From Streptomyces sp. SCL15-4 (GTDB lineage: Bacteria; Actinomycetota; Actinomycetes; Streptomycetales; Streptomycetaceae), in assembly GCF_033366695.1 (NCBI RefSeq), contig NZ_JAOBTQ010000001.1:2294001-2358000 (forward strand): a DNA stretch of 64,000 nucleotides, given 5' to 3'. The position numbers and the translations under genes are program-made. Below are positions 1 through 64,000 of this stretch, piece after piece (the stretch's first letter is position 1; each line of letters starts with the position of its first letter). The notes beneath the pieces were generated by a model that ran no database searches, was not told the DNA's origin, and worked only from the letters and a program-made list of their open reading frames with translations.

Positions 1-409
1 CGGCCCTGCGGCCTGGACGGGTGCTGCGGATTGGTGTTGCCTGGCGCGACGTCCCCGCCGAGACCGTGGACTGCTCCGGAGTCACGGCCTGGCGCCGGCT
101 ACGGGACTGGACCGAGGCCGGAGTCTGGCCGCGCCTGCACGCCGTCCTGCTCACCGAACTGCGCCGCGCCGGCTCGCGCCTACCGCCGCCTTCTTCGGGG
201 GCGCGGCATCAAACCACTGATCGCCCGTCGTGGCGTCGCCCACGGCTCCGGTCTGGGCAGGATCCGGTGGGTGGTAGAGCGCACGTTCGCCTGGCTGCAT
301 CAGTTCAAGCGACTCCGCACCCGCTACGAACGACGTGCCGACCCATCAGGGCCTGCTCGAACTCGCCTGCAGCATCATCTGCCTCCGACGACTCCGAAGG
401 GCGTTCTGA
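1..409 (+). pseudogene. IS5-type transposase relic
   Basis: Pieces of one DDE transposase lie in different frames. One frame reads IGVAWRDVP and then TAWRRLRDWTEAGVWPRLHA, typical of the N-terminal part of actinobacterial IS5-family transposases. Another reads WVVERTFAWLHQFKRLRTRY, the C-terminal block carrying the catalytic glutamate (ERTFAW). After a further small frameshift the usual end LLELACSIICLRRLRRAF is followed by TGA at 407-409. The central part is missing and the beginning lies outside the window, so the copy is certainly dead. Terminal inverted repeats were not identified. It marks this end of the window as accessory DNA. Confidence 0.8.
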
Positions 410-531
410 AACGATCAGTTACTACGTAGACGACAGGACGACGACAGGACTAGGGTCTACGGCAGCATCGCGTGTCGGTCACCGGCCGGGTGAGACATGG
501 AGGTGCCGGGACATGCCTTCGGAGGCATTCC

Positions 532-921
532 TTGTCAGTCGAGTTGAACCACACGATCGTCCATGCCCGGGACAATCGGGAGTCCGCAGAATTCTTCGCG
601 AACCTGCTCAGCCTTGAGATCACCGCTAAGTGGGGTCCGTTCATCGCGGTCAGCCTGAGCAACGGCGTCACTCTGGACTTCGCCACTGTTCCCGCGGACA
701 GCATCACCCCCCAGCACTACGCCTTCTTGATCTCCGAGGAGGAGTTCGAGGCGGCGTACGCGCGGATCAGACAGCGCGGCATCGAGCACTACGCCGACCC
801 CCACCGGAAGCAGCCCGGCACGATCAACCACAACGACGGTGGCCGCGGCGTGTACTTCATGGATCCGGCGGGCCATGCCATGGAACTCATCACCGTGCCG
901 TACGGCGGCTGGACCTCGTAA
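532..921 (+). CDS. VOC (glyoxalase/bleomycin-resistance fold) protein
   Basis: This 129-residue single-domain protein has the vicinal-oxygen-chelate fold. It opens LNHTIVHARD, has QHYAFLIS in the middle, and ends with GVYFMDPAGHAMELIT. The two histidines and the glutamate of MELIT sit where VOC enzymes hold their metal. The chosen start is TTG at 532, because GGAGG at 521-525 stands six bases upstream; a GTG at 472 would add 20 residues without a comparable ribosome site. It is intact among decayed neighbours and has a hairpin after its stop. The substrate cannot be inferred; dioxygenase-like, lyase or drug-binding roles are all possible. Confidence 0.8.
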   Translation: MSVELNHTIVHARDNRESAEFFANLLSLEITAKWGPFIAVSLSNGVTLDFATVPADSITPQHYAFLISEEEFEAAYARIRQRGIEHYADPHRKQPGTINHNDGGRGVYFMDPAGHAMELITVPYGGWTS

Positions 922-932
922 CCACGTGCATC

Positions 933-966
933 GAGGGCCGCATCCCCGGCGCGGAGTGCGGCCCTC
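933..966 (+). terminator. Hairpin after the VOC gene
   Basis: GAGGGCCGCA at 933-942 pairs perfectly with TGCGGCCCTC at 957-966 around a 14-base loop, starting 12 bases after the VOC stop codon. There is no clear T-tract, which is common for Streptomyces terminators. Confidence 0.6.
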
Positions 967-1085
967 AACCGCTGTATGTGCCCCACGTGATCGCCTCCGC
1001 CGCCCGGGCGCCGTCAGCATCAAAGGCGCGGTGGGTGATCCTTGTCCGGCCCCCTGTCGTTGCGTTGGGGTACCGACGTGGTGCA

Positions 1086-1208
1086 CTACTTGCGTCTCGT
1101 ACGTCCTATTACGGCTGCGACTGCCAGGACGGCTACGATTGTGATCACCAGAATTGAGATCGGCGTTCCGGACGGCCAGCCTTTGTAGGCCATCGTCACG
1201 TAGTTCAT
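1086..1208 (-). CDS. 40-residue single-pass membrane peptide overlapping the Rhs end
   Basis: This small frame runs from ATG at 1208 to TAG at 1086. It has a short polar start (MNYVTMAYKGWPSG), about 20 hydrophobic residues (PISILVITIVAVLAVAAVIG) and a basic tail RTRRK, so it looks like a single-pass membrane peptide with a positive-inside C-terminus. Its ATG overlaps the TGA of the Rhs reading frame as ATGA, the usual arrangement for translational coupling. I do not recognise the family. By position it could be an accessory or protective partner of the Rhs tail, but that is inference, and the Rhs gene itself is truncated here. Confidence 0.5.
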   Translation of the reverse strand: MNYVTMAYKGWPSGTPISILVITIVAVLAVAAVIGRTRRK

Positions 1209-1501
1209 TTCACCTCACGAAGTGGCTCGGTCATAGATTCCTGAGTCGCAATTCTCCATGGGGCATCGGACACAAAACCGGCCTTCTTAGACGCAGACTC
1301 CGCAAAACTCATGAATGAGGTTCCGCTGGGATCGATGCGGTTGACGGGGTCGCCGGCAGCGTAGAGGTACGGATTCTGTTCCTGGCCGGAGGGGTCGGGC
1401 TGGGTGAAGCGGCCGATGTTGGCGTCGTAGTAGCGGGCCTGGAGGTGGTAGAGGCCGGCGGGGTCTTGGTAGTTGCCGGCGAACCGATGGGGTTGGTCGA
1501 C
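1205..1501 (-). pseudogene. 3' fragment of an Rhs/YD-repeat protein gene
   Basis: The reading frame carries the Rhs-associated core: HRFAGNYQDPAGLYHL, ARYYDANIGRFTQPDPSG, then NPYLYAAGDPVNRIDPSG. In intact Rhs proteins this core follows many YD repeats and precedes a variable C-terminal domain. Here the upstream repeats are gone; the open frame continues to 1552 but without Rhs similarity. The variable tail after DPSG is about 37 residues (TSFMSFAESASKKAGF at its start), too short for the familiar nuclease toxins. The stop overlaps the start of a 40-residue membrane peptide. It is best read as a displaced Rhs 3' end. Confidence 0.75.
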
Positions 1502-1629
1502 CGGTTCACCGGACTGGGCGGGCAGGTGGACGCCGCAGGGACTGGTACACATGCTTCCCCCCGTTAGGTTTTTCGCGGTCCTGCAACAGAGCCGTTGGCC
1601 TCCGGGTCCGGCATGGCTGTTCCCCCGCC

Positions 1630-1749
1630 AAGCTCCTGGGCGTCTTCCAGGTGTCCATCCTGCACAACATCACCCACCTGCTCTTCGGTATCGCCGGCCT
1701 CGCTCTGGCCCGCAGCATCAGCGCCGCCCGCGACTACCTGCTGCTCCCT
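1630..1749 (+). pseudogene. DUF4383 membrane protein fragment
   Basis: About 40 codons read KLLGVFQVSILHNITHLLFG and then IAGLALARSISAARDYLL, which matches the core of DUF4383 integral membrane proteins (typically VSVLHNIVHLLFGVAGL). Neither the N-terminal helix nor the last transmembrane segments are present, and no start codon serves the fragment. It is a remnant. The flanking 1553-1629 and 1750-2260 hold no convincing genes. Confidence 0.55.
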
Positions 1750-2261
1750 GCTGTCTCCGGTTCGGGCGGCGGCGAACCGGCTCCGCCGCCCGAACCGCGT
1801 CCGTCGGCATCCTGTCCGCCACCGGGCTGTGCCCGGCCGCCGCTTGCCGGCTGTGCGGACCCGCACCCTGCCGGACGCCGCGTGCTATCCCGAGGCCGCA
1901 GCCCGGCCCGCCAGCCGCGCCACCGTCCGTCCGTCCCATTCCGGTCTGCGCCGCGCGCGGGTCGTTCGCGCCCGGACTGGCGCCCGCCGTCCCTCGCCCG
2001 CTGTGCGTGTGCCCGGGTCGGCCGACTTCCGGTCCCGGTCCGGGACGTTCGCTCTTGGCATCACGGAGAGGCGTGCTGGCCCGTCCGGCCTACGTGAGTG
2101 ACTGCGTGGTCTGCGCAATCCCCCACGGCCGGGCTGCAGCCGTCGAGGACGTGGTTGCAGCGCCTCCTGCCGGTGGCCCGCCCGGAGGGCGGGAACTTCA
2201 GCACTGCGCCCCGCGGACCGCTCGCGCTTGGGCACCGTGCCGCTGTCAGCGCGGCGACATC
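1750..2261. other. Gene-free GC-rich stretch in the decayed region
   Basis: Open frames exist on both strands, but they are rich in proline, arginine and alanine, lack any recognisable family and do not keep a consistent third-position bias. I see no convincing gene, RNA or repeat here; it is probably debris between the DUF4383 and ligase fragments. Confidence 0.5.
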
Positions 2262-2440
2262 AGGTGAGAACGTCGGTGGGGTGGGTGCGCTGTCGGCGGG
2301 CGGGTGGCGCTACGGGCCGGAGGCGTCACGGGCGACGTCGAAACCGACCTCCACCACCAGCTCGGAGTCCGCCAGCGTGACGTCCAGCTGCTCCTTGCCG
2401 CCCACCCGGCGGGGGAACGACCAACGTCGTGACTGCTGAG
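2262..2440 (-). pseudogene. Fragment of an ATP-dependent DNA ligase 3' end
   Basis: The minus strand reads RRVGGKEQLDVTLADSELVV then EVGFDVARDASG, resembling the C-terminal region of actinobacterial ATP-dependent ligases, where the usual continuation is RWRHPARW. Here the tryptophan codon has become TAG (at about 2310) and the downstream frame RHPPADS still shows relics of the motif. The catalytic N-terminal part is absent. The assignment rests on a short stretch and is moderately secure; a dead gene fragment is the only reasonable reading. Confidence 0.5.
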
Positions 2441-2469
2441 CAGCGGGGCGCCAGACCGTCATCCGATCG

Positions 2470-2577
2470 GTGGCCACGCTGAAAGAGCTCACTGGTCGCG
2501 ACCCCGACGGCATCCTGGACGGCGAGCGGTGGATCGAGTGGCGCGGCGGCCTGGCTCACCAGTGGAGCGCCGCCTGA
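2470..2577 (+). other. Unidentified 35-codon open stretch, possible gene remnant
   Basis: From GTG at 2470 to TGA at 2577 the plus strand reads VATLKELTGRDPDGILDGER and ends GGLAHQWSAA. The composition (acidic, tryptophan-rich, high GC in third positions) is more protein-like than its surroundings, but no family is recognised and no ribosome site precedes it. It may be the end of a lost gene. Confidence 0.25.
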
Positions 2578-2654
2578 GCGCAACCCTCTGCCAGGCGGGG
2601 TTCGAGTCCTTCGAACATGCGAGGTCACAGCGAAGCGCCGGAAGGAGGTCAGCG

Positions 2655-2717
2655 ATGCTGCCGCAAGCAATCCGGCCTTCACCGCGATATTGGCGTTGGG
2701 ACGTGTACTCGATTTAG
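2655..2717 (+). CDS. Possible 20-residue leader peptide
   Basis: A nearly ideal ribosome binding site (GGAAGGAGGT, 2640-2649) stands five bases before ATG 2655. The frame encodes MLPQAIRPSPRYWRWDVYSI and stops with TAG at 2717, 52 bases upstream of the GAF-SpoIIE phosphatase gene, whose own ribosome site (GGAAAG) is weaker. Such an arrangement could couple or attenuate translation of the downstream gene. No family is recognised, and it could equally be a relic of a gene start left by rearrangement. Confidence 0.35.
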   Translation: MLPQAIRPSPRYWRWDVYSI

Positions 2718-2769
2718 GCTGCGTCGGTTCGTGCCGCTCGCGGCAGCCCATCGACCGAGTGGAAAGCCG

Positions 2770-4212
2770 ATGATCCAGCAAGCGTCGGTCACCGACCCGG
2801 CTCCCGGGCGCCGCCCCGAGCTGGTCCCGGACCTGGATGTGGAAGCGGCCCGTATAGCGGCGGTACGCCGCTACGACATCCTCGACACGCCGCCCGACGG
2901 CGCGTTCGACCGGGTGGCGGCGATGGCGGCACGCCTCTTCGACGTACCTGTGGCGACGGTCACGATCGTGGACACCGACCGCATCTGGTTCAAGGCCGCC
3001 CACGGCCTGGAAGGCGTCAAGGAGATCGGCCGCGACCCGGGACTGTGCGGCTCGGCGATTCTGCGCGATGACGCCCTGGTCATCCCCGACACCCTTCAGG
3101 ACCCGGTCGCAGTGGACAATCCGCTGGTCGCCGGAGAGATGGGTGTGCGCTTCTACGCCGCCGCACCGATCATCACCCCCGACGGGCACCGGCTCGGCAC
3201 GGTCAACGTCCTCGACACCAAACCGCGCTCCATCACCGAGGACGACACCGCCACCCTGGCCGATCTCGCCGCAATCGTGCTGGACGAGATGGAGCTGCGG
3301 CTATCGGCGCTGCGCGCCCTGCGCGACGAACAGGAGCGGCGGGAGGCGGAACGGGCGGCGCGGGAGCGGGCGGAGCAGGACAAGGCCGCCATCGCCGCGT
3401 TCGCCTCCACCCTCCAGCGCACCCTGCTGCCCCCGGCACTTCCCGTGGTGCCCGGCCTGGAGCTGGCCTGCCACTATCGCACCGCCTCCATCCACGACGT
3501 GGGCGGCGACTTCTACGACGTCTTCCCCGTCGACAGCGGCCGGTGGGCGTTCTTCCTCGGTGACGTGTGCGGCAAGGGCCCCGAGGCGGCGACCGTCACG
3601 GCCCTGGCCCGTCACACCCTGCGCGCCGCGGCCCAGATCGACCCGGAGCCGGTCACCGTCCTTCGAACGCTCAACACCGCCCTGCTCACCGACGTCACTG
3701 CCGGAAGCAGATTTTGCACCGCCCTCTTCGGCCTCCTGGTACGCCGGGAGGATGGCGGCTTCACCGTCACCCTGGCCACCGGCGGTCACCCGCAGGCCTA
3801 CCATGTGCGTCCCGACGACAGCGGCGCCGTATGGGTCAAGGCGGTACGCCCTGAAGGTGGCATGCTCGTCGGCGCCTTCCCCCAGGCATCCTTCGCCCGG
3901 ACCACTTTCTCCCTGGCTCCCGGGGAGAGCCTGTTCCTCTACACCGACGGGCTGACCGAAGCCCGCACCGCCGAGGGCGCCATGCTCGGCCAGGACGGTC
4001 TGACCGGCTTCCTCCACCAGCGCACCGGGCCCGTCACCGCCACCTCCCTGGTCGAGGACACCGTTACGCTGCTGGCCTCGCTGCCCGACGGAGCCGGCGA
4101 CGACGTGGCCCTGCTGGCCCTGTCCGTGCCCGGCCCCCAAACCGCACCCGACAGTGGTGTCGCCGCCACCGCCCACACCGCCGCCGCACCCGAACACTTC
4201 GGCCAGGAGTGA
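2770..4212 (+). CDS. GAF domain-SpoIIE/PP2C serine phosphatase
   Basis: This 480-residue cytoplasmic protein has an N-terminal GAF domain (roughly residues 30-185, including YDILDTPPDGAFDRVAAMAA and GLCGSAIL), a short coiled-coil rich in Glu and Arg (about 185-215), and a C-terminal PP2C-type SpoIIE domain. The metal-binding aspartates are visible in DVGGDFYDVF, GDVCGKG, YTDGLTEAR and GAGDDVALLAL. Proteins of this build dephosphorylate STAS antagonists in partner-switching control of alternative sigma factors, with GAF sensing a small ligand or redox state. The STAS gene follows with overlapping stop/start (TGATG), supporting that role. The start ATG 2770 is chosen because the domain begins soon after; the frame is open further upstream to 2617. 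Confidence 0.88.
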   Translation: MIQQASVTDPAPGRRPELVPDLDVEAARIAAVRRYDILDTPPDGAFDRVAAMAARLFDVPVATVTIVDTDRIWFKAAHGLEGVKEIGRDPGLCGSAILRDDALVIPDTLQDPVAVDNPLVAGEMGVRFYAAAPIITPDGHRLGTVNVLDTKPRSITEDDTATLADLAAIVLDEMELRLSALRALRDEQERREAERAARERAEQDKAAIAAFASTLQRTLLPPALPVVPGLELACHYRTASIHDVGGDFYDVFPVDSGRWAFFLGDVCGKGPEAATVTALARHTLRAAAQIDPEPVTVLRTLNTALLTDVTAGSRFCTALFGLLVRREDGGFTVTLATGGHPQAYHVRPDDSGAVWVKAVRPEGGMLVGAFPQASFARTTFSLAPGESLFLYTDGLTEARTAEGAMLGQDGLTGFLHQRTGPVTATSLVEDTVTLLASLPDGAGDDVALLALSVPGPQTAPDSGVAATAHTAAAPEHFGQE

Positions 4213-4643
4213 TGACCGACGTGACCGACACGCTTCACCTGACCGTTCAGCACCCCAGCCCCGGCCTTGCCGTCGCCGCGGTCGTGGGGGAGGTGGACAT
4301 GCACACTGCGCTCACCCTGCACTCCGAAGCCCTGGAGATCATCCAGCGGGGACACCCGCGCCTGGTCCTGGACCTGGCACAGGTCGGGTTCTGCGACTCC
4401 GCCGGTCTGAGCGCGCTCATCCGCATCTGGCACGCGGCCCAGGCGGCGGGCGGCTCGCTCAGCGTCGCCGCTGTCCCCGACCGTCTGATGCGCATGCTCT
4501 GCATGACCGGTGTCGACTCACTTCTGCCGGTCCATGCCACAGCCGCCGAAGCGGTCGCCGCCATGAGTGCCGGCCAGTCCACGAGCGCAGATGTGCACGG
4601 CTCCGTCACCAGCTCTTCCACCGGGGCGGGTACGGCGAGCTGA
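4212..4643 (+). CDS. STAS-domain anti-sigma factor antagonist
   Basis: A 143-residue SpoIIAA/RsbV-like protein. The STAS core spans about residues 8-110, and FCDSAGLSALI carries the serine (about residue 63) that a SpoIIAB-type kinase would phosphorylate. It should bind and inactivate an anti-sigma factor when unphosphorylated; the phosphatase gene immediately upstream would reactivate it. Start ATG 4212 overlaps the upstream stop; GTG 4209 is possible with the same frame. The last 25 residues (STSADVHGSVTSS onwards) are low-complexity and seem to run into the remains of a cold-shock gene, so the natural C-terminus may have been replaced. Confidence 0.88.
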   Translation: MTDVTDTLHLTVQHPSPGLAVAAVVGEVDMHTALTLHSEALEIIQRGHPRLVLDLAQVGFCDSAGLSALIRIWHAAQAAGGSLSVAAVPDRLMRMLCMTGVDSLLPVHATAAEAVAAMSAGQSTSADVHGSVTSSSTGAGTAS

Positions 4644-4720
4644 CCGAGGGCGAGCAGGTGGCCTTCGACAACGCTCAGGGGCAGAAGGCACCGCAGGCGC
4701 AGAACGTCGTTCAGGGCTGA
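4625..4720 (+). pseudogene. C-terminal remnant of a cold-shock (CspA-like) gene
   Basis: In a frame different from the STAS gene the plus strand reads GGYGELTEGEQVAF, then DNAQGQKAPQAQNV and a stop. This closely follows the end of Csp proteins (LTEGQRVEF, TQGQKGPQAENV). The RNA-binding first half is gone, and the remnant overlaps the last codons of the STAS gene by about 19 bases. It is a dead fragment. Confidence 0.6.
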
Positions 4721-4869
4721 GCGGACGCGCGGAAGCCCGGAGTGCGCGGTCCGGCGGACCACTCATGCGCACAACGTCGACGGCGAACTACAGGCCGGGA
4801 AGTGACCGCTGCGCTGCACGCCGCCCTGTAAGAAGCTCTCGAACCTCCCCCGGAACCCGTCTCACGGAC

Positions 4870-5361
4870 TTATGGTTCTGCCGAGCCTGCTGGTGTGCTG
4901 CGGTACAACAGGTGGGCGGTGATCCGCTTTCCCGTAGCGCGCAAGGCGACGACGACTTTCTTGCTGACGGTCTCGACCAGATGCAGGCCATGACCACCGA
5001 TGCGGCGCGGGTCGGCCTTCTTCGGCGCCGGCTTCTCGGTGGAGCTGTCCCACACGGTGATCGTCAGCTCTTCTCCGGACAACCGCAGGGTCATCCCGCA
5101 GGGACCCCGAGTGTGCCGGACGGCGTTGGTGACCAGTTCACTGACGGCGAGTTCGGCGTCCATGGCCAGGGTGGACGGCACGTTTTGGCGGCCGGTTCGC
5201 GGGGCGTGGGCGAGGAAGGCCCGCAGGGAGCGACGGGCGTCCGTGACCTGGGCCGCTCCCTCGTCCCAGCTCGCGTGGTAGCGCAGTGTGGCTTCCTCCT
5301 CCGTGCCCGTGGTGTCTGCCGTCTGTTTCCTCGGCGGATGGGCCCATGCGGATTCTTTCAG
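4870..5361 (-). CDS. SpoIIAB/RsbW-like ATP-binding (HATPase_c_2) protein
   Basis: A GHKL ATPase of the anti-sigma kinase type. Counted from the start chosen here, the N-box ELVTNAVRH is at residues 75-83, the G1 box ITVWDSS at about 101-107 and the G2 box GGHGLHLVE at 122-130. It would act as an anti-sigma factor or serine kinase on a STAS partner such as the convergent neighbour. The start is uncertain. A CTG at 5361 has AGAGGAG (5374-5368) six bases upstream, an ideal ribosome site, and starts just before the conserved region. The frame stays open to an ATG at 5535, and a GTG lies near 5496. With CTG the protein has 163 residues. Confidence 0.8.
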   Translation of the reverse strand: MKESAWAHPPRKQTADTTGTEEEATLRYHASWDEGAAQVTDARRSLRAFLAHAPRTGRQNVPSTLAMDAELAVSELVTNAVRHTRGPCGMTLRLSGEELTITVWDSSTEKPAPKKADPRRIGGHGLHLVETVSKKVVVALRATGKRITAHLLYRSTPAGSAEP

Positions 5362-5541
5362 GGGAAGCTCCTCTAGGTGCGGGCTTGAGGTGACGCGGCG
5401 GTCGAGGTGCGGGCTGGAGCCCGGTGGTTGGAGGTGGTTCCACTGCGTTACCGGGCCCCAGCTGTGAGTCCTGGTGCCCGCGAAGGGGACATTCACGCCC
5501 TTTGGTGCGTGATGACCCTCTGACGCGCGAGGCATGCATGC

Positions 5542-5575
5542 CAGTGGGCCCCGGAAAATATTCCGGGGCCCACTG
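5542..5575. terminator. Strong 15-bp perfect hairpin
   Basis: CAGTGGGCCCCGGAA (5542-5556) pairs perfectly with TTCCGGGGCCCACTG (5561-5575) around the loop AATA. It lies about 30 bases after the stop of the hydrophobic protein gene on the minus strand, so it should terminate that transcript and insulate the ATPase gene downstream. Confidence 0.85.
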
Positions 5576-5604
5576 ATGGCTCGTGTCGGTTCGTGCCGAC
5601 TGGT

Positions 5605-5775
5605 CTACCAGCGATACCAGCGGCCCTTACGGCCGCCGCTGTCCGCAGTGCGGATGACGAAACCCAGCAGCCAGATCACCAGCACGATCACGGCGATCCA
5701 CCACAGCGCCTTCAGCGCGAAGCCCGCGCCGAAGAGGATGAGAGCCAGCAGGAGAACGAGAAGCAGGGGAACCAT
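5605..5775 (-). CDS. Small hydrophobic membrane protein
   Basis: A 56-residue protein with two hydrophobic segments (residues 3-18, PLLLVLLLALILFGAG, and about 23-41, including WWIAVIVLVIWLLGFVI) separated by a short Lys-containing turn, and a basic, aromatic tail GRKGRWYRW. Streptomyces genomes carry many such hydrophobic proteins, often expressed under stress; no biochemical role is known to me. Start ATG 5775 follows GGAGG (5789-5785) at nine bases. The frame is open upstream to 5925, but that part is polar and unconserved in appearance. Confidence 0.7.
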   Translation of the reverse strand: MVPLLLVLLLALILFGAGFALKALWWIAVIVLVIWLLGFVIRTADSGGRKGRWYRW

Positions 5776-5936
5776 AGTTATCAACCTCCGCCGCTCCTCG
5801 TGCCCCTCGAAAGGCGGAAACACACTGCCGAATTCCCAGGTTTCTTCACCGCGCCTGCGGGCATCGGACTCAAGTTCCCTCACCTGGATCGACCGGTTTG
5901 GTCGGCGCTTCTGCAGCAACACCACCCGCTCGGCTC

Positions 5937-6230
5937 ATGGCCGTGGCCAGAGCCGGCGGTACCGCCGTCGTCCAAGCCGCCGGCACCGACGCATGGACCG
6001 GTCCGCCCGCCGAGTACGGACATACGGAGTTCGGCGAGCAGGACCTGGCCGAAGCGGCCGGGGACGTCGCGGATACGTGCGCGCAGGAAAGAGACGTGCA
6101 CACCGTGGAGGTGGAGCGGTCGGCCATCACCGTGCCGGAACCACTGGCCGACCTGCTCGCGCTGGTCGAGTCGGAGATCGAGCTGGAGGCCCCGCCGAGC
6201 CCGCTCCCCTGGACGACCCATGGTCGGTCA
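5937..6230 (+). pseudogene. Probable decayed reading frame of unknown family
   Basis: From about 5937 the plus strand has strong coding character: GC-rich third positions and a balanced acidic protein (AEYGHTEFGEQDLAEAAGDV and VPEPLADLLALVESEIELEA are visible). Coding character is lost after about 6210; another frame then reads TLLVALAADFPRDRAW, suggesting a frameshift. No family is recognised and no ribosome site precedes it. It is either a decayed gene or, less likely, an unusual short gene. Confidence 0.3.
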
Positions 6231-6549
6231 CATCACCCGGACAACTGTGCACTTTGCTGGTGGCACTGGCGGCTGACTTCCCCCGGGACCGCGCCTGGAC
6301 AGCAAACAGGCGGGCTCGGGGGCTGTGGGCCGGTGACGGTGGTGGCTGGGCGAGCGGCTCGATGTCTCCGGCAGCCCGCCACACCTACGAAACCAGGAGA
6401 CCGCCTGAACAGCGACGCGATAGACCTGACGCCCCACCAGAACGAGCGTCAAATGAGCGTCAAGACACCTCGCAGAGCGTCATTCGAGCCTCAAGATATC
6501 GCCCGTAACGCCCATAGCGCACATCATGCGCACCCATCGAAACCGCAGG
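6231..6549. other. Intergenic stretch without a recognisable gene
   Basis: Between the decayed frame and the stop of the RNA methyltransferase gene I see no gene, RNA or strong hairpin. A short direct repeat GAGCGTCAA/GAGCGTCAA occurs near 6443-6465. The open frames crossing it belong to no known family. Confidence 0.4.
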
Positions 6550-7878
6550 TCAGCGGCCCTTCTCGGCAGGCTCCAGAATCGCCACGCACTCCACATGATG
6601 CGTCATCGGAAACAGATCGAACGCCCGAAGCGTCCGCACCCGGTATCCGCCCTCCCGGAAGTACGCCAGGTCCCGGGCCAGCGCGGCGGGGTCGCAGGCG
6701 ACGTAGGCGATGCGGCGGGCGCCGAGGGTGGAGAGGTGGGACACCGTTTTACGGCCGGCGCCCGCTCGCGGGGGGTCGAGGACGATGAGGTCGACCTCGG
6801 TGATTCCGGTGCGCGGCAGGACCGACTCGACCTTGCCCTGCTCGATGCGGACCCGCGGGAAGTCGGCCAGGTTGTGCCGCGCGTCCTCCACCGCCCGCTT
6901 GCCGGACTCGATGCCGAGCACCGCGCCCTGCTCGCCGAGGCGGTCGGCGAGGGCGCCGGCGAAGAGGCCGACGCCGCAGTAGAGGTCCAGCGCCATGTCG
7001 CCCTTGCGCGGCAGCAGGCCCTGCATGACCGCCGTGACCAGCGTGTCCGCCGCCTTCGGGTGGACCTGCCAGAAGCCGCCGCCGCCCACCCGGTACGTCC
7101 GGTCGTCCGCCCGTTCGCGGACGAAGGGACGGCCGTGGACGCGGTGCACGCCGCCGGACTTCTCGTCCACCCGCAGGACCGACACCGGCCGGTCCAGCTC
7201 GACCAGCGGCAGGCGGCCGCCGGGGCGCGGGGTGAGGACCACCTGACGGTCCTGCGAGCCGGTCGCCGCGATCGCCTCGACCGACTCCATGCCGGTCCAG
7301 TCCCGCGTCTCGATGCCCAGCTCGCTGACGCCCGCCGCCGCGATCATGCAGTGGTCGATGCGCTCGACCTCGTGCGAGCGGTGCCGGCGCAGACCGGCGT
7401 GGCCCTCGGCGTCGACGGCGTACTGGACCCGGGTGCGCCACTGCGGGACCTGACCGGCGGGCAGCTTGTCGCCCTCGGCCGGGACCACCGTGCCGTCCCA
7501 GCCCGCCTCCTCGGGAGTGAGGCCGGCCAGCCGCTGGAGCTGTTCGGCGATCACCTCGCCCTTGAGGCGGCGCTGGGCGCCCGGCTTGGCGTGCTGCCAG
7601 TCGCAGCCGCCGCAGCGGCCGGGGCCGGCGAACGGGCAGGGCGCCTCGATGCGGTCCTTGGACGGCTCCAGGATGCGTACGGCGTCCGCGCGCAGGAAAC
7701 GCGCGCCCTCCTCGCCCTCGGTCACCCGTGCCACCACCCGCTCGCCGGGCAGCGTGTGCCGGACGAACAGCACCTGTCCCTCGGACGTACGGGCGATGCA
7801 GTGGCCGCCGTGGGCGACGGGGCCGATCTCGACCTCGTACTCCTCACCCACCAGAGACTTGGTCGGTTCTGCCTGCAT
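6550..7878 (-). CDS. TrmA/RumA-family RNA (uracil-5-)-methyltransferase
   Basis: A 442-residue S-adenosylmethionine-dependent RNA methyltransferase. An N-terminal TRAM domain (about residues 8-65) is followed by the iron-sulfur cysteines in CPFAGPGRCGGCDWQH, the SAM motif ALDLYCGVGLFAGALAD, the segment LIVLDPPRAGAG, and the catalytic cysteine in YVACDPAALARDL. The family methylates uridine at C5 in 23S rRNA or tRNA; which site is used here cannot be told. Start ATG 7878 directly precedes the TRAM domain; a frame open to 8049 lacks similarity. It lies 187 bases downstream of the KimA-like gene on the same strand. Confidence 0.88.
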   Translation of the reverse strand: MQAEPTKSLVGEEYEVEIGPVAHGGHCIARTSEGQVLFVRHTLPGERVVARVTEGEEGARFLRADAVRILEPSKDRIEAPCPFAGPGRCGGCDWQHAKPGAQRRLKGEVIAEQLQRLAGLTPEEAGWDGTVVPAEGDKLPAGQVPQWRTRVQYAVDAEGHAGLRRHRSHEVERIDHCMIAAAGVSELGIETRDWTGMESVEAIAATGSQDRQVVLTPRPGGRLPLVELDRPVSVLRVDEKSGGVHRVHGRPFVRERADDRTYRVGGGGFWQVHPKAADTLVTAVMQGLLPRKGDMALDLYCGVGLFAGALADRLGEQGAVLGIESGKRAVEDARHNLADFPRVRIEQGKVESVLPRTGITEVDLIVLDPPRAGAGRKTVSHLSTLGARRIAYVACDPAALARDLAYFREGGYRVRTLRAFDLFPMTHHVECVAILEPAEKGR

Positions 7879-7894
7879 GGTGGGATGACTCCAG

Positions 7895-7945
7895 ATCGAA
7901 GAGAGAACGAGGGAACGAGGCAACGAAGGAAGGAAAAGGGAGGAC
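7895..7945. repeat. Purine tract with imperfect 8-bp repeats
   Basis: The plus strand runs almost entirely in purines here, with successive units AGAACGAG, GGAACGAG, GCAACGAA and GGAAGGAA. On the transcribed minus strand this is a pyrimidine-rich leader directly upstream of the RNA methyltransferase start. It may be simple-sequence DNA; a role in translation or RNA stability is speculative. Confidence 0.5.
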
Positions 7946-8065
7946 GGGGCGGCCGGCTGCCGGTGGGCCGGTCGACAGCCCACCAGTCTACGGCCTCCCC
8001 GTCTCTCCTCGGTCCTGCCGGACGGCCCGGCCCGGTCCTCGCCGGACACCGGACCGTCCGCCGCC

Positions 8066-10114
8066 TCAGTCCTTGCCCGACGGCTCCTTGGGCCGCTCCA
8101 CGGCCGGGCCCCGGCGGACCGCGCCCGGCGCGTTCCACTCCTGCCGCTTGCGGGCGCGGGCCCGGGCGGCCTCGGAGGAGGCGAGCTGGTAGGGCACGGA
8201 GGTGACCATCACGCCGGGCGTGAAGAGCAGGCGGCCCTTCAGGCGCAGGGCGCTCTGGTTGTGCAGCAGGTGTTCGTACCAGTGGCCGACCACGTACTCG
8301 GGGATGATCACGGAGATCGCGTCGCGCGGGGATTCCTTGCGCAGGCTCTTGACGTACTCGATCACCGGTCGGGTGATCTCCCGGTACGGCGAGTCCAGGA
8401 CCTTCAGCGGTACGTCGATCCCGCGCCGCTCCCACTCCTCGCGCAGCACCTTCGTCTCGGCCGGGTCGACGTTGACGGTCAGCGCCTCCAGGGTGTCCGA
8501 GCGCATCAGCTTGGCGTAGGCCAGGGCGCGCAGCGTGGGGCGGTGGATCTTGGAGATGAGGACGACGGAGTGGACGCGGGAGGGGCGGACCATGTCGTCG
8601 CTCGGGCCCTCGGGCGCGGCGATCTCCTCGGCGACCCGGTCGTAGTGCTTCCGGATCGCGGTCATCGTCGCGTAGAAGATGCACATGCCGAGCAGGGCCA
8701 CCCAGGCGCCGTGGGTGAACTTGGTGACCAGGACGACGACGAGCACCAGGCCGGTGAAGAAGGCGCCGAACGCGTTGATCGCGCGGGAGCGGATCATGTG
8801 GCTGCGCTTGGCCGGGTCCTTCTCGGCGGCGAGGTGGCGGTTCCAGTGCCGGACCATGCCGGTCTGGCTGAGCGTGAAGGACACGAACACGCCGACGATG
8901 TACAGCTGGATGAGGCGGGTGGAGTCCGCGCCGTAGATGAACACCAGCAGCATGGCCGCGCCGGCGAGCAGCACGATGCCGTTGGAGAAGGCGAGCCGGT
9001 CGCCGCGCGTGTGCAGCTGGCGCGGCAGGTAGCGGTCCTGGGCGAGGATCGCGCCGAGCAGCGGGAAGCCGTTGTACGCGGTGTTGGCGGCCAGGAACAG
9101 CACCAGCGCGGTGGCGGCGGCGAGCAGGACGAACAGCAGGCTGCCCTTGCCGAAGACCGCCTCGGCGACCTGCGAGATCACCGGGTTCTGGACGTAGTCG
9201 GGGCCGACCGGGATGCCGTGGTGCAGCAGGTCGGTGGCCGGGGTCTCGGCCATGCGGACCTTCGTCGTCATGGCGAGGGCGATGATGCCGCAGAACATGG
9301 TGACGGCGAGCAGGCCCATCATCGCGAGCGTGGTCGCCGCGTTCTTGGACTTGGGCTTGCGAAAGGCCGGGACGCCGTTGGAGATGGCCTCGACGCCGGT
9401 GAGGGCCGCACAGCCGGAGGAGAAGGCGCGCAGCAGCAGGAAGACGAGCGCGAAGCCGGCGAGGCCCTGGTGCTCGGCCTTGATGTGGTAGTCGGCCGTC
9501 GGGGCGCGCATGGAGTCGCCGAGGACCAGACCCCGGAAGGCGCCCCAGAGGATCATGATGAAGACGCCGCCGACGAAGACGTACGTCGGGATCGCGAAGA
9601 GTTTGCCGGACTCTTTCACGCCGCGCAGGTTCATCAGCGTCAGCAGCACGATCACGGCGGCCGCGCAGAGCACCTTGTGCTCGACCACGAAGGGGATCGC
9701 GGAGCCGAGGTTCTCGATGCCGGAGGAGATGGAGACGGCGACGGTCAGGACGTAGTCCACCAGCAGGGCGCTGGCCACGGTGAGGCCGGCCTGGGGGCCG
9801 AGGTTGGTGGTGGCGACCTCGTAGTCGCCGCCGCCGCTCGGGTAGGCGTGCACGTTCTGCCGGTAGGAGGCGACCACGGTGAACATCAGCACGACGACCG
9901 CGACCGCGATCCAGGGGCTGAAGTGGTACGCCGACACGCCCGCGATGGACAGGACCAGCAGGACCTCCCCCGGCGCGTAGGCGACGGAGGACAGCGGGTC
10001 GGAGGCGAAGACGGGGAGTGCGATGCGCTTCGGCAGGAAAGTCTCACCCAGCCGGTCACTGCGCAGTGCGCGCCCGATCAGGATCCGTTTGGGCACGTCG
10101 GTCAGTTTGGACAC
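8066..10114 (-). CDS. KimA-like APC-superfamily potassium/amino acid permease
   Basis: A 682-residue membrane protein with about twelve hydrophobic segments up to roughly residue 470 and a soluble C-terminal part of about 200 residues. The order of motifs follows Bacillus KimA (YdaO): LSSVAYAPGEVLLVL, YPSGGGDYEVA, LLVDYVLTVAVSISSGIENL, AFSSGCAALTGVEAISNGVP, AANTAYNGFPLL and FTLSQTGM. KimA is a high-affinity potassium importer controlled by c-di-AMP. The gene is divergent from two TrkA-type RCK genes, which supports potassium. Start GTG 10114 is chosen; no ribosome site is seen, and a TACGAT element lies about 15 bases upstream, so a leaderless message is likely. Amino acid transport remains possible. 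Confidence 0.85.
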   Translation of the reverse strand: MSKLTDVPKRILIGRALRSDRLGETFLPKRIALPVFASDPLSSVAYAPGEVLLVLSIAGVSAYHFSPWIAVAVVVLMFTVVASYRQNVHAYPSGGGDYEVATTNLGPQAGLTVASALLVDYVLTVAVSISSGIENLGSAIPFVVEHKVLCAAAVIVLLTLMNLRGVKESGKLFAIPTYVFVGGVFIMILWGAFRGLVLGDSMRAPTADYHIKAEHQGLAGFALVFLLLRAFSSGCAALTGVEAISNGVPAFRKPKSKNAATTLAMMGLLAVTMFCGIIALAMTTKVRMAETPATDLLHHGIPVGPDYVQNPVISQVAEAVFGKGSLLFVLLAAATALVLFLAANTAYNGFPLLGAILAQDRYLPRQLHTRGDRLAFSNGIVLLAGAAMLLVFIYGADSTRLIQLYIVGVFVSFTLSQTGMVRHWNRHLAAEKDPAKRSHMIRSRAINAFGAFFTGLVLVVVLVTKFTHGAWVALLGMCIFYATMTAIRKHYDRVAEEIAAPEGPSDDMVRPSRVHSVVLISKIHRPTLRALAYAKLMRSDTLEALTVNVDPAETKVLREEWERRGIDVPLKVLDSPYREITRPVIEYVKSLRKESPRDAISVIIPEYVVGHWYEHLLHNQSALRLKGRLLFTPGVMVTSVPYQLASSEAARARARKRQEWNAPGAVRRGPAVERPKEPSGKD

Positions 10115-10486
10115 GAGAGAGGATCGTAAGCCTTCGAACTGGCACCCGCCCACCCGGCGTGCTGCATCTGCCTCACGAGTGAAATCGGGGGCACGCGGAA
10201 CTTCGGAATCCGTGGTGTGGGTGCCCGCCGTCCGCGGGTGGCAAACACCGCCTGTCGCCGCAGTCCGGAGGTCCCCCGCCCGGGCCCGCGGTGCTGTTCG
10301 GGGCGCCGGCGGCGCCGGCCTGCCTCGGAATCATGAGGGTGCGCGGCGTGCGCAGTATCACTCGGCGGCGCCGCGCGCCGCGCCGGGGCGGGGGTGCCGG
10401 GCGCGTGGCGCCCGTGTGTAGCTTTGGGCCCCGGTCTGAGACCCTCATGCTTGAGCAGTAACTTTTTGAACACCGGAAGGACGGTC
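10115..10486. promoter_or_regulatory. Divergent promoter region between the KimA-like and TrkA genes
   Basis: This 372-base spacer must hold promoters in both directions. On the minus strand TACGAT lies close to the GTG of the permease and may serve as a -10 box for a leaderless transcript. The strand reading toward the TrkA pair ends with GGAAGG as ribosome site. GC-palindromic segments near 10300-10420 may be operator or hairpin. I see no ydaO-type riboswitch here. Confidence 0.35.
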
Positions 10487-11158
10487 GTGCACATCGTCAT
10501 CATGGGCTGCGGGAGAGTGGGTTCCGCTCTTGCCCAGACCCTGGAGCAACAGGGCCACACGGTCGCCGTGATCGACCAGGACCCCACCGCCTTCCGCCGG
10601 CTGGGCCCGGGGTTCGGGGGCCGCCGGGTCACCGGTGTCGGCTTCGACCAGGACACCCTGCGCGAGGCGGGTATCGAGGAGGCCGGCGCGTTCGCCGCGG
10701 TCTCCAGCGGTGACAACTCCAACATCATCTCCGCGCGGGTGGCCCGTGAGATGTTCGGCGTGCAGAACGTGGCGGCCCGCATCTACGACCCCCGTCGCGC
10801 CGAGGTCTACCAGCGCCTGGGCATCCCCACCGTGGCCACGGTCCGCTGGACCGCCGACCAGATGCTGCGCCGGCTGCTGCCCTCGGGAGCCGAGCCGCTG
10901 TGGCGCGATCCCACCGGCGGCGTGCAGCTCGCCGAGGTGCACGCCTCGCCGAAGTGGGTCGGCCACAAGATCAGCAAGCTCCAGGAGGAGACGGGCGTCC
11001 GGGTGGCGTTCCTGACCCGGCTGGGCGAGGCGGTCCTGCCCACCTCCCAGACGGTGCTGCAGGAGGGCGACCTCGTGCATGTGATGATGCGGACGGACGA
11101 CGTGGACAAGGTCGAGGCGGCGTTCGCCGGTGGCCCGGAAGAGGAGGGCGGTCACTGA
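10487..11158 (+). CDS. TrkA-type potassium channel/transporter RCK subunit, first of pair
   Basis: A 223-residue cytoplasmic RCK protein. The N-terminal Rossmann fold opens with HIVIMGCGRVGSALAQTL, the NAD(H)-binding glycine motif, followed by VIDQDPTAF; the C-terminal RCK_C half begins near residue 140 and ends with an acidic tail. TrkA/KtrA proteins gate potassium uptake channels by binding nucleotides. Start GTG 10487 follows GGAAGG at 10475-10480 and sits immediately before the fold. The next RCK gene overlaps it by one base (TGATG), so the two are one operon and likely form a hetero-oligomeric ring, possibly acting on the divergent KimA-like permease or a channel elsewhere. Confidence 0.88.
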   Translation: MHIVIMGCGRVGSALAQTLEQQGHTVAVIDQDPTAFRRLGPGFGGRRVTGVGFDQDTLREAGIEEAGAFAAVSSGDNSNIISARVAREMFGVQNVAARIYDPRRAEVYQRLGIPTVATVRWTADQMLRRLLPSGAEPLWRDPTGGVQLAEVHASPKWVGHKISKLQEETGVRVAFLTRLGEAVLPTSQTVLQEGDLVHVMMRTDDVDKVEAAFAGGPEEEGGH

Positions 11159-11826
11159 TGAGGGTCGCCATTGCCGGGGCCGGCGCGGTCGGCCGCTCGA
11201 TCGCGGGCGAACTGCTGGAGAACGGCCACGAGGTCCTGCTGATCGACAAGGCGCCGACCGCCATCTCGGTCGAGCGCGTCCCGCAGGCGGAGTGGCTGCT
11301 CGCCGACGCCTGTGAGATCACCTCCCTGGACGAGGCGGCGCTCCAGCGCTGCAACGTCGTGATCGCCGCGACCGGCGACGACAAGGTGAACCTGGTCGTC
11401 TCGCTGCTCGCGAAGACGGAGTACGGCGTCCCGCGCGTCGTCGCCCGGGTGAACAACCCCAAGAACGAGTGGCTGTTCAACGAGGCATGGGGCGTGGACG
11501 TGGCCGTCTCCACCCCGCGCCTGATGTCGGCGCTGGTCGAGGAGGCGGTGAGCGTCGGCGACCTGGTCCGGCTGCTGCGCTTCAGCCACGGCGACGCCAA
11601 CCTGGTCGAGCTGACCCTGCCCGAGGAGTCGGCCCTGGCCGGCACCCAGGTGGGGGACGTGGAGTGGCCGGAGGACACCTCCCTGGTCACGATCATCCGC
11701 GGCACCCGTGTGCTGACCCCCTCCAAGGAGGACTCCCTGGAGGCGGGCGACGAGCTGCTGTTCGTGGCCGCCCAGGCCCGGGAGGAGCAGCTGGAGGAGC
11801 TGCTCTCGGTACGGCGCGAAGGCTGA
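11158..11826 (+). CDS. TrkA-type potassium RCK subunit, second of pair
   Basis: A 222-residue RCK protein parallel to its upstream neighbour: RVAIAGAGAVGRSIAGELL is the glycine-rich nucleotide loop, LIDKAPTAI the acidic end of beta-2, and the C-terminal RCK_C domain starts near residue 135. It is translationally coupled (TGATG) to the first RCK gene. The two are clearly diverged, so they are paralogues with distinct roles rather than a recent duplication. A very strong terminator follows. Confidence 0.88.
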   Translation: MRVAIAGAGAVGRSIAGELLENGHEVLLIDKAPTAISVERVPQAEWLLADACEITSLDEAALQRCNVVIAATGDDKVNLVVSLLAKTEYGVPRVVARVNNPKNEWLFNEAWGVDVAVSTPRLMSALVEEAVSVGDLVRLLRFSHGDANLVELTLPEESALAGTQVGDVEWPEDTSLVTIIRGTRVLTPSKEDSLEAGDELLFVAAQAREEQLEELLSVRREG

Positions 11827-11861
11827 ACCCGGACGGACGGACGGCCGAGCCGGGACGGGAC

Positions 11862-11903
11862 ACGCGGAAGGGCGCCCTTGGTGACAAGGGCGCCCTTCCG
11901 CGT
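11862..11903. terminator. Perfect 19-bp hairpin after the RCK pair
   Basis: ACGCGGAAGGGCGCCCTTG (11862-11880) pairs perfectly with CAAGGGCGCCCTTCCGCGT (11885-11903) around GTGA. It separates the RCK operon from the convergent DUF3159 gene and can act on both strands. Confidence 0.9.
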
Positions 11904-12004
11904 CGTACGACGGCTGCTCGTGGCCGTACGACGGGCGGCTGCTCGTGGGCCGTACGACGGCGTTCGCCGGCTACGGCAGCGGCTCGCCGCCGTAGGACGG
12001 CTGC
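11901..12004. repeat. Short direct repeats between terminator and the DUF3159 gene end
   Basis: The motif CGTACGACGG followed by GCTGCTCGTGG recurs two to three times (about 11904-11960), each copy slightly changed. It lies outside any gene, downstream of both converging transcripts. It may be slippage debris or an extension of the terminator region. Confidence 0.45.
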
Positions 12005-12796
12005 TCACGCCTCCCGGCGGTGGCGGCCTCCACTCGCGTCGCCGGTGCCGGTGTCGGCGGCCGGCGCGGTGCCGGCGGCGAGGGCGGCCTTGCGCTCCTC
12101 CTCGGCCTTCTCCTGCGCCTCCATCTCCGCGAACACGTCGATGGGCGCGGGTGCCTTCGCCAGGAAGACCCAGGTCAGCCATACCGCGAGCAGGAACGGC
12201 GGGATCTTCAGGGCGACCAGGACCCAGCCGAGCTGCGTGGTGTCGGCCCACCAGTACAGCGGGAAGAGGATCGCGCACTTGGCGAGCAGGATCAGGCCCC
12301 AGGCCCAGCTCGCCTTGGCGTACGCCTTCTTGCGGCCCGGGTTGCGGGTGCGCCAGGAGAGGTTCTCCTTGAAGACCGGGCCCAGGATGAGGCCGATCAG
12401 GGGCACGCCGGCGAGGGTCGTGACGATGTACGCCACCGCCAGGCCCAGTGTGTAGAGCATGCCCGGGAGGTAGAAGTCCTTGGCGTTGCCGGTGAACATC
12501 GCGAAGACGACACCGAAGACCACGCCGAAGACACCGCTGAAGGCGTGCTTGACGGTGTCCCTCATGGCCAGCCGGACCACGACCAGCAGCAGGGACACCG
12601 CCAGCGCGGCGATCGCGGACAGGTGCAGGTCCTTGTTCAGCGTGAAGATCGTGACGAAGAGCAGGCCCGGCACGACCGTCTCGACCATGCCGCGGACCCC
12701 GCCGAAGGCCTCGAAGAGCGCCGCCTCGGTCACCGCTCGGGCGTCGCCGGGCTGGGTCTGGTCGGTGTCTTCGGTCGGCTTGTCGAGGGACGTCAC
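12005..12796 (-). CDS. DUF3159 integral membrane protein
   Basis: A 263-residue protein of the actinobacterial DUF3159 family. After a polar N-terminus comes the conserved opening FEAFGGVRGMVETVVPGLLF, then about six to seven hydrophobic segments in pairs, with KENLSWRTRNPGRKKAYAKA as the large cytoplasmic loop, and a Glu/Ala-rich charged tail. Function is unknown; it is found next to OB-fold, dut and potassium genes in many actinobacteria. Start GTG 12796 lies three bases after the stop of the OB-fold gene, so the two are co-transcribed. Confidence 0.85.
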   Translation of the reverse strand: MTSLDKPTEDTDQTQPGDARAVTEAALFEAFGGVRGMVETVVPGLLFVTIFTLNKDLHLSAIAALAVSLLLVVVRLAMRDTVKHAFSGVFGVVFGVVFAMFTGNAKDFYLPGMLYTLGLAVAYIVTTLAGVPLIGLILGPVFKENLSWRTRNPGRKKAYAKASWAWGLILLAKCAILFPLYWWADTTQLGWVLVALKIPPFLLAVWLTWVFLAKAPAPIDVFAEMEAQEKAEEERKAALAAGTAPAADTGTGDASGGRHRREA

Positions 12797-12799
12797 CGG

Positions 12800-13198
12800 C
12801 TACTCCCGTCCGAGGGGTCGCAGTTCGTATTTCGGGTTGAACAGCACCCGGCGGCCCCGGCTCATGGAGATCCGGCCCGATGCGATCAGCTTGCGCCCCG
12901 GTTCTATCCCCACGATGGAGCGCCTGCCGAGCCACACCACGTCCAGCGCGGCGGAGCCGTCGAAGAGTTCGGCCTCCAGGGCCGGGACTCCGGCGCGCGG
13001 GCGCAGGGTGACCGTGCGCAAGGTACCAGTTACCGTGACGATCTGCCGGTCGTGGCAGTCGCCGATCTTGATGCAGCCCGCCGTCTCCGCGTCTTCGCGC
13101 AGCTCCTCCGACTCCAGGTCCTCCTGCGACGAGGAGAGCCGGTCGAGCATGCGCCGGAACCGGCCGGCCGGCTTTTCGGAACGAGGAACAGCAGTCAT
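12800..13198 (-). CDS. OB-fold nucleic-acid-binding protein
   Basis: A 132-residue protein with a charged N-terminal helix followed from about residue 40 by a single OB fold: VTVTGTLRTVTLRP, ALEAELFDGSAALDVVWLGR, GRKLIASGRISMSRGR. The pattern is that of the tRNA-anticodon/RecG-type OB domain that contacts single-stranded nucleic acid. A specific role is not known. Start ATG 13198 is used; no ribosome site is evident, so the transcript may begin at or near the start codon. It is the first gene of a two-gene unit with DUF3159. Confidence 0.8.
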   Translation of the reverse strand: MTAVPRSEKPAGRFRRMLDRLSSSQEDLESEELREDAETAGCIKIGDCHDRQIVTVTGTLRTVTLRPRAGVPALEAELFDGSAALDVVWLGRRSIVGIEPGRKLIASGRISMSRGRRVLFNPKYELRPLGRE

Positions 13199-13257
13199 AT
13201 GTGAAGCGTACCGGGGCCGCCGACGGGGCCGACAGGGCACTGAGAGCGCCCGCCGGC

Positions 13258-13944
13258 TCACTTCTCGAACCGGTAGCCCATCCCCGGCTCCGTGATGAAG
13301 TGCCGCGGGTGCGACGGGTCGGCCTCCAGCTTGCGCCGCAGCTGGGCCATGTACACCCGCAGGTAGTTGGTCTCGGTGCCGTACGACGGCCCCCACACCT
13401 CCCGCAGCAGCTGCTTCTGGCCGACGAGGCGGCCGGTGTTGCGCACCAGCACCTCCAGCAGGTGCCACTCGGTCGGGGTGAGCCGGACGTCCTTGCCGCC
13501 GCGGTGGACCTTCTTCGCGGCGAGGTCGACGGTGAAGCTTTCGGTCTCCACGACCGTCAGGTCGTCCTCGCCCGGTCCGGCCGGTTCGGCGCGGCGCACC
13601 GCGGCCCGCAGCCGGGCCAGCAGCTCGTCCATGCCGAACGGCTTGGTCACGTAGTCGTCGGCGCCCGCGTCCAGCGCCTCCACCTTCTCGTCGGAGGAGT
13701 GCCGGGCGGACAGCACCAGGACCGGCACCCGGGTCCAGCCGCGCAGGCCCCGGATGACCTCCACGCCGTCCATGTCGGGCAGGCCCAGGTCGAGGACGAC
13801 CACGTCGGGGTGGCGGGAGGCGGCGAGTTCGAGCGCGGTCCTGCCGTCGGGGGCCGCGTCCACCTCGTAGGCGCGTGCCTTGAGGTTGATCACGAGGGCG
13901 CGCACGATCTGCGGCTCGTCGTCGACCACGAGCACCCGGGTCAT
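13258..13944 (-). CDS. kdpE: KdpE-type response regulator
   Basis: A 228-residue OmpR/PhoB-class response regulator. The receiver domain has the acidic pocket VVDDE, the phosphorylated aspartate in VVVLDLGLPDMDG (about residue 52) and the lysine in DYVTKPFG; the winged helix ends with NYLRVYMAQLRRKLE and GMGYRFE, as in KdpE. In the classical system KdpE activates kdpFABC on potassium limitation. Its ATG overlaps the sensor gene stop by four bases. No kdpFABC lies nearby in this window, so the target operon is elsewhere or this pair has another regulon. Confidence 0.9.
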   Translation of the reverse strand: MTRVLVVDDEPQIVRALVINLKARAYEVDAAPDGRTALELAASRHPDVVVLDLGLPDMDGVEVIRGLRGWTRVPVLVLSARHSSDEKVEALDAGADDYVTKPFGMDELLARLRAAVRRAEPAGPGEDDLTVVETESFTVDLAAKKVHRGGKDVRLTPTEWHLLEVLVRNTGRLVGQKQLLREVWGPSYGTETNYLRVYMAQLRRKLEADPSHPRHFITEPGMGYRFEK

Positions 13945-16502
13945 ATGGTGTGCCTTTCCGGTTCGGTACGGGGCTCCCCGGCGGGGAGCGGCTCGGGACG
14001 CGGTCCCGCCGCGCGCAGGCTCAGCACCATGGTGAGCCCGCCGCCCGGCGTGTCCTCCGCGGTGAGGGTGGCGCGCATGGCCTCGGCGAAACCCCGGGCG
14101 ACCGCGAGGCCGAGCCCGACGCCGGCGCCGCGCGGAGCGTCACCGTAGCGCTGGAAGGGCTCGAAGATCCGCTCCTTGGCCTCGTCCGGCACTCCCGGCC
14201 CGCGGTCCACCACGCGCACCTCGACGCGGTCGGCGATGGCGCTCGCGGCCACCAGGACGCGCCGTCCGCGCGGACTGTACTTGACGGCGTTCTCGACGAG
14301 GTTGGCCACCGACCGCTCCAGCAGCCCGGGGTCGACGGCGACCATCGGCAGCGTCTCGGGCACGTCCAGGTCGACGCCGTCCTCGGGTACGCCGACCAGG
14401 GCCATCGGGACGACCTCGTCCACGTCGATCTCCCGGATCAGCGGGGTGACCGTGCCGGTCTGGAGCCGGGACATGTCCAGCAGGTTGCCCACGAGGTGGT
14501 CGAGGCGGTCGGCGCCCTCCTCGATGCCCTCCAGCAGCTCCGCCCGGTCCTCCTCGGACCACGCCACGTCGTCGGAGCGCAGGGAGGACACGGCGGCCTT
14601 GATGCCGGCCAGCGGGGTGCGCAGATCGTGGCTGACGGCGGCGAGCAGCGCGGTGCGGATGCGGTTGCCCTCGGCGAGCGCACGGGACCGGTCGGCCTCC
14701 TCCTGGAGGCGCCGGCGTTCCAGGACGACGGCGGCCTGGGCGGCGAAGGCGGCCAGCACCCGGCGGTCCGCGGCGGGCAGCACCCGGCCGGTGAGGGCGA
14801 GCGCCATGTGGTCGCCGACGGGCATGTCCACGTCGGCGTCCTCGGGGCGTTCCAGCGGCGGCCCGAAACCGGCCCGGCCGGCGCAGGTCCAGGGCGCCAC
14901 GTCGCTCTCCCGCTCCAGCAGGGCGGCCGACTCCATGGCGAAGGTCTCGCGGACCCGTTCCAGCAGTTCCTCCAGGCTGGTCTCGCCGCGCAGCACGTTG
15001 CCGGCGAGGAAGGAGAGGATCTCCGACTCGGCGCGCAGCCTCGCCGCCTGGTCGGTGCGCCGGGCGGCGAGGTCCACCACCGAGGAGACCGCCATGCCCA
15101 CTCCGAAGAAGATCGCGATGGCGACGATGTTCTTCGGGTCGGCGACGGTGAGCCGGTGCAGCGGCGGGGTGTAGAAGTAGTTCAGCAGCAGCGAGCCGAA
15201 GGCGGCCGAGGCCAGCGCGGGCAGCAGGCCGCCGAGCAGGGCCGCGGCGACGGTGACGGCCAGGAACAGCAGCATGTCGTTGGCGAGGCCGAGGCCGGCG
15301 GTGTTCAGGCCCAGCGCGAGGACGACCGGACCGGCCAGGCCGACCGCCCAGCCCCACAGGATGCGGGCCCGCCCGAGCCGGCCGCCGCGGGCCACGGGCA
15401 GTCCCCGGCCCTTGGCGGCCTCCTCGTGGGTGACGATGTGCACGTCGAGGTCGGGGCCGGAATCCCGGGCGACCGTGGCGCCGACGCCGGGCCCGAAGAC
15501 GTACTGCCAGGCCTTGCGGCGCGAGGAGCCCAGCACGATCTGGGTGGCGTTCACTCCGCGCGCGAAGTCGAGCAGGGCAGCCGGTATGTCGTCGCCGACC
15601 ACATGGTGGAACGTTCCGCCGAGGTCCTCCACCAGGGTGCGCTGGACGGCCAGCTCCTTCGGGGAGGCCGAGGTCAGGCCGTCGCTGCGGGCGATGTAGA
15701 CGGCCATGACCTCGCCGCCGGCGCCCTTCTCGGCGAGCCGGGCGGCCCGGCGGATGAGGGTGCGCCCCTCGGGACCGCCGGTCAGGCCCACCACGATCCG
15801 CTCCCGGGAGCCCCATATCGCCGAGACCCGGTGGGCGCTGCGGTACTGGGTCAGGTACTCGTCGGCCCGGTCGGCCACCCACAGCAGCGCCAGCTCGCGC
15901 AGGGCGGTGAGGTTGCCGGGCCGGAAGTAGTTGGACAGGGCCGCGTCGACCTTGTCCGGCGCGTAGATGTTGCCGTGCGCCATGCGGCGGCGCAGGGCCT
16001 GCGGGGACATGTCGACCAGTTCGATCTGGTCGGCCCGGCGTACCACCTCGTCGGGAACGGTCTCGCGCTGCCGCACCCCGGTGATCGACTCCACGACGTC
16101 GCCGAGTGACTCCAGGTGCTGGATGTTGACGGTGGAGACGACGTCGATGCCGGCGGCGAGCAGTTCCGCGACGTCCTGCCAGCGCTTGGCGTTGCGGGAG
16201 CCGGGGACGTTGGTGTGGGCCAGCTCGTCCACGAGGGCGACGGCGGGGGCCCGGCGCAGCACGGCGTCGACGTCCATCTCCTCGAAGACGGCCGCACGGT
16301 GCTCCAGCCGTCCGCGCGGCACCTGCTCCAGGCCGTGCAGCAGCACCTCGGTGCGCGGCCTGCCGTGGTGCTCCACGAACGCGACCACACAGTCCGTGCC
16401 CCGCTCGACGCGGCGGTGCGCCTCGGCGAGCATGGCGTAGGTCTTGCCCACGCCCGGTGCCGCGCCGAGGTAGATCCGAAGCGTGCCGCGTGCCATGCCC
16501 AC
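13941..16502 (-). CDS. kdpD: KdpD-type sensor histidine kinase
   Basis: An 853-residue sensor. The KdpD N-terminal domain (about residues 5-215) has the Walker A motif GAAPGVGKTYAML; a Usp-like domain follows (about 230-360), then four closely spaced transmembrane helices (about 385-490), a GAF-like region, the HisKA box AAVSHDLRTPLAGIK and the HATPase boxes NLVENAVKYSPRG and GVGLGLAVARGFAEAM. It senses potassium, ATP or turgor and phosphorylates KdpE. Start GTG 16502 is preceded by GGAAAG at five bases; ATG 16496 in the same frame is the alternative. It sits beside two RCK proteins and a KimA-like importer, giving the block a potassium theme. Confidence 0.9.
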   Translation of the reverse strand: MGMARGTLRIYLGAAPGVGKTYAMLAEAHRRVERGTDCVVAFVEHHGRPRTEVLLHGLEQVPRGRLEHRAAVFEEMDVDAVLRRAPAVALVDELAHTNVPGSRNAKRWQDVAELLAAGIDVVSTVNIQHLESLGDVVESITGVRQRETVPDEVVRRADQIELVDMSPQALRRRMAHGNIYAPDKVDAALSNYFRPGNLTALRELALLWVADRADEYLTQYRSAHRVSAIWGSRERIVVGLTGGPEGRTLIRRAARLAEKGAGGEVMAVYIARSDGLTSASPKELAVQRTLVEDLGGTFHHVVGDDIPAALLDFARGVNATQIVLGSSRRKAWQYVFGPGVGATVARDSGPDLDVHIVTHEEAAKGRGLPVARGGRLGRARILWGWAVGLAGPVVLALGLNTAGLGLANDMLLFLAVTVAAALLGGLLPALASAAFGSLLLNYFYTPPLHRLTVADPKNIVAIAIFFGVGMAVSSVVDLAARRTDQAARLRAESEILSFLAGNVLRGETSLEELLERVRETFAMESAALLERESDVAPWTCAGRAGFGPPLERPEDADVDMPVGDHMALALTGRVLPAADRRVLAAFAAQAAVVLERRRLQEEADRSRALAEGNRIRTALLAAVSHDLRTPLAGIKAAVSSLRSDDVAWSEEDRAELLEGIEEGADRLDHLVGNLLDMSRLQTGTVTPLIREIDVDEVVPMALVGVPEDGVDLDVPETLPMVAVDPGLLERSVANLVENAVKYSPRGRRVLVAASAIADRVEVRVVDRGPGVPDEAKERIFEPFQRYGDAPRGAGVGLGLAVARGFAEAMRATLTAEDTPGGGLTMVLSLRAAGPRPEPLPAGEPRTEPERHTI

Positions 16503-16643
16503 ATCGTCTTTCCGTGCCTGAAGTATGCGCAGCGTCGACCTTACGGCCGACCACCACGGCGATCAGGACCGGAGGGACGAACAGGGTCCGACTTTGACGC
16601 AACCCTGACGAGGCACGCGCCAAAGGGGCGCGGGGCGCGAAAA

Positions 16644-16673
16644 ACGGGCCGCGCCCTCGAAGGCACGGCCCGT
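16644..16673 (-). terminator. Hairpin after the DUF3710 gene
   Basis: ACGGGCCG (16644-16651) pairs with CGGCCCGT (16666-16673). An adjoining pair, GGCGCGG with CCGCGCC just upstream, could form an alternative stem. The element lies about 30 bases after the DUF3710 stop on the minus strand. Confidence 0.65.
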
Positions 16674-16700
16674 ACATCCCCGCTGAACCCGGCGGAGCGC

Positions 16701-17462
16701 CTAGCGGACCTCGGTGATCTCCGGCCCCCGCTGCAACTGCCCCATCCCGCCGGAGAAGCGCGAGCCCTCCTCCTGCTGGACACCCTCGGGCACCATCTGC
16801 GCGTCGTTCGGCAGCTTCAGGACGATCGGGTCGCGCGGAGCCATCGGGCCCTCGCCGCGGACCACGACCGTGTCACGGAAGATCTGCTCCAGCAGCCCGG
16901 CGGCCTCCGGCTGCACCGCGCCCTGCCCGGAGATCACACCGCGCAGGAACCAGCGCGGGCCGTCCACGCCGACGAACCGGACGACCTGGAATCCGCCGGT
17001 GCCGTCGGGCAGCTGCACCGGCACCCGGGCGCGCAGCTCCCAGCCGAGCGGGCCCTCGACCTCGTCGACGATGCCACCCTGCTGGGTGATGCCGGACGCG
17101 ATCTCCTCGCGGACCTCGGCCCAGATGCCCTCGCGCTTGGGCGCGGCGAACGCCTGGAGCTGGACGGCGCTGTCGCGCAGGACGACGGTCGCGGCGACGA
17201 TGGCGTCACCGGCCACCTCGACCCGCAGCTCCATGCCGTCGACGCCCGGCACGAACAGCCCGCCGAGGTCGACGCGGCCCTCGGCCGGGTCGCGGACCTC
17301 GCTGCTGTCCCACGGCCCGTCGGGGCGGGGCCCGGGCTCCAGCCGGAGGCGCTCGCGCCCGGTCTCCTCCTCGCCCGCCTCGGTGTCGACGCTGTCGACG
17401 ACCTGCTCGGCCTCGCCGGCCGCGTCCTCGGCGGCACCCTTCTTCTTGCGACGTCCGAACAC
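16701..17462 (-). CDS. DUF3710 protein
   Basis: A 253-residue soluble protein of the actinobacterial DUF3710 family. It starts with a basic FGRRKKKG segment and an acidic linker to about residue 60, then the conserved domain containing DLGGLFVPGVDGMELRVEV, FAAPKREGIWAEVREEI and RWFLRGVISGQGA. Function is unknown, but the gene is regularly found downstream of dut. Start GTG 17462 has GGAAGG eight bases upstream; the frame is open to 17510 without further similarity. It is the last gene of the thioesterase-dut-DUF3710 unit. Confidence 0.85.
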   Translation of the reverse strand: MFGRRKKKGAAEDAAGEAEQVVDSVDTEAGEEETGRERLRLEPGPRPDGPWDSSEVRDPAEGRVDLGGLFVPGVDGMELRVEVAGDAIVAATVVLRDSAVQLQAFAAPKREGIWAEVREEIASGITQQGGIVDEVEGPLGWELRARVPVQLPDGTGGFQVVRFVGVDGPRWFLRGVISGQGAVQPEAAGLLEQIFRDTVVVRGEGPMAPRDPIVLKLPNDAQMVPEGVQQEEGSRFSGGMGQLQRGPEITEVR

Positions 17463-17463
17463 G

Positions 17464-18015
17464 TCACTGTCCTTCCCGGTCGGATACGACCGAAGCGTAT
17501 CGATTCCCACCCGTCGGACCGCCTACGGCGGCCTGACCGCTTGTGCCGCTGTCGCCGCCCACCGCGGCATGGCCGCCGGTGGACCCGAAGCCCCCCTCGG
17601 CCCGCGCCGAGCCGGGAAGTTCCGCGACCTCCTGGAAGCGGACCCTCTCGACCTGCTGGACGACCAGTTGGGCAATCCGGTCGAAGCGCTCGAACCGCAC
17701 GCTCTCGCGCGGGTCGAGATTCACCACGATCACCTTGATCTCCCCACGGTACCCGGCATCAACCGTCCCCGGGGCATTCACCAGGGCGACACCGCAGCGG
17801 GCGGCCAGGCCGGACCGCGGGTGCACGAACGCCGCGTACCCCTCCGGGAGGGCGATCGACACTCCGGTGGGCAGCACGGCACGCTCGCCGGGCGCCAGCT
17901 CGCGGGGTTCGGTGGTGCGCAGATCGGCTCCGGCGTCACCCGGGTGTTCGTACGCCGGGAGCGGGACGTCGGGGTCGACGCGGCGGATCAGCACGTCGAG
18001 GGGGCTACGGCTCAC
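17464..18015 (-). CDS. dut: dUTP diphosphatase
   Basis: A 183-residue trimeric dUTPase, converting dUTP to dUMP and pyrophosphate and so keeping uracil out of DNA and feeding dTMP synthesis. The five motifs are present: HPGDAGADLR (1), PRSGLA (2), APGTVDAGYRGEIKVI (3), RIAQLVV (4) and the glycine-rich arm RAEGGFGSTG (5). About 30 residues rich in Gly, Ser and Thr follow motif 5, an extension beyond the usual length. Start GTG 18015 overlaps the thioesterase stop by four bases. Confidence 0.95.
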   Translation of the reverse strand: MSRSPLDVLIRRVDPDVPLPAYEHPGDAGADLRTTEPRELAPGERAVLPTGVSIALPEGYAAFVHPRSGLAARCGVALVNAPGTVDAGYRGEIKVIVVNLDPRESVRFERFDRIAQLVVQQVERVRFQEVAELPGSARAEGGFGSTGGHAAVGGDSGTSGQAAVGGPTGGNRYASVVSDREGQ

Positions 18016-18596
18016 GGGTTCACCTCGAAGGCGCGGGTGCGCCGGATCTGGTCCGGGTCGTTCATGGCGGCCTGGATCTCCTCCCGGCGGCCGTGGTCGG
18101 TGAAGTGGTCCACCTTGACCTCGACGAAGAGGGCGTCGGCGCGGACGGCGACCGGTCCGCCGGGGCCGTTGAGGCGTCCGGTGGCGGTGCAGTAGATCTT
18201 GCGCCCCGCGACGGCGGTGACCTCGGCCTGGAGGAAGAGCGTGGCGCCCACGGGCACCGGCCTAACGAAGTCCGTCTCCAGCCGCCCGGTCACGGCGATG
18301 GTGCGCAGCAGCCAGTTCAGCGAGCCGAGGGTCTCGTCCAGGGCCGCGGTGAGCACTCCGCCGTGCGCGAGACCCGGGGCACCCTGGTGGGCGGGCCGCA
18401 CGGTGAACTCGGCGGTCAGCGAGACGCCCTCGCCGGCCCGGGCCTCCAGGTGCAGTCCGTGCGGCTGACCGGGGCCACAGCCGAAGCAGTGCCCGTAGTG
18501 GGCGCCGAGGAGTTCCCCGGGCGCGGGCGCGTCGGGGTGCCGTATGGGCTTGCCCGCGTCGGCGGGAGGCTGAAGAGCTGCGGAACTACCACTCAC
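18012..18596 (-). CDS. PaaI-family acyl-CoA thioesterase
   Basis: A 194-residue hot-dog-fold protein. LHLEARAGEGVSLTAEF is the first strand pair; GAPGLAHGGVLTAALDETLG carries the HGG motif and the acidic residue of PaaI thioesterases, and GRLETDFVRPVPVG is the second conserved block. Cysteines in GHCFGCGPGQPHG near the N-terminus are typical of this sub-family. It should hydrolyse acyl-CoA or aryl-CoA thioesters. Start GTG 18596 is the first start in frame. It leads the operon with dut and DUF3710. Confidence 0.85.
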   Translation of the reverse strand: MSGSSAALQPPADAGKPIRHPDAPAPGELLGAHYGHCFGCGPGQPHGLHLEARAGEGVSLTAEFTVRPAHQGAPGLAHGGVLTAALDETLGSLNWLLRTIAVTGRLETDFVRPVPVGATLFLQAEVTAVAGRKIYCTATGRLNGPGGPVAVRADALFVEVKVDHFTDHGRREEIQAAMNDPDQIRRTRAFEVNP

Positions 18597-18654
18597 AGCC
18601 GCAGACCTTACCCGCGCATCGGCCGACTACGGATCCCATGCCAAGCTTGGTTTC

Positions 18655-19119
18655 ATGCAGCTCTCCGCCACCCCCTACGAAGAACGTCTCACGGCTCCCC
18701 GCTCGTGGTGGGTGATCAGCCTCCTGGTGGGCGTCTCGTTCGCCCTGATCCTCCTGCCGTTCGGCACGCTGCCGCTGCTCGGCGGCCTGGTCGGGGGTAC
18801 GGCCGCGGCGGCGGTGGTGGCGAGCGCCTACGGCTCCCCGCGCATCCGGGTGGTGGGCGGCTCGCTGATCGCGGGCGAGGCGAAGATCCCGGTGTCGGCG
18901 CTCGGCACGACGGAGATCCTGGACGCCGAGCAGGCCCGCGCCTGGCGGACGTACAAGGCCGACACCCGCGCCTTCCTGCTGCTGCGCGCCTACATCCCGA
19001 CGGCGCTGCGCGTGGAGGTCACCGACCCCGAGGACCCGACGCCGTACCTGTACCTGTCGACGCGGGAGCCCGAGAAGCTGGCGGCGGCGATCGACGCGGC
19101 CCGCACGGCCGGCGTCTGA
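18655..19119 (+). CDS. DUF3093 membrane protein
   Basis: A 154-residue protein of the actinobacterial DUF3093 family. It has an N-terminal amphipathic part (YEERLTAPRSWWVIS), two adjacent transmembrane helices (about residues 19-62) and a soluble C-terminal domain starting GSPRIRVVGGSLIAGEAKIP and ending PYLYLSTREPEKLAAAI. It resembles a small membrane-anchored PH-like domain. Function is unknown. It is monocistronic and divergent from the thioesterase operon. Confidence 0.85.
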   Translation: MQLSATPYEERLTAPRSWWVISLLVGVSFALILLPFGTLPLLGGLVGGTAAAAVVASAYGSPRIRVVGGSLIAGEAKIPVSALGTTEILDAEQARAWRTYKADTRAFLLLRAYIPTALRVEVTDPEDPTPYLYLSTREPEKLAAAIDAARTAGV

Positions 19120-19141
19120 GGCACGCCCCAGTACCAGCCTC

Positions 19142-20075
19142 CTACGGTTTTCCGGAGGTACCCGGCGCTTCCGGAAGCTCCGGCAGCTCCAGTGGTTCCG
19201 CCGGCTTCTCCAGCGGCGGCAGCTCCGGCAGCTCGTCCCAGGGCACCTGGCTCTTGCGCAGGTCGGCCCGGATCCGGGCGGCGAGCTTTCTGGTCTCGCG
19301 GCGGTTCATGACCGCCCCGACCGCGGCTCCGACCAGGAACGGCATCAGGTTGGGCAGGTCGCGGACCATTCGCTTCATGATCCGCTGGCGCAGTTCGCGC
19401 TTCATGCGGCCGCCGAGGGCCGTGTCGTACGACGAGGGCTTCATCACGTCGATGCCGCGCTCCCCCGACCAGGAGGACAGATACGCGGCGGTACGCGTCT
19501 TGAGGCCGCCGGGCGGGCGTACGCCGTAGACCTCGTGCAGTTCCGCGATGAGCTTCAGCTCGATCGCGGCGACCCCGGTGATCTCCGCGGCCAGTTCGGT
19601 CGGCATGGCCGGGGGCACCGGCAGCATCGCCGCCGCCCCGACTCCGGCACCGACCGTGGAGGTGCCGGCCGCGGCGCCCGCCACCAGCTTGTCGGCCAGT
19701 TCCTCGGGTCCGAGGCCGGGGAACTGGCGGCGCAGGGCCGCGAGGTCGCGTACGGGGATCCGCGGGGCGATCTCGATGATGCGGTCCGCGAGGGTACGAC
19801 AGGCCCGCGCGGGCCCGGCTGCCGCCCCTGCGGGCGCCTTCCCGGGCCAGGTCCCGGGTCTTCTCGCGGATCACCGCCACCCGGCGCCGGGCGACGGGTG
19901 CGGGGTGGTGCGACGGTGCCGGGAGGCCGTCCCGGTCCGCCGCCGGTCCGAACGGGGCTCCCGCTCCGGGGGAGCCCCGCTCGTCGTCACGCGCGCCGTG
20001 CGGGCCGTCGAGCGGCCCTTGGTCCGCTTTCCCCAGGGGGAAGCGGCGCTTCCGGGGAGGGGTCGAGCCAGACAC
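19142..20075 (-). pseudogene. Frameshifted membrane-associated protein gene
   Basis: GTG 20075 has GAGGAGGGG upstream and opens MSGSTPPRKRRFPLGKADQ, continuing in one frame to VAVIREKTRDLAREGARRG. Past about 19800-19830 the sense of this frame is lost, while the next frame takes over with RACRTLADRIIEIAPRIPVR and ELADKLVAGAAAGTSTVGAG and continues to the stop at 19142, ending in a Pro/Glu/Leu-rich tail. A single extra G in a run of G and C would explain it. The second half has a glycine/alanine hydrophobic stretch and conserved ELKLIAELHEVYGV. Either a true frameshift mutation or a sequencing error; intact, it would have about 310 residues. I do not know its function. Confidence 0.65.
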
Positions 20076-20088
20076 GGCCGACCCCTCC

Positions 20089-20385
20089 TCAGTCGCAGTC
20101 GCGGCAGATCGGCTGGCCGTTCTTCTCCCGGGCCAGCTGGCTGCGGTGGTGCACCAGGAAGCAGCTCATGCAGGTGAACTCGTCCTGCTGCTTGGGCAGG
20201 ACCCGGACGGCCAGTTCCTCGTTGGAAAGGTCCGCGCCGGGCAGTTCGAGGCCCTCTGCGGCCTCGAACTCGTCGACGTCCACCGCGGAGGTGGACTTGT
20301 CGTTCCTCCGGGCCTTCAGCTCTTCAAGGCTGTCCGAGTCGACGTCGTCGTCGGTCTTGCGTGGAGTGTCGTAATCGGTTGCCAT
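20089..20385 (-). CDS. DUF4193 zinc-ribbon-like protein
   Basis: A 98-residue acidic protein of the DUF4193 family, universal in actinobacteria. It begins MATDYDTPR, has the acidic stretch DDDVDSDSLEELKARR, and ends with two pairs of cysteines in FTCMSCFLVHH and ICRDCD that probably bind zinc. RbpA-like or ribosome-linked roles have been considered for such proteins, but I know of no proof. Start ATG 20385 has a GGGGAG ribosome site; the frame upstream to 20427 is unconserved. Confidence 0.88.
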   Translation of the reverse strand: MATDYDTPRKTDDDVDSDSLEELKARRNDKSTSAVDVDEFEAAEGLELPGADLSNEELAVRVLPKQQDEFTCMSCFLVHHRSQLAREKNGQPICRDCD

Positions 20386-20470
20386 ATCGCTCTCCCCCTC
20401 TGGGTGTCTGCGGTGTCTCCAGCGCACGTAACGCGTGAGAGGCCGGACTTGTGCCCGACCTGAAGCGGAG

Positions 20471-20501
20471 ATTTTGCCTCACATCAAGGTCTGTTACTCA
20501 A
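20471..20501 (-). promoter_or_regulatory. Candidate promoter of the DUF4193 gene
   Basis: On the minus strand TTGAGT (20501-20496) and CAAAAT (20476-20471) are separated by 19 bases and lie about 90 bases before the start codon. The -35 fits the HrdB type moderately; the spacing is slightly long. Confidence 0.35.
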
Positions 20502-20777
20502 TCGACACCCAATCCGACCCCTCAGGAGTGATCGGCTTGGACGGCGGTGAGGACCGTACACGGTCCGAACGTCGCACCTCAAAGGCGCCTCCCCGTGTAC
20601 TTCCCGTGATCAAGAGCCCTGAAAACCAGGACATTACCGTCTTTCCACCCTCTGTCATGATCACTCTGCGTACATGGCCGGAAATCCGCCCATGTGATCG
20701 ATCACACAGGAGGACGTCCGTTCGGTCGCCGGGAAATTCCGCGTAGAGCGAACACAATCCGCGCGTGTCCTCCCGTG
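20502..20777. other. Intergenic region with a 14-bp perfect palindrome
   Basis: Non-coding stretch between the cutS stop and the DUF4193 promoter. TGTGATCGATCACA at 20693-20706 is a perfect palindrome and the best operator candidate. The stretch is less GC-rich than its neighbours, typical of a regulatory region. No small gene with a good ribosome site is apparent. Confidence 0.45.
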
Positions 20778-22034
20778 TCACATGGGCAGAGTGACACGCA
20801 TCTCCAGTCCACCGCCCTCTCGTGGGCGGGCGTGGATGTGGCCGCCGTGCGCCCGGGCCACGGACCGGACGATGGACAGACCGAGGCCCACGCCCTTGTC
20901 GCTGCCCGTGCGCTCGGTGCGCAGGCGGCGGAAGGGCTCGAAGAGGTTGTCGATCTCGTACGCCGGCACCACCGGCCCGGTGTTGGAGACCGTCAGCACC
21001 GCCTGCCCGTGCTCGACCTCGGTGTTCACCTCCACCCACCCGGCCTCCGGCACGTTGTAGCGCACCGCGTTCTGCACCAGGTTCAGCGCGATCCGCTCCA
21101 GCAGCACGCCGTTGCCCCGCACCACCGCCGGTTTGCGCTCGCCCCGGATCCGCACACCCTTGGCCTCCGCCTCGGCGTGCACCTGGTCGACGGCCTGGGT
21201 GGCGACCTCGGCCAGGTCGACCGGTTTGCGCTCGACGATCTGGTTGTCGCTGCGGGCCAGCAGCAGCAATCCCTCGACCAGCTGTTCGCTGCGCTCGTTG
21301 GTGGCCAGCAGCGTCTTGCCGAGCTGCTGGAGCTCCACCGGCGCGTTCGGGTCCGACAGGTGCACTTCGAGGAGCGTGCGGTTGATCGCGAGCGGGGTGC
21401 GCAGCTCGTGCGAGGCGTTGCCGACGAAGCGCTGCTGGGCGGTGAAGGCCCGCTGCAGCCGCTCCAGCATGTCGTCGAAGGTGTCCGCCAGCTCCTTCAG
21501 CTCGTCGTCGGGGCCGTCCAGCTCGATCCGGCGGGACAGGTCCGAGCCGGCCACCTGGCGGGCGGTGCGGGTGATCCGGCCGAGCGGGGACAGCACGCGG
21601 CCGGCCATCGCGTACCCGAACGCGAACGCGATCACGGCGAGGCCCAGCAGGGCCAGCAGGGAGCGGCTGAGCAGGTTGTCCAGGGCTCCCTGGCGCTGCT
21701 GGTCGACGCAGTGGGCGATCGCCTCGTTGAAGTCGGACAGCGGCAGGCTGGTGGTGTTGATCGCGGTGATCGCGGGGCAGTTGTCGCTGGTGACCCGGAT
21801 CGACGTGCCGCTCACGATCTTGAACAGCGGCTGGTTGCCGGTGCTGATCGCCTGCGCGGCCAGCAGATAGATGATCGACAGCAGCAGGATGCCGGCGATC
21901 AGGAACATGCCGCCGTACAGCAGCGTCAGCCGTATGCGGATGGTCGGCCGCAGCCACGGGAAGGGGGGCTGCGGCCTCCTGGGGTCCCAGGTGGGCTTCG
22001 GCGGCGCCTGGGGCGGCGCGGGTGTCGCGGCCAC
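20778..22034 (-). CDS. cutS: CutS sensor histidine kinase
   Basis: A 418-residue membrane sensor. A proline-rich cytoplasmic start precedes TM1 (about 38-60); the extracytoplasmic loop (about 61-122) holds two cysteines (C86 in SDNCPAI and C109 in IAHCVDQ); TM2 is at about 125-147, followed by HAMP, the HisKA box VGNASHELRTPLAI (H209) and the HATPase boxes NLVQNAVRYNV and GVGLGLSIVRSVARAHGG. CutS has been linked to copper and to secretion stress in Streptomyces; the cysteine pair would suit sensing of thiol-disulfide state outside the membrane. It follows cutR by five bases. Confidence 0.9.
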   Translation of the reverse strand: MAATPAPPQAPPKPTWDPRRPQPPFPWLRPTIRIRLTLLYGGMFLIAGILLLSIIYLLAAQAISTGNQPLFKIVSGTSIRVTSDNCPAITAINTTSLPLSDFNEAIAHCVDQQRQGALDNLLSRSLLALLGLAVIAFAFGYAMAGRVLSPLGRITRTARQVAGSDLSRRIELDGPDDELKELADTFDDMLERLQRAFTAQQRFVGNASHELRTPLAINRTLLEVHLSDPNAPVELQQLGKTLLATNERSEQLVEGLLLLARSDNQIVERKPVDLAEVATQAVDQVHAEAEAKGVRIRGERKPAVVRGNGVLLERIALNLVQNAVRYNVPEAGWVEVNTEVEHGQAVLTVSNTGPVVPAYEIDNLFEPFRRLRTERTGSDKGVGLGLSIVRSVARAHGGHIHARPREGGGLEMRVTLPM

Positions 22035-22039
22035 CGGGA

Positions 22040-22693
22040 TCAGATCCGGTAGCCGGAGCCGGGGACGGTGACGATGACCGGCGGCTCGCCCAGCTTGCGG
22101 CGCAGGGTCATCACCGTCACCCGCACCACGTTGGTGAAGGGGTCGGTGTTCTCGTCCCAGGCCTTCTCCAGCAGCTGCTCCGCCGACACGACGGCGCCCT
22201 CGCTGCGCATCAGCACCTCCAGCACCGCGAACTCCTTGGGAGCCAGCTGGACCTCCTTGCCGTCGCGGAAGACCTCGCGGCGGTTGGGGTCGAGCTTGAT
22301 GCCGGCGCGCTCCAGGACCGGCGGCAGGGGCACGCTGGTACGGCGGCCGAGGGCCCGCACGCGCGCGATCAGCTCGCTGAACGCGAACGGCTTGGGCAGG
22401 TAGTCGTCGGCGCCGATCTCCAGGCCCTCGACCCGGTCGCTGACGTCGCCGGAGGCGGTGAGCATCAGCACGCGCGTGGGCATGCCCAGCTCGACGATCC
22501 TGCGGCAGACGTCGTCGCCGTGCACCAGCGGGAGGTCGCGGTCGAGAACGACCACGTCGTAGTCGTTGACGCCGATGCGTTCCAGGGCGGCCGCACCGTC
22601 GTACACGACGTCGACGGCCATGGCCTCCCGGCGCAGGCCGGTGGCCACCGCATCGGCGAGCAGTTGCTCGTCCTCGACGACGAGTACGCGCAC
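22040..22693 (-). CDS. cutR: CutR response regulator
   Basis: A 217-residue OmpR-class regulator. The receiver has VVEDEQ, D51 in VVVLDRDLPLVHGD, and the lysine in DDYLPKPFAF; the winged helix ends LRRKLGEPPVIVTVPGSGYRI. It is the partner of CutS, transcribed ahead of it with a gap of five bases. The start at 22693 opens MRVLVVEDE. Confidence 0.92.
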   Translation of the reverse strand: MRVLVVEDEQLLADAVATGLRREAMAVDVVYDGAAALERIGVNDYDVVVLDRDLPLVHGDDVCRRIVELGMPTRVLMLTASGDVSDRVEGLEIGADDYLPKPFAFSELIARVRALGRRTSVPLPPVLERAGIKLDPNRREVFRDGKEVQLAPKEFAVLEVLMRSEGAVVSAEQLLEKAWDENTDPFTNVVRVTVMTLRRKLGEPPVIVTVPGSGYRI

Positions 22694-23106
22694 GTCGCTT
22701 GTCCTTCCTGTGTCCGCCCGCGGGACGCGCCGCGGGCGCGTGCGGGCAGGGGTCTGCGTTGGGGTGTGGCCCCCATCCTGCCCTTTTCGGCCATAAGTCG
22801 GCTGTAAGGCGGTCCCGGGACCGCAGGGACTGGAGTTCCGGGGCGGGAATACAAGAATTTCTCCTCCGGTTAGGTTTCCCCGGAGAGGAGCGGGGGGAGG
22901 ACGGCTTTACACCCCGCGATCACGCTCTGCATGTGCCGCAGCACCATGCGGCACTCCGCCTTCCGCTTCCGCAGAGCGGGCGTGGGTGTCCGGCACCGTC
23001 GCCGCCCGGCCGGGCAGCGCTGGGCACCTGCGAGAGACGTGATCGCCCCTTCCATACGGCACACCCCCGTGCCACCGACCCACGACCCAGGACGAGGGGG
23101 CGCAGC
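22694..23106. promoter_or_regulatory. Divergent regulatory region between cutR and a small gene
   Basis: A 413-base non-coding spacer. It contains the perfect palindrome GGTCCCGGGACC (about 22811-22822) and a hairpin-forming CTCCGG/CCGGAG pair around TTAGGTTTC near 22865. Reading toward cutR the TTATGGCC element near 22790 resembles a -10 box. No long conserved frame is present. Confidence 0.35.
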
Positions 23107-23280
23107 ATGGACGCTTTCACCTCAGGACTTCTGCAGCGCATAAGGGCGACCGAGTCCGACCTTTCGCGGGCTCGTGACGAAGGCGACGACTTCCTCGTCG
23201 AAGTGGAGCAGGCGGAACTCGACGACCTGCGACGCCTCGCCGCCGAACACGGTGTGGAGGTCGGCGCGTCACGCGTCTGA
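23107..23280 (+). CDS. Small conserved helical protein
   Basis: A 57-residue protein (starts MDAFTSGLLQRIRATESDLS, contains ARDEGDDFLVEVEQAELDDL) that is mostly amphipathic helix and strongly acidic. It has a good ribosome site (GAGGGGG, six bases before ATG 23107) and is followed by a strong terminator, so it is a true short gene. I know no function; such short coiled-coil proteins are frequent in Streptomyces. Confidence 0.75.
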   Translation: MDAFTSGLLQRIRATESDLSRARDEGDDFLVEVEQAELDDLRRLAAEHGVEVGASRV

Positions 23281-23297
23281 TCGGCCCGAGCGCGACG

Positions 23298-23330
23298 AGG
23301 GACCCCGGCGAATCCAGCGCCGGGGTCCCT
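23298..23330. terminator. 13-bp hairpin after the small helical protein gene
   Basis: AGGGACCCCGGCG (23298-23310) pairs perfectly with CGCCGGGGTCCCT (23318-23330) over a 7-base loop, 17 bases after the stop. It may also serve the convergent phosphatase gene. Confidence 0.85.
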
Positions 23331-23383
23331 TCGCGTGCGGCCGGCGGTGTCCCGCCGGCCCGTCCGTCCTGCCGGTGTCCCGG

Positions 23384-24199
23384 TCAGTCGTGCCACGCCC
23401 CGAGGTCCTCCAGCAGCCGCTGGAGCGGCTCGAAGACGCCCGGCGTGCCCGCGACCGCCAGTTCCCGCGACGGCCCCTCACCGGGCCGTCCGCCGGTCAG
23501 CGCGCCGGCCTCCCGGGCGATGAGGTCCCCGGCCGCGTAGTCCCACGGGTGCAGGCCCCGTTCGTAGTACCCGTCCAGCCGGCCGCAGGCCACGTCGCAC
23601 AGGTCGACGGCCGCCGAGCCGCCGCGCCGGATGTCGCGCAGCACCGGGATCAGCCGGGCGGCCACCGCGGCCTGGTGGGTGCGCACCTCGGCGACGTAGT
23701 TGAAACCGGTGGAGACCAGGGCCTGGTCCAGCGGGGGCGCGGGCCGGCAGGCGAGCGCCCGCTCGCCCTCCCACGCGCCCGTGGCCCAGGCGCCGCCGCC
23801 TCGCACGGCGTGGTACGTCTCGCCGCGCATCGGCGCCGCGACGACCCCGACGACGGTCTCGCCGTCCTGCTCGGCGGCGATGGACACCGCCCAGGTCGGC
23901 AGCCCGTACAGGTAGTTGACCGTGCCGTCCAGCGGGTCGATCACCCAGCGGATGCCGCTCGTGCCCTCGGCCGAGGCCCCCTCCTCGCCGAGGAAGCCGT
24001 CGTCGGGGCGCCGGCCGGAGATCAGGTCGGTGATCAGCTTCTCGGCCGCGATGTCCATCTCGGTGACGACGTCGATGGGGCTGGACTTCGTCCGGGCCAC
24101 GGCCAGGTCGCTCGGGCGGCCGTCGCGCAGCAGCTCGCCGGCCCGGCGGGCGGCCTCGCGGGCGAGTGCGAGCAGGTCCCGGTGCAGGGGGTCGGTCAC
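23384..24199 (-). CDS. Inositol-monophosphatase-family phosphatase
   Basis: A 271-residue enzyme of the IMPase/FBPase/CysQ superfamily. The metal site residues appear in DVVTEMDIAAEKLI, in FLGEEGAS, in RWVIDPLDGTVNYLYGLP (the DPLDGT motif) and in GLHPWDYAAGDLIAREAGA (WDYAAG). Substrates in this family include inositol-1-phosphate, histidinol phosphate and 3'-phosphoadenosine phosphate; the sequence alone does not choose. Start GTG 24199 is eight bases after the hemH stop, with AGGAG just upstream, so it is co-transcribed with hemH. Confidence 0.88.
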   Translation of the reverse strand: MTDPLHRDLLALAREAARRAGELLRDGRPSDLAVARTKSSPIDVVTEMDIAAEKLITDLISGRRPDDGFLGEEGASAEGTSGIRWVIDPLDGTVNYLYGLPTWAVSIAAEQDGETVVGVVAAPMRGETYHAVRGGGAWATGAWEGERALACRPAPPLDQALVSTGFNYVAEVRTHQAAVAARLIPVLRDIRRGGSAAVDLCDVACGRLDGYYERGLHPWDYAAGDLIAREAGALTGGRPGEGPSRELAVAGTPGVFEPLQRLLEDLGAWHD

Positions 24200-24207
24200 G
24201 GCTCTCC

Positions 24208-25335
24208 TCACGCTTCGGTGCTGTCGGCGCCCGCGGCGGCGGGGCGCGGGGTGCGGGCCGGGCAGCAGCCGACCGGGCACACGTCGTGGCTCGGGCCGAG
24301 GGCGCCCAGGGCGCAGGGGGTGACCTCCCGGCCGCGCTCGGCGGCGGCCCGCTCCAGGATCAGCTCGCGGACGGCGGCGGCGAACCGCGGGTCGGCGCCG
24401 ACGGTGGCCGAGCGGCGCACCGGCAGGCCCAGCTCCTCGGCCTTGGCCTTCGCCTCGGTGTCGAGGTCGTAGAGGACCTCCATGTGGTCGGAGACGAAGC
24501 CGATGGGGGCCATGACCACGGCGGGGACGCCGGCGGCGTGCCGCTCCTCGAGGTGGTCGCAGATGTCGGGCTCCAGCCACGGGATGTGCGGGGCGCCGGA
24601 GCGGGACTGGTAGACGAGCCGCCAGGGGTGGTCGACGCCGGTGCGCTCGCGGACGGCGTCGGCGATCAGCCGGGCCACGTCCAGGTGCTGGGCGACGTAG
24701 GCGCCGCCGTCGCCGTGGGACTCCACGGGGCCGGAGGTGTCGGCGGCGGAGGTGGGGATGGAGTGGGTGGTGAAGGCGATGTGGGCGCCCGCGCGGACGT
24801 CCTCGGGCAGGTCGGCGAGGGCGCGCAGCACGCCGTCGGTCATGGGCTCGACGAAGCCGGGGTGGTTGAAGTAGTGCCGCAGCTTGTCGACGGCCGGCGG
24901 TTCCAGGCCCTCGGCCCGCAGGGCGGCCAGCGCGTCGGCGAGGTTCTCCCGGTACTGCCGGCAGCCCGAGTAGGAGGCGTAGGCGCTGGTGGTGAGGACC
25001 AGGACGCGCCGGCGGCCGGCGGCCGCCATCTCCCGCAGGGTGTCGGTCAGATACGGCGCCCAGTTGCGGTTGCCCCAGTAGACCGGCAGGTCCAGGCCGT
25101 GTCCGGCGAAGTCCTCGCGCAGGGCCCGGAGCAGGGCGCGGTTCTGGTCGTTGATGGGACTGACCCCGCCGAAGAGGAAGTAGTGCTGCCCCACTTCCTT
25201 GAGGCGTTCCTTGGGGATGCCGCGCCCGCGCGTGACGTTCTCCAGGAACGGGACCACGTCGTCCGGGCCTTCGGGGCCGCCGAAGGAGAGCAGGAGCAGG
25301 GCGTCGTACGGGGTGGCATCGAGCGCGTCTGGCAT
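24208..25335 (-). CDS. hemH: Ferrochelatase (coproporphyrin III type)
   Basis: A 375-residue enzyme inserting ferrous iron into the porphyrin. [20 protein letters not shown] is the signature start; TTHSIPTSA holds the metal-site histidine, and [16 protein letters not shown] the conserved substrate wall. Actinobacterial enzymes work on coproporphyrin III in the coproporphyrin-dependent pathway and carry a [2Fe-2S] cluster; here C-terminal cysteines in [20 protein letters not shown] fit that cluster. The tail after it is Pro/Ala-rich. Start 25335 opens [14 protein letters not shown]. It leads a two-gene unit with the phosphatase. Confidence 0.93.
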
Positions 25336-25530
25336 GAGTCGATCCTGCCACCCGGCACCGACAGCCGGACAACAGCCGGGCGACGAGTCGGATCAGGGCT
25401 GTTTCAGGCGATTTGTCCAGATGCCCATATTGGCGCTTTCCGGACCACCGGCACGGGTTCAGTTAGGTGGCCCTTACTTGTAACCTGTATCGGCGATATT
25501 CACGCCTTACCGAGCCGCTTCGGAGACCCC

Positions 25531-26772
25531 GTGCCCAGCCCCTACAGAGCCTTGTTCGCCGCGCCCGGCACCAAGGCCTTCTCCGCCGCCGGATTCCTCG
25601 GCCGGATGCCGCTGTCGATGATGGGCATCGGCGTGGTCACGATGGTCTCCCAGGTCACCGGGCGGTACGGCCTCGCGGGCGCCCTGTCGGCCACTCTCGC
25701 GCTGTCCGCCGCCGCCGTCGGACCGCGCGTCTCCCGGCTGGTGGACCGGCACGGACAGCGCCGGGTGCTGCGCCCCGCGACCCTGGTGGCCCTGACCGCG
25801 GCGGCCGGGCTGCTGTGCGCGGTCCGGTTCCGGTGGCCGGACTGGGTGCTGTTCGTCTGCGCCGCCGGGACCGGCTCGGTGCCGAGCCTCGGTGCGATGA
25901 TCCGGTCCCGCTGGGCCGCGCTGTACCGCGGCACGCCCCAGCTGCACACCGCCTACTCGTTCGAGTCGGTGGTGGACGAGGTCTGCTTCATCTTCGGGCC
26001 GATCATCTCCATCGGCCTGTCCACGGCCTGGTTCCCGGAGGCGGGCCCGCTGCTGGCGGCCTGCTTCCTCGTGGCCGGCGTCTTCTGGCTGACCGCCCAG
26101 CGGGCCACCGAACCGGCGCCGCACCCGCGCGAGGCGCACGACGGCGGCAGCGCCCTGCGCTCGGCGGGACTGCGGGTGCTGGTGGCCACCTTCGTGGCGA
26201 CCGGGTCGATCTTCGGCGCCGTGGACGTGGTGACCGTCGCCTTCGCCGACGAGCGCGGCCACAAGGGCGCCGCGAGCGTGGTTCTCGCGCTGTACGCGGC
26301 CGGTTCCTGTGTGGCCGGCGCGGTCTTCGGGCTGCTGCGCTTCGGCGGGGCGCCGGAACGCCGCTGGCTGCTGGGCGTGGCGGCGATGGCCGTGAGTATG
26401 ATCCCCCTCCTACTGGTCGGAAACCTGCCGCTTCTGGCCGTGGCGCTGTTCGTTGCGGGGCTGTCCATCGCGCCGACGATGATCACGACGATGTCCCTCA
26501 TCGAAGAGCACGTACCTCGCGCGCGGCTCACCGAGGGCATGACCTGGGTGAGCACCGGCCTGGCGGTCGGCGTCGCGCTCGGCTCCTCCGCGGCCGGCTG
26601 GGCGATCGACGCGGCCGGGGCACGGGCCGGGTACGGGGTTCCGGCCGTGTCCGGGGCCGTCGCGGTCGTGGTCGGTTTCCTCGGGTACCGCCGGCTGCGC
26701 AGGCCGCCGGCGGCGGGGCGGGGAGGCACCGTTGAGCAGCACGGCGAGCGGGACGTACGGAACCTGGCGTAA
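25531..26772 (+). CDS. Major facilitator superfamily transporter
   Basis: A 413-residue membrane protein with twelve predicted hydrophobic segments. The first half includes GFLGRMPLSMMGIGVVTMV and the loop GPRVSRLVDRHGQRRVLRPA, the MFS motif A between helices 2 and 3. SFESVVDEVCFIFGPII in the middle is typical of actinobacterial efflux-type MFS proteins. The substrate is unknown. Start GTG 25531 follows GGAG (25522-25525). Its end overlaps the start of the oxidase gene by 41 bases, indicating co-transcription. Confidence 0.87.
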   Translation: MPSPYRALFAAPGTKAFSAAGFLGRMPLSMMGIGVVTMVSQVTGRYGLAGALSATLALSAAAVGPRVSRLVDRHGQRRVLRPATLVALTAAAGLLCAVRFRWPDWVLFVCAAGTGSVPSLGAMIRSRWAALYRGTPQLHTAYSFESVVDEVCFIFGPIISIGLSTAWFPEAGPLLAACFLVAGVFWLTAQRATEPAPHPREAHDGGSALRSAGLRVLVATFVATGSIFGAVDVVTVAFADERGHKGAASVVLALYAAGSCVAGAVFGLLRFGGAPERRWLLGVAAMAVSMIPLLLVGNLPLLAVALFVAGLSIAPTMITTMSLIEEHVPRARLTEGMTWVSTGLAVGVALGSSAAGWAIDAAGARAGYGVPAVSGAVAVVVGFLGYRRLRRPPAAGRGGTVEQHGERDVRNLA

Positions 26773-28051
26773 CTGGGGCGGCAACGTCCGCGCACGGCCC
26801 GCCCGGCAGGTCGCGCCGGCCTCGGTGGAGGAGCTGGCCGCGGCGGTGCGCCGGGCGAGGGAGGACGGCCTGAGGGTGAAGGCGGTCGGCACCGGCCACT
26901 CCTTCACCTCGATCGCCGCCACCGACGGCCTCTTGATACGCCCGCAACTGCTGACGGGCATACGCGGGATCGACCGGCGGTCCATGACGGTCACGGTGGA
27001 GGCGGGCACTCCGCTCAAGAGACTCAATGCCGCCCTCGCGCGCGAAGGTCTGTCGCTCACCAATATGGGCGACATCATGGAGCAGACCGTCTCCGGGGCC
27101 ACCAGCACCGGCACCCACGGCACGGGCCGCACGTCCGGCTCCCTCGCCGCGCAGATCAGGGGACTCGAACTGGTCACGGCCGACGGTTCGGTCCTCACCT
27201 GCTCCGAGCAGGAGAATTCCGAGGTCTTCGCCGCCGCCCGGCTGGGCCTGGGCGCCCTGGGCGTCGTCACCGCGATCACGTTCGCCGTCGAACCCCTCTT
27301 CCTCCTGACCGCGCGGGAAGAGCCGATGCCGCTGGAACGGGTCCTGTCCGAGTTCGACCAGCTGTGGGCGGAGAACGAGCACTTCGAGTTCTACTGGTTC
27401 CCGCACACCGGGAACACCAACACCAAGCGCAACAACCGCAGCGCCGGTCCCGAACGCCCCGTGGGACGGCTGGCCGGCTGGTTCGAGGACGAGTTCCTGT
27501 CCAACGGGGTCTTCCAGGCGGCCCAGTGGGTCGGCCGCGCCGCGCCGGCCACCGTTCCGGGCATCGCGCGGATCTCCAGCAGGGCCCTGTCCGCGCGGAC
27601 GTACACCGACATCCCCTACAAGGTGTTCACCTCGCCGCGCCGGGTGCGCTTCGTGGAGATGGAGTACGCCGTCCCGCGCGCCGCGCTGGTGGAGACCCTG
27701 CGCGAGCTGCGGGCCGTGATCGACCGCTCGGGGCTGCGCATCAGCTTCCCGGTGGAGGTGCGCACCGCCCCGGCCGACGACATCACCCTGTCCACCGCCT
27801 CCGGCCGGGACAGCGCCTACATCGCCGTGCACATGTTCCGCGGCACGCCGTACCAGGCGTACTTCACCGCCGCCGAGCGGGTCTTCACCGCGCACGAGGG
27901 GCGCCCGCACTGGGGCAAGGTGCACACGCGGGACGCGGAGTACTTCTCCCGGGTGTATCCGCGCTTCGGCGAGTTCACGGCGCTGCGGGACCGTCTCGAC
28001 CCGGATCGGCTGTTCCAGAACGACTATCTGCGGAGGGTGCTGGGGGCGTAG
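26732..28051 (+). CDS. D-arabinono-1,4-lactone oxidase-type FAD oxidoreductase
   Basis: A 439-residue VAO-family flavoenzyme. The FAD_binding_4 domain spans residues 20-190; VGTGHSFTSIAATDG holds the histidine that binds FAD covalently in relatives, and GATSTGTHGTGRTSGSLAAQ is the second nucleotide motif. The ALO domain covers the C-terminal half and ends with HWGKVHTRD, the conserved block near the active site. Aldonolactone or alditol oxidation producing hydrogen peroxide is expected. The start is TTG 26732 with GGGAGG five bases upstream, inside the end of the transporter gene. The last 77 bases overlap the convergent surface-protein gene. Confidence 0.88.
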   Translation: MSSTASGTYGTWRNWGGNVRARPARQVAPASVEELAAAVRRAREDGLRVKAVGTGHSFTSIAATDGLLIRPQLLTGIRGIDRRSMTVTVEAGTPLKRLNAALAREGLSLTNMGDIMEQTVSGATSTGTHGTGRTSGSLAAQIRGLELVTADGSVLTCSEQENSEVFAAARLGLGALGVVTAITFAVEPLFLLTAREEPMPLERVLSEFDQLWAENEHFEFYWFPHTGNTNTKRNNRSAGPERPVGRLAGWFEDEFLSNGVFQAAQWVGRAAPATVPGIARISSRALSARTYTDIPYKVFTSPRRVRFVEMEYAVPRAALVETLRELRAVIDRSGLRISFPVEVRTAPADDITLSTASGRDSAYIAVHMFRGTPYQAYFTAAERVFTAHEGRPHWGKVHTRDAEYFSRVYPRFGEFTALRDRLDPDRLFQNDYLRRVLGA

Positions 28052-28745
28052 CGGGCGCCGTGGCGGACGTGCCGGGCGCGCTGGGCGTGGGGCTCGGGGT
28101 GGCGGGGGCGGACGGGGTGGTCGGAGTGGCCGGGGTGGCGCTCGGGGTCCTGTCCGGACCGGTGCCCGGCCCGTCGTCCGCCGAACCGCCGGGCGCGGGG
28201 GACGAGGTGCCGGGGGCCGTCGCGCCGCCGGACGGTGTGTGCCGCGGGGACGGCGTGTCCGACGGGGACGGTGTGTCGTCGGACCGGGTGCCGGAGGAGT
28301 TCCGGCCGGAGACGGCGTCGCTCACGGTCGTGCCCTTGCCGCCGCTGAAGCTGTTGCCGGAGACCAGTTCGTACACCGTGATGCCGGCCATCGTGACCCC
28401 GAACACCAGGGCGGCGGCGACCAGCGGACGGCGCCAGCTCTTCACCCGGGCGCGGTAGACGGTGCCCGCGGTGAACTCGCCCGGCACCGGCGCCGCCTGT
28501 CCCCGTGGCCGGGCCGCCACCACCGTCTTCTCCCTCAGCTGCTCCCCGGTCCGCTTGAAGAAGTGCTGGAAGACCGAGCCTCCGCAGGTGGCCAGGACGC
28601 TGACGACGCCCGCGCCGAGGATCGTGCCGTACACCCCGAAGTACGAAGCCAGTTTGGCCGCCACGACCGCCGCCACGGCGCTGCCCGCGACCTGGGGGAC
28701 GTTCAGATCGATCCGCTTCCGCCCCGTATCGGGTGTCTCACGCAT
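27975..28745 (-). CDS. Single-pass membrane protein with Pro/Ser/Thr-rich surface tail
   Basis: A 256-residue protein. A polar start is followed by VAGSAVAAVVAAKLASYFGV and GAGVVSVLATCGGSVFQHFF, a two-part hydrophobic region (about residues 17-62), then a basic loop, one transmembrane helix RPLVAAALVFGVTMAGITVY (about 115-134) and about 110 residues of Pro, Ser, Thr, Gly and Ala that should lie outside the cell wall side. The low-complexity tail suggests a spacer or glycosylated stalk. Function unknown. ATG 28745 is preferred; an upstream ATG 28784 lacks a ribosome site. The 3' end overlaps the oxidase gene on the other strand. Confidence 0.75.
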   Translation of the reverse strand: MRETPDTGRKRIDLNVPQVAGSAVAAVVAAKLASYFGVYGTILGAGVVSVLATCGGSVFQHFFKRTGEQLREKTVVAARPRGQAAPVPGEFTAGTVYRARVKSWRRPLVAAALVFGVTMAGITVYELVSGNSFSGGKGTTVSDAVSGRNSSGTRSDDTPSPSDTPSPRHTPSGGATAPGTSSPAPGGSADDGPGTGPDRTPSATPATPTTPSAPATPSPTPSAPGTSATAPATPPAPSADSRSGTADPGRDGPAAP

Positions 28746-29227
28746 ACCCGGACCTTGCCTGCCTTTCCCGTACTTGATCGACATTGACCGACCGACTGCA
28801 CGAGAAGGGGACGTACGGACGAAACCATTAGTTCCGTTTCTGGCGATTGCGTGAACTTCACCACGTTCATGATCGACAAATCCGGTTGCGAACGGCCAAG
28901 TCGCACCCCTTGCGAGAAGTTGGCCAGCGAGCCAATCCACGCACGTGGCCCGAATGGAGTACTGTTGCGAGCCCTGGGAACCGGTCTCCCACCAGGGTGT
29001 CCGCGACCACGCAATGATCGCCGGGAGGGGACTAGTTGCACAGGGTGACGGAATTGGTCACTTAGCGTGGCGAACAGGTAACCGTGCCATAACGGCGGTC
29101 CCGGGCCCGCGCCCGACACGCCGGGCAACTCGGCAAGGTTGTGGCAGGCTGCACCCGGGCAGGCCACACTCGACTAGCGGAAGCAGCGACGCACGTGACG
29201 TCGGCAGGCACCACCCGGGAGGTCCCC
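28746..29227. promoter_or_regulatory. Divergent intergenic region upstream of sepH
   Basis: A 482-base non-coding region, relatively AT-rich around 28800-28900. It contains the inverted repeat GTGAC-N7-GTCAC (29045-29061) and a CCCTGG/CCAGGG hairpin near 28968-28997, both candidate control sites of sepH. No protein-coding frame with a ribosome site was seen. Confidence 0.35.
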
Positions 29228-30268
29228 ATGCCCGAACTGCGTGTCGTGGCCGTCTCGAATGACGGCACACGGCTGGTGCTGAAGGCTGCCGACTCCACGG
29301 AGTACACACTTCCGATCGACGAACGCCTGCGCGCCGCCGTGCGTGGCGACCGGCCGCGTCTCGGCCAGATCGAGATCGAGGTCGAGAGCCATCTGCGCCC
29401 GCGCGACATCCAGGCGCGGATACGGGCCGGAGCCACCGCGGAAGAGGTCGCACAGCTCGCCGGCATCCCCGTCGACCGGGTGCGGCGCTTCGAGGGGCCC
29501 GTGCTGGCCGAGCGCGCCTTCATGGCCGAGCGCGCCCGCAAGACCCCGGTCCGCCGTCCCGGCGAGAACTCCGGCCCGCTGCTCGGCGAGGCCGTGCAGG
29601 AGCGGCTGCTGCTGCGCGGCGCCGACAAGGACACCGTGCAGTGGGACTCCTGGCGCCGCGACGACGGCACCTGGGAGGTGCTGCTCGTCTACCGGGTCGC
29701 GGGCGAACCGCACTCGGCGAGCTGGACGTACGACCCGCCCCGGCGGCTCGTCCAGGCCGTCGACGACGAGGCGCGCTCGCTGATCGGCGAGTCCGACGAC
29801 CTCGCCGCGCCCGAGCCGAGCTTCCCGTTCGTCCCGCGGATCGCCCGGCTGCCGCGCGAACGCTCGATGGACCGTGCGCTCGAACGGCTGGACCGGGAGC
29901 GGCCCGGACTGCCCGCGCAGCCGTCGGAGCCGGCCGAGGAGGGCACCGGCGAGCGTGACTCGCTGACCAGCCTGCTGGAGGCCGTGCCGAGCTTCAGGGG
30001 CGATCTCGTCGTCCCGGAGCGCCCGTCGGAGTCCGCGGAGGAGCCCGGCGACGAGCCCGCCGCCGAGGAGCCGCCGGCGCCCGCCGCCTCGGCGGGTTCC
30101 GCCTACGCGGACGTCCTCATGCCGCGCTCCGTCGGCAGCCACCGCGACCGGCTCGTCGGCGCGACGGACCGCCAGGCCGAGGCCGACGGCGTCCGCCCCG
30201 GCCGCCGCGCCGCCGTGCCGAGCTGGGACGAGATCGTGTTCGGCACCCGCCGCAAGAAGCAGGAGTAG
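29228..30268 (+). CDS. sepH: SepH cell-division protein
   Basis: A 346-residue protein with an N-terminal DUF3071 domain (PELRVVAVSNDGTRLVLKAA at the start) and a helix-turn-helix in IQARIRAGATAEEVAQLAGI (about 60-80), followed by VDRVRRFEGPVLAERAFMAE. The rest is acidic and proline-rich, ending with the conserved VPSWDEIVFGTRRKK. In Streptomyces, SepH binds FtsZ through its C-terminus, localises early to the division site and stimulates FtsZ assembly. ATG 29228 follows GGGAGG; codons upstream to 29141 are not conserved in style. A terminator follows. Confidence 0.92.
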   Translation: MPELRVVAVSNDGTRLVLKAADSTEYTLPIDERLRAAVRGDRPRLGQIEIEVESHLRPRDIQARIRAGATAEEVAQLAGIPVDRVRRFEGPVLAERAFMAERARKTPVRRPGENSGPLLGEAVQERLLLRGADKDTVQWDSWRRDDGTWEVLLVYRVAGEPHSASWTYDPPRRLVQAVDDEARSLIGESDDLAAPEPSFPFVPRIARLPRERSMDRALERLDRERPGLPAQPSEPAEEGTGERDSLTSLLEAVPSFRGDLVVPERPSESAEEPGDEPAAEEPPAPAASAGSAYADVLMPRSVGSHRDRLVGATDRQAEADGVRPGRRAAVPSWDEIVFGTRRKKQE

Positions 30269-30278
30269 GCAACCGGGA

Positions 30279-30309
30279 AAGGGGGGGGCACGCGCGCGTG
30301 CCTCCCCTC
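30279..30309. terminator. GC-rich hairpin after sepH
   Basis: A G-run joined to GGCACGCG pairs with CGCGTGCC and CCCC to give about 12 base pairs with one G-U wobble, ending in CTCTTCC. It lies between sepH and the convergent sulfurtransferase gene. Confidence 0.75.
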
Positions 30310-30353
30310 TTCCTGGCCTTGGCCCTGTCGCGGTCCGCTTCCAGGCGCCGGTC

Positions 30354-31205
30354 CTATCGCGGGTCCGCCCCGACCGCCACCGGACGCGACGGGTCCGAGG
30401 ACCACTGCGACCAGGAGCCGACGTACAGGGCCGCCGGAATGTCCGCCACGGCCAGCGCGAGCACCTCGTGGGCGGCGGAGACGCCCGAGCCGCAGTACAC
30501 GCCCACCTCGGTGTCCCCGGAGACCCCCAGCGCCTTGAAGCGGTCCCTCAGCTCCGCCGCGGGCAGGAAACGGCCGTCGGGACCCACGTTCTCCGTCGTC
30601 GGCGCCGACACCGCGCCCGGGATGTGCCCGCCGACCCGGTCGATCGGCTCCACCTCACCCCGGTACCGCTCCCCCGCGCGGGCGTCCAGCAGCACACCCG
30701 TACGGGCCAGCGCCGCGGCCCCGTCCGCGTCCAGCAGGCCGCCGGCCGCCGGCGCCGGGACGAAGTCGCCTTCGGCCCGGGCCGGCGCCTCGGTCGACAG
30801 CTCACCCGGCCAGGACGGCAACCCGCCGTCGAGGACCCGCACGTCCGGGTGACCCGTCCAGCGCAGCAGCCACCACGCGCGCGCCGCCGCCCAGCCCTGT
30901 CCGCCGTCGTACACGACGACCGGCCGGGCCGCCGACACGCCCGCGCGGCGCATCGCGGCGCCGAATTCCGCGAGGTCGGGCAGCGGATGCCGGCCCTCCG
31001 CCCCCGGCGCGCCGGCCAGCTCCCGGTCCAGGTCGACGAAGACCGCGCCGGGAAGGTGTCCGGCCGCGTACTCGGCCCGGCCGTCGAAGGCCGGCGCGCC
31101 CGCGGCCCGGGCCAGGCTGAGCTGCCAGCGGACGTCCAGAAGTAGGGGCGGGTTGTCGCCGGCCAGCGCGAGCGCGAGGTCGGATGCGGTGATGATGGCT
31201 GTCAT
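30354..31205 (-). CDS. Two-domain rhodanese (thiosulfate/3-mercaptopyruvate sulfurtransferase)
   Basis: A 283-residue protein with an inactive N-terminal rhodanese domain (LLLDVRWQL, GHLPGAVFVDLD) and an active C-terminal one (LLDARAGERYRG, GHIPGAVSAPT). The active-site loop VYCGSGVSA carries the catalytic cysteine (near residue 237); a CGSG(V/T)(S/T)A loop is typical of the mercaptopyruvate-type and related actinobacterial enzymes. It transfers sulfane sulfur to thiols or cyanide. ATG 31205 is preferred over ATG 31214 because GGATGG stands five bases upstream. Confidence 0.88.
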   Translation of the reverse strand: MTAIITASDLALALAGDNPPLLLDVRWQLSLARAAGAPAFDGRAEYAAGHLPGAVFVDLDRELAGAPGAEGRHPLPDLAEFGAAMRRAGVSAARPVVVYDGGQGWAAARAWWLLRWTGHPDVRVLDGGLPSWPGELSTEAPARAEGDFVPAPAAGGLLDADGAAALARTGVLLDARAGERYRGEVEPIDRVGGHIPGAVSAPTTENVGPDGRFLPAAELRDRFKALGVSGDTEVGVYCGSGVSAAHEVLALAVADIPAALYVGSWSQWSSDPSRPVAVGADPR

Positions 31206-31522
31206 GGGGTCCATCCATACGTCAGGGGTGGCCGCGGCGTCCAGGTCCGACTACTCTGCTCGGCCGGACAGGCTCGATCACCCGGCGTACGGGATCGAGC
31301 ACGTGGTGTACAAACGGCGGACACCCCTCGGCCATCGCCGAGAAGCGGTGAAAGACGGCAGATCGGGCATCCTCTCGTGGGTACGGCGAGCGGCGCGGTA
31401 CGACCCCGCGGCGCCCGGAGGGTGCGGGGACCGGCACGGGCGTACGCGCCGACGGCGTGGACGTCCCTTCCGGACGGCGGAAGCGACACGGCCACCGCGA
31501 GGGGCCGGGGAGAGAGTGATCG
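31206..31522. promoter_or_regulatory. Divergent intergenic region
   Basis: A 317-base spacer between the sulfurtransferase and VOC genes. It must contain both promoters; no convincing -35/-10 pair, operator or small gene was recognised. Confidence 0.3.
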
Positions 31523-32314
31523 ATGACCGAGGCACGGGAGCCGGCCGGTCCGCACGCGCGGCGTCTGCCCGGCACACCCTGCTGGGTGAGTCTGATGACG
31601 CACGGGCTGGAGGCCACCGAGGCGTTCTACGGCGAGCTGTTCGGCTGGGAGTTCCGGCCGGGTCCGCAGCAGCTCGGCCCGTATGTGCGGGCGCTGCTCG
31701 ACGGGCGCGAGGTGGCGGGCGTGGGCCGGCTGCCGACGGGCCGCCGGCTGCCGGTCGCCTGGACGCCGTACCTCGCCTCGGACGACGTGGACCGCACGGC
31801 CGACACGGTACGGCTGTGCGGCGGCACGCTGGCCGTCGGCCCGCTGGACGCCGCCGAGGCCGGGCGGATGGCGATCGCCTCCGATCCCTCCGGTGCGGTG
31901 TTCGGGATCTGGCAGGGTGCCGCGCATGCCGGCACGGCGGTCACCGGCGTGCCCGGCGCCCCCGTGTGGAACGAACTGCTCACCTTCGAGACGGAAAGCG
32001 TCGCGAAGTTCTACAAAAGCGTCTTCCGCTACCAGGACGAGCCGGTGGTCTCCGCCGGCACCGACTCGCTGGCCCTGCTGCTGGACGGCCGTCCGGTGGC
32101 CGAGCTGCACGGGGTGGGCCAAGGGCTGCCTCCGGGCCGCGGGCCGCACTGGCGGACCTACTTCGAGGTCGCCGACCTCGACGTGACACTGCGGCAGGTC
32201 GCCGAGCTGGGCGGCCGCGTGCTGGCACCGGCGCACGACGGACCGCACGGGCGGACGGCGACGGTGGCGGACCCGGAGGGCGCCGAGTTCTCGGTGGTCC
32301 AGGATCCGCGCTGA
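31523..32314 (+). CDS. Two-domain VOC family protein
   Basis: A 263-residue protein with two VOC modules. The first (about 15-135) opens PGTPCWVSLMTHGLEATEAF with YGELFGWEF; the second (about 145-260) has WNELLTFETESVAKFYKSVF and ends GRTATVADPEGAEFSVVQ. Such duplicated VOC proteins are often annotated as hydroxylases or antibiotic-resistance relatives, yet most have no proven activity. The start ATG 31523 follows GAGAG. It ends four bases before the convergent tdk stop. Confidence 0.82.
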   Translation: MTEAREPAGPHARRLPGTPCWVSLMTHGLEATEAFYGELFGWEFRPGPQQLGPYVRALLDGREVAGVGRLPTGRRLPVAWTPYLASDDVDRTADTVRLCGGTLAVGPLDAAEAGRMAIASDPSGAVFGIWQGAAHAGTAVTGVPGAPVWNELLTFETESVAKFYKSVFRYQDEPVVSAGTDSLALLLDGRPVAELHGVGQGLPPGRGPHWRTYFEVADLDVTLRQVAELGGRVLAPAHDGPHGRTATVADPEGAEFSVVQDPR

Positions 32315-32318
32315 GCGC

Positions 32319-32969
32319 TCAGGAGGACGGGACGGGCAGGACGTCCGGGGACAGGGCCGCCGCACGGGCGGTGGCGGCGGTCATCCGGCGCCGGTGGTGA
32401 CGGCGGCACAGCACCTCGTAGCCGACCTCGCCCGCGGTCTGGTTGACGTCGCCGACGACCACCTGGGCGCCCTCGACCACCATCTCGCCGTCTATCGTCC
32501 GGGCGTTGTGCGTGGCCCGGGCGCCGCACCAGCACAGCGCCTCCACCTGGAGCACCTCGATCCGGTCGGCCAGTTCCACCAGCCGCTGGGAGCCGGGGAA
32601 CAGCTTGGAGCGGAAGTCGGTGGTGATGCCGAAGGCGAAGACGTCCAGGCCGAGATCGTCCACCACGCGCGCGAGCTGGTCGATCTGCTCGGGCGCGAGG
32701 AACTGCGCCTCGTCCGCGATCACATAGTCGGCCCGGCCGCCCTGGGAGAGATGGTCCACGAGGTACGCGTACAGGTCCTGGCCGTCCTCGACCTCCACCG
32801 CGTCGGTGACCAGGCCCAGCCGGGAGGACAACTTGCCCTCGCCGGCGCGGTCGTCGCGAGTGAAGATCATGCCCGCCAGGCCGCGCGCGGACCGGTTGTG
32901 CTCGATCTGCAGAGCCAGCGTCGACTTCCCGCAGTCCATCGTTCCGGAGAAGAACACCAGCTCGGGCAT
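32319..32969 (-). CDS. tdk: Thymidine kinase
   Basis: A 216-residue type II thymidine kinase of the salvage pathway, phosphorylating thymidine with ATP. The P-loop is in FFSGTMDCGKSTLALQIEHN; DEAQFL is the Walker B region; the zinc ribbon is formed by cysteines in ALCWCGARAT and YEVLCRRHH. ATG 32969 starts directly before the conserved PELVFFSG; the frame upstream is not conserved. It lies 41 bases behind the phosphodiesterase gene, last of a three-gene unit. Confidence 0.93.
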   Translation of the reverse strand: MPELVFFSGTMDCGKSTLALQIEHNRSARGLAGMIFTRDDRAGEGKLSSRLGLVTDAVEVEDGQDLYAYLVDHLSQGGRADYVIADEAQFLAPEQIDQLARVVDDLGLDVFAFGITTDFRSKLFPGSQRLVELADRIEVLQVEALCWCGARATHNARTIDGEMVVEGAQVVVGDVNQTAGEVGYEVLCRRHHRRRMTAATARAAALSPDVLPVPSS

Positions 32970-33010
32970 GAGGGGTTGAGCACCTTTCGGCAAAGGGAGG
33001 GGGCAGGGGG

Positions 33011-34201
33011 TCAGGAACGTACTTCGAGCAGCGGGACGAGCTGTTCCGCCGGGGTCATCGAGCCGTGGTTGCCGACCAGCGCCGACTCCTTGGGCTCCCG
33101 CTCCGAGGCGATGATCAGCACGTCGTCGTGCGCGGCGGCGACCACGTCCCCGATCCGCTGGTACACGCGCTCGTCCACGTGCGGTCCGAACCAGCCCGCC
33201 GCGATCGCCTCGTCCCGCGAGGCCACCCAGAACTGCTCCCCGAGCACCTCGCGCCACACGGTCAGCACGTCGTTCCCGGCGCCCGGGACCGCGTACACGT
33301 GCCGGGCCCGGCCCTCACCGCCGAGCAGCGCGACGCCGGCCCGCAGCTCCCAGTCCTCGTCGAAGTCGATGCGGTGCCGCTCGTCGAACGGCACGTCGAC
33401 CATGCCGTGGTCGGCGGTGACGTAGAGGGCGCTGCGCGGGGGCAGCTGCTCGGCCAGCCGCTGGACGAGCCGGTCGACGTACATCAGCTGGCCGCGCCAG
33501 GTGTCGGAGGCGATGCCGTAGCGGTGTCCGGAGCCGTCCAGCTCGGCGTAGTACGTGTACACCAGCGAGCGGTCCCCGGCGGCCAGCTGCTCGGCCGCGA
33601 GGTCCATGCGCTCCTCGCCGGTGAGCCGCCCGTGGAAGGTGCCGCCGCTGAGCGCGACCTTGGTGAGCGGGGTGTGCTCGAAGGCGGGCGAGGTCACCTG
33701 GGCGGTGTGCACGCCGGCCTCGTGGGCCAGCTGGAAGACGGTCGGGTACGGCTGCCAGGGGCCCGGCTCGGTGTACGGCTGCCAGCGGAGCTGGTTCATC
33801 AGCTCGCCGGTGGCCGGGTTGCGCACCGCGTACCCGGGCAGGCCGTGCGCGCCGGGCGGCAGGCCGGTGCCGACGGAGGCGAGGGAGGTCGCGGTGGTCG
33901 CCGGGTAGCCGGCGGTGAGCGGGCGGCCGGTGCCGCCGCGGGAGCTGCCGAGCAGGGAGGTCAGGAAGGGTGCCTCGTCCGGGTGGGCGGCGAGCTGCTC
34001 CCAGCCGAGGCCGTCGACCAGGAAGACGCAGACCCGGTCGGCGGGGGCCAGCTCCCCGATGGAAGCGGTCAGGCCGGGCACGCCCAGGCCGGCGGCGAGG
34101 GTGGGCAGCAGGTCGGCCAGGGAGCCGCTGCCGTACTCGGGCAGCGGCGCGGTGGTCAGGGCGAGGGGCTCCGGGTGGTCCCAGGCGGAGAGCTGGGACA
34201 T
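33011..34201 (-). CDS. Alkaline-phosphatase-superfamily phosphodiesterase
   Basis: A 396-residue soluble enzyme of the nucleotide pyrophosphatase/phosphodiesterase type. RVCVFLVDGLGWEQL has the first metal aspartate; TAGYPATTATSLASVGTGLP has the nucleophilic threonine; YYAELDGSGHRYG and YVTADHGMVDV give further metal ligands, and GNHGSM the last histidine. No signal peptide is seen, so it acts inside the cell, probably on nucleotide or phosphonate-type diesters. Its ATG overlaps the DUF5998 stop by one base (TGATG). Confidence 0.87.
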   Translation of the reverse strand: MSQLSAWDHPEPLALTTAPLPEYGSGSLADLLPTLAAGLGVPGLTASIGELAPADRVCVFLVDGLGWEQLAAHPDEAPFLTSLLGSSRGGTGRPLTAGYPATTATSLASVGTGLPPGAHGLPGYAVRNPATGELMNQLRWQPYTEPGPWQPYPTVFQLAHEAGVHTAQVTSPAFEHTPLTKVALSGGTFHGRLTGEERMDLAAEQLAAGDRSLVYTYYAELDGSGHRYGIASDTWRGQLMYVDRLVQRLAEQLPPRSALYVTADHGMVDVPFDERHRIDFDEDWELRAGVALLGGEGRARHVYAVPGAGNDVLTVWREVLGEQFWVASRDEAIAAGWFGPHVDERVYQRIGDVVAAAHDDVLIIASEREPKESALVGNHGSMTPAEQLVPLLEVRS

Positions 34202-34788
34202 CAGCGCGTGAGGTCCGCGGTCGCCTCCGAGATGGCCTGCGCGAAGGCGAGCGCCTGGCGCACCGTCTCCGGGCCGTCCCCGGCCTCGCTCACGCGCAGG
34301 CTGAGGTCGTCCGCCGTGGAGCTGCCCGTGTAGCCGTGGTCGGCGTCGCAGTTGGGGTCGCCGCAGGCGGCGGGCTCCAGGTCGATGCGGTTGACCGCGC
34401 CCCAGCCGATGGTCAGCACGACCTCGCGGGGCAGCGTGCCCGGCGTGTACTGCTCCGGGTTCGCGACCACCCGGCTGACCACCACGGACGAGACCCGGTC
34501 GAGCTTCACGGACTCGGTGGAGGTGGTGGCGTACGGCGTCGGGGAGGTGCTGTCGGCGGCCTGCTCGTCGGTGTGGCTGACGATGAAGCGGTTGCCGGTG
34601 AGGACCAGCACGGTGACGTGCCGGCGGACCTCGTTCTGGTCGAACGTCGTCTCCTGGTGGACCAGGTACGACCGGACGGGCTCGCCGCCCACCGCGGCCT
34701 CCACCGCCTCGGCCACGAGGGCCGGGTAGTAGCCGCTGCGCTCGATCGCCGCGCGCAGCCCCTGGGTCGTCGTACTGGTCTTGGCCAT
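34201..34788 (-). CDS. DUF5998 protein
   Basis: A 195-residue actinobacterial protein of the DUF5998 family. Conserved features visible are LRAAIERSGYYPALVAEAVE, HQETTFDQNEVRRHVTVLVL, LTIGWGAVNRIDLEPAACGD and the cysteine pair in AACGDPNCDADHGY. Function is unknown. It leads the operon with the phosphodiesterase and tdk. ATG 34788 is chosen; ATG 34797, three codons upstream, is also possible. Confidence 0.83.
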   Translation of the reverse strand: MAKTSTTTQGLRAAIERSGYYPALVAEAVEAAVGGEPVRSYLVHQETTFDQNEVRRHVTVLVLTGNRFIVSHTDEQAADSTSPTPYATTSTESVKLDRVSSVVVSRVVANPEQYTPGTLPREVVLTIGWGAVNRIDLEPAACGDPNCDADHGYTGSSTADDLSLRVSEAGDGPETVRQALAFAQAISEATADLTR

Positions 34789-35241
34789 GGCGTCCATCCT
34801 AATCCGTGGGCAAGGGCACTCCGGGCCAGTCGGACGGACCGGGGGCGGGGGCCGGGGCGGGCGGGTGCCTCCGTGCGGGGGCCCGGACACGAGTCCCGGG
34901 TGGTTCTCCGGCCGGTCGGCGGCGATCGGGCAGGAGGCCGGGCCGGGGCCGCCGGCGTCCGCCTCGCAGGCGGTGGCGGACGGCCGGGGTGCCGCCCGGC
35001 GCCTGCCGGGGCCGTGCCGTCTCCTCGGCGGTGGGCTCGCGGAAGACGGGGTCCCGGACGGCGGCGGGGCACGCGGCGGAGGCCGGGCCGACGAAGATCG
35101 CTTCCGGACCGTGGTGGCGGGCGAGGTCGTATACGGCGGCGGGCCGGAGCCGTCCGGCGTCCCGGCCGGTCACCTCCCGTCCCACCAGCTCTCCTCGGGC
35201 CTCCGGGCGGGCGGCGGCTCTCCACGGGTCCTTATGCCGCG
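34789..35241. other. Gap with a possible decayed minus-strand frame
   Basis: On the minus strand one frame has coding-like third positions in its first half: GREVTGRDAGRLRPAAVYDL, ARHHGPEAIFVGPASAACPA, then it dissolves into Arg/Pro-rich sequence. No family is recognised and no ribosome site decides a start. It is probably a decayed gene or the leftover 3' extension of the large acetyltransferase transcript. The opposite-strand frames look like shadows. Confidence 0.3.
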
Positions 35242-38088
35242 TCAGTAGGCCGGCATCGTGCGCGGGCCGAGGTCGTCGCGGGCGGGCGGGGGCGCGAGCC
35301 GTACCGTGGCGCCGAGGACGCTCGCCCCGTGCGGGGCGACGACGACCGGCTCCAGGGTGACCGCGACCACCTCCGGGTGGTCGTCGACCAGCCGGGACAC
35401 CCGCAGCAGCAGCTCCTCCAGCGCCGGGGTGTCCACGGGTGTGGAGCCGCGCCAGCCGAACAGCAGCGGCGCGGTGCGGATGGACCGCACCAGCGAGGTC
35501 GCCTCCCGGTCGGTGACGGGGATCAGCCGGTGGGCCATGTCGCCGAGCAGCTGGGAGGCGGCGCCGGCCAGGCCGAAGGACAGCACGGCCCCGGCCGCCG
35601 GGTCGATCACCGCGCGGACGACGGTGTCCACGCCCCGGGGCGCCATCGCCTGCACCACCGGCCGCAGTTCCTCCGGCCGGCCGAACAGCTCGGTCAACTC
35701 GGTGTACGCGCGCAGCAGTTGCTCCTCGTCGGCGAGGTCCAGGCGGACGCCGCCCAGGTCGGCGCGGTGCCTGAGGTGCGGGGCGGTCGCCTTGAGGGCC
35801 ACCGGATAGCCGAGCGCGCGGGCGGCCCGCACGGCGGCGTCCGGGCCGGGCGCGGGCAGGGCGCGGCGCACGGGGATGCCGTACCGGCCGAGCAGCTCGC
35901 AGGTGTGCTCGTCGGAGATGGTCAGCCCTTCGCCGCGCGCGAGCAGCTCGCCGATCAGCCGGGCGGCCCCCTTCTCGTCGATGTCGTCGAACTCCGGCAC
36001 CTTCCCGGGATCGGCCGCCTCCCGCCGCCACTGCCCGTACTTCACGGCCTCGGCGAGCGCCCGCACCGCGCGCTCGGCGGCGGGGTAGGCGGGGATGAGA
36101 CGGGTGCCGTCACGGGGAGGTGCCGGAGGTTCCCCGGCGGATGCGGCCGGCGTGGCGGGCCGCATGCGCACCGCTTCGGTGCCGGCCGTGCCGGGCGCCC
36201 TGTCCGCGGCCCCCGGCGCGGTGCTCGTCGCGGCCGACAGCGCCTGCGCCAGTCCGCCGAGTTCCACATGGACCACCAGCACCGGCTTCCCCGGCACCGC
36301 CGCCGCGGCCGACCGCAGCGCCGCTGCCAGTTCCGCGTCCCCGGGCGAGCCTTCCCCGATCGCGGGGATCGCCGTGACGACGACGGCGTCGTTCGTGTCG
36401 TCGGCCAGCGCGGCGGCCAGCGCCCGGTGGAAGTCCTCCGCCGTCGCCCCGGTGGTCAGGTCCACCGGCCGGTCCGGCCGCAGCCCCTCCGCCACGCACC
36501 GGTCGTACGTCAGCACGCCCAGCGACTCCGAGTTGCCGAGGATGGCCACGCGCGGCCCCGCGGGCAGCGGCTGCCGGGCGAGCAGCAGCCCCGCGTCGAC
36601 CAGCTCGGTGATCGTGTCGACCCGGATCACCCCGGCCTGCCGCAGCAGCGCGGACACGGTCGCGTGCGGCAGCCGGGTGGCGCGCACGGCGTGGCCCTGC
36701 GGGGCGGTGCCGGTGCCCTGCACGACGACCAGGGGCTTCGCGGCGGCCGTCCGCCGGGCGAGCCGGGTGAACTTGCGGGGGTTGCCGATGGACTCCAGGT
36801 ACATGAGGACGACATCGGTGTCCGGGTCGTCGTACCAGTACTGGAGGACGTCGTTGCCGGAGACGTCGGCGCGGTTGCCGGCGGACACGAAGGTGGAGAC
36901 GCCGGTCACCCCGGTCACCCCTCCCCCGCGCCGGTGCAGCCGGGACAGCAGGGCGATGCCGATGGCGCCGGACTGGGCGAAGAGCCCGATGCGGCCGGGG
37001 CGGGGCGGCTCGGGGGCGAGCGAGGCGTTGAGCCGGACGCCGTCGGCGGTGTTGATGATGCCGAAGGCGTTCGGGCCGATGAGGCGCATGCCGTAGGCGC
37101 GTGCGGCCCGGACGAGCGCGCGCTGCCGTTCGCGCCCCTCGGGCCCGCTCTCGGCGTACCCGGCGGAGAGCACGACCAGTCCCTGGACGCCGTGTTCGCC
37201 GCACTCGGCGACCACGGCGGGCACGTGCTCGGCCGGTACGGCGACGACGGCGAGGTCCACGTGCCCGTCGATGTCGCGCACCGAGCGGTGCGCGGGCACG
37301 CCGTCGATCTCCTTGAGGTCTTCGGGGAAGGCCTTGTTCACGGCGTGCAGCGGGCCCGGGTAGCCGGCCTCGCGGATGTTGCCGAGGATGCCGCGGCCGA
37401 CTCCGCCGGGGGCGCGGCCGACGCCGACGACCGCGACCGAGCCGGGCGCGAGGAGCCGCCGGACCGAGCGGGCCTCGGCGCGCTGTTCCCGGGCGTGCTG
37501 CACGGCCACGGAGCGGTCGGTGGGTTCGAGGTCCAGTTCCAGGCGTACGACGCCGTCCTCGAAGCTGCGCTTCTGGGTGTAGCCGGCGTCCGTGAACACC
37601 TTGATCATCTTGGTGTTGGCGGGCAGCACCTCGGCGGCGAAGCGGCGGATGCCGCGCTCGCGCGCGACGGCCGCGATGTGCTCCAGGAGGGCGGAGGCGA
37701 CGCCGCGGCCCTGGTGGGCGTCCTGGACCAGGAACGCGACCTCGGCCTCCTCGGCGGGCGCGGTGGCAGGCAGGCCGTCGCCGCCTATGCGGTCGTAGCG
37801 TACGGTGGCGATGAACTCGCCGCCGATGGTGGCCGCGAGCCCCACCCTGTCCACGAAGTCGTGGTGCGTGAAGCGGTGGACGTCCTTGGCGGACAGGCGT
37901 GGATAGGGCGCGAAGAAGCGGTAGTACTTCGACTCGTCCGAGACCTGCTCGTAGAAACTGACCAGGCGGTCGGCGTCATCGACGGTGATGGGCCTGATGC
38001 GCGCGGTGCCGCCGTCGCGCAGCACCACGTCCGCCTCCCAGTGGGCGGGGTACTGGTGCCGGTCCTGCGGGTCCGCCGAGGTCTGCAT
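35242..38088 (-). CDS. patA: PatA-type lysine acetyltransferase: GNAT fused to acyl-CoA synthetase domains
   Basis: A 948-residue protein with an N-terminal GNAT domain (about residues 20-190; acetyl-CoA motif VQDAHQGRGVASALLEHIAA), a CoA-binding domain (about 205-340), a succinyl-CoA-ligase-like domain (about 345-510) and a C-terminal ATP-grasp part (about 690-945). GNAT at the N-terminus is the order described for Streptomyces PatA, which acetylates acyl-CoA synthetases; Salmonella Pat has the reverse order. The segment expected around the catalytic His of active ADP-forming synthetases is shortened here (RATRLPHATVSALLRQAG), so the large part is probably a sensor. ATG 38088 is preferred over ATG 38118. 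Confidence 0.88.
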   Translation of the reverse strand: MQTSADPQDRHQYPAHWEADVVLRDGGTARIRPITVDDADRLVSFYEQVSDESKYYRFFAPYPRLSAKDVHRFTHHDFVDRVGLAATIGGEFIATVRYDRIGGDGLPATAPAEEAEVAFLVQDAHQGRGVASALLEHIAAVARERGIRRFAAEVLPANTKMIKVFTDAGYTQKRSFEDGVVRLELDLEPTDRSVAVQHAREQRAEARSVRRLLAPGSVAVVGVGRAPGGVGRGILGNIREAGYPGPLHAVNKAFPEDLKEIDGVPAHRSVRDIDGHVDLAVVAVPAEHVPAVVAECGEHGVQGLVVLSAGYAESGPEGRERQRALVRAARAYGMRLIGPNAFGIINTADGVRLNASLAPEPPRPGRIGLFAQSGAIGIALLSRLHRRGGGVTGVTGVSTFVSAGNRADVSGNDVLQYWYDDPDTDVVLMYLESIGNPRKFTRLARRTAAAKPLVVVQGTGTAPQGHAVRATRLPHATVSALLRQAGVIRVDTITELVDAGLLLARQPLPAGPRVAILGNSESLGVLTYDRCVAEGLRPDRPVDLTTGATAEDFHRALAAALADDTNDAVVVTAIPAIGEGSPGDAELAAALRSAAAAVPGKPVLVVHVELGGLAQALSAATSTAPGAADRAPGTAGTEAVRMRPATPAASAGEPPAPPRDGTRLIPAYPAAERAVRALAEAVKYGQWRREAADPGKVPEFDDIDEKGAARLIGELLARGEGLTISDEHTCELLGRYGIPVRRALPAPGPDAAVRAARALGYPVALKATAPHLRHRADLGGVRLDLADEEQLLRAYTELTELFGRPEELRPVVQAMAPRGVDTVVRAVIDPAAGAVLSFGLAGAASQLLGDMAHRLIPVTDREATSLVRSIRTAPLLFGWRGSTPVDTPALEELLLRVSRLVDDHPEVVAVTLEPVVVAPHGASVLGATVRLAPPPARDDLGPRTMPAY

Positions 38089-38266
38089 GGGCCCCAGAGT
38101 AAGGCTCGCGTACGACAACGGCGCGAGGCAGGCTATGGGGGGCGAACGCCGGACCGAGGCCGCGGTCCGGCGCCGCTCCGGGGCGGGTCTTCGGGCCTGC
38201 TCCGGGCACGCTCCACGGTATGGGAAACTGGTCTAGACAACCCTGAACACTGAAGGGCAGCAACAC

Positions 38267-38548
38267 ATGGCTGAGCGCCGCGTCAACGTCGGCTGGGCCG
38301 AGGGTCTCCACGCCCGCCCCGCCTCCCTCTTCGTCCGAGCCGCCACGGCCACAGGCGTCCCGGTGACGATCGCCAAGGCCGGGGGCAACCCCGTCAACGC
38401 GGCCTCGATGCTGGCCGTCCTGGGCCTGGGCGCCCAGGGAGGCGAGGAGATCGTCCTCGCCTCCGACGCCGAGGGCGCCGACGCCGCCCTGGACCGTCTG
38501 GCCAAGCTGGTCTCCGAGGGCCTGGAGGAACTGCCCGAGACCGTCTGA
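38267..38548 (+). CDS. ptsH: HPr phosphocarrier protein
   Basis: A 93-residue HPr of the phosphotransferase sugar-uptake system. The phosphorylated histidine is H15 in GLHARPAS; the second conserved block is NAASMLAVLGLGAQGG, with Ser in the place of the regulatory serine of low-GC bacteria. In Streptomyces HPr passes phosphate from enzyme I to sugar-specific IIA proteins. The ORF starts with ATG 38267 after AAGGG. It is monocistronic and has its own terminator. Confidence 0.94.
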   Translation: MAERRVNVGWAEGLHARPASLFVRAATATGVPVTIAKAGGNPVNAASMLAVLGLGAQGGEEIVLASDAEGADAALDRLAKLVSEGLEELPETV

Positions 38549-38557
38549 GAAGAGCGG

Positions 38558-38594
38558 GGAAGCCGCGCCGCCCGCACCGGGTGGCGCGGCTTCC
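38558..38594. terminator. 12-bp hairpin after the HPr gene
   Basis: GGAAGCCGCGCC (38558-38569) pairs with GGCGCGGCTTCC (38583-38594) across a 13-base loop, starting 10 bases after the stop. Confidence 0.8.
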
Positions 38595-38753
38595 GCGTAT
38601 CCGCGGCCACTTGTGTCGTCCCTACGGCTTTCCGTCGGCCGAATTCGCCGCCGCCGGCCGAAGGACCGCGCCCGAGAATTCCTTGCACCACGAAAAGGGC
38701 AGCAGAAAACGCCCGCCGCCGAATAACCCTCTTCTTTGTATACGGCGCCCGTG

Positions 38754-39440
38754 TTAATGTCGCAGACCCGACATGTTTACGGCATGTTGCGAAGTCCTCA
38801 CACGTTCGCCGGCGCCGGAAAAGCGAAGCCGGTGCGCGCCGGTCGCGCGTTCCGCGTGCAGAGCGGTCAGCGCCCGCGCCCGTTCGCCGTCCCCGCGCGC
38901 CACCGCGTCCACGATCGCCCCGTGTTCCGCCCAGTACTCCACCGGGCTCACCGGCGCCTCCACCGCGTACATCCAGGCGATCTTGTGGCGCAGCTGGGTC
39001 AGCACCGAGGTGAGCGAGGGGCTGCCGCAGGCCTGGGCCAGCGTCTCGTGGAACCAGCCGCCCAACGAGCGCAGATCCTCGCTGTTGCCCTTCCTGGCCC
39101 GCTCCTGTCCGAGCCGGACCAGGCCGCGCAGCACCTTCAGATGGGCCTCCGTGCGCCGCTGGGCGGCCCGCGCGGCGCCCAGCGGCTCCAGCAGCGTCCG
39201 CATCTCCAGCACGTCGGCGGCCTCCCGCTCGGTCGGCTCGGCCACGCACGCGCCCGCGTGCCGGCGCGTCACCACGAAGCCCTCGGCCTCCAGGGTGCGC
39301 AGCGCCTCGCGCACGGGGACGCGCGAGACGCCGTAGCGGCGGGCCAGGACTTCCTCGGTCAGCCGGCTGCCGCGCTCGTAGACACCGGCGACGATGTCGT
39401 CCCGGACAGCGGTGCACACCGAGTGCGCCGGAATACGCAT
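38754..39440 (-). CDS. GntR/FCD-family transcriptional regulator
   Basis: A 228-residue regulator. The winged helix-turn-helix covers residues 5-70 (LTEEVLARRYGVSRVPVREA then LRTLEAEGFVV), followed by a helical FCD ligand-binding domain (about 75-215) with the metal-binding histidines WFHETLAQAC and WAEHGAIVDAV. FCD proteins bind small carboxylates such as lactate or sugar acids. The target is not shown by the sequence; neighbours are the HPr gene and the M23 peptidase. Start ATG 39440. Confidence 0.88.
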   Translation of the reverse strand: MRIPAHSVCTAVRDDIVAGVYERGSRLTEEVLARRYGVSRVPVREALRTLEAEGFVVTRRHAGACVAEPTEREAADVLEMRTLLEPLGAARAAQRRTEAHLKVLRGLVRLGQERARKGNSEDLRSLGGWFHETLAQACGSPSLTSVLTQLRHKIAWMYAVEAPVSPVEYWAEHGAIVDAVARGDGERARALTALHAERATGAHRLRFSGAGERVRTSQHAVNMSGLRH

Positions 39441-39592
39441 GACCGACCTCCGCCTTAATCCCCGTGAAACGCCGACGATGGACGCGTGTTCCGTGACTCT
39501 ATTCCAGTCGGCCGGAATTTCCGACGGCGGGTCCTAATCCATGGATATTTTTTGGACAACGGAACCGGCGGAGAGCATGAAAAACGGCGAAA

Positions 39593-39615
39593 GCCCCGGC
39601 TCGGTGAGCCGGGGC
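39593..39615. terminator. 10-bp hairpin after the M23 peptidase gene
   Basis: GCCCCGGCTC (39593-39602) and GAGCCGGGGC (39606-39615) pair perfectly around GGT, 24 bases after the peptidase stop on the minus strand. Confidence 0.85.
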
Positions 39616-39638
39616 CGCCAAGGAAGGCGCGAGGCGCG

Positions 39639-40394
39639 TCAGATGTGCACGCCGTGGTTGCGGAGGTAGGCGACGGGATCGACGTCGGAGCCGTAGTCCG
39701 GGCTCGTGCGCGCCTCGAAGTGCAGGTGCGGGCCGGTGACGTTGCCCGTGGCGCCGGAGAGACCGATCTGCTGGCCCGGCACGACCTTCTGGCCCACCGT
39801 GACGCCGATGGACGACAGGTGCCCGTACTGCGTGTACATGCCGTCGGCCATCCGGATCACGACCTGGTTGCCGTACGCCCCGCCCCAGCCGGTGGAGACG
39901 ACCGTGCCGGAGCCCACCGCGTGCACGGTGGTGCCGGCGGCCGCGTGGAAGTCGATGCCGGTGTGCGAACCGGAGGACCACAGGGAGCTGGAGGCCTGGT
40001 AGGCCGTGGAGACGTAGGAGTGCTCGATGGGGGCGACGAAGGCGTTCAGCCGGCGGCGCTCGGCCTCGCGCGCGGCGCGGGCCCTGGCCTCGCGCAGCTC
40101 CTCGGCCCGTTCGGCGGCCGCCTTCGCGGCGGCCTCCTCGGCCGCCTTCCGGTCGGCGGCCTCCTGCTGGGCGGTGGCCTGCGCGGCGATCTGCGCGGCG
40201 ACGTCGTCCGTGGCGGCGAGGACCGGGGTGAGGCCGGTCTGGTCCACGGGGTTGTCGGCGGCGAGGGCCGGGGAGGCGGCGAGGGTGCCGATGACACCGG
40301 TGGTGGTCAGGGCCGCGACGCCGGCCGCCTGCGCGGTCGTCCGCTTGACCCGCCCGGGCTTGCGGTGCTTCCCGGTGGCGCACATGAACGCCAT
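39639..40394 (-). CDS. Secreted M23 peptidoglycan endopeptidase, c-di-AMP riboswitch controlled
   Basis: A 251-residue exported protein: basic start, hydrophobic signal segment (about 21-45, ending SPALAADNP), an Ala/Glu/Arg coiled-coil (about 60-110), then the LytM/M23 domain with HTGIDFHAAAG and GPHLHFEAR giving the zinc ligands His, Asp and the HxH pair. It should cleave peptide cross-links in peptidoglycan. Position and the leader riboswitch correspond to the SwlA-type hydrolase known from Streptomyces coelicolor, which influences germination and sporulation. Start ATG 40394; an internal ATG 40385 is possible. A terminator follows. Confidence 0.92.
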   Translation of the reverse strand: MAFMCATGKHRKPGRVKRTTAQAAGVAALTTTGVIGTLAASPALAADNPVDQTGLTPVLAATDDVAAQIAAQATAQQEAADRKAAEEAAAKAAAERAEELREARARAAREAERRRLNAFVAPIEHSYVSTAYQASSSLWSSGSHTGIDFHAAAGTTVHAVGSGTVVSTGWGGAYGNQVVIRMADGMYTQYGHLSSIGVTVGQKVVPGQQIGLSGATGNVTGPHLHFEARTSPDYGSDVDPVAYLRNHGVHI

Positions 40395-40417
40395 GAAGTG
40401 GCTGGTCCTTTCCTTCC

Positions 40418-40553
40418 CTCTCGCCTACCGGGTTAGCTGACGGGTTCGGAGCAGGAAGGTCTCCTACGGACTCCCTCGCGGGCGCCCGATTCACCCCAGG
40501 GACGATGGGTCCCCGGCTCCCCTGGCTCGCGCCGTACGGGGACTCGGCGATGA
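40418..40553 (-). promoter_or_regulatory. ydaO-type c-di-AMP riboswitch
   Basis: In the leader of the M23 gene, read on the minus strand, the conserved blocks of the ydaO class occur in order: CCAGGGGAGCCGGGGACCC, TGGGGTGAATCGGGC, CTCCGAACCCGTCAGC and TAACCCGGTAGGCG, followed by a purine-rich segment before the start codon. These are the nucleotides that form the two-fold c-di-AMP pockets. The class switches genes off when c-di-AMP is high and in Streptomyces sits in front of cell-wall hydrolase genes. The boundaries are approximate. Confidence 0.9.
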
Positions 40554-40718
40554 CTGTCCGGTGCCGCGGGTGCGGCGCACTGCCTGACGAACAGCCCGGA
40601 CGACGCTACGGCGGCCCGCTTTCGATCCTCAAACGGATCCGGCTTTTTGTAGCGCATCCCACAGGTCAGACAGGCAACCTCCGCACCAAAACGGGCATCT
40701 GAGGAACCGAGTGGAACA
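40554..40718. promoter_or_regulatory. Promoter region of the riboswitch-peptidase transcript
   Basis: Between the riboswitch and the bidirectional terminator lie about 165 bases including the AT-richer segment around 40640-40700. It should carry the promoter for the minus-strand transcript; no consensus pair could be chosen with confidence and no gene is visible. Confidence 0.35.
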
Positions 40719-40760
40719 GCGTGGGGCCCTGACGGCTCGTAAGCCGTCAGGGCCCCACGC
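40719..40760. terminator. Perfect 19-bp hairpin downstream of the M16 protease genes
   Basis: GCGTGGGGCCCTGACGGCT (40719-40737) pairs with AGCCGTCAGGGCCCCACGC (40742-40760) around CGTA. It lies 30 bases after the stop of the second M16 gene and keeps its transcript from running into the riboswitch. Confidence 0.9.
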
Positions 40761-40790
40761 GCGCGTACGCCGGACGGGCCGGCCGCGTCG

Positions 40791-42179
40791 CTACTCGGCC
40801 GACACCACGCTCACCGGGCCGATGCCGAGCGCCTCGACCGGTGCCTTGATCTGGGCGGCGTCGCCGACGAGGACGGTCACCAGGCGGTCCACCGGGAAGG
40901 CGTTCACGACGGCCGCGGTGGCCTCCACCGTGCCCGTGGCGGCCAGCTGCCGGTACAGCGTCGCCTGGAAGTCGTCGGGCAGGTGCTGCTCGACCTGGTC
41001 GGCCAGCGTGCCCGCGACGGCCGCCGCGGTCTCGTACTTCAGCGGCGCCACGCCGACGAGGTTCTGCACGGCGACGTCCCGCTCGGTGTCGGTCAGCCCC
41101 TCCGCGGCGACGGTGCGCAGCACCTTCCACAGGTCGTCCAGCGCCGGACCGGTGTTCGGCGTGTCCACGGAGCCGCTGATGGCGAGCATCGCCGCGCCGC
41201 TGCCGTCCGGCGCGGACCTGAGGACCTGCCCGAAGGAGCGCACGCCGTAGGTGTAGCCCTTCTCCTCGCGCAGGACGCGGTCCAGCCGGGAGGTGAGGGT
41301 GCCGCCGAGGCAGTACGTGCCGAGCACCTGGGCGGGCCACACCCGGTCGTGCCGGTCGGGACCGATCCGGCCGATCAGCAGCTGCGTCTGCACGGCGCCG
41401 GGCCGGTCCACGATGACCACGCGCCCGGTGTCGTCGGCGGTCACCGGCGGCACCGGCCGGGGCTCGCCGGGGGTGCCGGTCCAGGCGCCCAGGGTGTCGG
41501 CGAGCAGCGCGTCGAGGTCGGTGCCGGTCAGGTCGCCGACGACGACCAGAGTGGCGGTGGCGGGCCGCACATGGCGGTCGTAGAAGGCGCGTACGGCCGC
41601 GGCGTCGATCTTCTCGACGGTCTCCTCGGTGCCCTGGCGCGGCCGGGACATGCGCGAGGTCGCCGGGAACAGCTCCTTGGAGAGTTCCTTGGCGGCCCGG
41701 CGGGAGGGGTTGGCCAGCTCGTGCGGGATCTCGTCCAGGCGGTTGCGCACGAGGCGCTCGACCTCGCTCGGGGCGAAGGCGGGGGCGCGCAGCGCGTCGG
41801 CGAGCAGGCCGAGGCCCTTGGCCAGGCGGGAGGCGGGGACCTCCAGGCCGAGCCGGACGCCGGGGTGGTCCGCGTGCGCGTCCAGGGTGGCGCCCGCGCG
41901 CTCCAGTTCGGCGGCGAACTCCTCCGCGGAGTGCTTGTCGGTGCCCTCGGAGAAGGCGCGCGCCATGATCGTGGCGACGCCGTCCAGGCCGGCCGGCTCG
42001 GCGTCCAGCGGCGCGTCCAGCAGCACCTCGACGGCGACGACCTGCTGGCCGGGCCGGTGGCAGCGCAGCACGGTCAGGCCGTTGTCGAGCGCGGTGCGCT
42101 CGGGGGCGGGGAACGCCCACGGCCTGGCCTCGCCGGGCTGCGGCTGAGGGTGGAACTCCATGGTGGCGAGCTCGGTCAC
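40791..42179 (-). CDS. M16-family protease-like subunit without zinc motif
   Basis: A 462-residue M16 (insulinase/MPP) protein with both M16 halves: TALDNGLTVLRCHRPGQQVV starts the first, YTYGVRSFGQVL with YCLGGTLTSRLDRVLREEKG marks the second. Where active members carry HxxEH this protein reads MARAFSEGTDKHSAEEF, so the zinc site is lost. It overlaps the active neighbour by four bases (GTGA) and probably forms the non-catalytic half of a heterodimer, as in the alpha subunit of mitochondrial processing peptidase. Start GTG 42179. Confidence 0.88.
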   Translation of the reverse strand: MTELATMEFHPQPQPGEARPWAFPAPERTALDNGLTVLRCHRPGQQVVAVEVLLDAPLDAEPAGLDGVATIMARAFSEGTDKHSAEEFAAELERAGATLDAHADHPGVRLGLEVPASRLAKGLGLLADALRAPAFAPSEVERLVRNRLDEIPHELANPSRRAAKELSKELFPATSRMSRPRQGTEETVEKIDAAAVRAFYDRHVRPATATLVVVGDLTGTDLDALLADTLGAWTGTPGEPRPVPPVTADDTGRVVIVDRPGAVQTQLLIGRIGPDRHDRVWPAQVLGTYCLGGTLTSRLDRVLREEKGYTYGVRSFGQVLRSAPDGSGAAMLAISGSVDTPNTGPALDDLWKVLRTVAAEGLTDTERDVAVQNLVGVAPLKYETAAAVAGTLADQVEQHLPDDFQATLYRQLAATGTVEATAAVVNAFPVDRLVTVLVGDAAQIKAPVEALGIGPVSVVSAE

Positions 42180-43579
42180 TTGGCCGTCTCCTCGTTCTCG
42201 GTCTCGTCGCGGCCCGCCTCTACGGTCGCTTCCTGCTCCGGGTCCTGCGGCACGTCGGCGTCCGGGGCGGCCTCCGGGGACTTCGGTTCGTAGACGAGGA
42301 CCGCGCGGTTGTCGGGCCGCAGGCGGGCCGCCGCGACCTCCTGGACCTCCTGCGGAGTGACCTCCAGGACGCGCTTGACGGCGGTCAGGGCGAGCTGCGG
42401 GTCGCCGAACAGGACGGCGAACCGGCACAGTTCGTCGGCGCGGCCGGCGACCGTGCCGAGCCGGTCCAGCCACTCGCGTTCCAGCTGGGCCTGGGCGCGC
42501 TCCATCTCCTCGGCGGTGGGGCCCTCCGCGGCGAAGCGGGCCAGCTCCTCGTCGATGGCGGCCTCGATCACCGGCACCTCGACGTCACCGGAGGTCTTCA
42601 CGTCCAGCCAGCCCATGGAGGGCGCGCCGGCCAGACGCAGCAGGCCGAAGCCGGCGGCGACGGCCGTACGGTCGCGGCGCACCAGGCGGTTGTACAGGCG
42701 GGAGGACTCGCCGCCGCCGAGGATGGTCAGGGCGAGGTCGACCGCGTCGCACGCGCGCGTGCCGTCGTGCGGGAGCCGGTAGGCGGCCATCAGGGCGCGC
42801 GCCGGGACCTCCTCCACGAGGACCTCGCGCTTCTGCTCGCCGATGATGTCCGGCAGGGAGCCGTCGCGGGGCGCGGGCTTGCCGTCGTGGGAGGCGATGG
42901 AGCCGAAGTACTTCTCGATCCAGGCGAGGGTCTGCTCCGGGTCGATGTCGCCGACCACGGAGAGCACCGCGTTGTTCGGCGCGTAGTAGGTGCGGAAGAA
43001 CCGGCGGGCGTCCTCCAGGGTGGCCGCGTCCAGGTCCGCCATCGAACCGATCGGCGTGTGGTGGTACGGGTGGCCCTCCGGGTAGGACAGGGCGGTCAGC
43101 TTCTCGAAGGCGGTGCCGTAGGGGACGTTGTCGTAGCGCTGGCGGCGCTCGTTCTTGACGACGTCCCGCTGGTTCTCCATGGACTCCTCGTCCAGGGCGG
43201 CCAGCAGCGAGCCCATGCGGTCCGCCTCCAGCCAGAGGGCCAGCTCCAGCTGGTGGGCGGGCATGGTCTCGAAGTAGTTGGTGCGCTCGAAGCTGGTGGT
43301 GCCGTTCAGCGAGCCGCCGGCGCCCTGCACCAGCTCGAAGTGGCCGTTGCCCTTGACCTGTGCCGAGCCCTGGAACATCAGGTGCTCGAAAAGGTGAGCC
43401 AGGCCGGTACGCCCCTTGACTTCGTGGCGGGAGCCGACGTCGTACCAGAGGCAGACCGCCGCCACCGGGGTCAGGTGGTCCTCGGAGAGCACCACGCGGA
43501 GACCGTTGGCCAGGCGGTGCTCGGTCGCTGTCAGGCCCCCGGAGCCTGCCTCGGCTGTGGTCGTGTGACCCATGGGCAT
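42176..43579 (-). CDS. M16-family zinc metalloprotease, catalytic subunit
   Basis: A 467-residue M16 protease. The inverted zinc motif is HLFEHLMFQG (HxxEH), with the downstream glutamate in ESMENQRDVVKNERRQRYDN as third ligand side. The second M16 domain carries the substrate-binding region (LALTILGGGESSRLYNRLVR). It lacks a signal peptide and should be cytoplasmic; peptide fragments or leader peptides are likely substrates. An acidic tail of about 40 residues ends the protein. Start ATG 43579 has AAGGG at six bases; ATG 43573 is also in frame. The next gene encodes the catalytically dead partner. Confidence 0.9.
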   Translation of the reverse strand: MPMGHTTTAEAGSGGLTATEHRLANGLRVVLSEDHLTPVAAVCLWYDVGSRHEVKGRTGLAHLFEHLMFQGSAQVKGNGHFELVQGAGGSLNGTTSFERTNYFETMPAHQLELALWLEADRMGSLLAALDEESMENQRDVVKNERRQRYDNVPYGTAFEKLTALSYPEGHPYHHTPIGSMADLDAATLEDARRFFRTYYAPNNAVLSVVGDIDPEQTLAWIEKYFGSIASHDGKPAPRDGSLPDIIGEQKREVLVEEVPARALMAAYRLPHDGTRACDAVDLALTILGGGESSRLYNRLVRRDRTAVAAGFGLLRLAGAPSMGWLDVKTSGDVEVPVIEAAIDEELARFAAEGPTAEEMERAQAQLEREWLDRLGTVAGRADELCRFAVLFGDPQLALTAVKRVLEVTPQEVQEVAAARLRPDNRAVLVYEPKSPEAAPDADVPQDPEQEATVEAGRDETENEETAK

Positions 43580-43897
43580 GTACGTCCCTTCGCGAGCGGA
43601 GGCGGTTGATGGAAACCGCGGTTTTGCTGCCGTTCCTGCCACTGTATGCAAAGCGTGCGGGGCCTTCGCGAAGTTCCCGCGCACGTACGCCGACAGCGGA
43701 TCGCGTACCCTGCGTCGGACCCCCTCCCGGACGGTTCTCCGGTGCCAGGGGCGGGCCGCTCCCCCGGTGCCGCCCGGACCGGGTCGTGGCACGGGTTGTC
43801 AGTGCCTCGGTCCACAATGGTCCGCGTCAGATCCGTCAAACGCTTCAGCAAGAGCGCCCCGTAGGCGAGCGACCAGATCAGAAGGAGCCAGGCAGCG
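43580..43897. promoter_or_regulatory. Divergent promoter region of parC and the M16 operon
   Basis: A 318-base spacer. Toward the M16 genes the minus strand has TACAGT near 43645 as a possible -10 box; toward parC the segment ends with GAAGGAG as ribosome site about ten bases before ATG 43898. No further gene was recognised. Confidence 0.35.
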
Positions 43898-46354
43898 ATG
43901 GCCCGCCGCAGCACGAAGACCCCGCCGCCCGACGATTCGTTCGAGGAGAGAATCCTCGACATCGACGTCGTGGACGAGATGCGTGGCTCCTACCTCGAGT
44001 ACGCGTACTCGGTCATCTACTCGCGCGCCCTGCCGGACGCCCGTGACGGCCTGAAACCGGTGCACCGCCGGATCGTTTACCAGATGAACGAGATGGGCCT
44101 GCGCCCCGAACGCGGCTATGTGAAGTGCGCGCGCGTCGTCGGCGAGGTCATGGGCAAGCTCCACCCGCACGGCGACGCGTCGATCTACGACGCGCTGGTG
44201 CGCATGGCGCAGCCCTTCTCCATGCGCGTGCCGCTCGTCGACGGCCACGGCAACTTCGGTTCGCTGGGCAACGACGACCCGCCGGCCGCCATGCGGTACA
44301 CCGAGTGCCGGATGGCCGAGGCGACGGGCCTGATGACGGAGTCGATCGACGAGGACACGGTCGACTTCGCACCGAACTACGACGGCCAGGAGCAGGAGCC
44401 GGTGGCCCTGCCCGCCGCCTTCCCGAACCTGCTGGTCAACGGCTCATCGGGCATCGCGGTCGGCATGGCGACGAACATGCCGCCGCACAACCTGCGCGAG
44501 GTCATCGCCGCCGCCCGCCATCTGATCCGGCAGCCGAACGCCGACCTGGACGCGCTGATGAAGCACGTCCCGGGACCCGACCTGCCCACCGGCGGCCGGA
44601 TCGTCGGCCTGGACGGCATCCGGGACGCGTACGCGACCGGCCGCGGCACCTTCAAGATCCGCGCGACGGTCTCCATCGAGGACTTCACCGCCCGCCGCAA
44701 GGGCCTGGTGGTCACGGAACTGCCGTTCACCGTCGGCCCCGAGAAGGTCATCGCGAAGATCAAGGACCTGGTCAACGCGAAGAAGGTCCAGGGCATCGCC
44801 GACGTCAAGGACCTCACCGACCGCGAGCACGGCCTGCGTCTGGTCGTCGAGATCAAGAACGGCTTCGTGCCGGAGGCGATCCTGGAGCAGCTCTACAAGC
44901 TGACTCCGATGGAGGAGTCCTTCGGCATCAACAACGTCGCCCTGGTCGACGGCCAGCCGCTCACCCTGGGTCTGAAGGAGCTGCTGGAGGTCTATCTGGA
45001 CCACCGGTTCGACGTGGTCCGGCGGCGCAGCGAGTTCCGCCGCGGCAAGAAGCGCGACCGGCTGCACCTGGTCGAGGGTCTGCTGACCGCGCTGGTCGAC
45101 ATCGACGAGGTCATCCGGATCATCCGGTCCAGCGAGAACTCCGCGCAGGCCAAGGAGCGCCTGATCGAGCGCTTCTCGCTGAGCGAGGTACAGACGCAGT
45201 ACATCCTCGACACGCCGCTGCGCCGGCTCACCAAGTACGACCGGATCGAGCTGGAGGCGGAGAAGGACAAGCTCACCGCGGAGATCGAGGAGCTGACCCG
45301 GATCCTGGAGTCCGACGCGGAGCTGCGCAAGCTGGTCTCGGCGGAACTGGCGGCCGTGGCGAAGAAGTTCGGCACCGACCGGCGCACGGTCCTGCTGGAG
45401 TCCGCGGCCACTCCGGTCGCCGTGCCGCTGCAGGTGGCCGACGACCCGTGCCGGGTGCTGCTGTCCTCGACGGGGCTGCTGGCCCGTACGGCGACCGACG
45501 CGCCGCTTCCGCGGGCGGCGGGCGGCAAGCGGGTCAAGCACGACGTGATCGTCTCGGCTGTGCGGACGACCGCGCGCGGGGTGATCGGGGCGGTGACCTC
45601 GGCGGGCCGGCTGCTGCGCATCAACGTCGTCGACCTGCCGCAGCTGCCCGAGCCGGTGGGCGCGCCGAACCTCTCCGGCGGGGCGCCGCTGGCGGAGTTC
45701 GTCTCTCTGGAGGACGACGAGACGCTGGTCTGCCTGACCACGCTGGACGAGTCGTCGCCGGGCCTGGCGCTCGGCACCGAGCAGGGCGTCGTCAAGCGGG
45801 TGGTGCCCGACTATCCGTCCAACAAGGACGAGTTGGAGGTCATCACGCTCAAGGAGGGCGACCGGATCGTCGGCGCGGTGGAGCTGCGCACCGGCGAGGA
45901 GGACCTGGTGTTCATCACGGACGACGCGCAGCTGCTGCGTTTCCAGGCCTCCATCGTCCGCCCGCAGGGCCGCCCGGCGGGCGGCATGGCGGGCATCAAG
46001 CTCACCGAGGGCGCGAAGGTGATCTCCTTCACGGCGGTCGACCCGGCCGCCGACGCGGTGGTGTTCACGGTGGCGGGCTCGCGCGGCACGCTGGACGACT
46101 CGGTGCAGACGACGGCCAAGCTGACCCCGTTCGACCAGTACCCGCGCAAGGGCCGGGCCACGGGCGGGGTGCGCTGCCAGCGGTTCCTGAAGGGCGAGGA
46201 CTGCCTCTCGGTGGCCTGGGCGGGCCCGGCGCCGGCCCGGGCGGCACAGAAGAACGGCACCCCGGCGGAGCTGCCGGAACCGGACCCGCGCCGGGACGGC
46301 TCGGGCACGTCACTGCCGAAGACGGTGGCGGTGGTGGCGGGACCGGTGCTCTAG
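43898..46354 (+). CDS. parC: Topoisomerase IV subunit A (gyrase-A-like)
   Basis: An 818-residue type IIA topoisomerase A subunit. The DNA-cleavage tyrosine is in [10 protein letters not shown] (about Y134); the winged-helix region contains [14 protein letters not shown], and the C-terminal DNA-wrapping beta-propeller starts near residue 500 with six blade-like repeats (for example [20 protein letters not shown]). Streptomyces has this second GyrA-like gene besides gyrA, acting with the parE product encoded about 10 kb away. In the quinolone-resistance region the Ser83-equivalent of E. coli GyrA is alanine (A94), as in mycobacterial GyrA. The propeller ends with a proline-rich tail. Confidence 0.93.
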
Positions 46355-46360
46355 CGACCC

Positions 46361-46935
46361 GGGCGGAAGCCCGGCAGGGCGACTCGGGCGGAAGCCCGGC
46401 AGGACGGCCGGGGCCGGAGCCCAGCACGACGGCCCGAGCCAAGAGCCTGACAGGACGGCCGGGGCCGGCAGCCCGGCAGGGCGATCCGAGCCGGAGCCTG
46501 GCAGGGTGGCCGGACGGAAGCCAGGGAGGGTGGCCCGAGCGGAAGCTCCGCAGGGCGATCCGAGCCGGAGCCTGGCATAGGGGCCGGACGGAAGCCGGGG
46601 AGGGTGACCGAGCGGAAGCCCGACACGGCAACCCGAGCAGGAGCCCGACAGGACCGCCCGGGCCGAAGCCCGAGACGGCGCCCCGAGCCGGAGCCCGGCA
46701 CGGGGCCCGGGTGGGTGCCCGGGTGGGTGACCCGAGCGGAAGCCCGAGCCGAAGCCCGGCACGGCGGCCCGGGCGGAAGCCCCGCAGTACGACCCGGGCC
46801 AAGAGCCTGACAGCACGGCCCGGGCCGGCAGCCCGGCAGGGCGATCCGAGCCGAAGCCTGGCAGGGTGGCCGGACGGAGGCCCCGCAGGGCGGCCCGGGC
46901 CGGAGCCGGCAGGACGGCCCGGGCGGAGGCTAGAG
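46361..46935. repeat. Tandem array of about 23 imperfect 25-bp units
   Basis: Directly after the parC stop the DNA consists of units of 24-26 bases, most beginning GCCCGGCAGG or GCCTGGCAGG and ending GAGCCGGA or GGGCGGAA. Length changes between units exclude a continuous protein reading. There is a higher-order repeat as well: the 77-79 bases from 46441 recur from 46801, exactly 360 bases on, with about three differences, and part of it recurs about 73 bases further on near 46551. The array ends just before the convergent CobW-type gene stop. Units are partly self-complementary, so transcripts could fold into many small stems. Confidence 0.9.
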
Positions 46936-46953
46936 GGGCGACCCGGGTGGGGA

Positions 46954-48045
46954 CTAGAGGGGCGGCTCCGCCAGGTCGGCTGCCGCCTCGTCCTCGTCCG
47001 GTCCCTGTACGTAGCGCAGGACGCCCCACATGCCGTGCTCGTCGGCGTGCGGGGTGTCGTTCGCGCAGGCCTCCAGTTCCTTGCGGAGGGCGGCCGCGTC
47101 GATGCCGGAGCCGATCAGCACGAGCTGGGTGAGCCGGTCGTCACCGGGTGCCCAGGGTTCCGGGTAGAAGCGCAGGAACCGGCCGACGGCGTGCACGGTG
47201 TAGCGGTTGAACGTGTCGTACGGCCCGAAGTCGACGTATCCCTTGATCCGGTACAGCCCCTCGGGCCGGCTGTCCAGGAACCGCATGAGCCGCCGGGGCT
47301 CCAGAGGGACGGCGGAGGTGTGGGACAGGCTGTCGTAGCCGGTGTGCAGGTGCCCGGCCCCGCCCGGGTCCCCGTGGTCGTGCAGGTCCTCGAAGGACAG
47401 CTGGCCGATGCGCTCCTCGGTCGGCCGGCAGTCGAAGAGGAACTCGGGATCGATCCTGCCGTAGGTGGCGGGCACGACGGCCGCGCGGTCGGTGAGCGAG
47501 CGGACGAGCCCGAGGACCCGGTCGGCGTCGGCGGCGCGGTCGAGCTTGTTGACGACGACCAGGTCGGCGAGCGCGAGGTGCCGGTCGATCTCCGGATGCT
47601 TCGCGCGCGTGCCGTCGAACTCGGCGGCGTCGACCACCTCGACCAGGCCGCCGTAGACGATGCCGGGGTGCTCGCTGGCCAGGACCATGCGCACGAGTTC
47701 CTGGGGTTCGGCGAGTCCGCTGGCCTCGATGACGATCACGTCGATGCCGGCGGCGGGCGCGGCGAGCCGGTCCAGGTACAGGTCGAGTTCCCCGGCGTCG
47801 ACGGCGCAGCACAGGCAGCCGTTGCCGAGCGAGACGGTCGAGTCGCCGAGAGCGCCGGCGACGGCCATCGCGTCGATCTCGATGGCGCCGAAGTCGTTGA
47901 CGATGGCCCCGATGCGACTGCCTCCGCTGCGGTGCAGCAGGTGGTTGAGGAGCGTGGTCTTCCCGGAACCCAGAAAACCGGCGAGCACGACGACCGGAAT
48001 CTGCCGCGGACCGCCGCCGCTTCCGCTTACCAAGCTGTTCCCCAA
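46954..48045 (-). CDS. CobW/COG0523-family GTPase (metallochaperone type)
   Basis: A 363-residue G3E GTPase. The P-loop is AGFLGSGKTTLLNHLL; the metal motif is GNGCLCCAV (CxCC); IEASGLAEPQEL is switch-like, NKLD the guanine specificity motif, and the CobW_C domain starts near residue 245 with RLMRFLDSRP. Members deliver zinc or cobalt to client enzymes under metal shortage. No clear Zur box was seen upstream. Start TTG 48045 has AGAGG seven bases upstream. The gene converges on parC with the repeat array between. Confidence 0.9.
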   Translation of the reverse strand: MGNSLVSGSGGGPRQIPVVVLAGFLGSGKTTLLNHLLHRSGGSRIGAIVNDFGAIEIDAMAVAGALGDSTVSLGNGCLCCAVDAGELDLYLDRLAAPAAGIDVIVIEASGLAEPQELVRMVLASEHPGIVYGGLVEVVDAAEFDGTRAKHPEIDRHLALADLVVVNKLDRAADADRVLGLVRSLTDRAAVVPATYGRIDPEFLFDCRPTEERIGQLSFEDLHDHGDPGGAGHLHTGYDSLSHTSAVPLEPRRLMRFLDSRPEGLYRIKGYVDFGPYDTFNRYTVHAVGRFLRFYPEPWAPGDDRLTQLVLIGSGIDAAALRKELEACANDTPHADEHGMWGVLRYVQGPDEDEAAADLAEPPL

Positions 48046-48068
48046 CGGGCGACCTCTCAGACGTACCA

Positions 48069-48093
48069 GCGCGCACCGGCTCCCGGTGCGCGC
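48069..48093 (-). promoter_or_regulatory. 11-bp hairpin in the leader of the CobW gene
   Basis: GCGCGCACCGG (48069-48079) and CCGGTGCGCGC (48083-48093) pair perfectly around CTC, about 25 bases upstream of the TTG start. It could be an operator or an attenuating stem; nothing decides between these. Confidence 0.5.
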
Positions 48094-48161
48094 ACGGGCG
48101 TGGACGGAGCGTCCAGGATACGAGCGGCGGGAAGCCGACTCGGGGTGACGACCGGTTCACA

Positions 48162-48194
48162 TTGATGGAATCAACATGTGGCCGTCAACATGTG
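48162..48194 (+). promoter_or_regulatory. Repeats upstream of the HTH-citrate synthase gene
   Basis: TTGAT-GGA-ATCAA (48162-48174) is an inverted repeat, and TCAACATGTG occurs twice, at 48171-48180 and 48185-48194, 14 bases apart. They stand 24-56 bases before ATG 48218. The downstream protein has its own DNA-binding head, so autoregulation is the simplest idea. Confidence 0.5.
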
Positions 48195-48217
48195 CAGAGG
48201 CCGCTACGGTGGCCCTC

Positions 48218-49474
48218 ATGCGCGATCACGACACCGTCCCCCACCTCCCCGGGCGTCGGCTGACCACCAAGGAGACCGCCGAACTGCTCGGTGTGAAGCC
48301 CGAGACGGTCTACGCGTATGTGAGCCGAGGTCTGCTCAGCAGCAGGCGTGCGGCCGGCGGCCGGGCCAGCACCTTCGAGGCCGGGGAGGTCGAGGCGCTC
48401 GCCCGCCGCAACCGGCGCGAGGCCGCCGGCAGCCCGGGCACCGGCGGCGACCTGTCCGTCCGCACCCGCATCACGCTGATCGAGCGGGACCGGTACTACT
48501 TCCGCGGCGTCGACGCCGTCGAGCTGGCCACCCGTCACCCCTACGAGGAGGTCGCGGAGTGGCTGTGGACCGGCCGGCCCGCCCCGGGAGCGACGTTCAC
48601 CGCGCCCGCGGCCACCGTCGAGGCCGCCCGGCGCGCGGTGGACGCCCTGTCCGAGCACGCCTCCCCGGTCGACCGGCTGCGGGTGGCGGCGATCGCCGCG
48701 GCGGCCGAGGACCCGCTGCGCTTCGACCTGTCCGAGGAGGCCGTGCTGCACACGGCGCGCACCCTCGTCCCCACCCTCGTCGCCGCGCTGCCGCCGGCCC
48801 GGCACGGCCACAAGGACGACGGCCCGCTGGCCCACCGCCTGTGGGGCCGGCTGACCGGCCGCCCGGCCGACGAGGCCTCCCTGCGCGTCCTGGACACCGC
48901 GCTGGCCCTGCTGGCCGACCACGACCTGGCCGCGTCCACGCTGGCGGTCCGGGTCGCCGCCTCGGCCCGGGCACACGCCTACGCCGCCGTCTCCGCCGGG
49001 CTCGGCGTACTGGAGGGCCCGCTGCACGGCGCGGCCTGCGGTCTGGCCCACCGGATGCTGCTGGACGTGCTCGACCAGGGCACGGCGGTCCCGGTGATCG
49101 CCGAGGAACTGCGCGCGGGCCGCCGCGTCCCCGGCCTCGGCCACCCGCTGTACACCGGCGAGGACCCCCGCGCGCGGGCGTTGTTCGCGCTGCTGGAGCA
49201 GGTCCCGCGCGCGGAGCCCGCGCTGCTCGCGGCCCGGGACGTCGTCGCCACCACCGCCCGGCACACCCCGCTGCACGCCAACGTCGACCTGGCCCTCGCT
49301 GTGTTCACCGCCTCCAGCGGCATGCCCGCCGCGGCCGGCGAGACGATCTTCGCCGTCGCCCGGACCGCGGGCTGGATCGCCCACGCCCTGGAGGAGTACG
49401 GCGAGCGGCCGCTGCGCATGCGCCCCAGCGGCCACTACGTCGGCCCGCGCCCGCCCCGGACCCTCCCGGAGTAG
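48218..49474 (+). CDS. Citrate-synthase-like protein with N-terminal HTH
   Basis: A 418-residue protein. Residues 8-65 form an excisionase/MerR-type helix-turn-helix (LTTKETAELLGVKPETVYAY, VSRGLLSS), followed by a complete but divergent citrate synthase fold. The active-site blocks are recognisable: GPLHGAACGLAH (first His), VPGLGHPLYTGEDPRAR (second His) and HANVDLALAVF (Asp), so activity is plausible. The head is a real DNA-binding type, hinting that the protein senses oxaloacetate, acetyl-CoA or another metabolite and regulates genes, or is a paired synthase. Start ATG 48218; an upstream GTG frame is not needed by the domain. Confidence 0.87.
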   Translation: MRDHDTVPHLPGRRLTTKETAELLGVKPETVYAYVSRGLLSSRRAAGGRASTFEAGEVEALARRNRREAAGSPGTGGDLSVRTRITLIERDRYYFRGVDAVELATRHPYEEVAEWLWTGRPAPGATFTAPAATVEAARRAVDALSEHASPVDRLRVAAIAAAAEDPLRFDLSEEAVLHTARTLVPTLVAALPPARHGHKDDGPLAHRLWGRLTGRPADEASLRVLDTALALLADHDLAASTLAVRVAASARAHAYAAVSAGLGVLEGPLHGAACGLAHRMLLDVLDQGTAVPVIAEELRAGRRVPGLGHPLYTGEDPRARALFALLEQVPRAEPALLAARDVVATTARHTPLHANVDLALAVFTASSGMPAAAGETIFAVARTAGWIAHALEEYGERPLRMRPSGHYVGPRPPRTLPE

Positions 49475-49508
49475 GACACGGCCGGGCCGGAAGTCACCGC
49501 GGGGCGAG

Positions 49509-49527
49509 TCAGGTTAGGCTCACCTCT
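49509..49527 (+). promoter_or_regulatory. Iron box (DmdR/IdeR-type) abutting the start codon
   Basis: TCAGGTTAGGCTCACCTCT matches the 19-bp actinobacterial iron box (TTAGGTTAGGCTAACCTAA) at 15 positions. It ends one base before the GTG start of the sucrase/ferredoxin-like gene. TAGGCT inside it also looks like a -10 box, so the regulator would block the promoter itself and the message would be leaderless. Confidence 0.75.
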
Positions 49528-50469
49528 GTGAGTAGGTGTGCGACCGTCTCCCGCAGCCTGGACGAGCCGGTGGCCGGTACGGCTGCCACGGCGACGACGT
49601 GGCTGCTGCTGGAACAGGCCGGCCCGTGGGGCGCCAAGGCCCTCACGTCCAGCCATCTCGACCCCGCGCTGGGGCGCGCGCTGGAGGCCGCCGCCGACGG
49701 AACCGGCGTGCGCGTCGCCCTGATCCGCCGCCCCGGCCGCCACGCCGATCCCGGCCCGCCTCCGATGCGGCAGGTGTACGCCGCGCACACCGTTCCCGGG
49801 CGCCTGTGGCTGCACGGTGCCGCCACCCGCGATCCGCGGCACCTGCTCGACCTGGACTTCGCCGCCCTCGGGACGGGCGACCACCGGTCCTTCGGCGCCG
49901 CGCTAGGCGGGCGGCCCCATCGGGGCGACCCGCTGGCGCTGGTCTGCACCAACGGCAAGCGCGACCGCTGCTGCGCCCTCCTGGGCCGCCCCCTGGCCAC
50001 CGAGCTGGTCGCGTCGGGGGTGCGCGGCGTCTGGGAGGTCACCCATCTGGGCGGCCATCGATTCGCGCCCACGGTGCTCGTCCTGCCGTACGGCTACGCC
50101 TACGGTCGCGCCGGTGCCCACACCGTCAAGGAGGCCCTGCACGGCGTGCGGGAGGGACGCGTACTGGTCGAGGGGTGCCGGGGGTGCTCCGCGTGGGGGC
50201 GGCCCGGCCAGGCGGCGGAGCTGGCCGTGCGCACGGCGGCGGGCGAGTACCGGGCGGGTGTGCTGAGCGTCGTACGGACCGACGGCGCGGCCCCACGCTG
50301 GGAGGTCACCGTCGCCCATGCCGACGGCCGCCGGTGGCGGGTCGCCGTGGCACAGGGCGCGGCGCTGCCGCCCCGGCCTGAGAGCTGCGGCGCGGCGGTG
50401 CTCGGCACGCCCGCGCGGATGGACGTCGTCGAGGTGCGCGAGCTGAGGCCGACGGCGCTGGCGAGCTGA
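49528..50469 (+). CDS. Sucrase/ferredoxin-like iron-sulfur protein
   Basis: A 313-residue protein of the sucrase/ferredoxin-like family, a thioredoxin-fold ferredoxin. CTNGKRDRCCALLGRPLA has the first cluster cysteines; EVTHLGGHRFAPTVLVLPYG is a hallmark block, and CRGCSAWGRPGQAAELAVR carries further cysteines. Members are induced under iron starvation, and some reduce ferric siderophores. The iron box directly upstream fits that use. Start GTG 49528 coincides with the end of the operator; no ribosome site is present, consistent with a leaderless message. Confidence 0.82.
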   Translation: MSRCATVSRSLDEPVAGTAATATTWLLLEQAGPWGAKALTSSHLDPALGRALEAAADGTGVRVALIRRPGRHADPGPPPMRQVYAAHTVPGRLWLHGAATRDPRHLLDLDFAALGTGDHRSFGAALGGRPHRGDPLALVCTNGKRDRCCALLGRPLATELVASGVRGVWEVTHLGGHRFAPTVLVLPYGYAYGRAGAHTVKEALHGVREGRVLVEGCRGCSAWGRPGQAAELAVRTAAGEYRAGVLSVVRTDGAAPRWEVTVAHADGRRWRVAVAQGAALPPRPESCGAAVLGTPARMDVVEVRELRPTALAS

Positions 50470-50560
50470 TCCGGCAGGGGCCCCGTCAACGTTGATCAAT
50501 GGTGGATCAAGAGATCCACGCCACACCCGCTGGGGGCTCCCGGCCGTCCCACGTACCGTC

Positions 50561-52243
50561 ATGGGTATGCGCTCCACCTCCCCCGTACGCCGTCTGCGCC
50601 TGCGTCTGCCCCGGCGGATGTTCTCCCAGGTGCTGCTGATGCAGGTGGCGATCGCCGCGGGAGTCGCGGTGCTCGCGACCGGGCTCTTCCTGGCGCCGCT
50701 GAGCAGGCAGCTGGACGAGGAGGCGATGCGCCGCGCCCTGGCCATCGCCGAGACCACCGCGCAGGACCCGCAGATCGCCGAAGACGTCCGTACCACCGCG
50801 CCGGACAGGAACGGCCCGGTGCAGCGGCAGGCCGAGCGGATCCGGCGGGCCACGCACGCGGAGTACATCGTGGTGCTGGACCGGGACTGGGTGCGCTGGT
50901 CACACCCGACGCCCTCGGAGATCGGCCGGCGGGTCTCCACCGACCCTTCGGACGCTCTGGCCGGCAAGGAGGTCATGGAGATCGACAAGGGCACCCTCGG
51001 CCGCTCGGCGCGCGGCAAGGTGCCGCTGTACGACGCCCGTCACCGTGTCGTCGGCGCGGTCTCGGTCGGCATCGCCTACGACAGCGTGCGGGCGCGGCTG
51101 ATCAGCGCGATCCCGGGGCTGTTCGCGTACGCCGGCGGGGCACTCGCGGTGGGCGCGCTGGCCGCCTGGCTGATCTCCCGGCGGGTCCAGCGGCAGACCC
51201 GGGACCTGGCCTTCTCCGACATCTCGGCGCTGCTCGCCGAGCGCGAGGCGATGCTGCACGGCATTCGCGAGGCGGTGGTGGCGCTGGACTGCGGCGGCCG
51301 CATCCGCCTGCTCAACGACGAGGCGCGGCGGCTGCTCGGGATCGGCGACGAGGCCCTCGGACGGACCCCGGACGAGGCGCTCGGCGCGGGCCGTACGACG
51401 GATGTGCTGGCGGGCCGGGTGTCCGGGACCGACCTGCTCACCGTGCGCGGACAGCGGGTGCTGATCGCCAACCGCATGCCCACCGGCGACGGCGGCGCCG
51501 TGGCCACCCTGCGCGACCGCACCGAGCTGGAGCAGCTCGGGCGCGAACTGGACTCCACGCGCGGCCTGATCGACGCCCTGCGCGCCCAGGACCACGAGCA
51601 CGCCAACCGCATGCACACTCTGCTGGGCCTGCTGGAGCTGGAGATGTACGACGACGCCATGGAGTTCGTCGGCGAGGTGGTCGGAGACCACCGGGCCACC
51701 GCCGAGCAGGTCGCGGAGCGGATCCGGGACCCGCTGCTGGCCGCGCTGCTGGTGGGCAAGGCGACCGTGGCGGCCGAGCGCGGGGTCGCCCTGTGGGTGT
51801 CGGAGCACACCCGGCTCCCGGACCGGCTGGTCGATCCGCGCGGGCTGGTCACGGTCGTGGGCAACCTCGTGGACAACGCCCTCGACGCGGTCGCGGGCAC
51901 CCCGCACGCGCGCGTGGAGGTCGAGCTGCGCACGGAGGGCCGTACGGTCGTCCTCGGGGTACGCGACACGGGGCCCGGAGTGCCGGAGGGCCAACGGGAG
52001 CTGATCTTCACCGAGGGCTGGTCCACCAAGAAGCCGCCCGCGCACGGCAAGCGGGGCATCGGGCTGTCCCTGGTCCGGCGGCTCGCCGAACGGCAGGGTG
52101 GCAGCGCGACCGTGGGTCCGGCGGCCGGCGGGGGCGCCGAGTTCACCGTGGTGCTGCCGGAGGCGCTGGCCGAGCGGGAACTGGTGCCCGCGGCGCCCGA
52201 GGAACCTGCCGAGGCCGCCGTCGCCGAGGAGGAGGCGCGATGA
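50561..52243 (+). CDS. CitA/DcuS-type sensor histidine kinase
   Basis: A 560-residue membrane sensor. After a basic start there is TM1 (about 21-45), an extracytoplasmic PAS-like domain (about 48-175) of the citrate/dicarboxylate sensor type, TM2 (about 182-206), a cytoplasmic PAS (about 215-320), and the short kinase core with DHEHANRMHTLLGLLELEMY (SPOB_a-type histidine) and the HATPase boxes VGNLVDNALDAV and GIGLSLVRRLAERQGG. It likely detects a C4 or C6 carboxylate outside the cell. The response regulator gene overlaps its stop by four bases. Start ATG 50561 is preferred; an open frame begins at 50492. Confidence 0.88.
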   Translation: MGMRSTSPVRRLRLRLPRRMFSQVLLMQVAIAAGVAVLATGLFLAPLSRQLDEEAMRRALAIAETTAQDPQIAEDVRTTAPDRNGPVQRQAERIRRATHAEYIVVLDRDWVRWSHPTPSEIGRRVSTDPSDALAGKEVMEIDKGTLGRSARGKVPLYDARHRVVGAVSVGIAYDSVRARLISAIPGLFAYAGGALAVGALAAWLISRRVQRQTRDLAFSDISALLAEREAMLHGIREAVVALDCGGRIRLLNDEARRLLGIGDEALGRTPDEALGAGRTTDVLAGRVSGTDLLTVRGQRVLIANRMPTGDGGAVATLRDRTELEQLGRELDSTRGLIDALRAQDHEHANRMHTLLGLLELEMYDDAMEFVGEVVGDHRATAEQVAERIRDPLLAALLVGKATVAAERGVALWVSEHTRLPDRLVDPRGLVTVVGNLVDNALDAVAGTPHARVEVELRTEGRTVVLGVRDTGPGVPEGQRELIFTEGWSTKKPPAHGKRGIGLSLVRRLAERQGGSATVGPAAGGGAEFTVVLPEALAERELVPAAPEEPAEAAVAEEEAR

Positions 52244-52920
52244 TCGAGGTCCTGGTCGTGGACGACGACACCCGTGTGGCCCGTGTCAACGCCGCCTACG
52301 TGGAGAAGGTGCCCGGTTTCCACGTGGCCGGCGAGGCGCACAGCGCGGCCGAGGCACTGCGCCGGGTGGAGAGCCTGCCGCGGCTCGATCTGGTCCTGAT
52401 GGACCACTACCTGCCCGACGGCACCGGTCTCGCGGTCGTCCGGGAGATGCGCCGGCGCGGCCACCAGACCGACGTGATCATGGTGACAGCGGCGCGGGAC
52501 GTGTCGACCGTGCAGGCTGCCATGCGGCAGGGCGCGTTGCAGTACCTGGTGAAACCGTTCGCCTTCGCCGGTCTGCGGGCCAAGCTGGAGGCGTACGCCG
52601 AGCTGCGGCGCACGCTGGACGGCGGCGGCGAGGCCGAGCAGGCGGAGGTGGACCGTATCTTCGGCGCGCTGTCCGCCCCGTCCGAGCCCGAGTTGCCCAA
52701 GGGGCACTCCCCCACGACCGCCGAGCTGGTACGCCAGGCGCTGCTGAGCGCCGAACGCCCGCTGTCCGCCCAGGAGATCGCCGAGCGGACGGGGGTGAGC
52801 CGGCAGACCGCCCAGCGGTACCTGAAACTGCTGGAGCGCACCGGCCGGGCACGGCTGACCCTCAAGTACGGCGACGCGGGGCGTCCGGAGCACCGTTATG
52901 TGTGGGCGACCCACGCCTGA
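52240..52920 (+). CDS. CitB/DcuR-type response regulator
   Basis: A 226-residue regulator. The receiver has VVDDD, D55 in LVLMDHYLPDGTG and the lysine in YLVKPFAF; the C-terminal HTH (SAQEIAERTGVSRQTAQRYL, about 180-199) is of the DcuR/CitT class. It is translationally coupled (ATGA) to the sensor. No transporter gene lies beside it, so the regulon is not obvious. Confidence 0.9.
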   Translation: MIEVLVVDDDTRVARVNAAYVEKVPGFHVAGEAHSAAEALRRVESLPRLDLVLMDHYLPDGTGLAVVREMRRRGHQTDVIMVTAARDVSTVQAAMRQGALQYLVKPFAFAGLRAKLEAYAELRRTLDGGGEAEQAEVDRIFGALSAPSEPELPKGHSPTTAELVRQALLSAERPLSAQEIAERTGVSRQTAQRYLKLLERTGRARLTLKYGDAGRPEHRYVWATHA

Positions 52921-52962
52921 ACGTGGTGGGAAACCGCTCGAGCCCCTTGACTGCGTGTCCGA

Positions 52963-52980
52963 GGCCCGGCAGCCCGGGCC
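52963..52980. terminator. Short GC hairpin between convergent genes
   Basis: GGCCCGG (52963-52969) pairs with CCGGGCC (52974-52980) around CAGC, between the DcuR-type and LuxR-type regulator genes that converge here. Short but exact. Confidence 0.55.
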
Positions 52981-53025
52981 GATTCCCGGCTCTTCCTCCT
53001 CCTTCTCCTCACCCCATCAGGTGGG

Positions 53026-53715
53026 TCATCGGGCGGGTGGCTTCGCCAGCCCCTTGCTGTAGGCGTACCGCACGGCCTGCGCCCGGTCCTTGAGGCCCGC
53101 CTTGGCGAAGAGGTTGTTGATGTGGGTCTTCACGGTCGCTGTCGACACATGCAGCCTGCGGGCGATCTCCTGATTGCTCAGCCCTTCGGCGATCAGCACC
53201 AGGACCTCGGTCTCCCGCGTGGTGAGGCCGTCGGGCGGCTGGCCGACGGACGGTGCGGGTTCGGGCTCCGGCCGCGACAGCCGCTCCAGCAGCCGTCTCT
53301 GGACACTCGGCGACAGCCCCGCGTCCCCCGACAGCACACTGTGTACGGCGCGCACGATCTCGTCACCGTCCGCGTCCTTGGTCAGGTATCCCCGGGCGCC
53401 GGCCCGCAGCGCGGGAAACAGCGACTCGTCGTCCGAGAAGGTGGTGAGCACCACGACCTGGGTTCCGGGGTATTCAGCACGGATCCGCCGGGTGGCCGCC
53501 ACGCCGTCGCAGCGCGGCATCCTGAGGTCCATCAGCACGACGTCCGGCGCGAGTTCACCGACCAGTCTGACGGCCTCCTCGCCGTCACCCGCCGCCCCCA
53601 CGACCTCCACACCGGGCAGCAGTCCGAGCAGCATCACGATGCCTTCACGGACCACGGTCTGGTCGTCGGCGACAACCACCCGTGCGATCTTGGTCTGACC
53701 CTCCTTCTCCGTCAT
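53026..53715 (-). CDS. NarL/LuxR-family response regulator
   Basis: A 229-residue regulator. The receiver has VVVADDQ, D63 in DVVLMDLRMPRCDG and YLTKDADG; the LuxR-type HTH near the C-terminus reads LIAEGLSNQEIARRLHVSTA. It is encoded after its sensor with a four-base overlap (ATGA). Together with the DUF1453 gene upstream it forms a three-gene unit. Confidence 0.92.
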   Translation of the reverse strand: MTEKEGQTKIARVVVADDQTVVREGIVMLLGLLPGVEVVGAAGDGEEAVRLVGELAPDVVLMDLRMPRCDGVAATRRIRAEYPGTQVVVLTTFSDDESLFPALRAGARGYLTKDADGDEIVRAVHSVLSGDAGLSPSVQRRLLERLSRPEPEPAPSVGQPPDGLTTRETEVLVLIAEGLSNQEIARRLHVSTATVKTHINNLFAKAGLKDRAQAVRYAYSKGLAKPPAR

Positions 53716-54863
53716 ACGGGCACCTTCAGCGTCACCACGAATCCTTCTTCGTCCGGCCCCGCGTCCAGCGAACCGCCCAGCAGTTCGGCGCGCTCACGCA
53801 TGCCCAGCAGACCGTACCCACCTCCGGCTCCGTCGAGTTCGCCCGGCCGCCCGCCCGAGTCCCGCACGTCCAGCGTGACTTCGTGCTCGCTGTAGTCGAG
53901 CCGCACATTCACTCTGGCGCCATAGGCGTGCTTGCGGACGTTCGTCAGCGCCTCCTGTGCCACCCGCCGCACGGCCTGGGACGCCTCGGCCGGCAGGGGT
54001 CTGCGCTCACCTGTGACGGTGACCTCGGCGCCGTCGGCCGTGCTGACGAGTTCGGTCAGGAAGTCCTCCAGCGGTGTCATCTCACCACGCAGCGCGGACA
54101 GCGCCTGCCGGGTCTCGGCGAGCCCGTCGCGGGCCATCCCGCGGGCGGCCACCACGCGCTCCAGGACCCGTTCCCGGTCCGCGCCGTTCTCGATCAGCAA
54201 CCGGGCCGCCTCCAGGTGCACGAGCTGCGCCGAGAGACTGTGGGCCAGCACGTCGTGGATCTCCCGTGCGATGCGGGCCCGCTCGGCCAGCGCGGCGGAC
54301 TCGGCCTCGGCCGCGCGGGCGGCGCGCTCCTGGGTGAGCAGCCGCTGCGCGTTGCCGCGGGCTTCCGCGTCCAGCCGCAGGACGTACCCGGCGAGGGCCA
54401 GGCCGGCCACGGTGGCTGCCGTGGTCAGCCAGACGTCGTTGGTGAACGCGGAGTAGGAGGCCAGCGCCACCGACGCGACGGGGACCGCGGCGCCGAGCGG
54501 CAGCCGTTCCAGCGCGCTGACTCCACAGCCGCACCAGATCACCAGGGCCGGGCCTCCGAATCCCGTCGCCTCGGCGGCGACCGCGATACCGAGGAGCACG
54601 CCCATGAGCGCGAGGGACGGCACCAGCCGGTGCTCATAGGTCGTCCGGAAGAACGCCCAGGACACGAGAGCGGCGAGCGCGACTCCCGCCGCCGCCGCGA
54701 GCGCTCCCCAGACGCCGACGTGGCGCTGGCTGAAGGCCGCCCACAGCAGTATGGACAGCACGAGCAGACGGACCGTCCAGGCGAGCAGGCGCCGGGGTCG
54801 GCTGAGGCCCACGGGACCCAGCGCTTCGCGCGACGGCCAGCGTGTCCAGGCGTTCTCTGTCAC
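53712..54863 (-). CDS. HisKA_3-type sensor histidine kinase
   Basis: A 383-residue membrane kinase with about six hydrophobic segments in the first 170 residues (RLLAWTVRLLVLSILLWAAF is the first), the HisKA_3 motif IAREIHDVLAHSLSAQLVHL and a HATPase domain with ALTNVRKHAYGARVNV and GYGLLGMRERAELLGG. It phosphorylates the LuxR-type regulator. Start GTG 54863 overlaps the DUF1453 stop by four bases and has AAGGAG at six bases; the open frame upstream is not conserved. Confidence 0.9.
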   Translation of the reverse strand: MTENAWTRWPSREALGPVGLSRPRRLLAWTVRLLVLSILLWAAFSQRHVGVWGALAAAAGVALAALVSWAFFRTTYEHRLVPSLALMGVLLGIAVAAEATGFGGPALVIWCGCGVSALERLPLGAAVPVASVALASYSAFTNDVWLTTAATVAGLALAGYVLRLDAEARGNAQRLLTQERAARAAEAESAALAERARIAREIHDVLAHSLSAQLVHLEAARLLIENGADRERVLERVVAARGMARDGLAETRQALSALRGEMTPLEDFLTELVSTADGAEVTVTGERRPLPAEASQAVRRVAQEALTNVRKHAYGARVNVRLDYSEHEVTLDVRDSGGRPGELDGAGGGYGLLGMRERAELLGGSLDAGPDEEGFVVTLKVPV

Positions 54864-55381
54864 ACGCGCTCCTTCCAGGCCGACGGGTTGTCGCCACCGT
54901 ACGCCGGGGCGAGTCGGCTCGCGGGGCCGAAGGACTGGGCCCGCCACGCCAGGATCCCGCCGCGGGCCAGCAGTGTGACGGCGAGGCCGAGCAAGAACGC
55001 GGAGCCGTCCTGGTGCGGGCCGAGTGCGGTGCAGAGGGCGAGGACACCGGCTCGCAGGGCTATGCCCACGATCCATACGGCGATGCTCGCCGTGGTGCCC
55101 TTGGTCCACACGGTGCCGTCCGGCGCGGTCCAGAGCCGGGTGGTCCAGCCCCAGCCGAGGCCGGTGGCCAGGCCGATGATCAGTTCGGCCGCGAGCAGGG
55201 CGGCGGATTCCGCGCGGTCATGGGCCTCGACTATGCCGGGTTCGCGCAGCGCGACGACGGTGAGCACGACGGGCAGCAGCCACCAGCGCCGGTCCGTGTC
55301 GATCGCGCGAGCGCGGGACTGCCGCACGATCATCACGGCGACGACGGCCACGATCGCCAGCGCGTTGACGAGCCCGGACAT
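54860..55381 (-). CDS. DUF1453-type membrane protein
   Basis: A 173-residue protein with about four to five transmembrane helices: MSGLVNALAIVAVVAVMIV, WWLLPVVLTVVAL, LLAAELIIGLATGLGWGW, SIAVWIVGIALRAGVLALC and FLLGLAVTLLARGGILAW. The DAHDRAESA and WGWTTRLWT loops match DUF1453 proteins. It leads the kinase-regulator unit and may modulate the sensor, an inference from gene order. Start ATG 55381. Confidence 0.83.
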   Translation of the reverse strand: MSGLVNALAIVAVVAVMIVRQSRARAIDTDRRWWLLPVVLTVVALREPGIVEAHDRAESAALLAAELIIGLATGLGWGWTTRLWTAPDGTVWTKGTTASIAVWIVGIALRAGVLALCTALGPHQDGSAFLLGLAVTLLARGGILAWRAQSFGPASRLAPAYGGDNPSAWKERV

Positions 55382-56032
55382 CAGAGCCTCCGTGAGCGAA
55401 AGGTGGTGCCGGAGCGAGCGCTCCCGACGCCTTCCAAGCTACGGAAATTCGCAGGTCGGGTGATCGGAGCAGGGGTGGATCACGGGTGGAACCTCAACGC
55501 GGTCCGCCTCCACCCGCGGGTGGAGAGACCTCCGGGGGCGGGGCGCGGGTCCGCCGCGCCACGGGATGCCCCGCCGACACGGTCCTCTCCGCATGCGCCG
55601 ACCAGCGCCGGAATACACGGAGCCACGACCGGTTCCGGGTGGCTCGCGGGCCGACGACGCCGACACCGGCCGGCGGGAGTCCGGCAGCCGGCCGAGCCGG
55701 ACCACGACGCGCGGTGCCACCCGCTCGCTCAGCTGCCCGGCGCGGCAGGCGCGAACGACGAGCACGCCCGCACCGCGGACACCTCCTCCAGCCGATCCAT
55801 CCCACCGATCGGCCACTCGGCCCGGCCGGCGCTCCGTGTCCGCCGACCGGCCGACCCCGGCCCAGGCTGCGTCTGCCTACCACCCGCTTCCGGCCCGGTC
55901 CGCCTCCAGCGCCCGGCCCTGACCCGACGACCGGCGAGACCGGCACGCCTCAGCCGCTCCAGCGCGGGCCACACCCCCGGCCCGGCCGCCCGGCACGCTC
56001 CCGTCCCGTCGGCCGAGCCCCAGTGGCAGCGG
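55382..56032. other. 651-base gap without a recognisable gene
   Basis: Upstream of the DUF1453 gene and downstream of parE on the minus strand. The frames here are all Arg/Pro/Ala-rich, overlap one another and show no family. The part nearest 55440-55500 is less GC-rich and should contain the promoter of the three-gene unit. The rest may be the remains of a gene or spacer DNA. Confidence 0.4.
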
Positions 56033-58156
56033 CTACGCGTCGATGCGGGACCGGTCCAGCGTCGCCGCGGAGCTGGAGATGAACTCCTTCCGAGGCGCCA
56101 CGTCATTGCCCATCAGCAAGTCGAAGACCTGCTCGGCGGCCTCCAGGTCGGAGAGGTTGATGCGGCGCAGGGTGCGGTGGCGCGGGTCCATCGTGGTCTC
56201 GGCCAGCTGGTCGGCGTCCATCTCGCCGAGGCCCTTGTAGCGCTGGATCGAATCCTTGTACCGGATGCCCTTGCTCTGGAATTCCATGAGCTTGTCGCGC
56301 AGCTCGCGGTCGGAGTACGTGTAGACGTACTTCTCCTGGCCCTTCTTCGGCTGGATCAGCTCGATGCGGTGCAGCGGCGGCACGGCGGCGAAGACCCGGC
56401 CCGCCTCGACCATGGGCCGCATGTAGCGCTGGAACAGCGTCAGCAGCAGACAGCGGATGTGCGAGCCGTCCACGTCGGCGTCGGTCATCATGATGATCTT
56501 GCCGTACCGGGCCTGGTCGATGTCGAAGGTGCGGCCCGAGCCGGCTCCTATGACCTGGATGATCGCCCCGCACTCGGCGTTCTTGAGCATGTCGGTCACC
56601 GACGACCGCTGCACGTTCAGGATCTTGCCGCGGATCGGGAGCAGGGCCTGGAACTCGGAGTTCCGCGCCAGCTTGGCCGTACCGAGCGCGGAGTCGCCCT
56701 CGACGATGAACAGCTCGCTGCGGTCGACGTCGTCGCTGCGGCAGTCGGCGAGCTTGGCCGGCAGGGACGAGGACTCCAGGGCGGTCTTCCGGCGCTGGGC
56801 GTCCTTGTGCTGGCGGGCCGCGACCCGGGTGCGGGCGGCGGCGACCACCTTCTCCATGACGACCCGGGCCTGGGCGGCGGCGTCCCGCTTGGTGGCCGTC
56901 AGGAACGCCTTCAGCTCGCTGCCGACCACATTGTTCACGATGCGGCGGGCCGCCGAGGTGCCGAGGACCTCCTTGGTCTGTCCCTCGAACTGCGGCTCGG
57001 CCAGGCGGACCGTGACGACGGCGGTCAGGCCCTCCAGGGCGTCGTCCTTGACGATGTTGTCCTCGGCGACGCGCAGCAGCTTCTTGGCGCGCAGCACGTC
57101 GTTCATGGTCTGGGTGAGGGCCTGTTCGAAGCCGGCGACGTGGGTGCCGCCCTTGGGGGTGGCGATGATGTTGACGAACGACCTGACCGTCGTGTCGTAG
57201 CCGGTCCCCCAGCGCAGCGCGATGTCGACGCCCAGCTCGCGGGTTACCTCGGTCGGGGTCATCTGGCCGTGTTCGTCCAGAACCGGGACGGTCTCCTTGA
57301 AGGTGCCCTTGCCCGAGAAGCGGAGGACGTCGCAGATCGCCCTGTCGTTCGCCAGATACTCGCAGAACTCGCTGATGCCGCCGTCGAAGCGGAAGGACTC
57401 CTCGCCCTTGCTCCCGCCCTCGCCGAGGCCCAGCTCGTCGCGGACGACGATGGTCAGGCCGGGCACCAGGAACGCGGTCTGCCGGGCGCGCTGGTGCAGG
57501 GTCTCCAGGGAGAGCTTGGCGTCCTTGAGGAAGATCTGCCGGTCGGCCCAGTAACGCACGCGCGTGCCGGTGCGCGTCTTGGGGACCTTCTTGGTCTTGC
57601 GCAGGCCGCTCTTGGCCTCGAACTTCGCCTCGGCCCCGTCGGCGGCGAAGGCACCGGGCACGCCCCGCCGGAAGCTGATCGCGTGCGTGTGGCCGCCGCG
57701 GTCCACTTCGACGTCGAGACGGGCGGAGAGCGCGTTGACCACGGAGGCGCCGACGCCGTGCAGGCCGCCGGAGGCCGCGTAGGACCCGCCGCCGAACTTG
57801 CCGCCGGCGTGCAGCTTGGTCATGACGACCTCGACTCCGGACAGGCCGGTCCGCGGCTCCACGTCCACGGGGATGCCGCGGCCGTTGTCCCGCACCTCCA
57901 CCGAGCCGTCGTCGTGAAGGATCACCTCGATGTGGTCGCAGACACCCGCGAGGGCCTCGTCCACCGAGTTGTCGATGATCTCCCACAGGCAGTGCATGAG
58001 GCCGCGACTGTCGGTCGAGCCGATGTACATACCGGGGCGTTTGCGCACGGCCTCAAGGCCCTCGAGGACGAGCAGGTGCCGCGCGGTGTAGTTGGAACCG
58101 TCGCGGTCTGCTCCTGCCAGCAGAGCTGTGGACGGCACGGACGTCTCGGCGGTCAC
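56033..58156 (-). CDS. parE: Topoisomerase IV subunit B (gyrase-B-like)
   Basis: A 707-residue ATPase subunit. The GHKL pocket shows EIIDNSVDEALAG, VRDNGRGIPVDV and SGGLHGVGASVVNALS; the Toprim domain carries FIVEGDSALGTAKLAR, MTDADVDGSHIRCLLL, and RYKGLGEMDADQLAETTM. With the parC product it forms topoisomerase IV, which separates linked daughter chromosomes. Start GTG 58156 has AGGAG eight bases upstream. ParE and parC are transcribed in opposite directions and lie about 10 kb apart. Confidence 0.94.
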   Translation of the reverse strand: MTAETSVPSTALLAGADRDGSNYTARHLLVLEGLEAVRKRPGMYIGSTDSRGLMHCLWEIIDNSVDEALAGVCDHIEVILHDDGSVEVRDNGRGIPVDVEPRTGLSGVEVVMTKLHAGGKFGGGSYAASGGLHGVGASVVNALSARLDVEVDRGGHTHAISFRRGVPGAFAADGAEAKFEAKSGLRKTKKVPKTRTGTRVRYWADRQIFLKDAKLSLETLHQRARQTAFLVPGLTIVVRDELGLGEGGSKGEESFRFDGGISEFCEYLANDRAICDVLRFSGKGTFKETVPVLDEHGQMTPTEVTRELGVDIALRWGTGYDTTVRSFVNIIATPKGGTHVAGFEQALTQTMNDVLRAKKLLRVAEDNIVKDDALEGLTAVVTVRLAEPQFEGQTKEVLGTSAARRIVNNVVGSELKAFLTATKRDAAAQARVVMEKVVAAARTRVAARQHKDAQRRKTALESSSLPAKLADCRSDDVDRSELFIVEGDSALGTAKLARNSEFQALLPIRGKILNVQRSSVTDMLKNAECGAIIQVIGAGSGRTFDIDQARYGKIIMMTDADVDGSHIRCLLLTLFQRYMRPMVEAGRVFAAVPPLHRIELIQPKKGQEKYVYTYSDRELRDKLMEFQSKGIRYKDSIQRYKGLGEMDADQLAETTMDPRHRTLRRINLSDLEAAEQVFDLLMGNDVAPRKEFISSSAATLDRSRIDA

Positions 58157-58185
58157 GCGGTTCGCTCCTCGCTGAATTTCAGATG

Positions 58186-58207
58186 GCCCCCTTCTGGGTA
58201 AGGGGGC
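58186..58207 (-). promoter_or_regulatory. Hairpin in the parE leader
   Basis: GCCCCCTT (58186-58193) pairs with AAGGGGGC (58200-58207), with a second stem GGCGGC/GCCGCT next to it, about 30 bases upstream of the parE start. It may regulate translation or supercoiling-linked transcription; no proof. Confidence 0.45.
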
Positions 58208-58596
58208 GGCTTCGGTCGCCGCTCAGAGGGTACCGAGCCCTGGTAGAGCCGGTGTAACGCCACCCTCGTCGGCACTTCACACTAGTCCAGCCTCGCATGC
58301 CTGTTCGATCCCTCGATGGAGTGAAGCACATATCACGTTCCCTTTGGGGCATGAACCATTTAGGCTCCGGGCACGTCCTCATGAACAACCGGCAACCCAG
58401 CCGGGAGGACGACACAGCAAGAGAGCGCGAACCCGTACGCACCCAAGACACGCAATACGGCACATTCGCCGCCAACCGGCAGCAGACAGCCGTCCCCGGA
58501 AAAAATTTTCGCGGAAAGGCCACGAGCGGGAACGTTTTCGGGCTGGTTGGATGTTGACCCTGGTACGACAGCTCGTCGAGCTAGAGAAGAGGCGAC
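58208..58596. promoter_or_regulatory. Divergent promoter region of parE and the DUF7455 gene
   Basis: An unusually AT-containing region (for example CACATATCACGTTCC and AAAAAATTTTCGCGG). TACCCT with TTACAC at 19 bases is a candidate parE promoter near 58229-58259. Toward DUF7455 the stretch ends with AGAAGAGG before GTG 58597. No gene with a ribosome site was found. Confidence 0.4.
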
Positions 58597-58827
58597 GTGA
58601 CTACTGTTCTGACCCCCGCGAGCCCGCTGACGGCCGCCGATCGCTGCGACCGCTGCGGCGCCCAGGCATACCTGCGCGTCGTGCTGCTCAGCGGCGGAGA
58701 ACTGCTCTTCTGCGCCCACCACGGTCGCAAGTTCGAGCCGGAACTCAAGAAGATCGCCGCTGAGATACAGGACGAGACCGAGCGACTGACGTCCGCTCCG
58801 GGCCCCGCTTCCGAAGAAGAGCGCTGA
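58597..58827 (+). CDS. DUF7455 small zinc-binding protein
   Basis: A 76-residue protein conserved in Streptomyces. Its core has RCDRCGAQAYLRVVLLSGGE and LLFCAHHGRKFEPELKKIA; the cysteines and histidines form a likely zinc ribbon. The remainder is an acidic helix. Function unknown. It lies beside parE and hrdB. Start GTG 58597 follows GAAGAGG. Confidence 0.85.
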   Translation: MTTVLTPASPLTAADRCDRCGAQAYLRVVLLSGGELLFCAHHGRKFEPELKKIAAEIQDETERLTSAPGPASEEER

Positions 58828-58870
58828 ATCTCGCAGACACGACGAGCCAGCCCCGGCACAGGCCGGTGAT

Positions 58871-58904
58871 CGGGCGGCCGCTCCTCACCAGGAGTGGCCG
58901 CCCG
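58871..58904. terminator. 15-bp hairpin between DUF7455 and protease genes
   Basis: CGGGCGGCCGCTCCT (58871-58885) and AGGAGTGGCCGCCCG (58890-58904) pair with one G-U wobble around CACC. It serves both converging transcripts. Confidence 0.8.
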
Positions 58905-58925
58905 TGCTCATATCCGCTCACGCGC

Positions 58926-59786
58926 TCAGGAGCGGCCGTGAGGCCGCTTCCCGACCCCTGTGGCCGACTCCAGGGCCCGTACGACCTCGGAGACGCGCGT
59001 GTAGACGCCGGGGTGTTCCGGCTGCCCGCAGCCACTCCCCCACGACACCAGGCCGATCAGCCGCCCCTGGGCCACGAGGGGGCCGCCGCTGTCGCCCTGG
59101 CAGCCGTCGGGCCCTCCGGCGACCTCACCGGCGCACAGCATCGTGGTGGCCTGATAGGCACCCTCGGGGCCGCCCGGGTAGGCCTTGGCGCACACGTCAT
59201 CGGAGAGTACGCGTACGTGTGCGGCACGCAGCCGCCGCGCATAGGCTCCCTCGCCGGTCGTGTCGCCCCATCCGGACACCAGTGCCTCCGTACCGGTCCG
59301 GTAGGCCGCGTCCCCGGCGCGGGCCATCGTGATGACCGCGCTCTCCGGCAGGGGCCTGGCCAGCACGGCGACCGCGAAGTCCCCGGAGTTGGTCGTGCGG
59401 TCGAACCGGGGATTGAGCCGGATCTCCCGTACGGCGATCTCCTCGCCCTGCGATGACAGCAGATCGGTGCGGCCGGCGATGACCTTCAGGTCGCGCACCC
59501 GGTTCGGCGGCACCCCGAGAGCTTCTTCGCTCAGACAGTGTGCCGCCGTGAGCACCGTGGTCCGCCCGACGGCCACAGCGCCGCAGAACTGCCCGGCCCG
59601 CGTTCCGCCGAACAGGTCACGGCTGGCCAGTGCGACCGTCCACGGGGCCTGGGAGACATCGATCGGGAAGCCCCCGACGACCACGCTGCCGGCGGCCGGG
59701 TGAGCCGTGCCCACCACAGGTATGGCGGCCATGGCGGCCGCCAGCGCCAGCGGCCGGACCAGTGCCCGGGTAAGGGAACGGCGCAT
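58926..59786 (-). CDS. Secreted trypsin-like serine protease
   Basis: A 286-residue S1 protease with a twin-arginine-free signal peptide: basic start MRRSLTRALVRP, hydrophobic LALAAAMAAIPVVGTAHPAA, and the chymotrypsin-type new N-terminus VVVGGFPID. The catalytic triad is LTAAHCLSE (His), TNSGDFAVAVLARPLP (Asp) and DGCQGDSGGPLVAQG (Ser), and the aspartate of DGCQGDS gives trypsin-like preference for Arg or Lys. Disulfide cysteines are paired as in streptogrisin/trypsin relatives. It is monocistronic with a terminator. Start ATG 59786. Confidence 0.92.
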   Translation of the reverse strand: MRRSLTRALVRPLALAAAMAAIPVVGTAHPAAGSVVVGGFPIDVSQAPWTVALASRDLFGGTRAGQFCGAVAVGRTTVLTAAHCLSEEALGVPPNRVRDLKVIAGRTDLLSSQGEEIAVREIRLNPRFDRTTNSGDFAVAVLARPLPESAVITMARAGDAAYRTGTEALVSGWGDTTGEGAYARRLRAAHVRVLSDDVCAKAYPGGPEGAYQATTMLCAGEVAGGPDGCQGDSGGPLVAQGRLIGLVSWGSGCGQPEHPGVYTRVSEVVRALESATGVGKRPHGRS

Positions 59787-59854
59787 ACGGGCTCCTCACT
59801 CTCAGGACTTCCTGGGGCACCCAGAGTGATTCACCGAGCCGGATCGCGCAGCAC

Positions 59855-59889
59855 GAAGGCCCGGCTCCCGCGAGGGGAACCGGGCCTTC
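59855..59889. terminator. Hairpin after hrdB
   Basis: GAAGGCCCGG (59855-59864) pairs with CCGGGCCTTC (59880-59889), extended by a partial CTCCC/GGGA match in the loop. It lies 19 bases after the hrdB stop on the minus strand. Confidence 0.8.
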
Positions 59890-59908
59890 GGCGCCGTACG
59901 GCCGCGAC

Positions 59909-61465
59909 TTAGTCGAGGTAGTCGCGCAGCACCTGGGAGCGCGACGGGTGGCGCAGCTTCGACATGGTCTTGGACTCGATCTGGCGGATGCGCTCACGCG
60001 TCACGCCGTAGACCTTGCCGATCTCGTCGAGGGTCTTCGGCTGACCGTCGGTGAGACCGAAGCGCATGGAGACGACGCCGGCCTCGCGCTCGGACAGGGT
60101 GTCCAGGACGGAGTGCAGCTGCTCCTGAAGGAGTGTGAAGCTGACCGCGTCAGCAGGCACGACGGCCTCGGAGTCCTCGATGAGGTCACCGAACTCGCTG
60201 TCGCCGTCCTCGCCCAGCGGGGTGTGCAGGGAGATGGGCTCACGACCGTACTTCTGGACCTCGATGACCTTCTCAGGGGTCATGTCGAGTTCCTTGGCCA
60301 GCTCCTCCGGAGTGGGCTCGCGGCCCAGGTCCTGGAGCATCTGGCGCTGCACGCGCGCGAGCTTGTTGATGACCTCGACCATGTGCACCGGGATACGGAT
60401 GGTGCGGGCCTGGTCGGCCATGGCGCGGGTGATCGCCTGACGGATCCACCAGGTGGCGTACGTGGAGAACTTGTAGCCCTTGGTGTAGTCGAACTTCTCG
60501 ACCGCGCGGATCAGACCGAGGTTGCCTTCCTGGATGAGGTCCAGGAAGAGCATGCCGCGGCCGGTGTAGCGCTTGGCCAGGGAGACCACCAGGCGGAGGT
60601 TGGCCTCCAGGAGGTGGTTCTTGGCGCGGCGGCCGTCCTCCGCGATGATCTCCAGCTCGCGCTTGAGCTTCGGGGCGAGCTTGTCGGAGTTGGCGAGCTT
60701 GTCCTCGGCGAAGAGACCGGCCTCGATGCGCTTGGCCAGCTCGACCTCCTGCTCGGCGTTGAGCAGGGGGACCTTGCCGATCTGCTTCAGGTAGTCCTTG
60801 ACCGGGTCGGCGGTGGCGCCGGCCGCGGCGACCTGCTGCGCGGGCGCGTCGTCCTCGTCCTCGTCGGACAGGACGAAACCGGCGCTCTCGGTGCCCTCGG
60901 GCTCGTCGGCGACCTTGGTGTCCTCGAGAACCTCGTCCTCGAGAAGCTCGACGTCGTCCTTCTTGGCGGTGGTCTTCTTGGCGGCCGTCGCCTTCTTCGC
61001 GACGGTCTTCTTGGCGGTCGCCTTCTTGGCGGCCGTCGTCTTCTTCGCGGCAGCCTTCCTGGCGGTGGCGGCTTCCTCGGCGGAATCGGCGGAATCAGCT
61101 GCGGACGCGGCGGTGGGCGCCGCGGGGGCGGCCGTGGTGGCGGTGGCCTTCCTGGTGGTCACCGTCTTCGCCGCGACCGTCCTGGTGGCGGTGCGCTTGG
61201 CCGGGCTCTTCGCTGCGACGCTCTTGCGGGTGCGCTTGGGCTCTGCGGCACTGACCATCAGCGTCACACCCTCTTCCTCAAGGATCTGGTTGAGGCTGCG
61301 CAGTACGTTCTTCCACTGAGTGGCCGGAATCTGGTCAGCTTCGAAGGCCCGACGCACATCGTCGCCGGCGATCTGCCCCTCAGCCTTTCCCCGCTCAATG
61401 AGCGCCATGACAGAGACGGACTCGGCGATCTCCGGCGGGAGCGTACGGGATGTGCTGGCCGACAC
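59909..61465 (-). CDS. hrdB: Principal RNA polymerase sigma factor HrdB
   Basis: A 518-residue sigma-70. The N-terminal half is Lys/Ala/Thr-rich ([20 protein letters not shown]) and continues into acidic [11 protein letters not shown]; region 1.2 starts [20 protein letters not shown]; region 2 has [20 protein letters not shown] and [17 protein letters not shown]; region 4 has [20 protein letters not shown]. The end [15 protein letters not shown] is that of HrdB. It directs transcription of housekeeping genes. Start GTG 61465 has GAGAGG at six bases; codons further upstream belong to the leader. Confidence 0.97.
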
Positions 61466-61900
61466 GAACAACCTCTCGGAACGTTGGAAAACGGCTTCCG
61501 GCACCGTCCACTGCGGACAGGAGCCGACCACCGGCCTGGGAATGGGCCGACGGCGCGGGCGGGGGCCGGGAAGATGCACAGCGCCATGCATGGCGTCCGT
61601 ATTCCCTCCGCGGCTGTCACCTCTTAGGTCATCGCGCTGTCTTCACGAGCGTTACGCCCATTCTGCGTGGCCCGAGTCACACCCCGTAAGTGGTCAAAAG
61701 TGGCCAGATGTGCGCAGACGAGGTCATCGGTGGTCTCTTTCCCGGCTGCCTCCGCTACCAGGGGGCCTGTCGCACCGCCGGACGCCGCCGGACTCCAGAA
61801 GGTCCGGCGAGGTCCGGCGGCGGCCGGTACCCGGGCCCGGCGCCACCGTGAGCACCACCAGGACGCCGCACACTGGCGACCGCACCACGTCCCTCGCGGG
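61466..61900 (-). promoter_or_regulatory. hrdB leader and promoter region
   Basis: The 435 bases between whiH and hrdB. GGGAAT (61606-61601) followed after 18 bases by GCTG fits, loosely, a SigR-type promoter (GGGAAT-N18-GTT), which is known to help hrdB expression in Streptomyces under thiol stress. A TTGACC near 61695 lacks a matching -10. The leader would be about 110 bases long. Confidence 0.45.
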
Positions 61901-62788
61901 TCAGTGCTCGCGCGGGGCGGGCACCACGCGCTCCACCTCGGGCTGGACCGTGAGCAGCTGGCGCATGGCCGTCTCCGCCGCCGCGCCGTCGCCGGTGCCG
62001 AGGGCGTCGACGATCCGCGCGTGCTGGGCGAGCGACGCCTCGCTGGGGCGGTCACAGGCGGTGACCGGGCCGCCGGAGACCTGGAGTGCCGCCGAGACGA
62101 TGCCGGAGAGGTGCTCCAGCATGCGGTTGCCCGCGATCTGGATCAGCATCGCGTGGAACTCGTTGTCCGCCCGCGCGTACGTGAGCGCGTCGCCCTGCGC
62201 CATGGCGTGGCTCATGATCTCGACCATGTCGCACAGGCGCTGCTGCACCTCCTCGCGTCCGTGGCCGGCGGCGAGGCGGGCGGCCAGCGGCTCGATCGTC
62301 CAGCGCAGCTCGCTGAGCTCCCGGCGCTGGTTGTCGCGCTGCGGCCCGAAGGCCCGCCACTCGATGATGTCCGGGTCGAGGAGGTTCCAGTCGCTGACGG
62401 GACGCACGCGCGTGCCGACGTTCGGGCGGGCGCTGACCAGGCCCTTGGCCTCGAGGACGCGCAGGGACTCGCGGACGACGGTGCGGGAGACCTCGAAGCG
62501 CTGGCCGATCTCCTCCGGCACCAGCGGGCGGTCCGCGCCCAGGTCGCCGGAGACGATCATCTGTCCCAGCTGCTGGACGAGTTGGCCGTGCAGCCCGCGT
62601 CCGCGGCTGGCCGCGGCCCGCCGGCCGACGCGGCCCAGTTCGGGTTCCCCGGTGTCCCAGGCGGAGGTGCCGGCGCGGTCGGCCACCGGGCCTTCGGCGT
62701 AGGGGTAGCGGTCGAGTTCGCCCGGGCCGACCAGACCTGAGTCTGCGGAGCGGGCGGCGGTCATCATGGTGTGCGCAAGGGTACTCAC
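61901..62788 (-). CDS. whiH: WhiH sporulation regulator (GntR/FCD)
   Basis: A 295-residue GntR-family protein. A polar N-terminal part (about 1-75) is followed by the winged HTH (GRGLHGQLVQQLGQMIVSGD, VPEEIGQRFEVSRTVVRESL) and an FCD domain with metal-site histidines in FHAMLIQIAGNRM, ending PEVERVVPAPREH. WhiH is needed for septation of aerial hyphae in Streptomyces and is thought to control its own promoter; the gene adjoins hrdB in that genus, as here. Start GTG 62788 follows AAAGGATCC; an ATG pair lies six to seven codons later. Confidence 0.85.
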   Translation of the reverse strand: MSTLAHTMMTAARSADSGLVGPGELDRYPYAEGPVADRAGTSAWDTGEPELGRVGRRAAASRGRGLHGQLVQQLGQMIVSGDLGADRPLVPEEIGQRFEVSRTVVRESLRVLEAKGLVSARPNVGTRVRPVSDWNLLDPDIIEWRAFGPQRDNQRRELSELRWTIEPLAARLAAGHGREEVQQRLCDMVEIMSHAMAQGDALTYARADNEFHAMLIQIAGNRMLEHLSGIVSAALQVSGGPVTACDRPSEASLAQHARIVDALGTGDGAAAETAMRQLLTVQPEVERVVPAPREH

Positions 62789-62848
62789 GGATCCTTTGTC
62801 GGCGTCGCCTTCAACTCCCTTGAGGTCTTTGGTGAAAAGCACACGAAA

Positions 62849-62864
62849 GGGTGATCGCTCACCC
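62849..62864 (-). promoter_or_regulatory. Candidate WhiH operator
   Basis: GGGTGA-TCGC-TCACCC is a perfect palindrome with a 4-base centre, about 60 bases upstream of the whiH start. WhiH is reported to act on its own gene, so this is the obvious site to look at. The core resembles the palindrome at 20693-20706. Confidence 0.5.
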
Positions 62865-62950
62865 CGTCGCAATTGACGCCTTATCGGAAAGAAATGGCCT
62901 TTCTGCGGGGAGTTGCGGGCAGAGCAGGGCCTCAAGTGTGCGAAGGGCGG

Positions 62951-64000
62951 TCAGCGCAGCCGGGTCCGCAGCGCCGTGCACAGATACGCGCAGAGGAGCC
63001 CCGCGAGCGACAACGCCAGTGCGCCGCCGAAGGGTTGAGCGAGGATGCGCGCGGCCGCGAGCAGGTACCGGTCGCCTCCGAAGGGCCACTGCAGCAGGAA
63101 GACCTCCCGCATCCGCACGGGGAAGTCCGCCGCCAGGCGCACGGCCGGGCCCTGGAGCGCCTTGTGGACGACGGGTACGAGGAGGACGGGCACGGCGAGC
63201 ACCGCGGCCAGCCCGGCCGTGGTGGACCGGAACACGCCGGCCGCCAGCACACCGGCCCAGGCGCAGCCCACGATCAGCCCGAACCAACTCGCGGTCAGCG
63301 GGAGCCAGTCCGCGGGAACTTCCGTCAGCTCCCGGCCGTAGACGACGTAGAGCGCTTCGGCGTCGCAGCCAAGGGTGAGGAAGGCGAGCAGCCACGCGGT
63401 GGCTCCGGAGACGAGCAGTTTCGCGGTGAGCAGCCCCAGCCGGCGGGGGACGGTGCCGCGGTCCGCCGCGAGGGCGGGGTGGCGGAACTCGTCTCCGAAG
63501 GCCAGCGCGCCGAGCAGTCCCGCTCCCAGCGCCGCGGGCGGCAGCGGCAGCTCGCGCGGCCACGCCGCGAACAGCCGCGCCTGCGGAGTGTGACCGATCC
63601 GGGCCAGGAGCAGGGCGGTGAGTACGGACACGACGAGTACGGCGCCGCAGGTGAGGAAGCCGGTGCCGATGCCGGCGGCGCGCCGGATCTCGTAACGGAG
63701 CGGGCGGAGCGGGCTCGGGGCGGGGCGGACGGAGATGGGGGGCGGGAGGGGAGAGGAGACGAGGACCGCGCGGTCACGGTCGGGGTGGCCCGGCTGGTCG
63801 GCTTGCGTCTGCCGGGCACCGGAGTTCCTCGCCCCCGGCAGGCGGAGACGAGCGCCGAGGACGGCCGTCGCGCGGGTGGACGTGCCGTCGGTCCGCGGCC
63901 TGGCGGGTGACGCGTCCGCGCGACGGCCGGTCTCCGGTGCGGCCGTCGCCCCCGCGGGCCGGCCGCCATCGCTGCCGTTCTCGCCGTTGCCCGCCGACTC
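62951..64000 (-). CDS. ABC-2-like membrane permease, N-terminus cut by window edge
   Basis: The frame is open from 64000 down to the stop at 62951, 350 codons, with no start codon inside that fits. The upstream part is polar and Arg/Pro/Ala-rich; from about 63700 it reads PLRYEIRRAAGIGTGFLTCG then VVSVLTALLLARIGH and continues with about six transmembrane segments (FGLIVGCAWAGVLAAGVF, LAAVLAVPVLLVPVV). GTG 63631 is in frame but falls inside the first helix. The layout is that of integral membrane subunits of ABC transporters whose ATPase gene normally lies alongside. The rest lies beyond the window. Confidence 0.7.
   Translation of the reverse strand, partial: ESAGNGENGSDGGRPAGATAAPETGRRADASPARPRTDGTSTRATAVLGARLRLPGARNSGARQTQADQPGHPDRDRAVLVSSPLPPPISVRPAPSPLRPLRYEIRRAAGIGTGFLTCGAVLVVSVLTALLLARIGHTPQARLFAAWPRELPLPPAALGAGLLGALAFGDEFRHPALAADRGTVPRRLGLLTAKLLVSGATAWLLAFLTLGCDAEALYVVYGRELTEVPADWLPLTASWFGLIVGCAWAGVLAAGVFRSTTAGLAAVLAVPVLLVPVVHKALQGPAVRLAADFPVRMREVFLLQWPFGGDRYLLAAARILAQPFGGALALSLAGLLCAYLCTALRTRLR

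Follow-up and report, generated by a model that had tools for sequence, protein, structure and literature searches.

The window, a stretch of 64,000 bases from the chromosome of Streptomyces sp. SCL15-4 (genome of 8.42 Mb in 2 contigs, 99.97% complete), contains two convergent genes whose ends are separated by tandemly repeated DNA. The first gene, parC (43898–46354, + strand), encodes topoisomerase IV subunit A (Pfam PF00521, E 3.9e-157; PF03989, E 4.4e-16). Its stop codon TAG (46352–46354) directly abuts the array, and its C-terminal codons are alike in the close relatives compared. The second gene belongs to the cobW family (46954–48045, - strand; PF02492, E 4.3e-43; PF07683, E 1.7e-19) and converges with parC, with its stop codon at 46954–46956. 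About 10 kb from parC, a gyrase-B-type topoisomerase gene lies on the opposite strand (56036–58156); this gene is probably parE. The closest full-length parC among the named loci retained comes from S. eurythermus (98% protein identity, 97% DNA identity). The parC of Streptomyces sp. WELS2 equals S. eurythermus in closeness over residues 1–776, where the WELS2 contig ends.

The 599 bases between parC and cobW (46355–46953) consist entirely of imperfect units of 24–26 bases, arranged head to tail. TRF reported a period of 25 bases at 46354–46746 (15.8 copies, score 229) and again at 46742–46924 (7.3 copies, score 166), as well as a 24-base pair at 46918–46964 (2.0 copies, 86% matches). With wrap-around segmentation, 25 unit rows were obtained from 46358 to 46965. 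Twenty-three of them are 24–26 bases long and two, at 46731 and 46749, are truncated to 18 and 19 bases; besides these rows, only 3 leading and 10 trailing bases are left. An initial annotation of this DNA had described around 23 imperfect units of 24–26 bases filling the space between the two convergent genes. Both the count and the filling were borne out, but the end it gave, 46935, was not: the array runs to 46965, twelve bases into cobW, and its last unit takes in the cobW stop codon and final codons. On the basis of TRF, segmentation and consensus, we therefore place the minisatellite at 46355–46965, assigned to neither strand and including the last 12 bases of cobW. The consensus of the unit, derived from 21 aligned rows, is CCCGAGCGGAAGCCCGGCAGGGCGG. 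The first unit (46358–46382, + strand), just 3' of the parC stop codon, can form a perfect 6-bp stem with a GGAA loop (predicted fold -13.1 kcal/mol). The last two units (46918–46964, + strand) each contain CTAGAGGGGCG, and the second copy of it is cobW's own stop and last codons.

Above the level of single units, longer copies were observed. Block A (46433–46519, + strand) recurs 360 bases further on as block B (46793–46879, + strand). A block repeated exactly at this distance had been proposed; the offset is correct, but the sequence is not identical, as 82 of 87 bases match. The longest exact run in this duplicate is 32 bases, and identity is 81% across 189 bases. In addition, three units together form a 74-base higher-order repeat at 46466–46703 (+ strand; TRF period 74, 3.2 copies, score 262). 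This is the best score within 46355–46953, whereas the best among 200 dinucleotide-preserving shuffles of the same interval was 69, and just 21 of these shuffles gave any TRF row. The array is therefore a non-chance repeat. Tandem head-to-tail units of about 10–100 bases are what defines a minisatellite, and the TRF period of 25 lies within this range. The array has a GC content of 79%, and the + strand of 46355–46953 contains 102 A and 22 T, a strong strand asymmetry of the kind expected if the array grew from one founder unit.

In order to compare the length of the array across species, a check that the initial annotation had proposed, we examined 129 loci, with one genome per species. Five loci could not be measured (L036, L047 and L081, on contigs that break off near the junction, plus L222 and L240); 120 records were left, 113 of them distinct by the sequence around the junction. 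In these 120 records, the gap between parC and cobW was zero or less in 68, 1–29 bases in 25, 30–99 in 18, 100–199 in eight and 286 in one. The 68 comprise 62 records at -4 and four at 0, plus two implausible values (-248 and -1473). Counted as distinct junctions, 63 of 113 have no gap at all: 59 lie at -4, with overlapping stop codons, and four at 0. The tetramer shared by the two genes in the 62 records at -4 (near-duplicates included) is CTAG in 51, CTAA in nine, and TTAG and TTAA in one each. No gap as long as 599 bases was found among the 113 distinct junctions measured, the maximum being 286, and the gap in S. eurythermus is only 40 bases. In the near relatives G205, G135 and G020, the end of parC matches and the array does not follow. 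When G126 was searched with the array region, a single weak match was obtained, and cobW neighbours another gene there. At this locus (L222, G126:C791), from a close relative, a co-directional gene lies approximately 230 bases downstream of cobW in place of parC; its product reads like an aspartase/fumarase, which we presume from the motif, and the arrangement represents either a rearrangement at the junction or a misassembly. As far as measured, the array is therefore lineage-specific and allows no general conclusion on topoisomerase IV.

The mean difference between units is 28%, and that between a unit and its nearest one is 11%. By comparison, divergence from S. eurythermus at 4-fold sites is 9% in parC and 16% in cobW. 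Since the units differ more than these sites do, and the S. eurythermus gap is so short, the array either predates the split from S. eurythermus and was lost there, or diverges faster than the third positions of genes.

The unusual part is the junction, at which relatives repeatedly grew their own, different repeats. TRF arrays were present in 14 of 27 gap records of at least 30 bases, where 15 mononucleotide shuffles per gap led to an expectation of 0.27. After removal of near-duplicates, repeats were found in 13 of 25 distinct gaps of at least 30 bases; in the relatives, their periods range from 11 to 59 bases and their units differ. In a 78-row parC tree, 12 rows (window included) carry repeats; they need 12 changes, at least nine of which are forced by supported branches, and they are unclustered (500 of 500 shuffles were as low). 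As controls, we chose three junctions that are convergent and short in the host genome (hemE, bfr and paaN). For each of them, 29 loci from relatives were taken, which gave 14, 29 and 22 distinct pairs, respectively. Gaps of at least 30 bases numbered five at bfr, ten at paaN and none at hemE, with one repeat each at bfr and paaN. Thus, repeat-bearing gaps amount to 13 of 25 at parC/cobW and to 2 of 15 at the controls (Fisher p 0.02), which are few and were selected by ourselves.

One explanation for DNA of this kind at convergent gene ends is a selected two-way terminator, in which the tandem small hairpins stop polymerase arriving from parC and from cobW and so separate the two transcripts. 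Folding is in favour of it. The array folds better than its shuffles on the + strand (z -3.5, beating 20 of 20 shuffles) and to a lesser extent on the - strand (z -1.7, 20 shuffles), its first unit is a perfect stem-loop, and the S. eurythermus gap (L033) folds strongly (z -5.0). Convergent gaps as a class do the same: the mean z was -2.0 in 50 gaps sampled from the host genome and -2.4 in 36 orthologous parC/cobW gaps (35 distinct), compared to -1.2 in divergent gaps, -0.4 in co-directional gaps and -0.2 in coding pieces. This predicted folding is in keeping with two-way terminators, as described in Streptomyces (PMC8269248). The units themselves, however, argue against selection for a hairpin. 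Stem positions were paired in 78.6% of cases versus 77.4% after column shuffling (p 0.27), one stem pair carries an uncompensated A-C mismatch in 10 of 21 rows, and change counts were not significantly uneven among columns (p 0.14); the covariation and column tests, which have low power, were run on 21 of the 25 unit rows after these had been edited to 25 columns. Furthermore, the longest T run in 46355–46953 is 1 and the longest A run is 2, and 63 of the 113 distinct junctions do without any gap. By its base runs, the array does not fit an intrinsic terminator (hairpin plus U-run). A maintained unit hairpin, as expected of a terminator lacking a U-run, was rejected for want of covariation, and conserved core columns were rejected because the unevenness was not significant. 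We consider a selected terminator unlikely; the terminator role suggested earlier is at most possible and gained no positive support, as the hairpins show no compensatory change and no T run exceeds 1. We conclude that a role in termination, if there is one, is of a generic kind and does not account for the repeats. The array would then be at most a spacer rich in GC, with weak hairpins that may contribute to ending transcription from either side.

A protein-binding or chromosome-organising array tied to topoisomerase IV, which had also been suggested, is highly improbable. Only the adjacency to parC and the regular spacing of approximately 25 bases point in this direction. In arrays like those of parS or matS, the motif is repeated across the chromosome or kept in place between species. 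Neither applies here: the core of the unit is not enriched in the genome, and no gap of comparable length occurs among the 113 distinct junctions measured. The proposed search of the genome was carried out. The whole array found itself and two weak, short matches only, and the unit core, allowing up to 2 mismatches, gave 205 matches genome-wide (the array's own copies counted) compared to 239 for the reversed control. A binding role is also left without positive support by the columns of the unit, none of which is significantly constrained (low power). REP/BIME-like elements occur in many copies around a genome; the same search excluded a dispersed unit of this type or a mobile one.

Array-like DNA (E ≤ 1e-6) was detected in 50 of 392 genomes, host genome included. 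We looked at 30 such loci (window included): 11 lie in called genes, four in convergent gaps (among them the window), four in divergent gaps, five between co-directional genes and six at edges. In the 11 loci inside called genes, every listed TRF period is a multiple of 3. With the loci scattered over gene contexts in this way, a genus-wide family of such arrays was dismissed in favour of mostly shared composition. Some arrays outside called genes in other Streptomyces nevertheless have units of 25–26 bases (L137 and L154 in convergent gaps, L159 in a divergent gap), a recurring length that may be a bias of the 25-base-periodic query. Another one (L140; G120:C6, approximately 6557049–6557870) lies between co-directional genes, with a 25-base unit in 48 copies over 1.2 kb and a higher-order period of 198 bases.

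In the host genome, such arrays are ordinary, and the one between parC and cobW is among the longer examples. In 1.26 Mb sampled as the window and 60 further stretches, there are non-genic arrays of at least 100 bases with periods of, for example, 20, 28, 31 and 37. Within this sample, repeats were found in 9 of 94 convergent, 11 of 142 divergent and 39 of 409 co-directional gaps of 30–800 bases, which indicates no convergent excess by count; as a share of gap bases, they make up 8.6% (the window's array included), 1.2% and 5.4%, respectively. A called convergent gap of the same genome (L169:6446–7123; G000:C1:3706446–3707123) harbours a 21-base unit in approximately 32 copies with higher-order periods of 63, 126 and 252 bases; since all of these are divisible by 3, it may be a repetitive gene that escaped gene calling. 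Two further repeats were noticed in the window. A 26-base unit occurs in two 96%-matching copies (11911–11960) in the convergent gap 11827–12004, and a coding repeat with periods of 15, 33 and 48 bases (60952–61069) is located N-terminally within a sigma-70 factor gene (59912–61465, - strand; regions 1.2, 2, 3 and 4), with a weak Pfam match to histone H1-like proteins under the cut-off.

Tandem repeats are prone to misassembly, and the array could in principle have been collapsed or expanded to a wrong copy number. Its units differ from one another, the genome is nearly complete in two contigs, and other assemblies have other repeats in the same gap; an artefact is therefore hardly to be expected. 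Known classes were excluded as well. The units abut without spacers and show a mean difference of 28%, so that the array is, as initially stated, not CRISPR, and Rfam covariance models gave no match up to E 1 in 45500–47800, which rules out a known structured RNA. Least probable of all is a coding repeat or an extension of parC or cobW: GC-rich frames stay open over long stretches and 3 of 6 array frames are stop-free, but the stop codons of both genes stand at the array edges, the unit length is not divisible by three, none of the relatives measured has a gap as long, and the codon score per codon is -0.35 to -0.54 in all six frames versus +0.52 for parC, which makes the array non-coding and agrees with the earlier view that it is not a protein repeat.

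How could such an array arise between two genes that mostly leave no room for it? We infer an origin by tandem duplication across shared stop codons. The ancestral parC/cobW junction probably had overlapping stops, mostly CTAG judging from the relatives. If two genes share a stop tetramer such as CTAG and a tandem duplication spans it, the product would be tail-CTAG-tail-tail-CTAG-tail, i.e., a spacer made of both gene tails between two whole proteins. Because both proteins would be unchanged, selection at the protein level would not remove such a duplication but leave it in place. Further growth could have proceeded by duplicating one unit, three units (74 bases) and approximately fourteen to fifteen units (360 bases), with slippage or unequal exchange as the presumed means, as the 25-, 74- and 360-base periods suggest. 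A limited open-access search of the literature found no account of a parC/cobW array or of shared-stop duplication.

A duplication of this kind predicts that the gap opens with a copy of the cobW tail in exact register. Indeed, the first 14 gap bases were at least 80% identical to the species' own cobW tail at register 0 in 3 of 41 gaps, and at each of 8 other registers in none of the 41. When the cobW tails of other species were used at register 0, the mean was 0.12 gaps, and three were never reached in 500 shuffles. Mean identity at register 0 was 0.376 with the own tail versus 0.342 (22 of 500 shuffles as high). In the aligned copies, 20 of 20 bases match in L041, 17 of 18 in L065 and 15 of 16 in L125. 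The cobW gene now stops at TGA in L041 and L125, so the shared tetramer must have changed there since the duplication. L125, one of the three in-register cases, has a gap of just 22 bases and no array. The counterpart for parC, a gap that ends in exact register with a copy of the species' own parC tail, was no commoner than in the control: at least 80% identity was found in 1 of 41 gaps, and 205 of 500 species shuffles equalled this. The parC-tail copy at the gap end of L066 matches in 13 of 14 bases.

When the register was left free, among 42 gaps including one near-duplicate pair, a cobW-tail copy with p ≤ 0.05 was found in 13, whether shuffled tails or other species' tails served as the control. 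For the parC tail, there were 7 of 42 gaps by shuffled tails and just 2 of 42 by other species' tails. At p ≤ 0.01, tail copies occurred in 9 of 41 parC/cobW gaps versus 2 of 29 at the control junctions, which is not a significant difference (p 0.11). At other convergent gaps of the host genome, 13 of 210 tests gave p ≤ 0.05, which is the chance level and gives no sign of tail copies as a general trait of convergent gaps there. The shared-stop mechanism thus holds for a few lineages at parC/cobW, and its generality is unsupported. In the window's own array, the copy of the cobW tail spans just 11 bases (p 0.13 versus shuffled tails) and the parC-tail match is weak (p 0.02, and 0.07 versus other species' tails). 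With these tests weak, a shared-stop birth of the window's array is carried over from the relatives; it would fit the CTAGAGGGGCG carried by the last two units.

Taken together, the array is likely a non-coding minisatellite of this lineage that arose by local tandem duplication at convergent gene ends and then grew, with no specific function needed. It is best read as a minisatellite that is largely neutral and serves at most as a structured spacer, and the slippage-expanded minisatellite that the initial annotation had named as its fallback turns out to be the best supported of its proposals. In itself the array is ordinary; the recurrence of repeats at the junction and the exact-register copies of the cobW tail are the noteworthy part. 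More tentatively, and with less than even confidence, we propose that convergent genes with overlapping stops could act as a protein-neutral trap for tandem duplications, and that parC/cobW may be a recurrent hot spot in Streptomyces at which one lineage after another acquires a new spacer and, in some cases, a terminator. These results remove a tempting false lead, namely a topoisomerase-linked or chromosome-organising array, and offer a testable explanation for the birth of spacer DNA in bacteria. Via shared-stop duplication, a compact convergent junction would gain intergenic DNA, possibly including a terminator, at no cost to the proteins. If true beyond parC/cobW, this would be relevant to the way in which overlapping convergent genes become separated again.

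The array resembles non-coding minisatellites or VNTRs of bacteria, as generally defined, in its imperfect head-to-tail units of tens of bases, its higher-order duplications and its being absent or different in close relatives. It is unlike them in that the parC/cobW junction bred other repeats in scattered lineages, a comparison made between species only. Tandem-repeat regions in the archaeal Borgs are described as being of recent and independent origin and as evolving rapidly (PMC9879509). The Borg repeats are pervasive in large extrachromosomal elements, whereas the repeats considered here lie at a single junction of a bacterial chromosome. For Streptomyces clavuligerus, the passages on bidirectional transcript ends report opposite transcripts ending between genes (PMC8269248). 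Both strands of our array are likewise predicted to form hairpins, but these are not kept from unit to unit. Finally, four-base convergent overlaps have been described with the tetramers CTAA, TTAA, CTAG and TTAG (PMC2174442), and the -4 junctions of parC and cobW use these same four. The main text of that study does without the word "duplication", whereas in the case presented here tandem copies replace the overlap.
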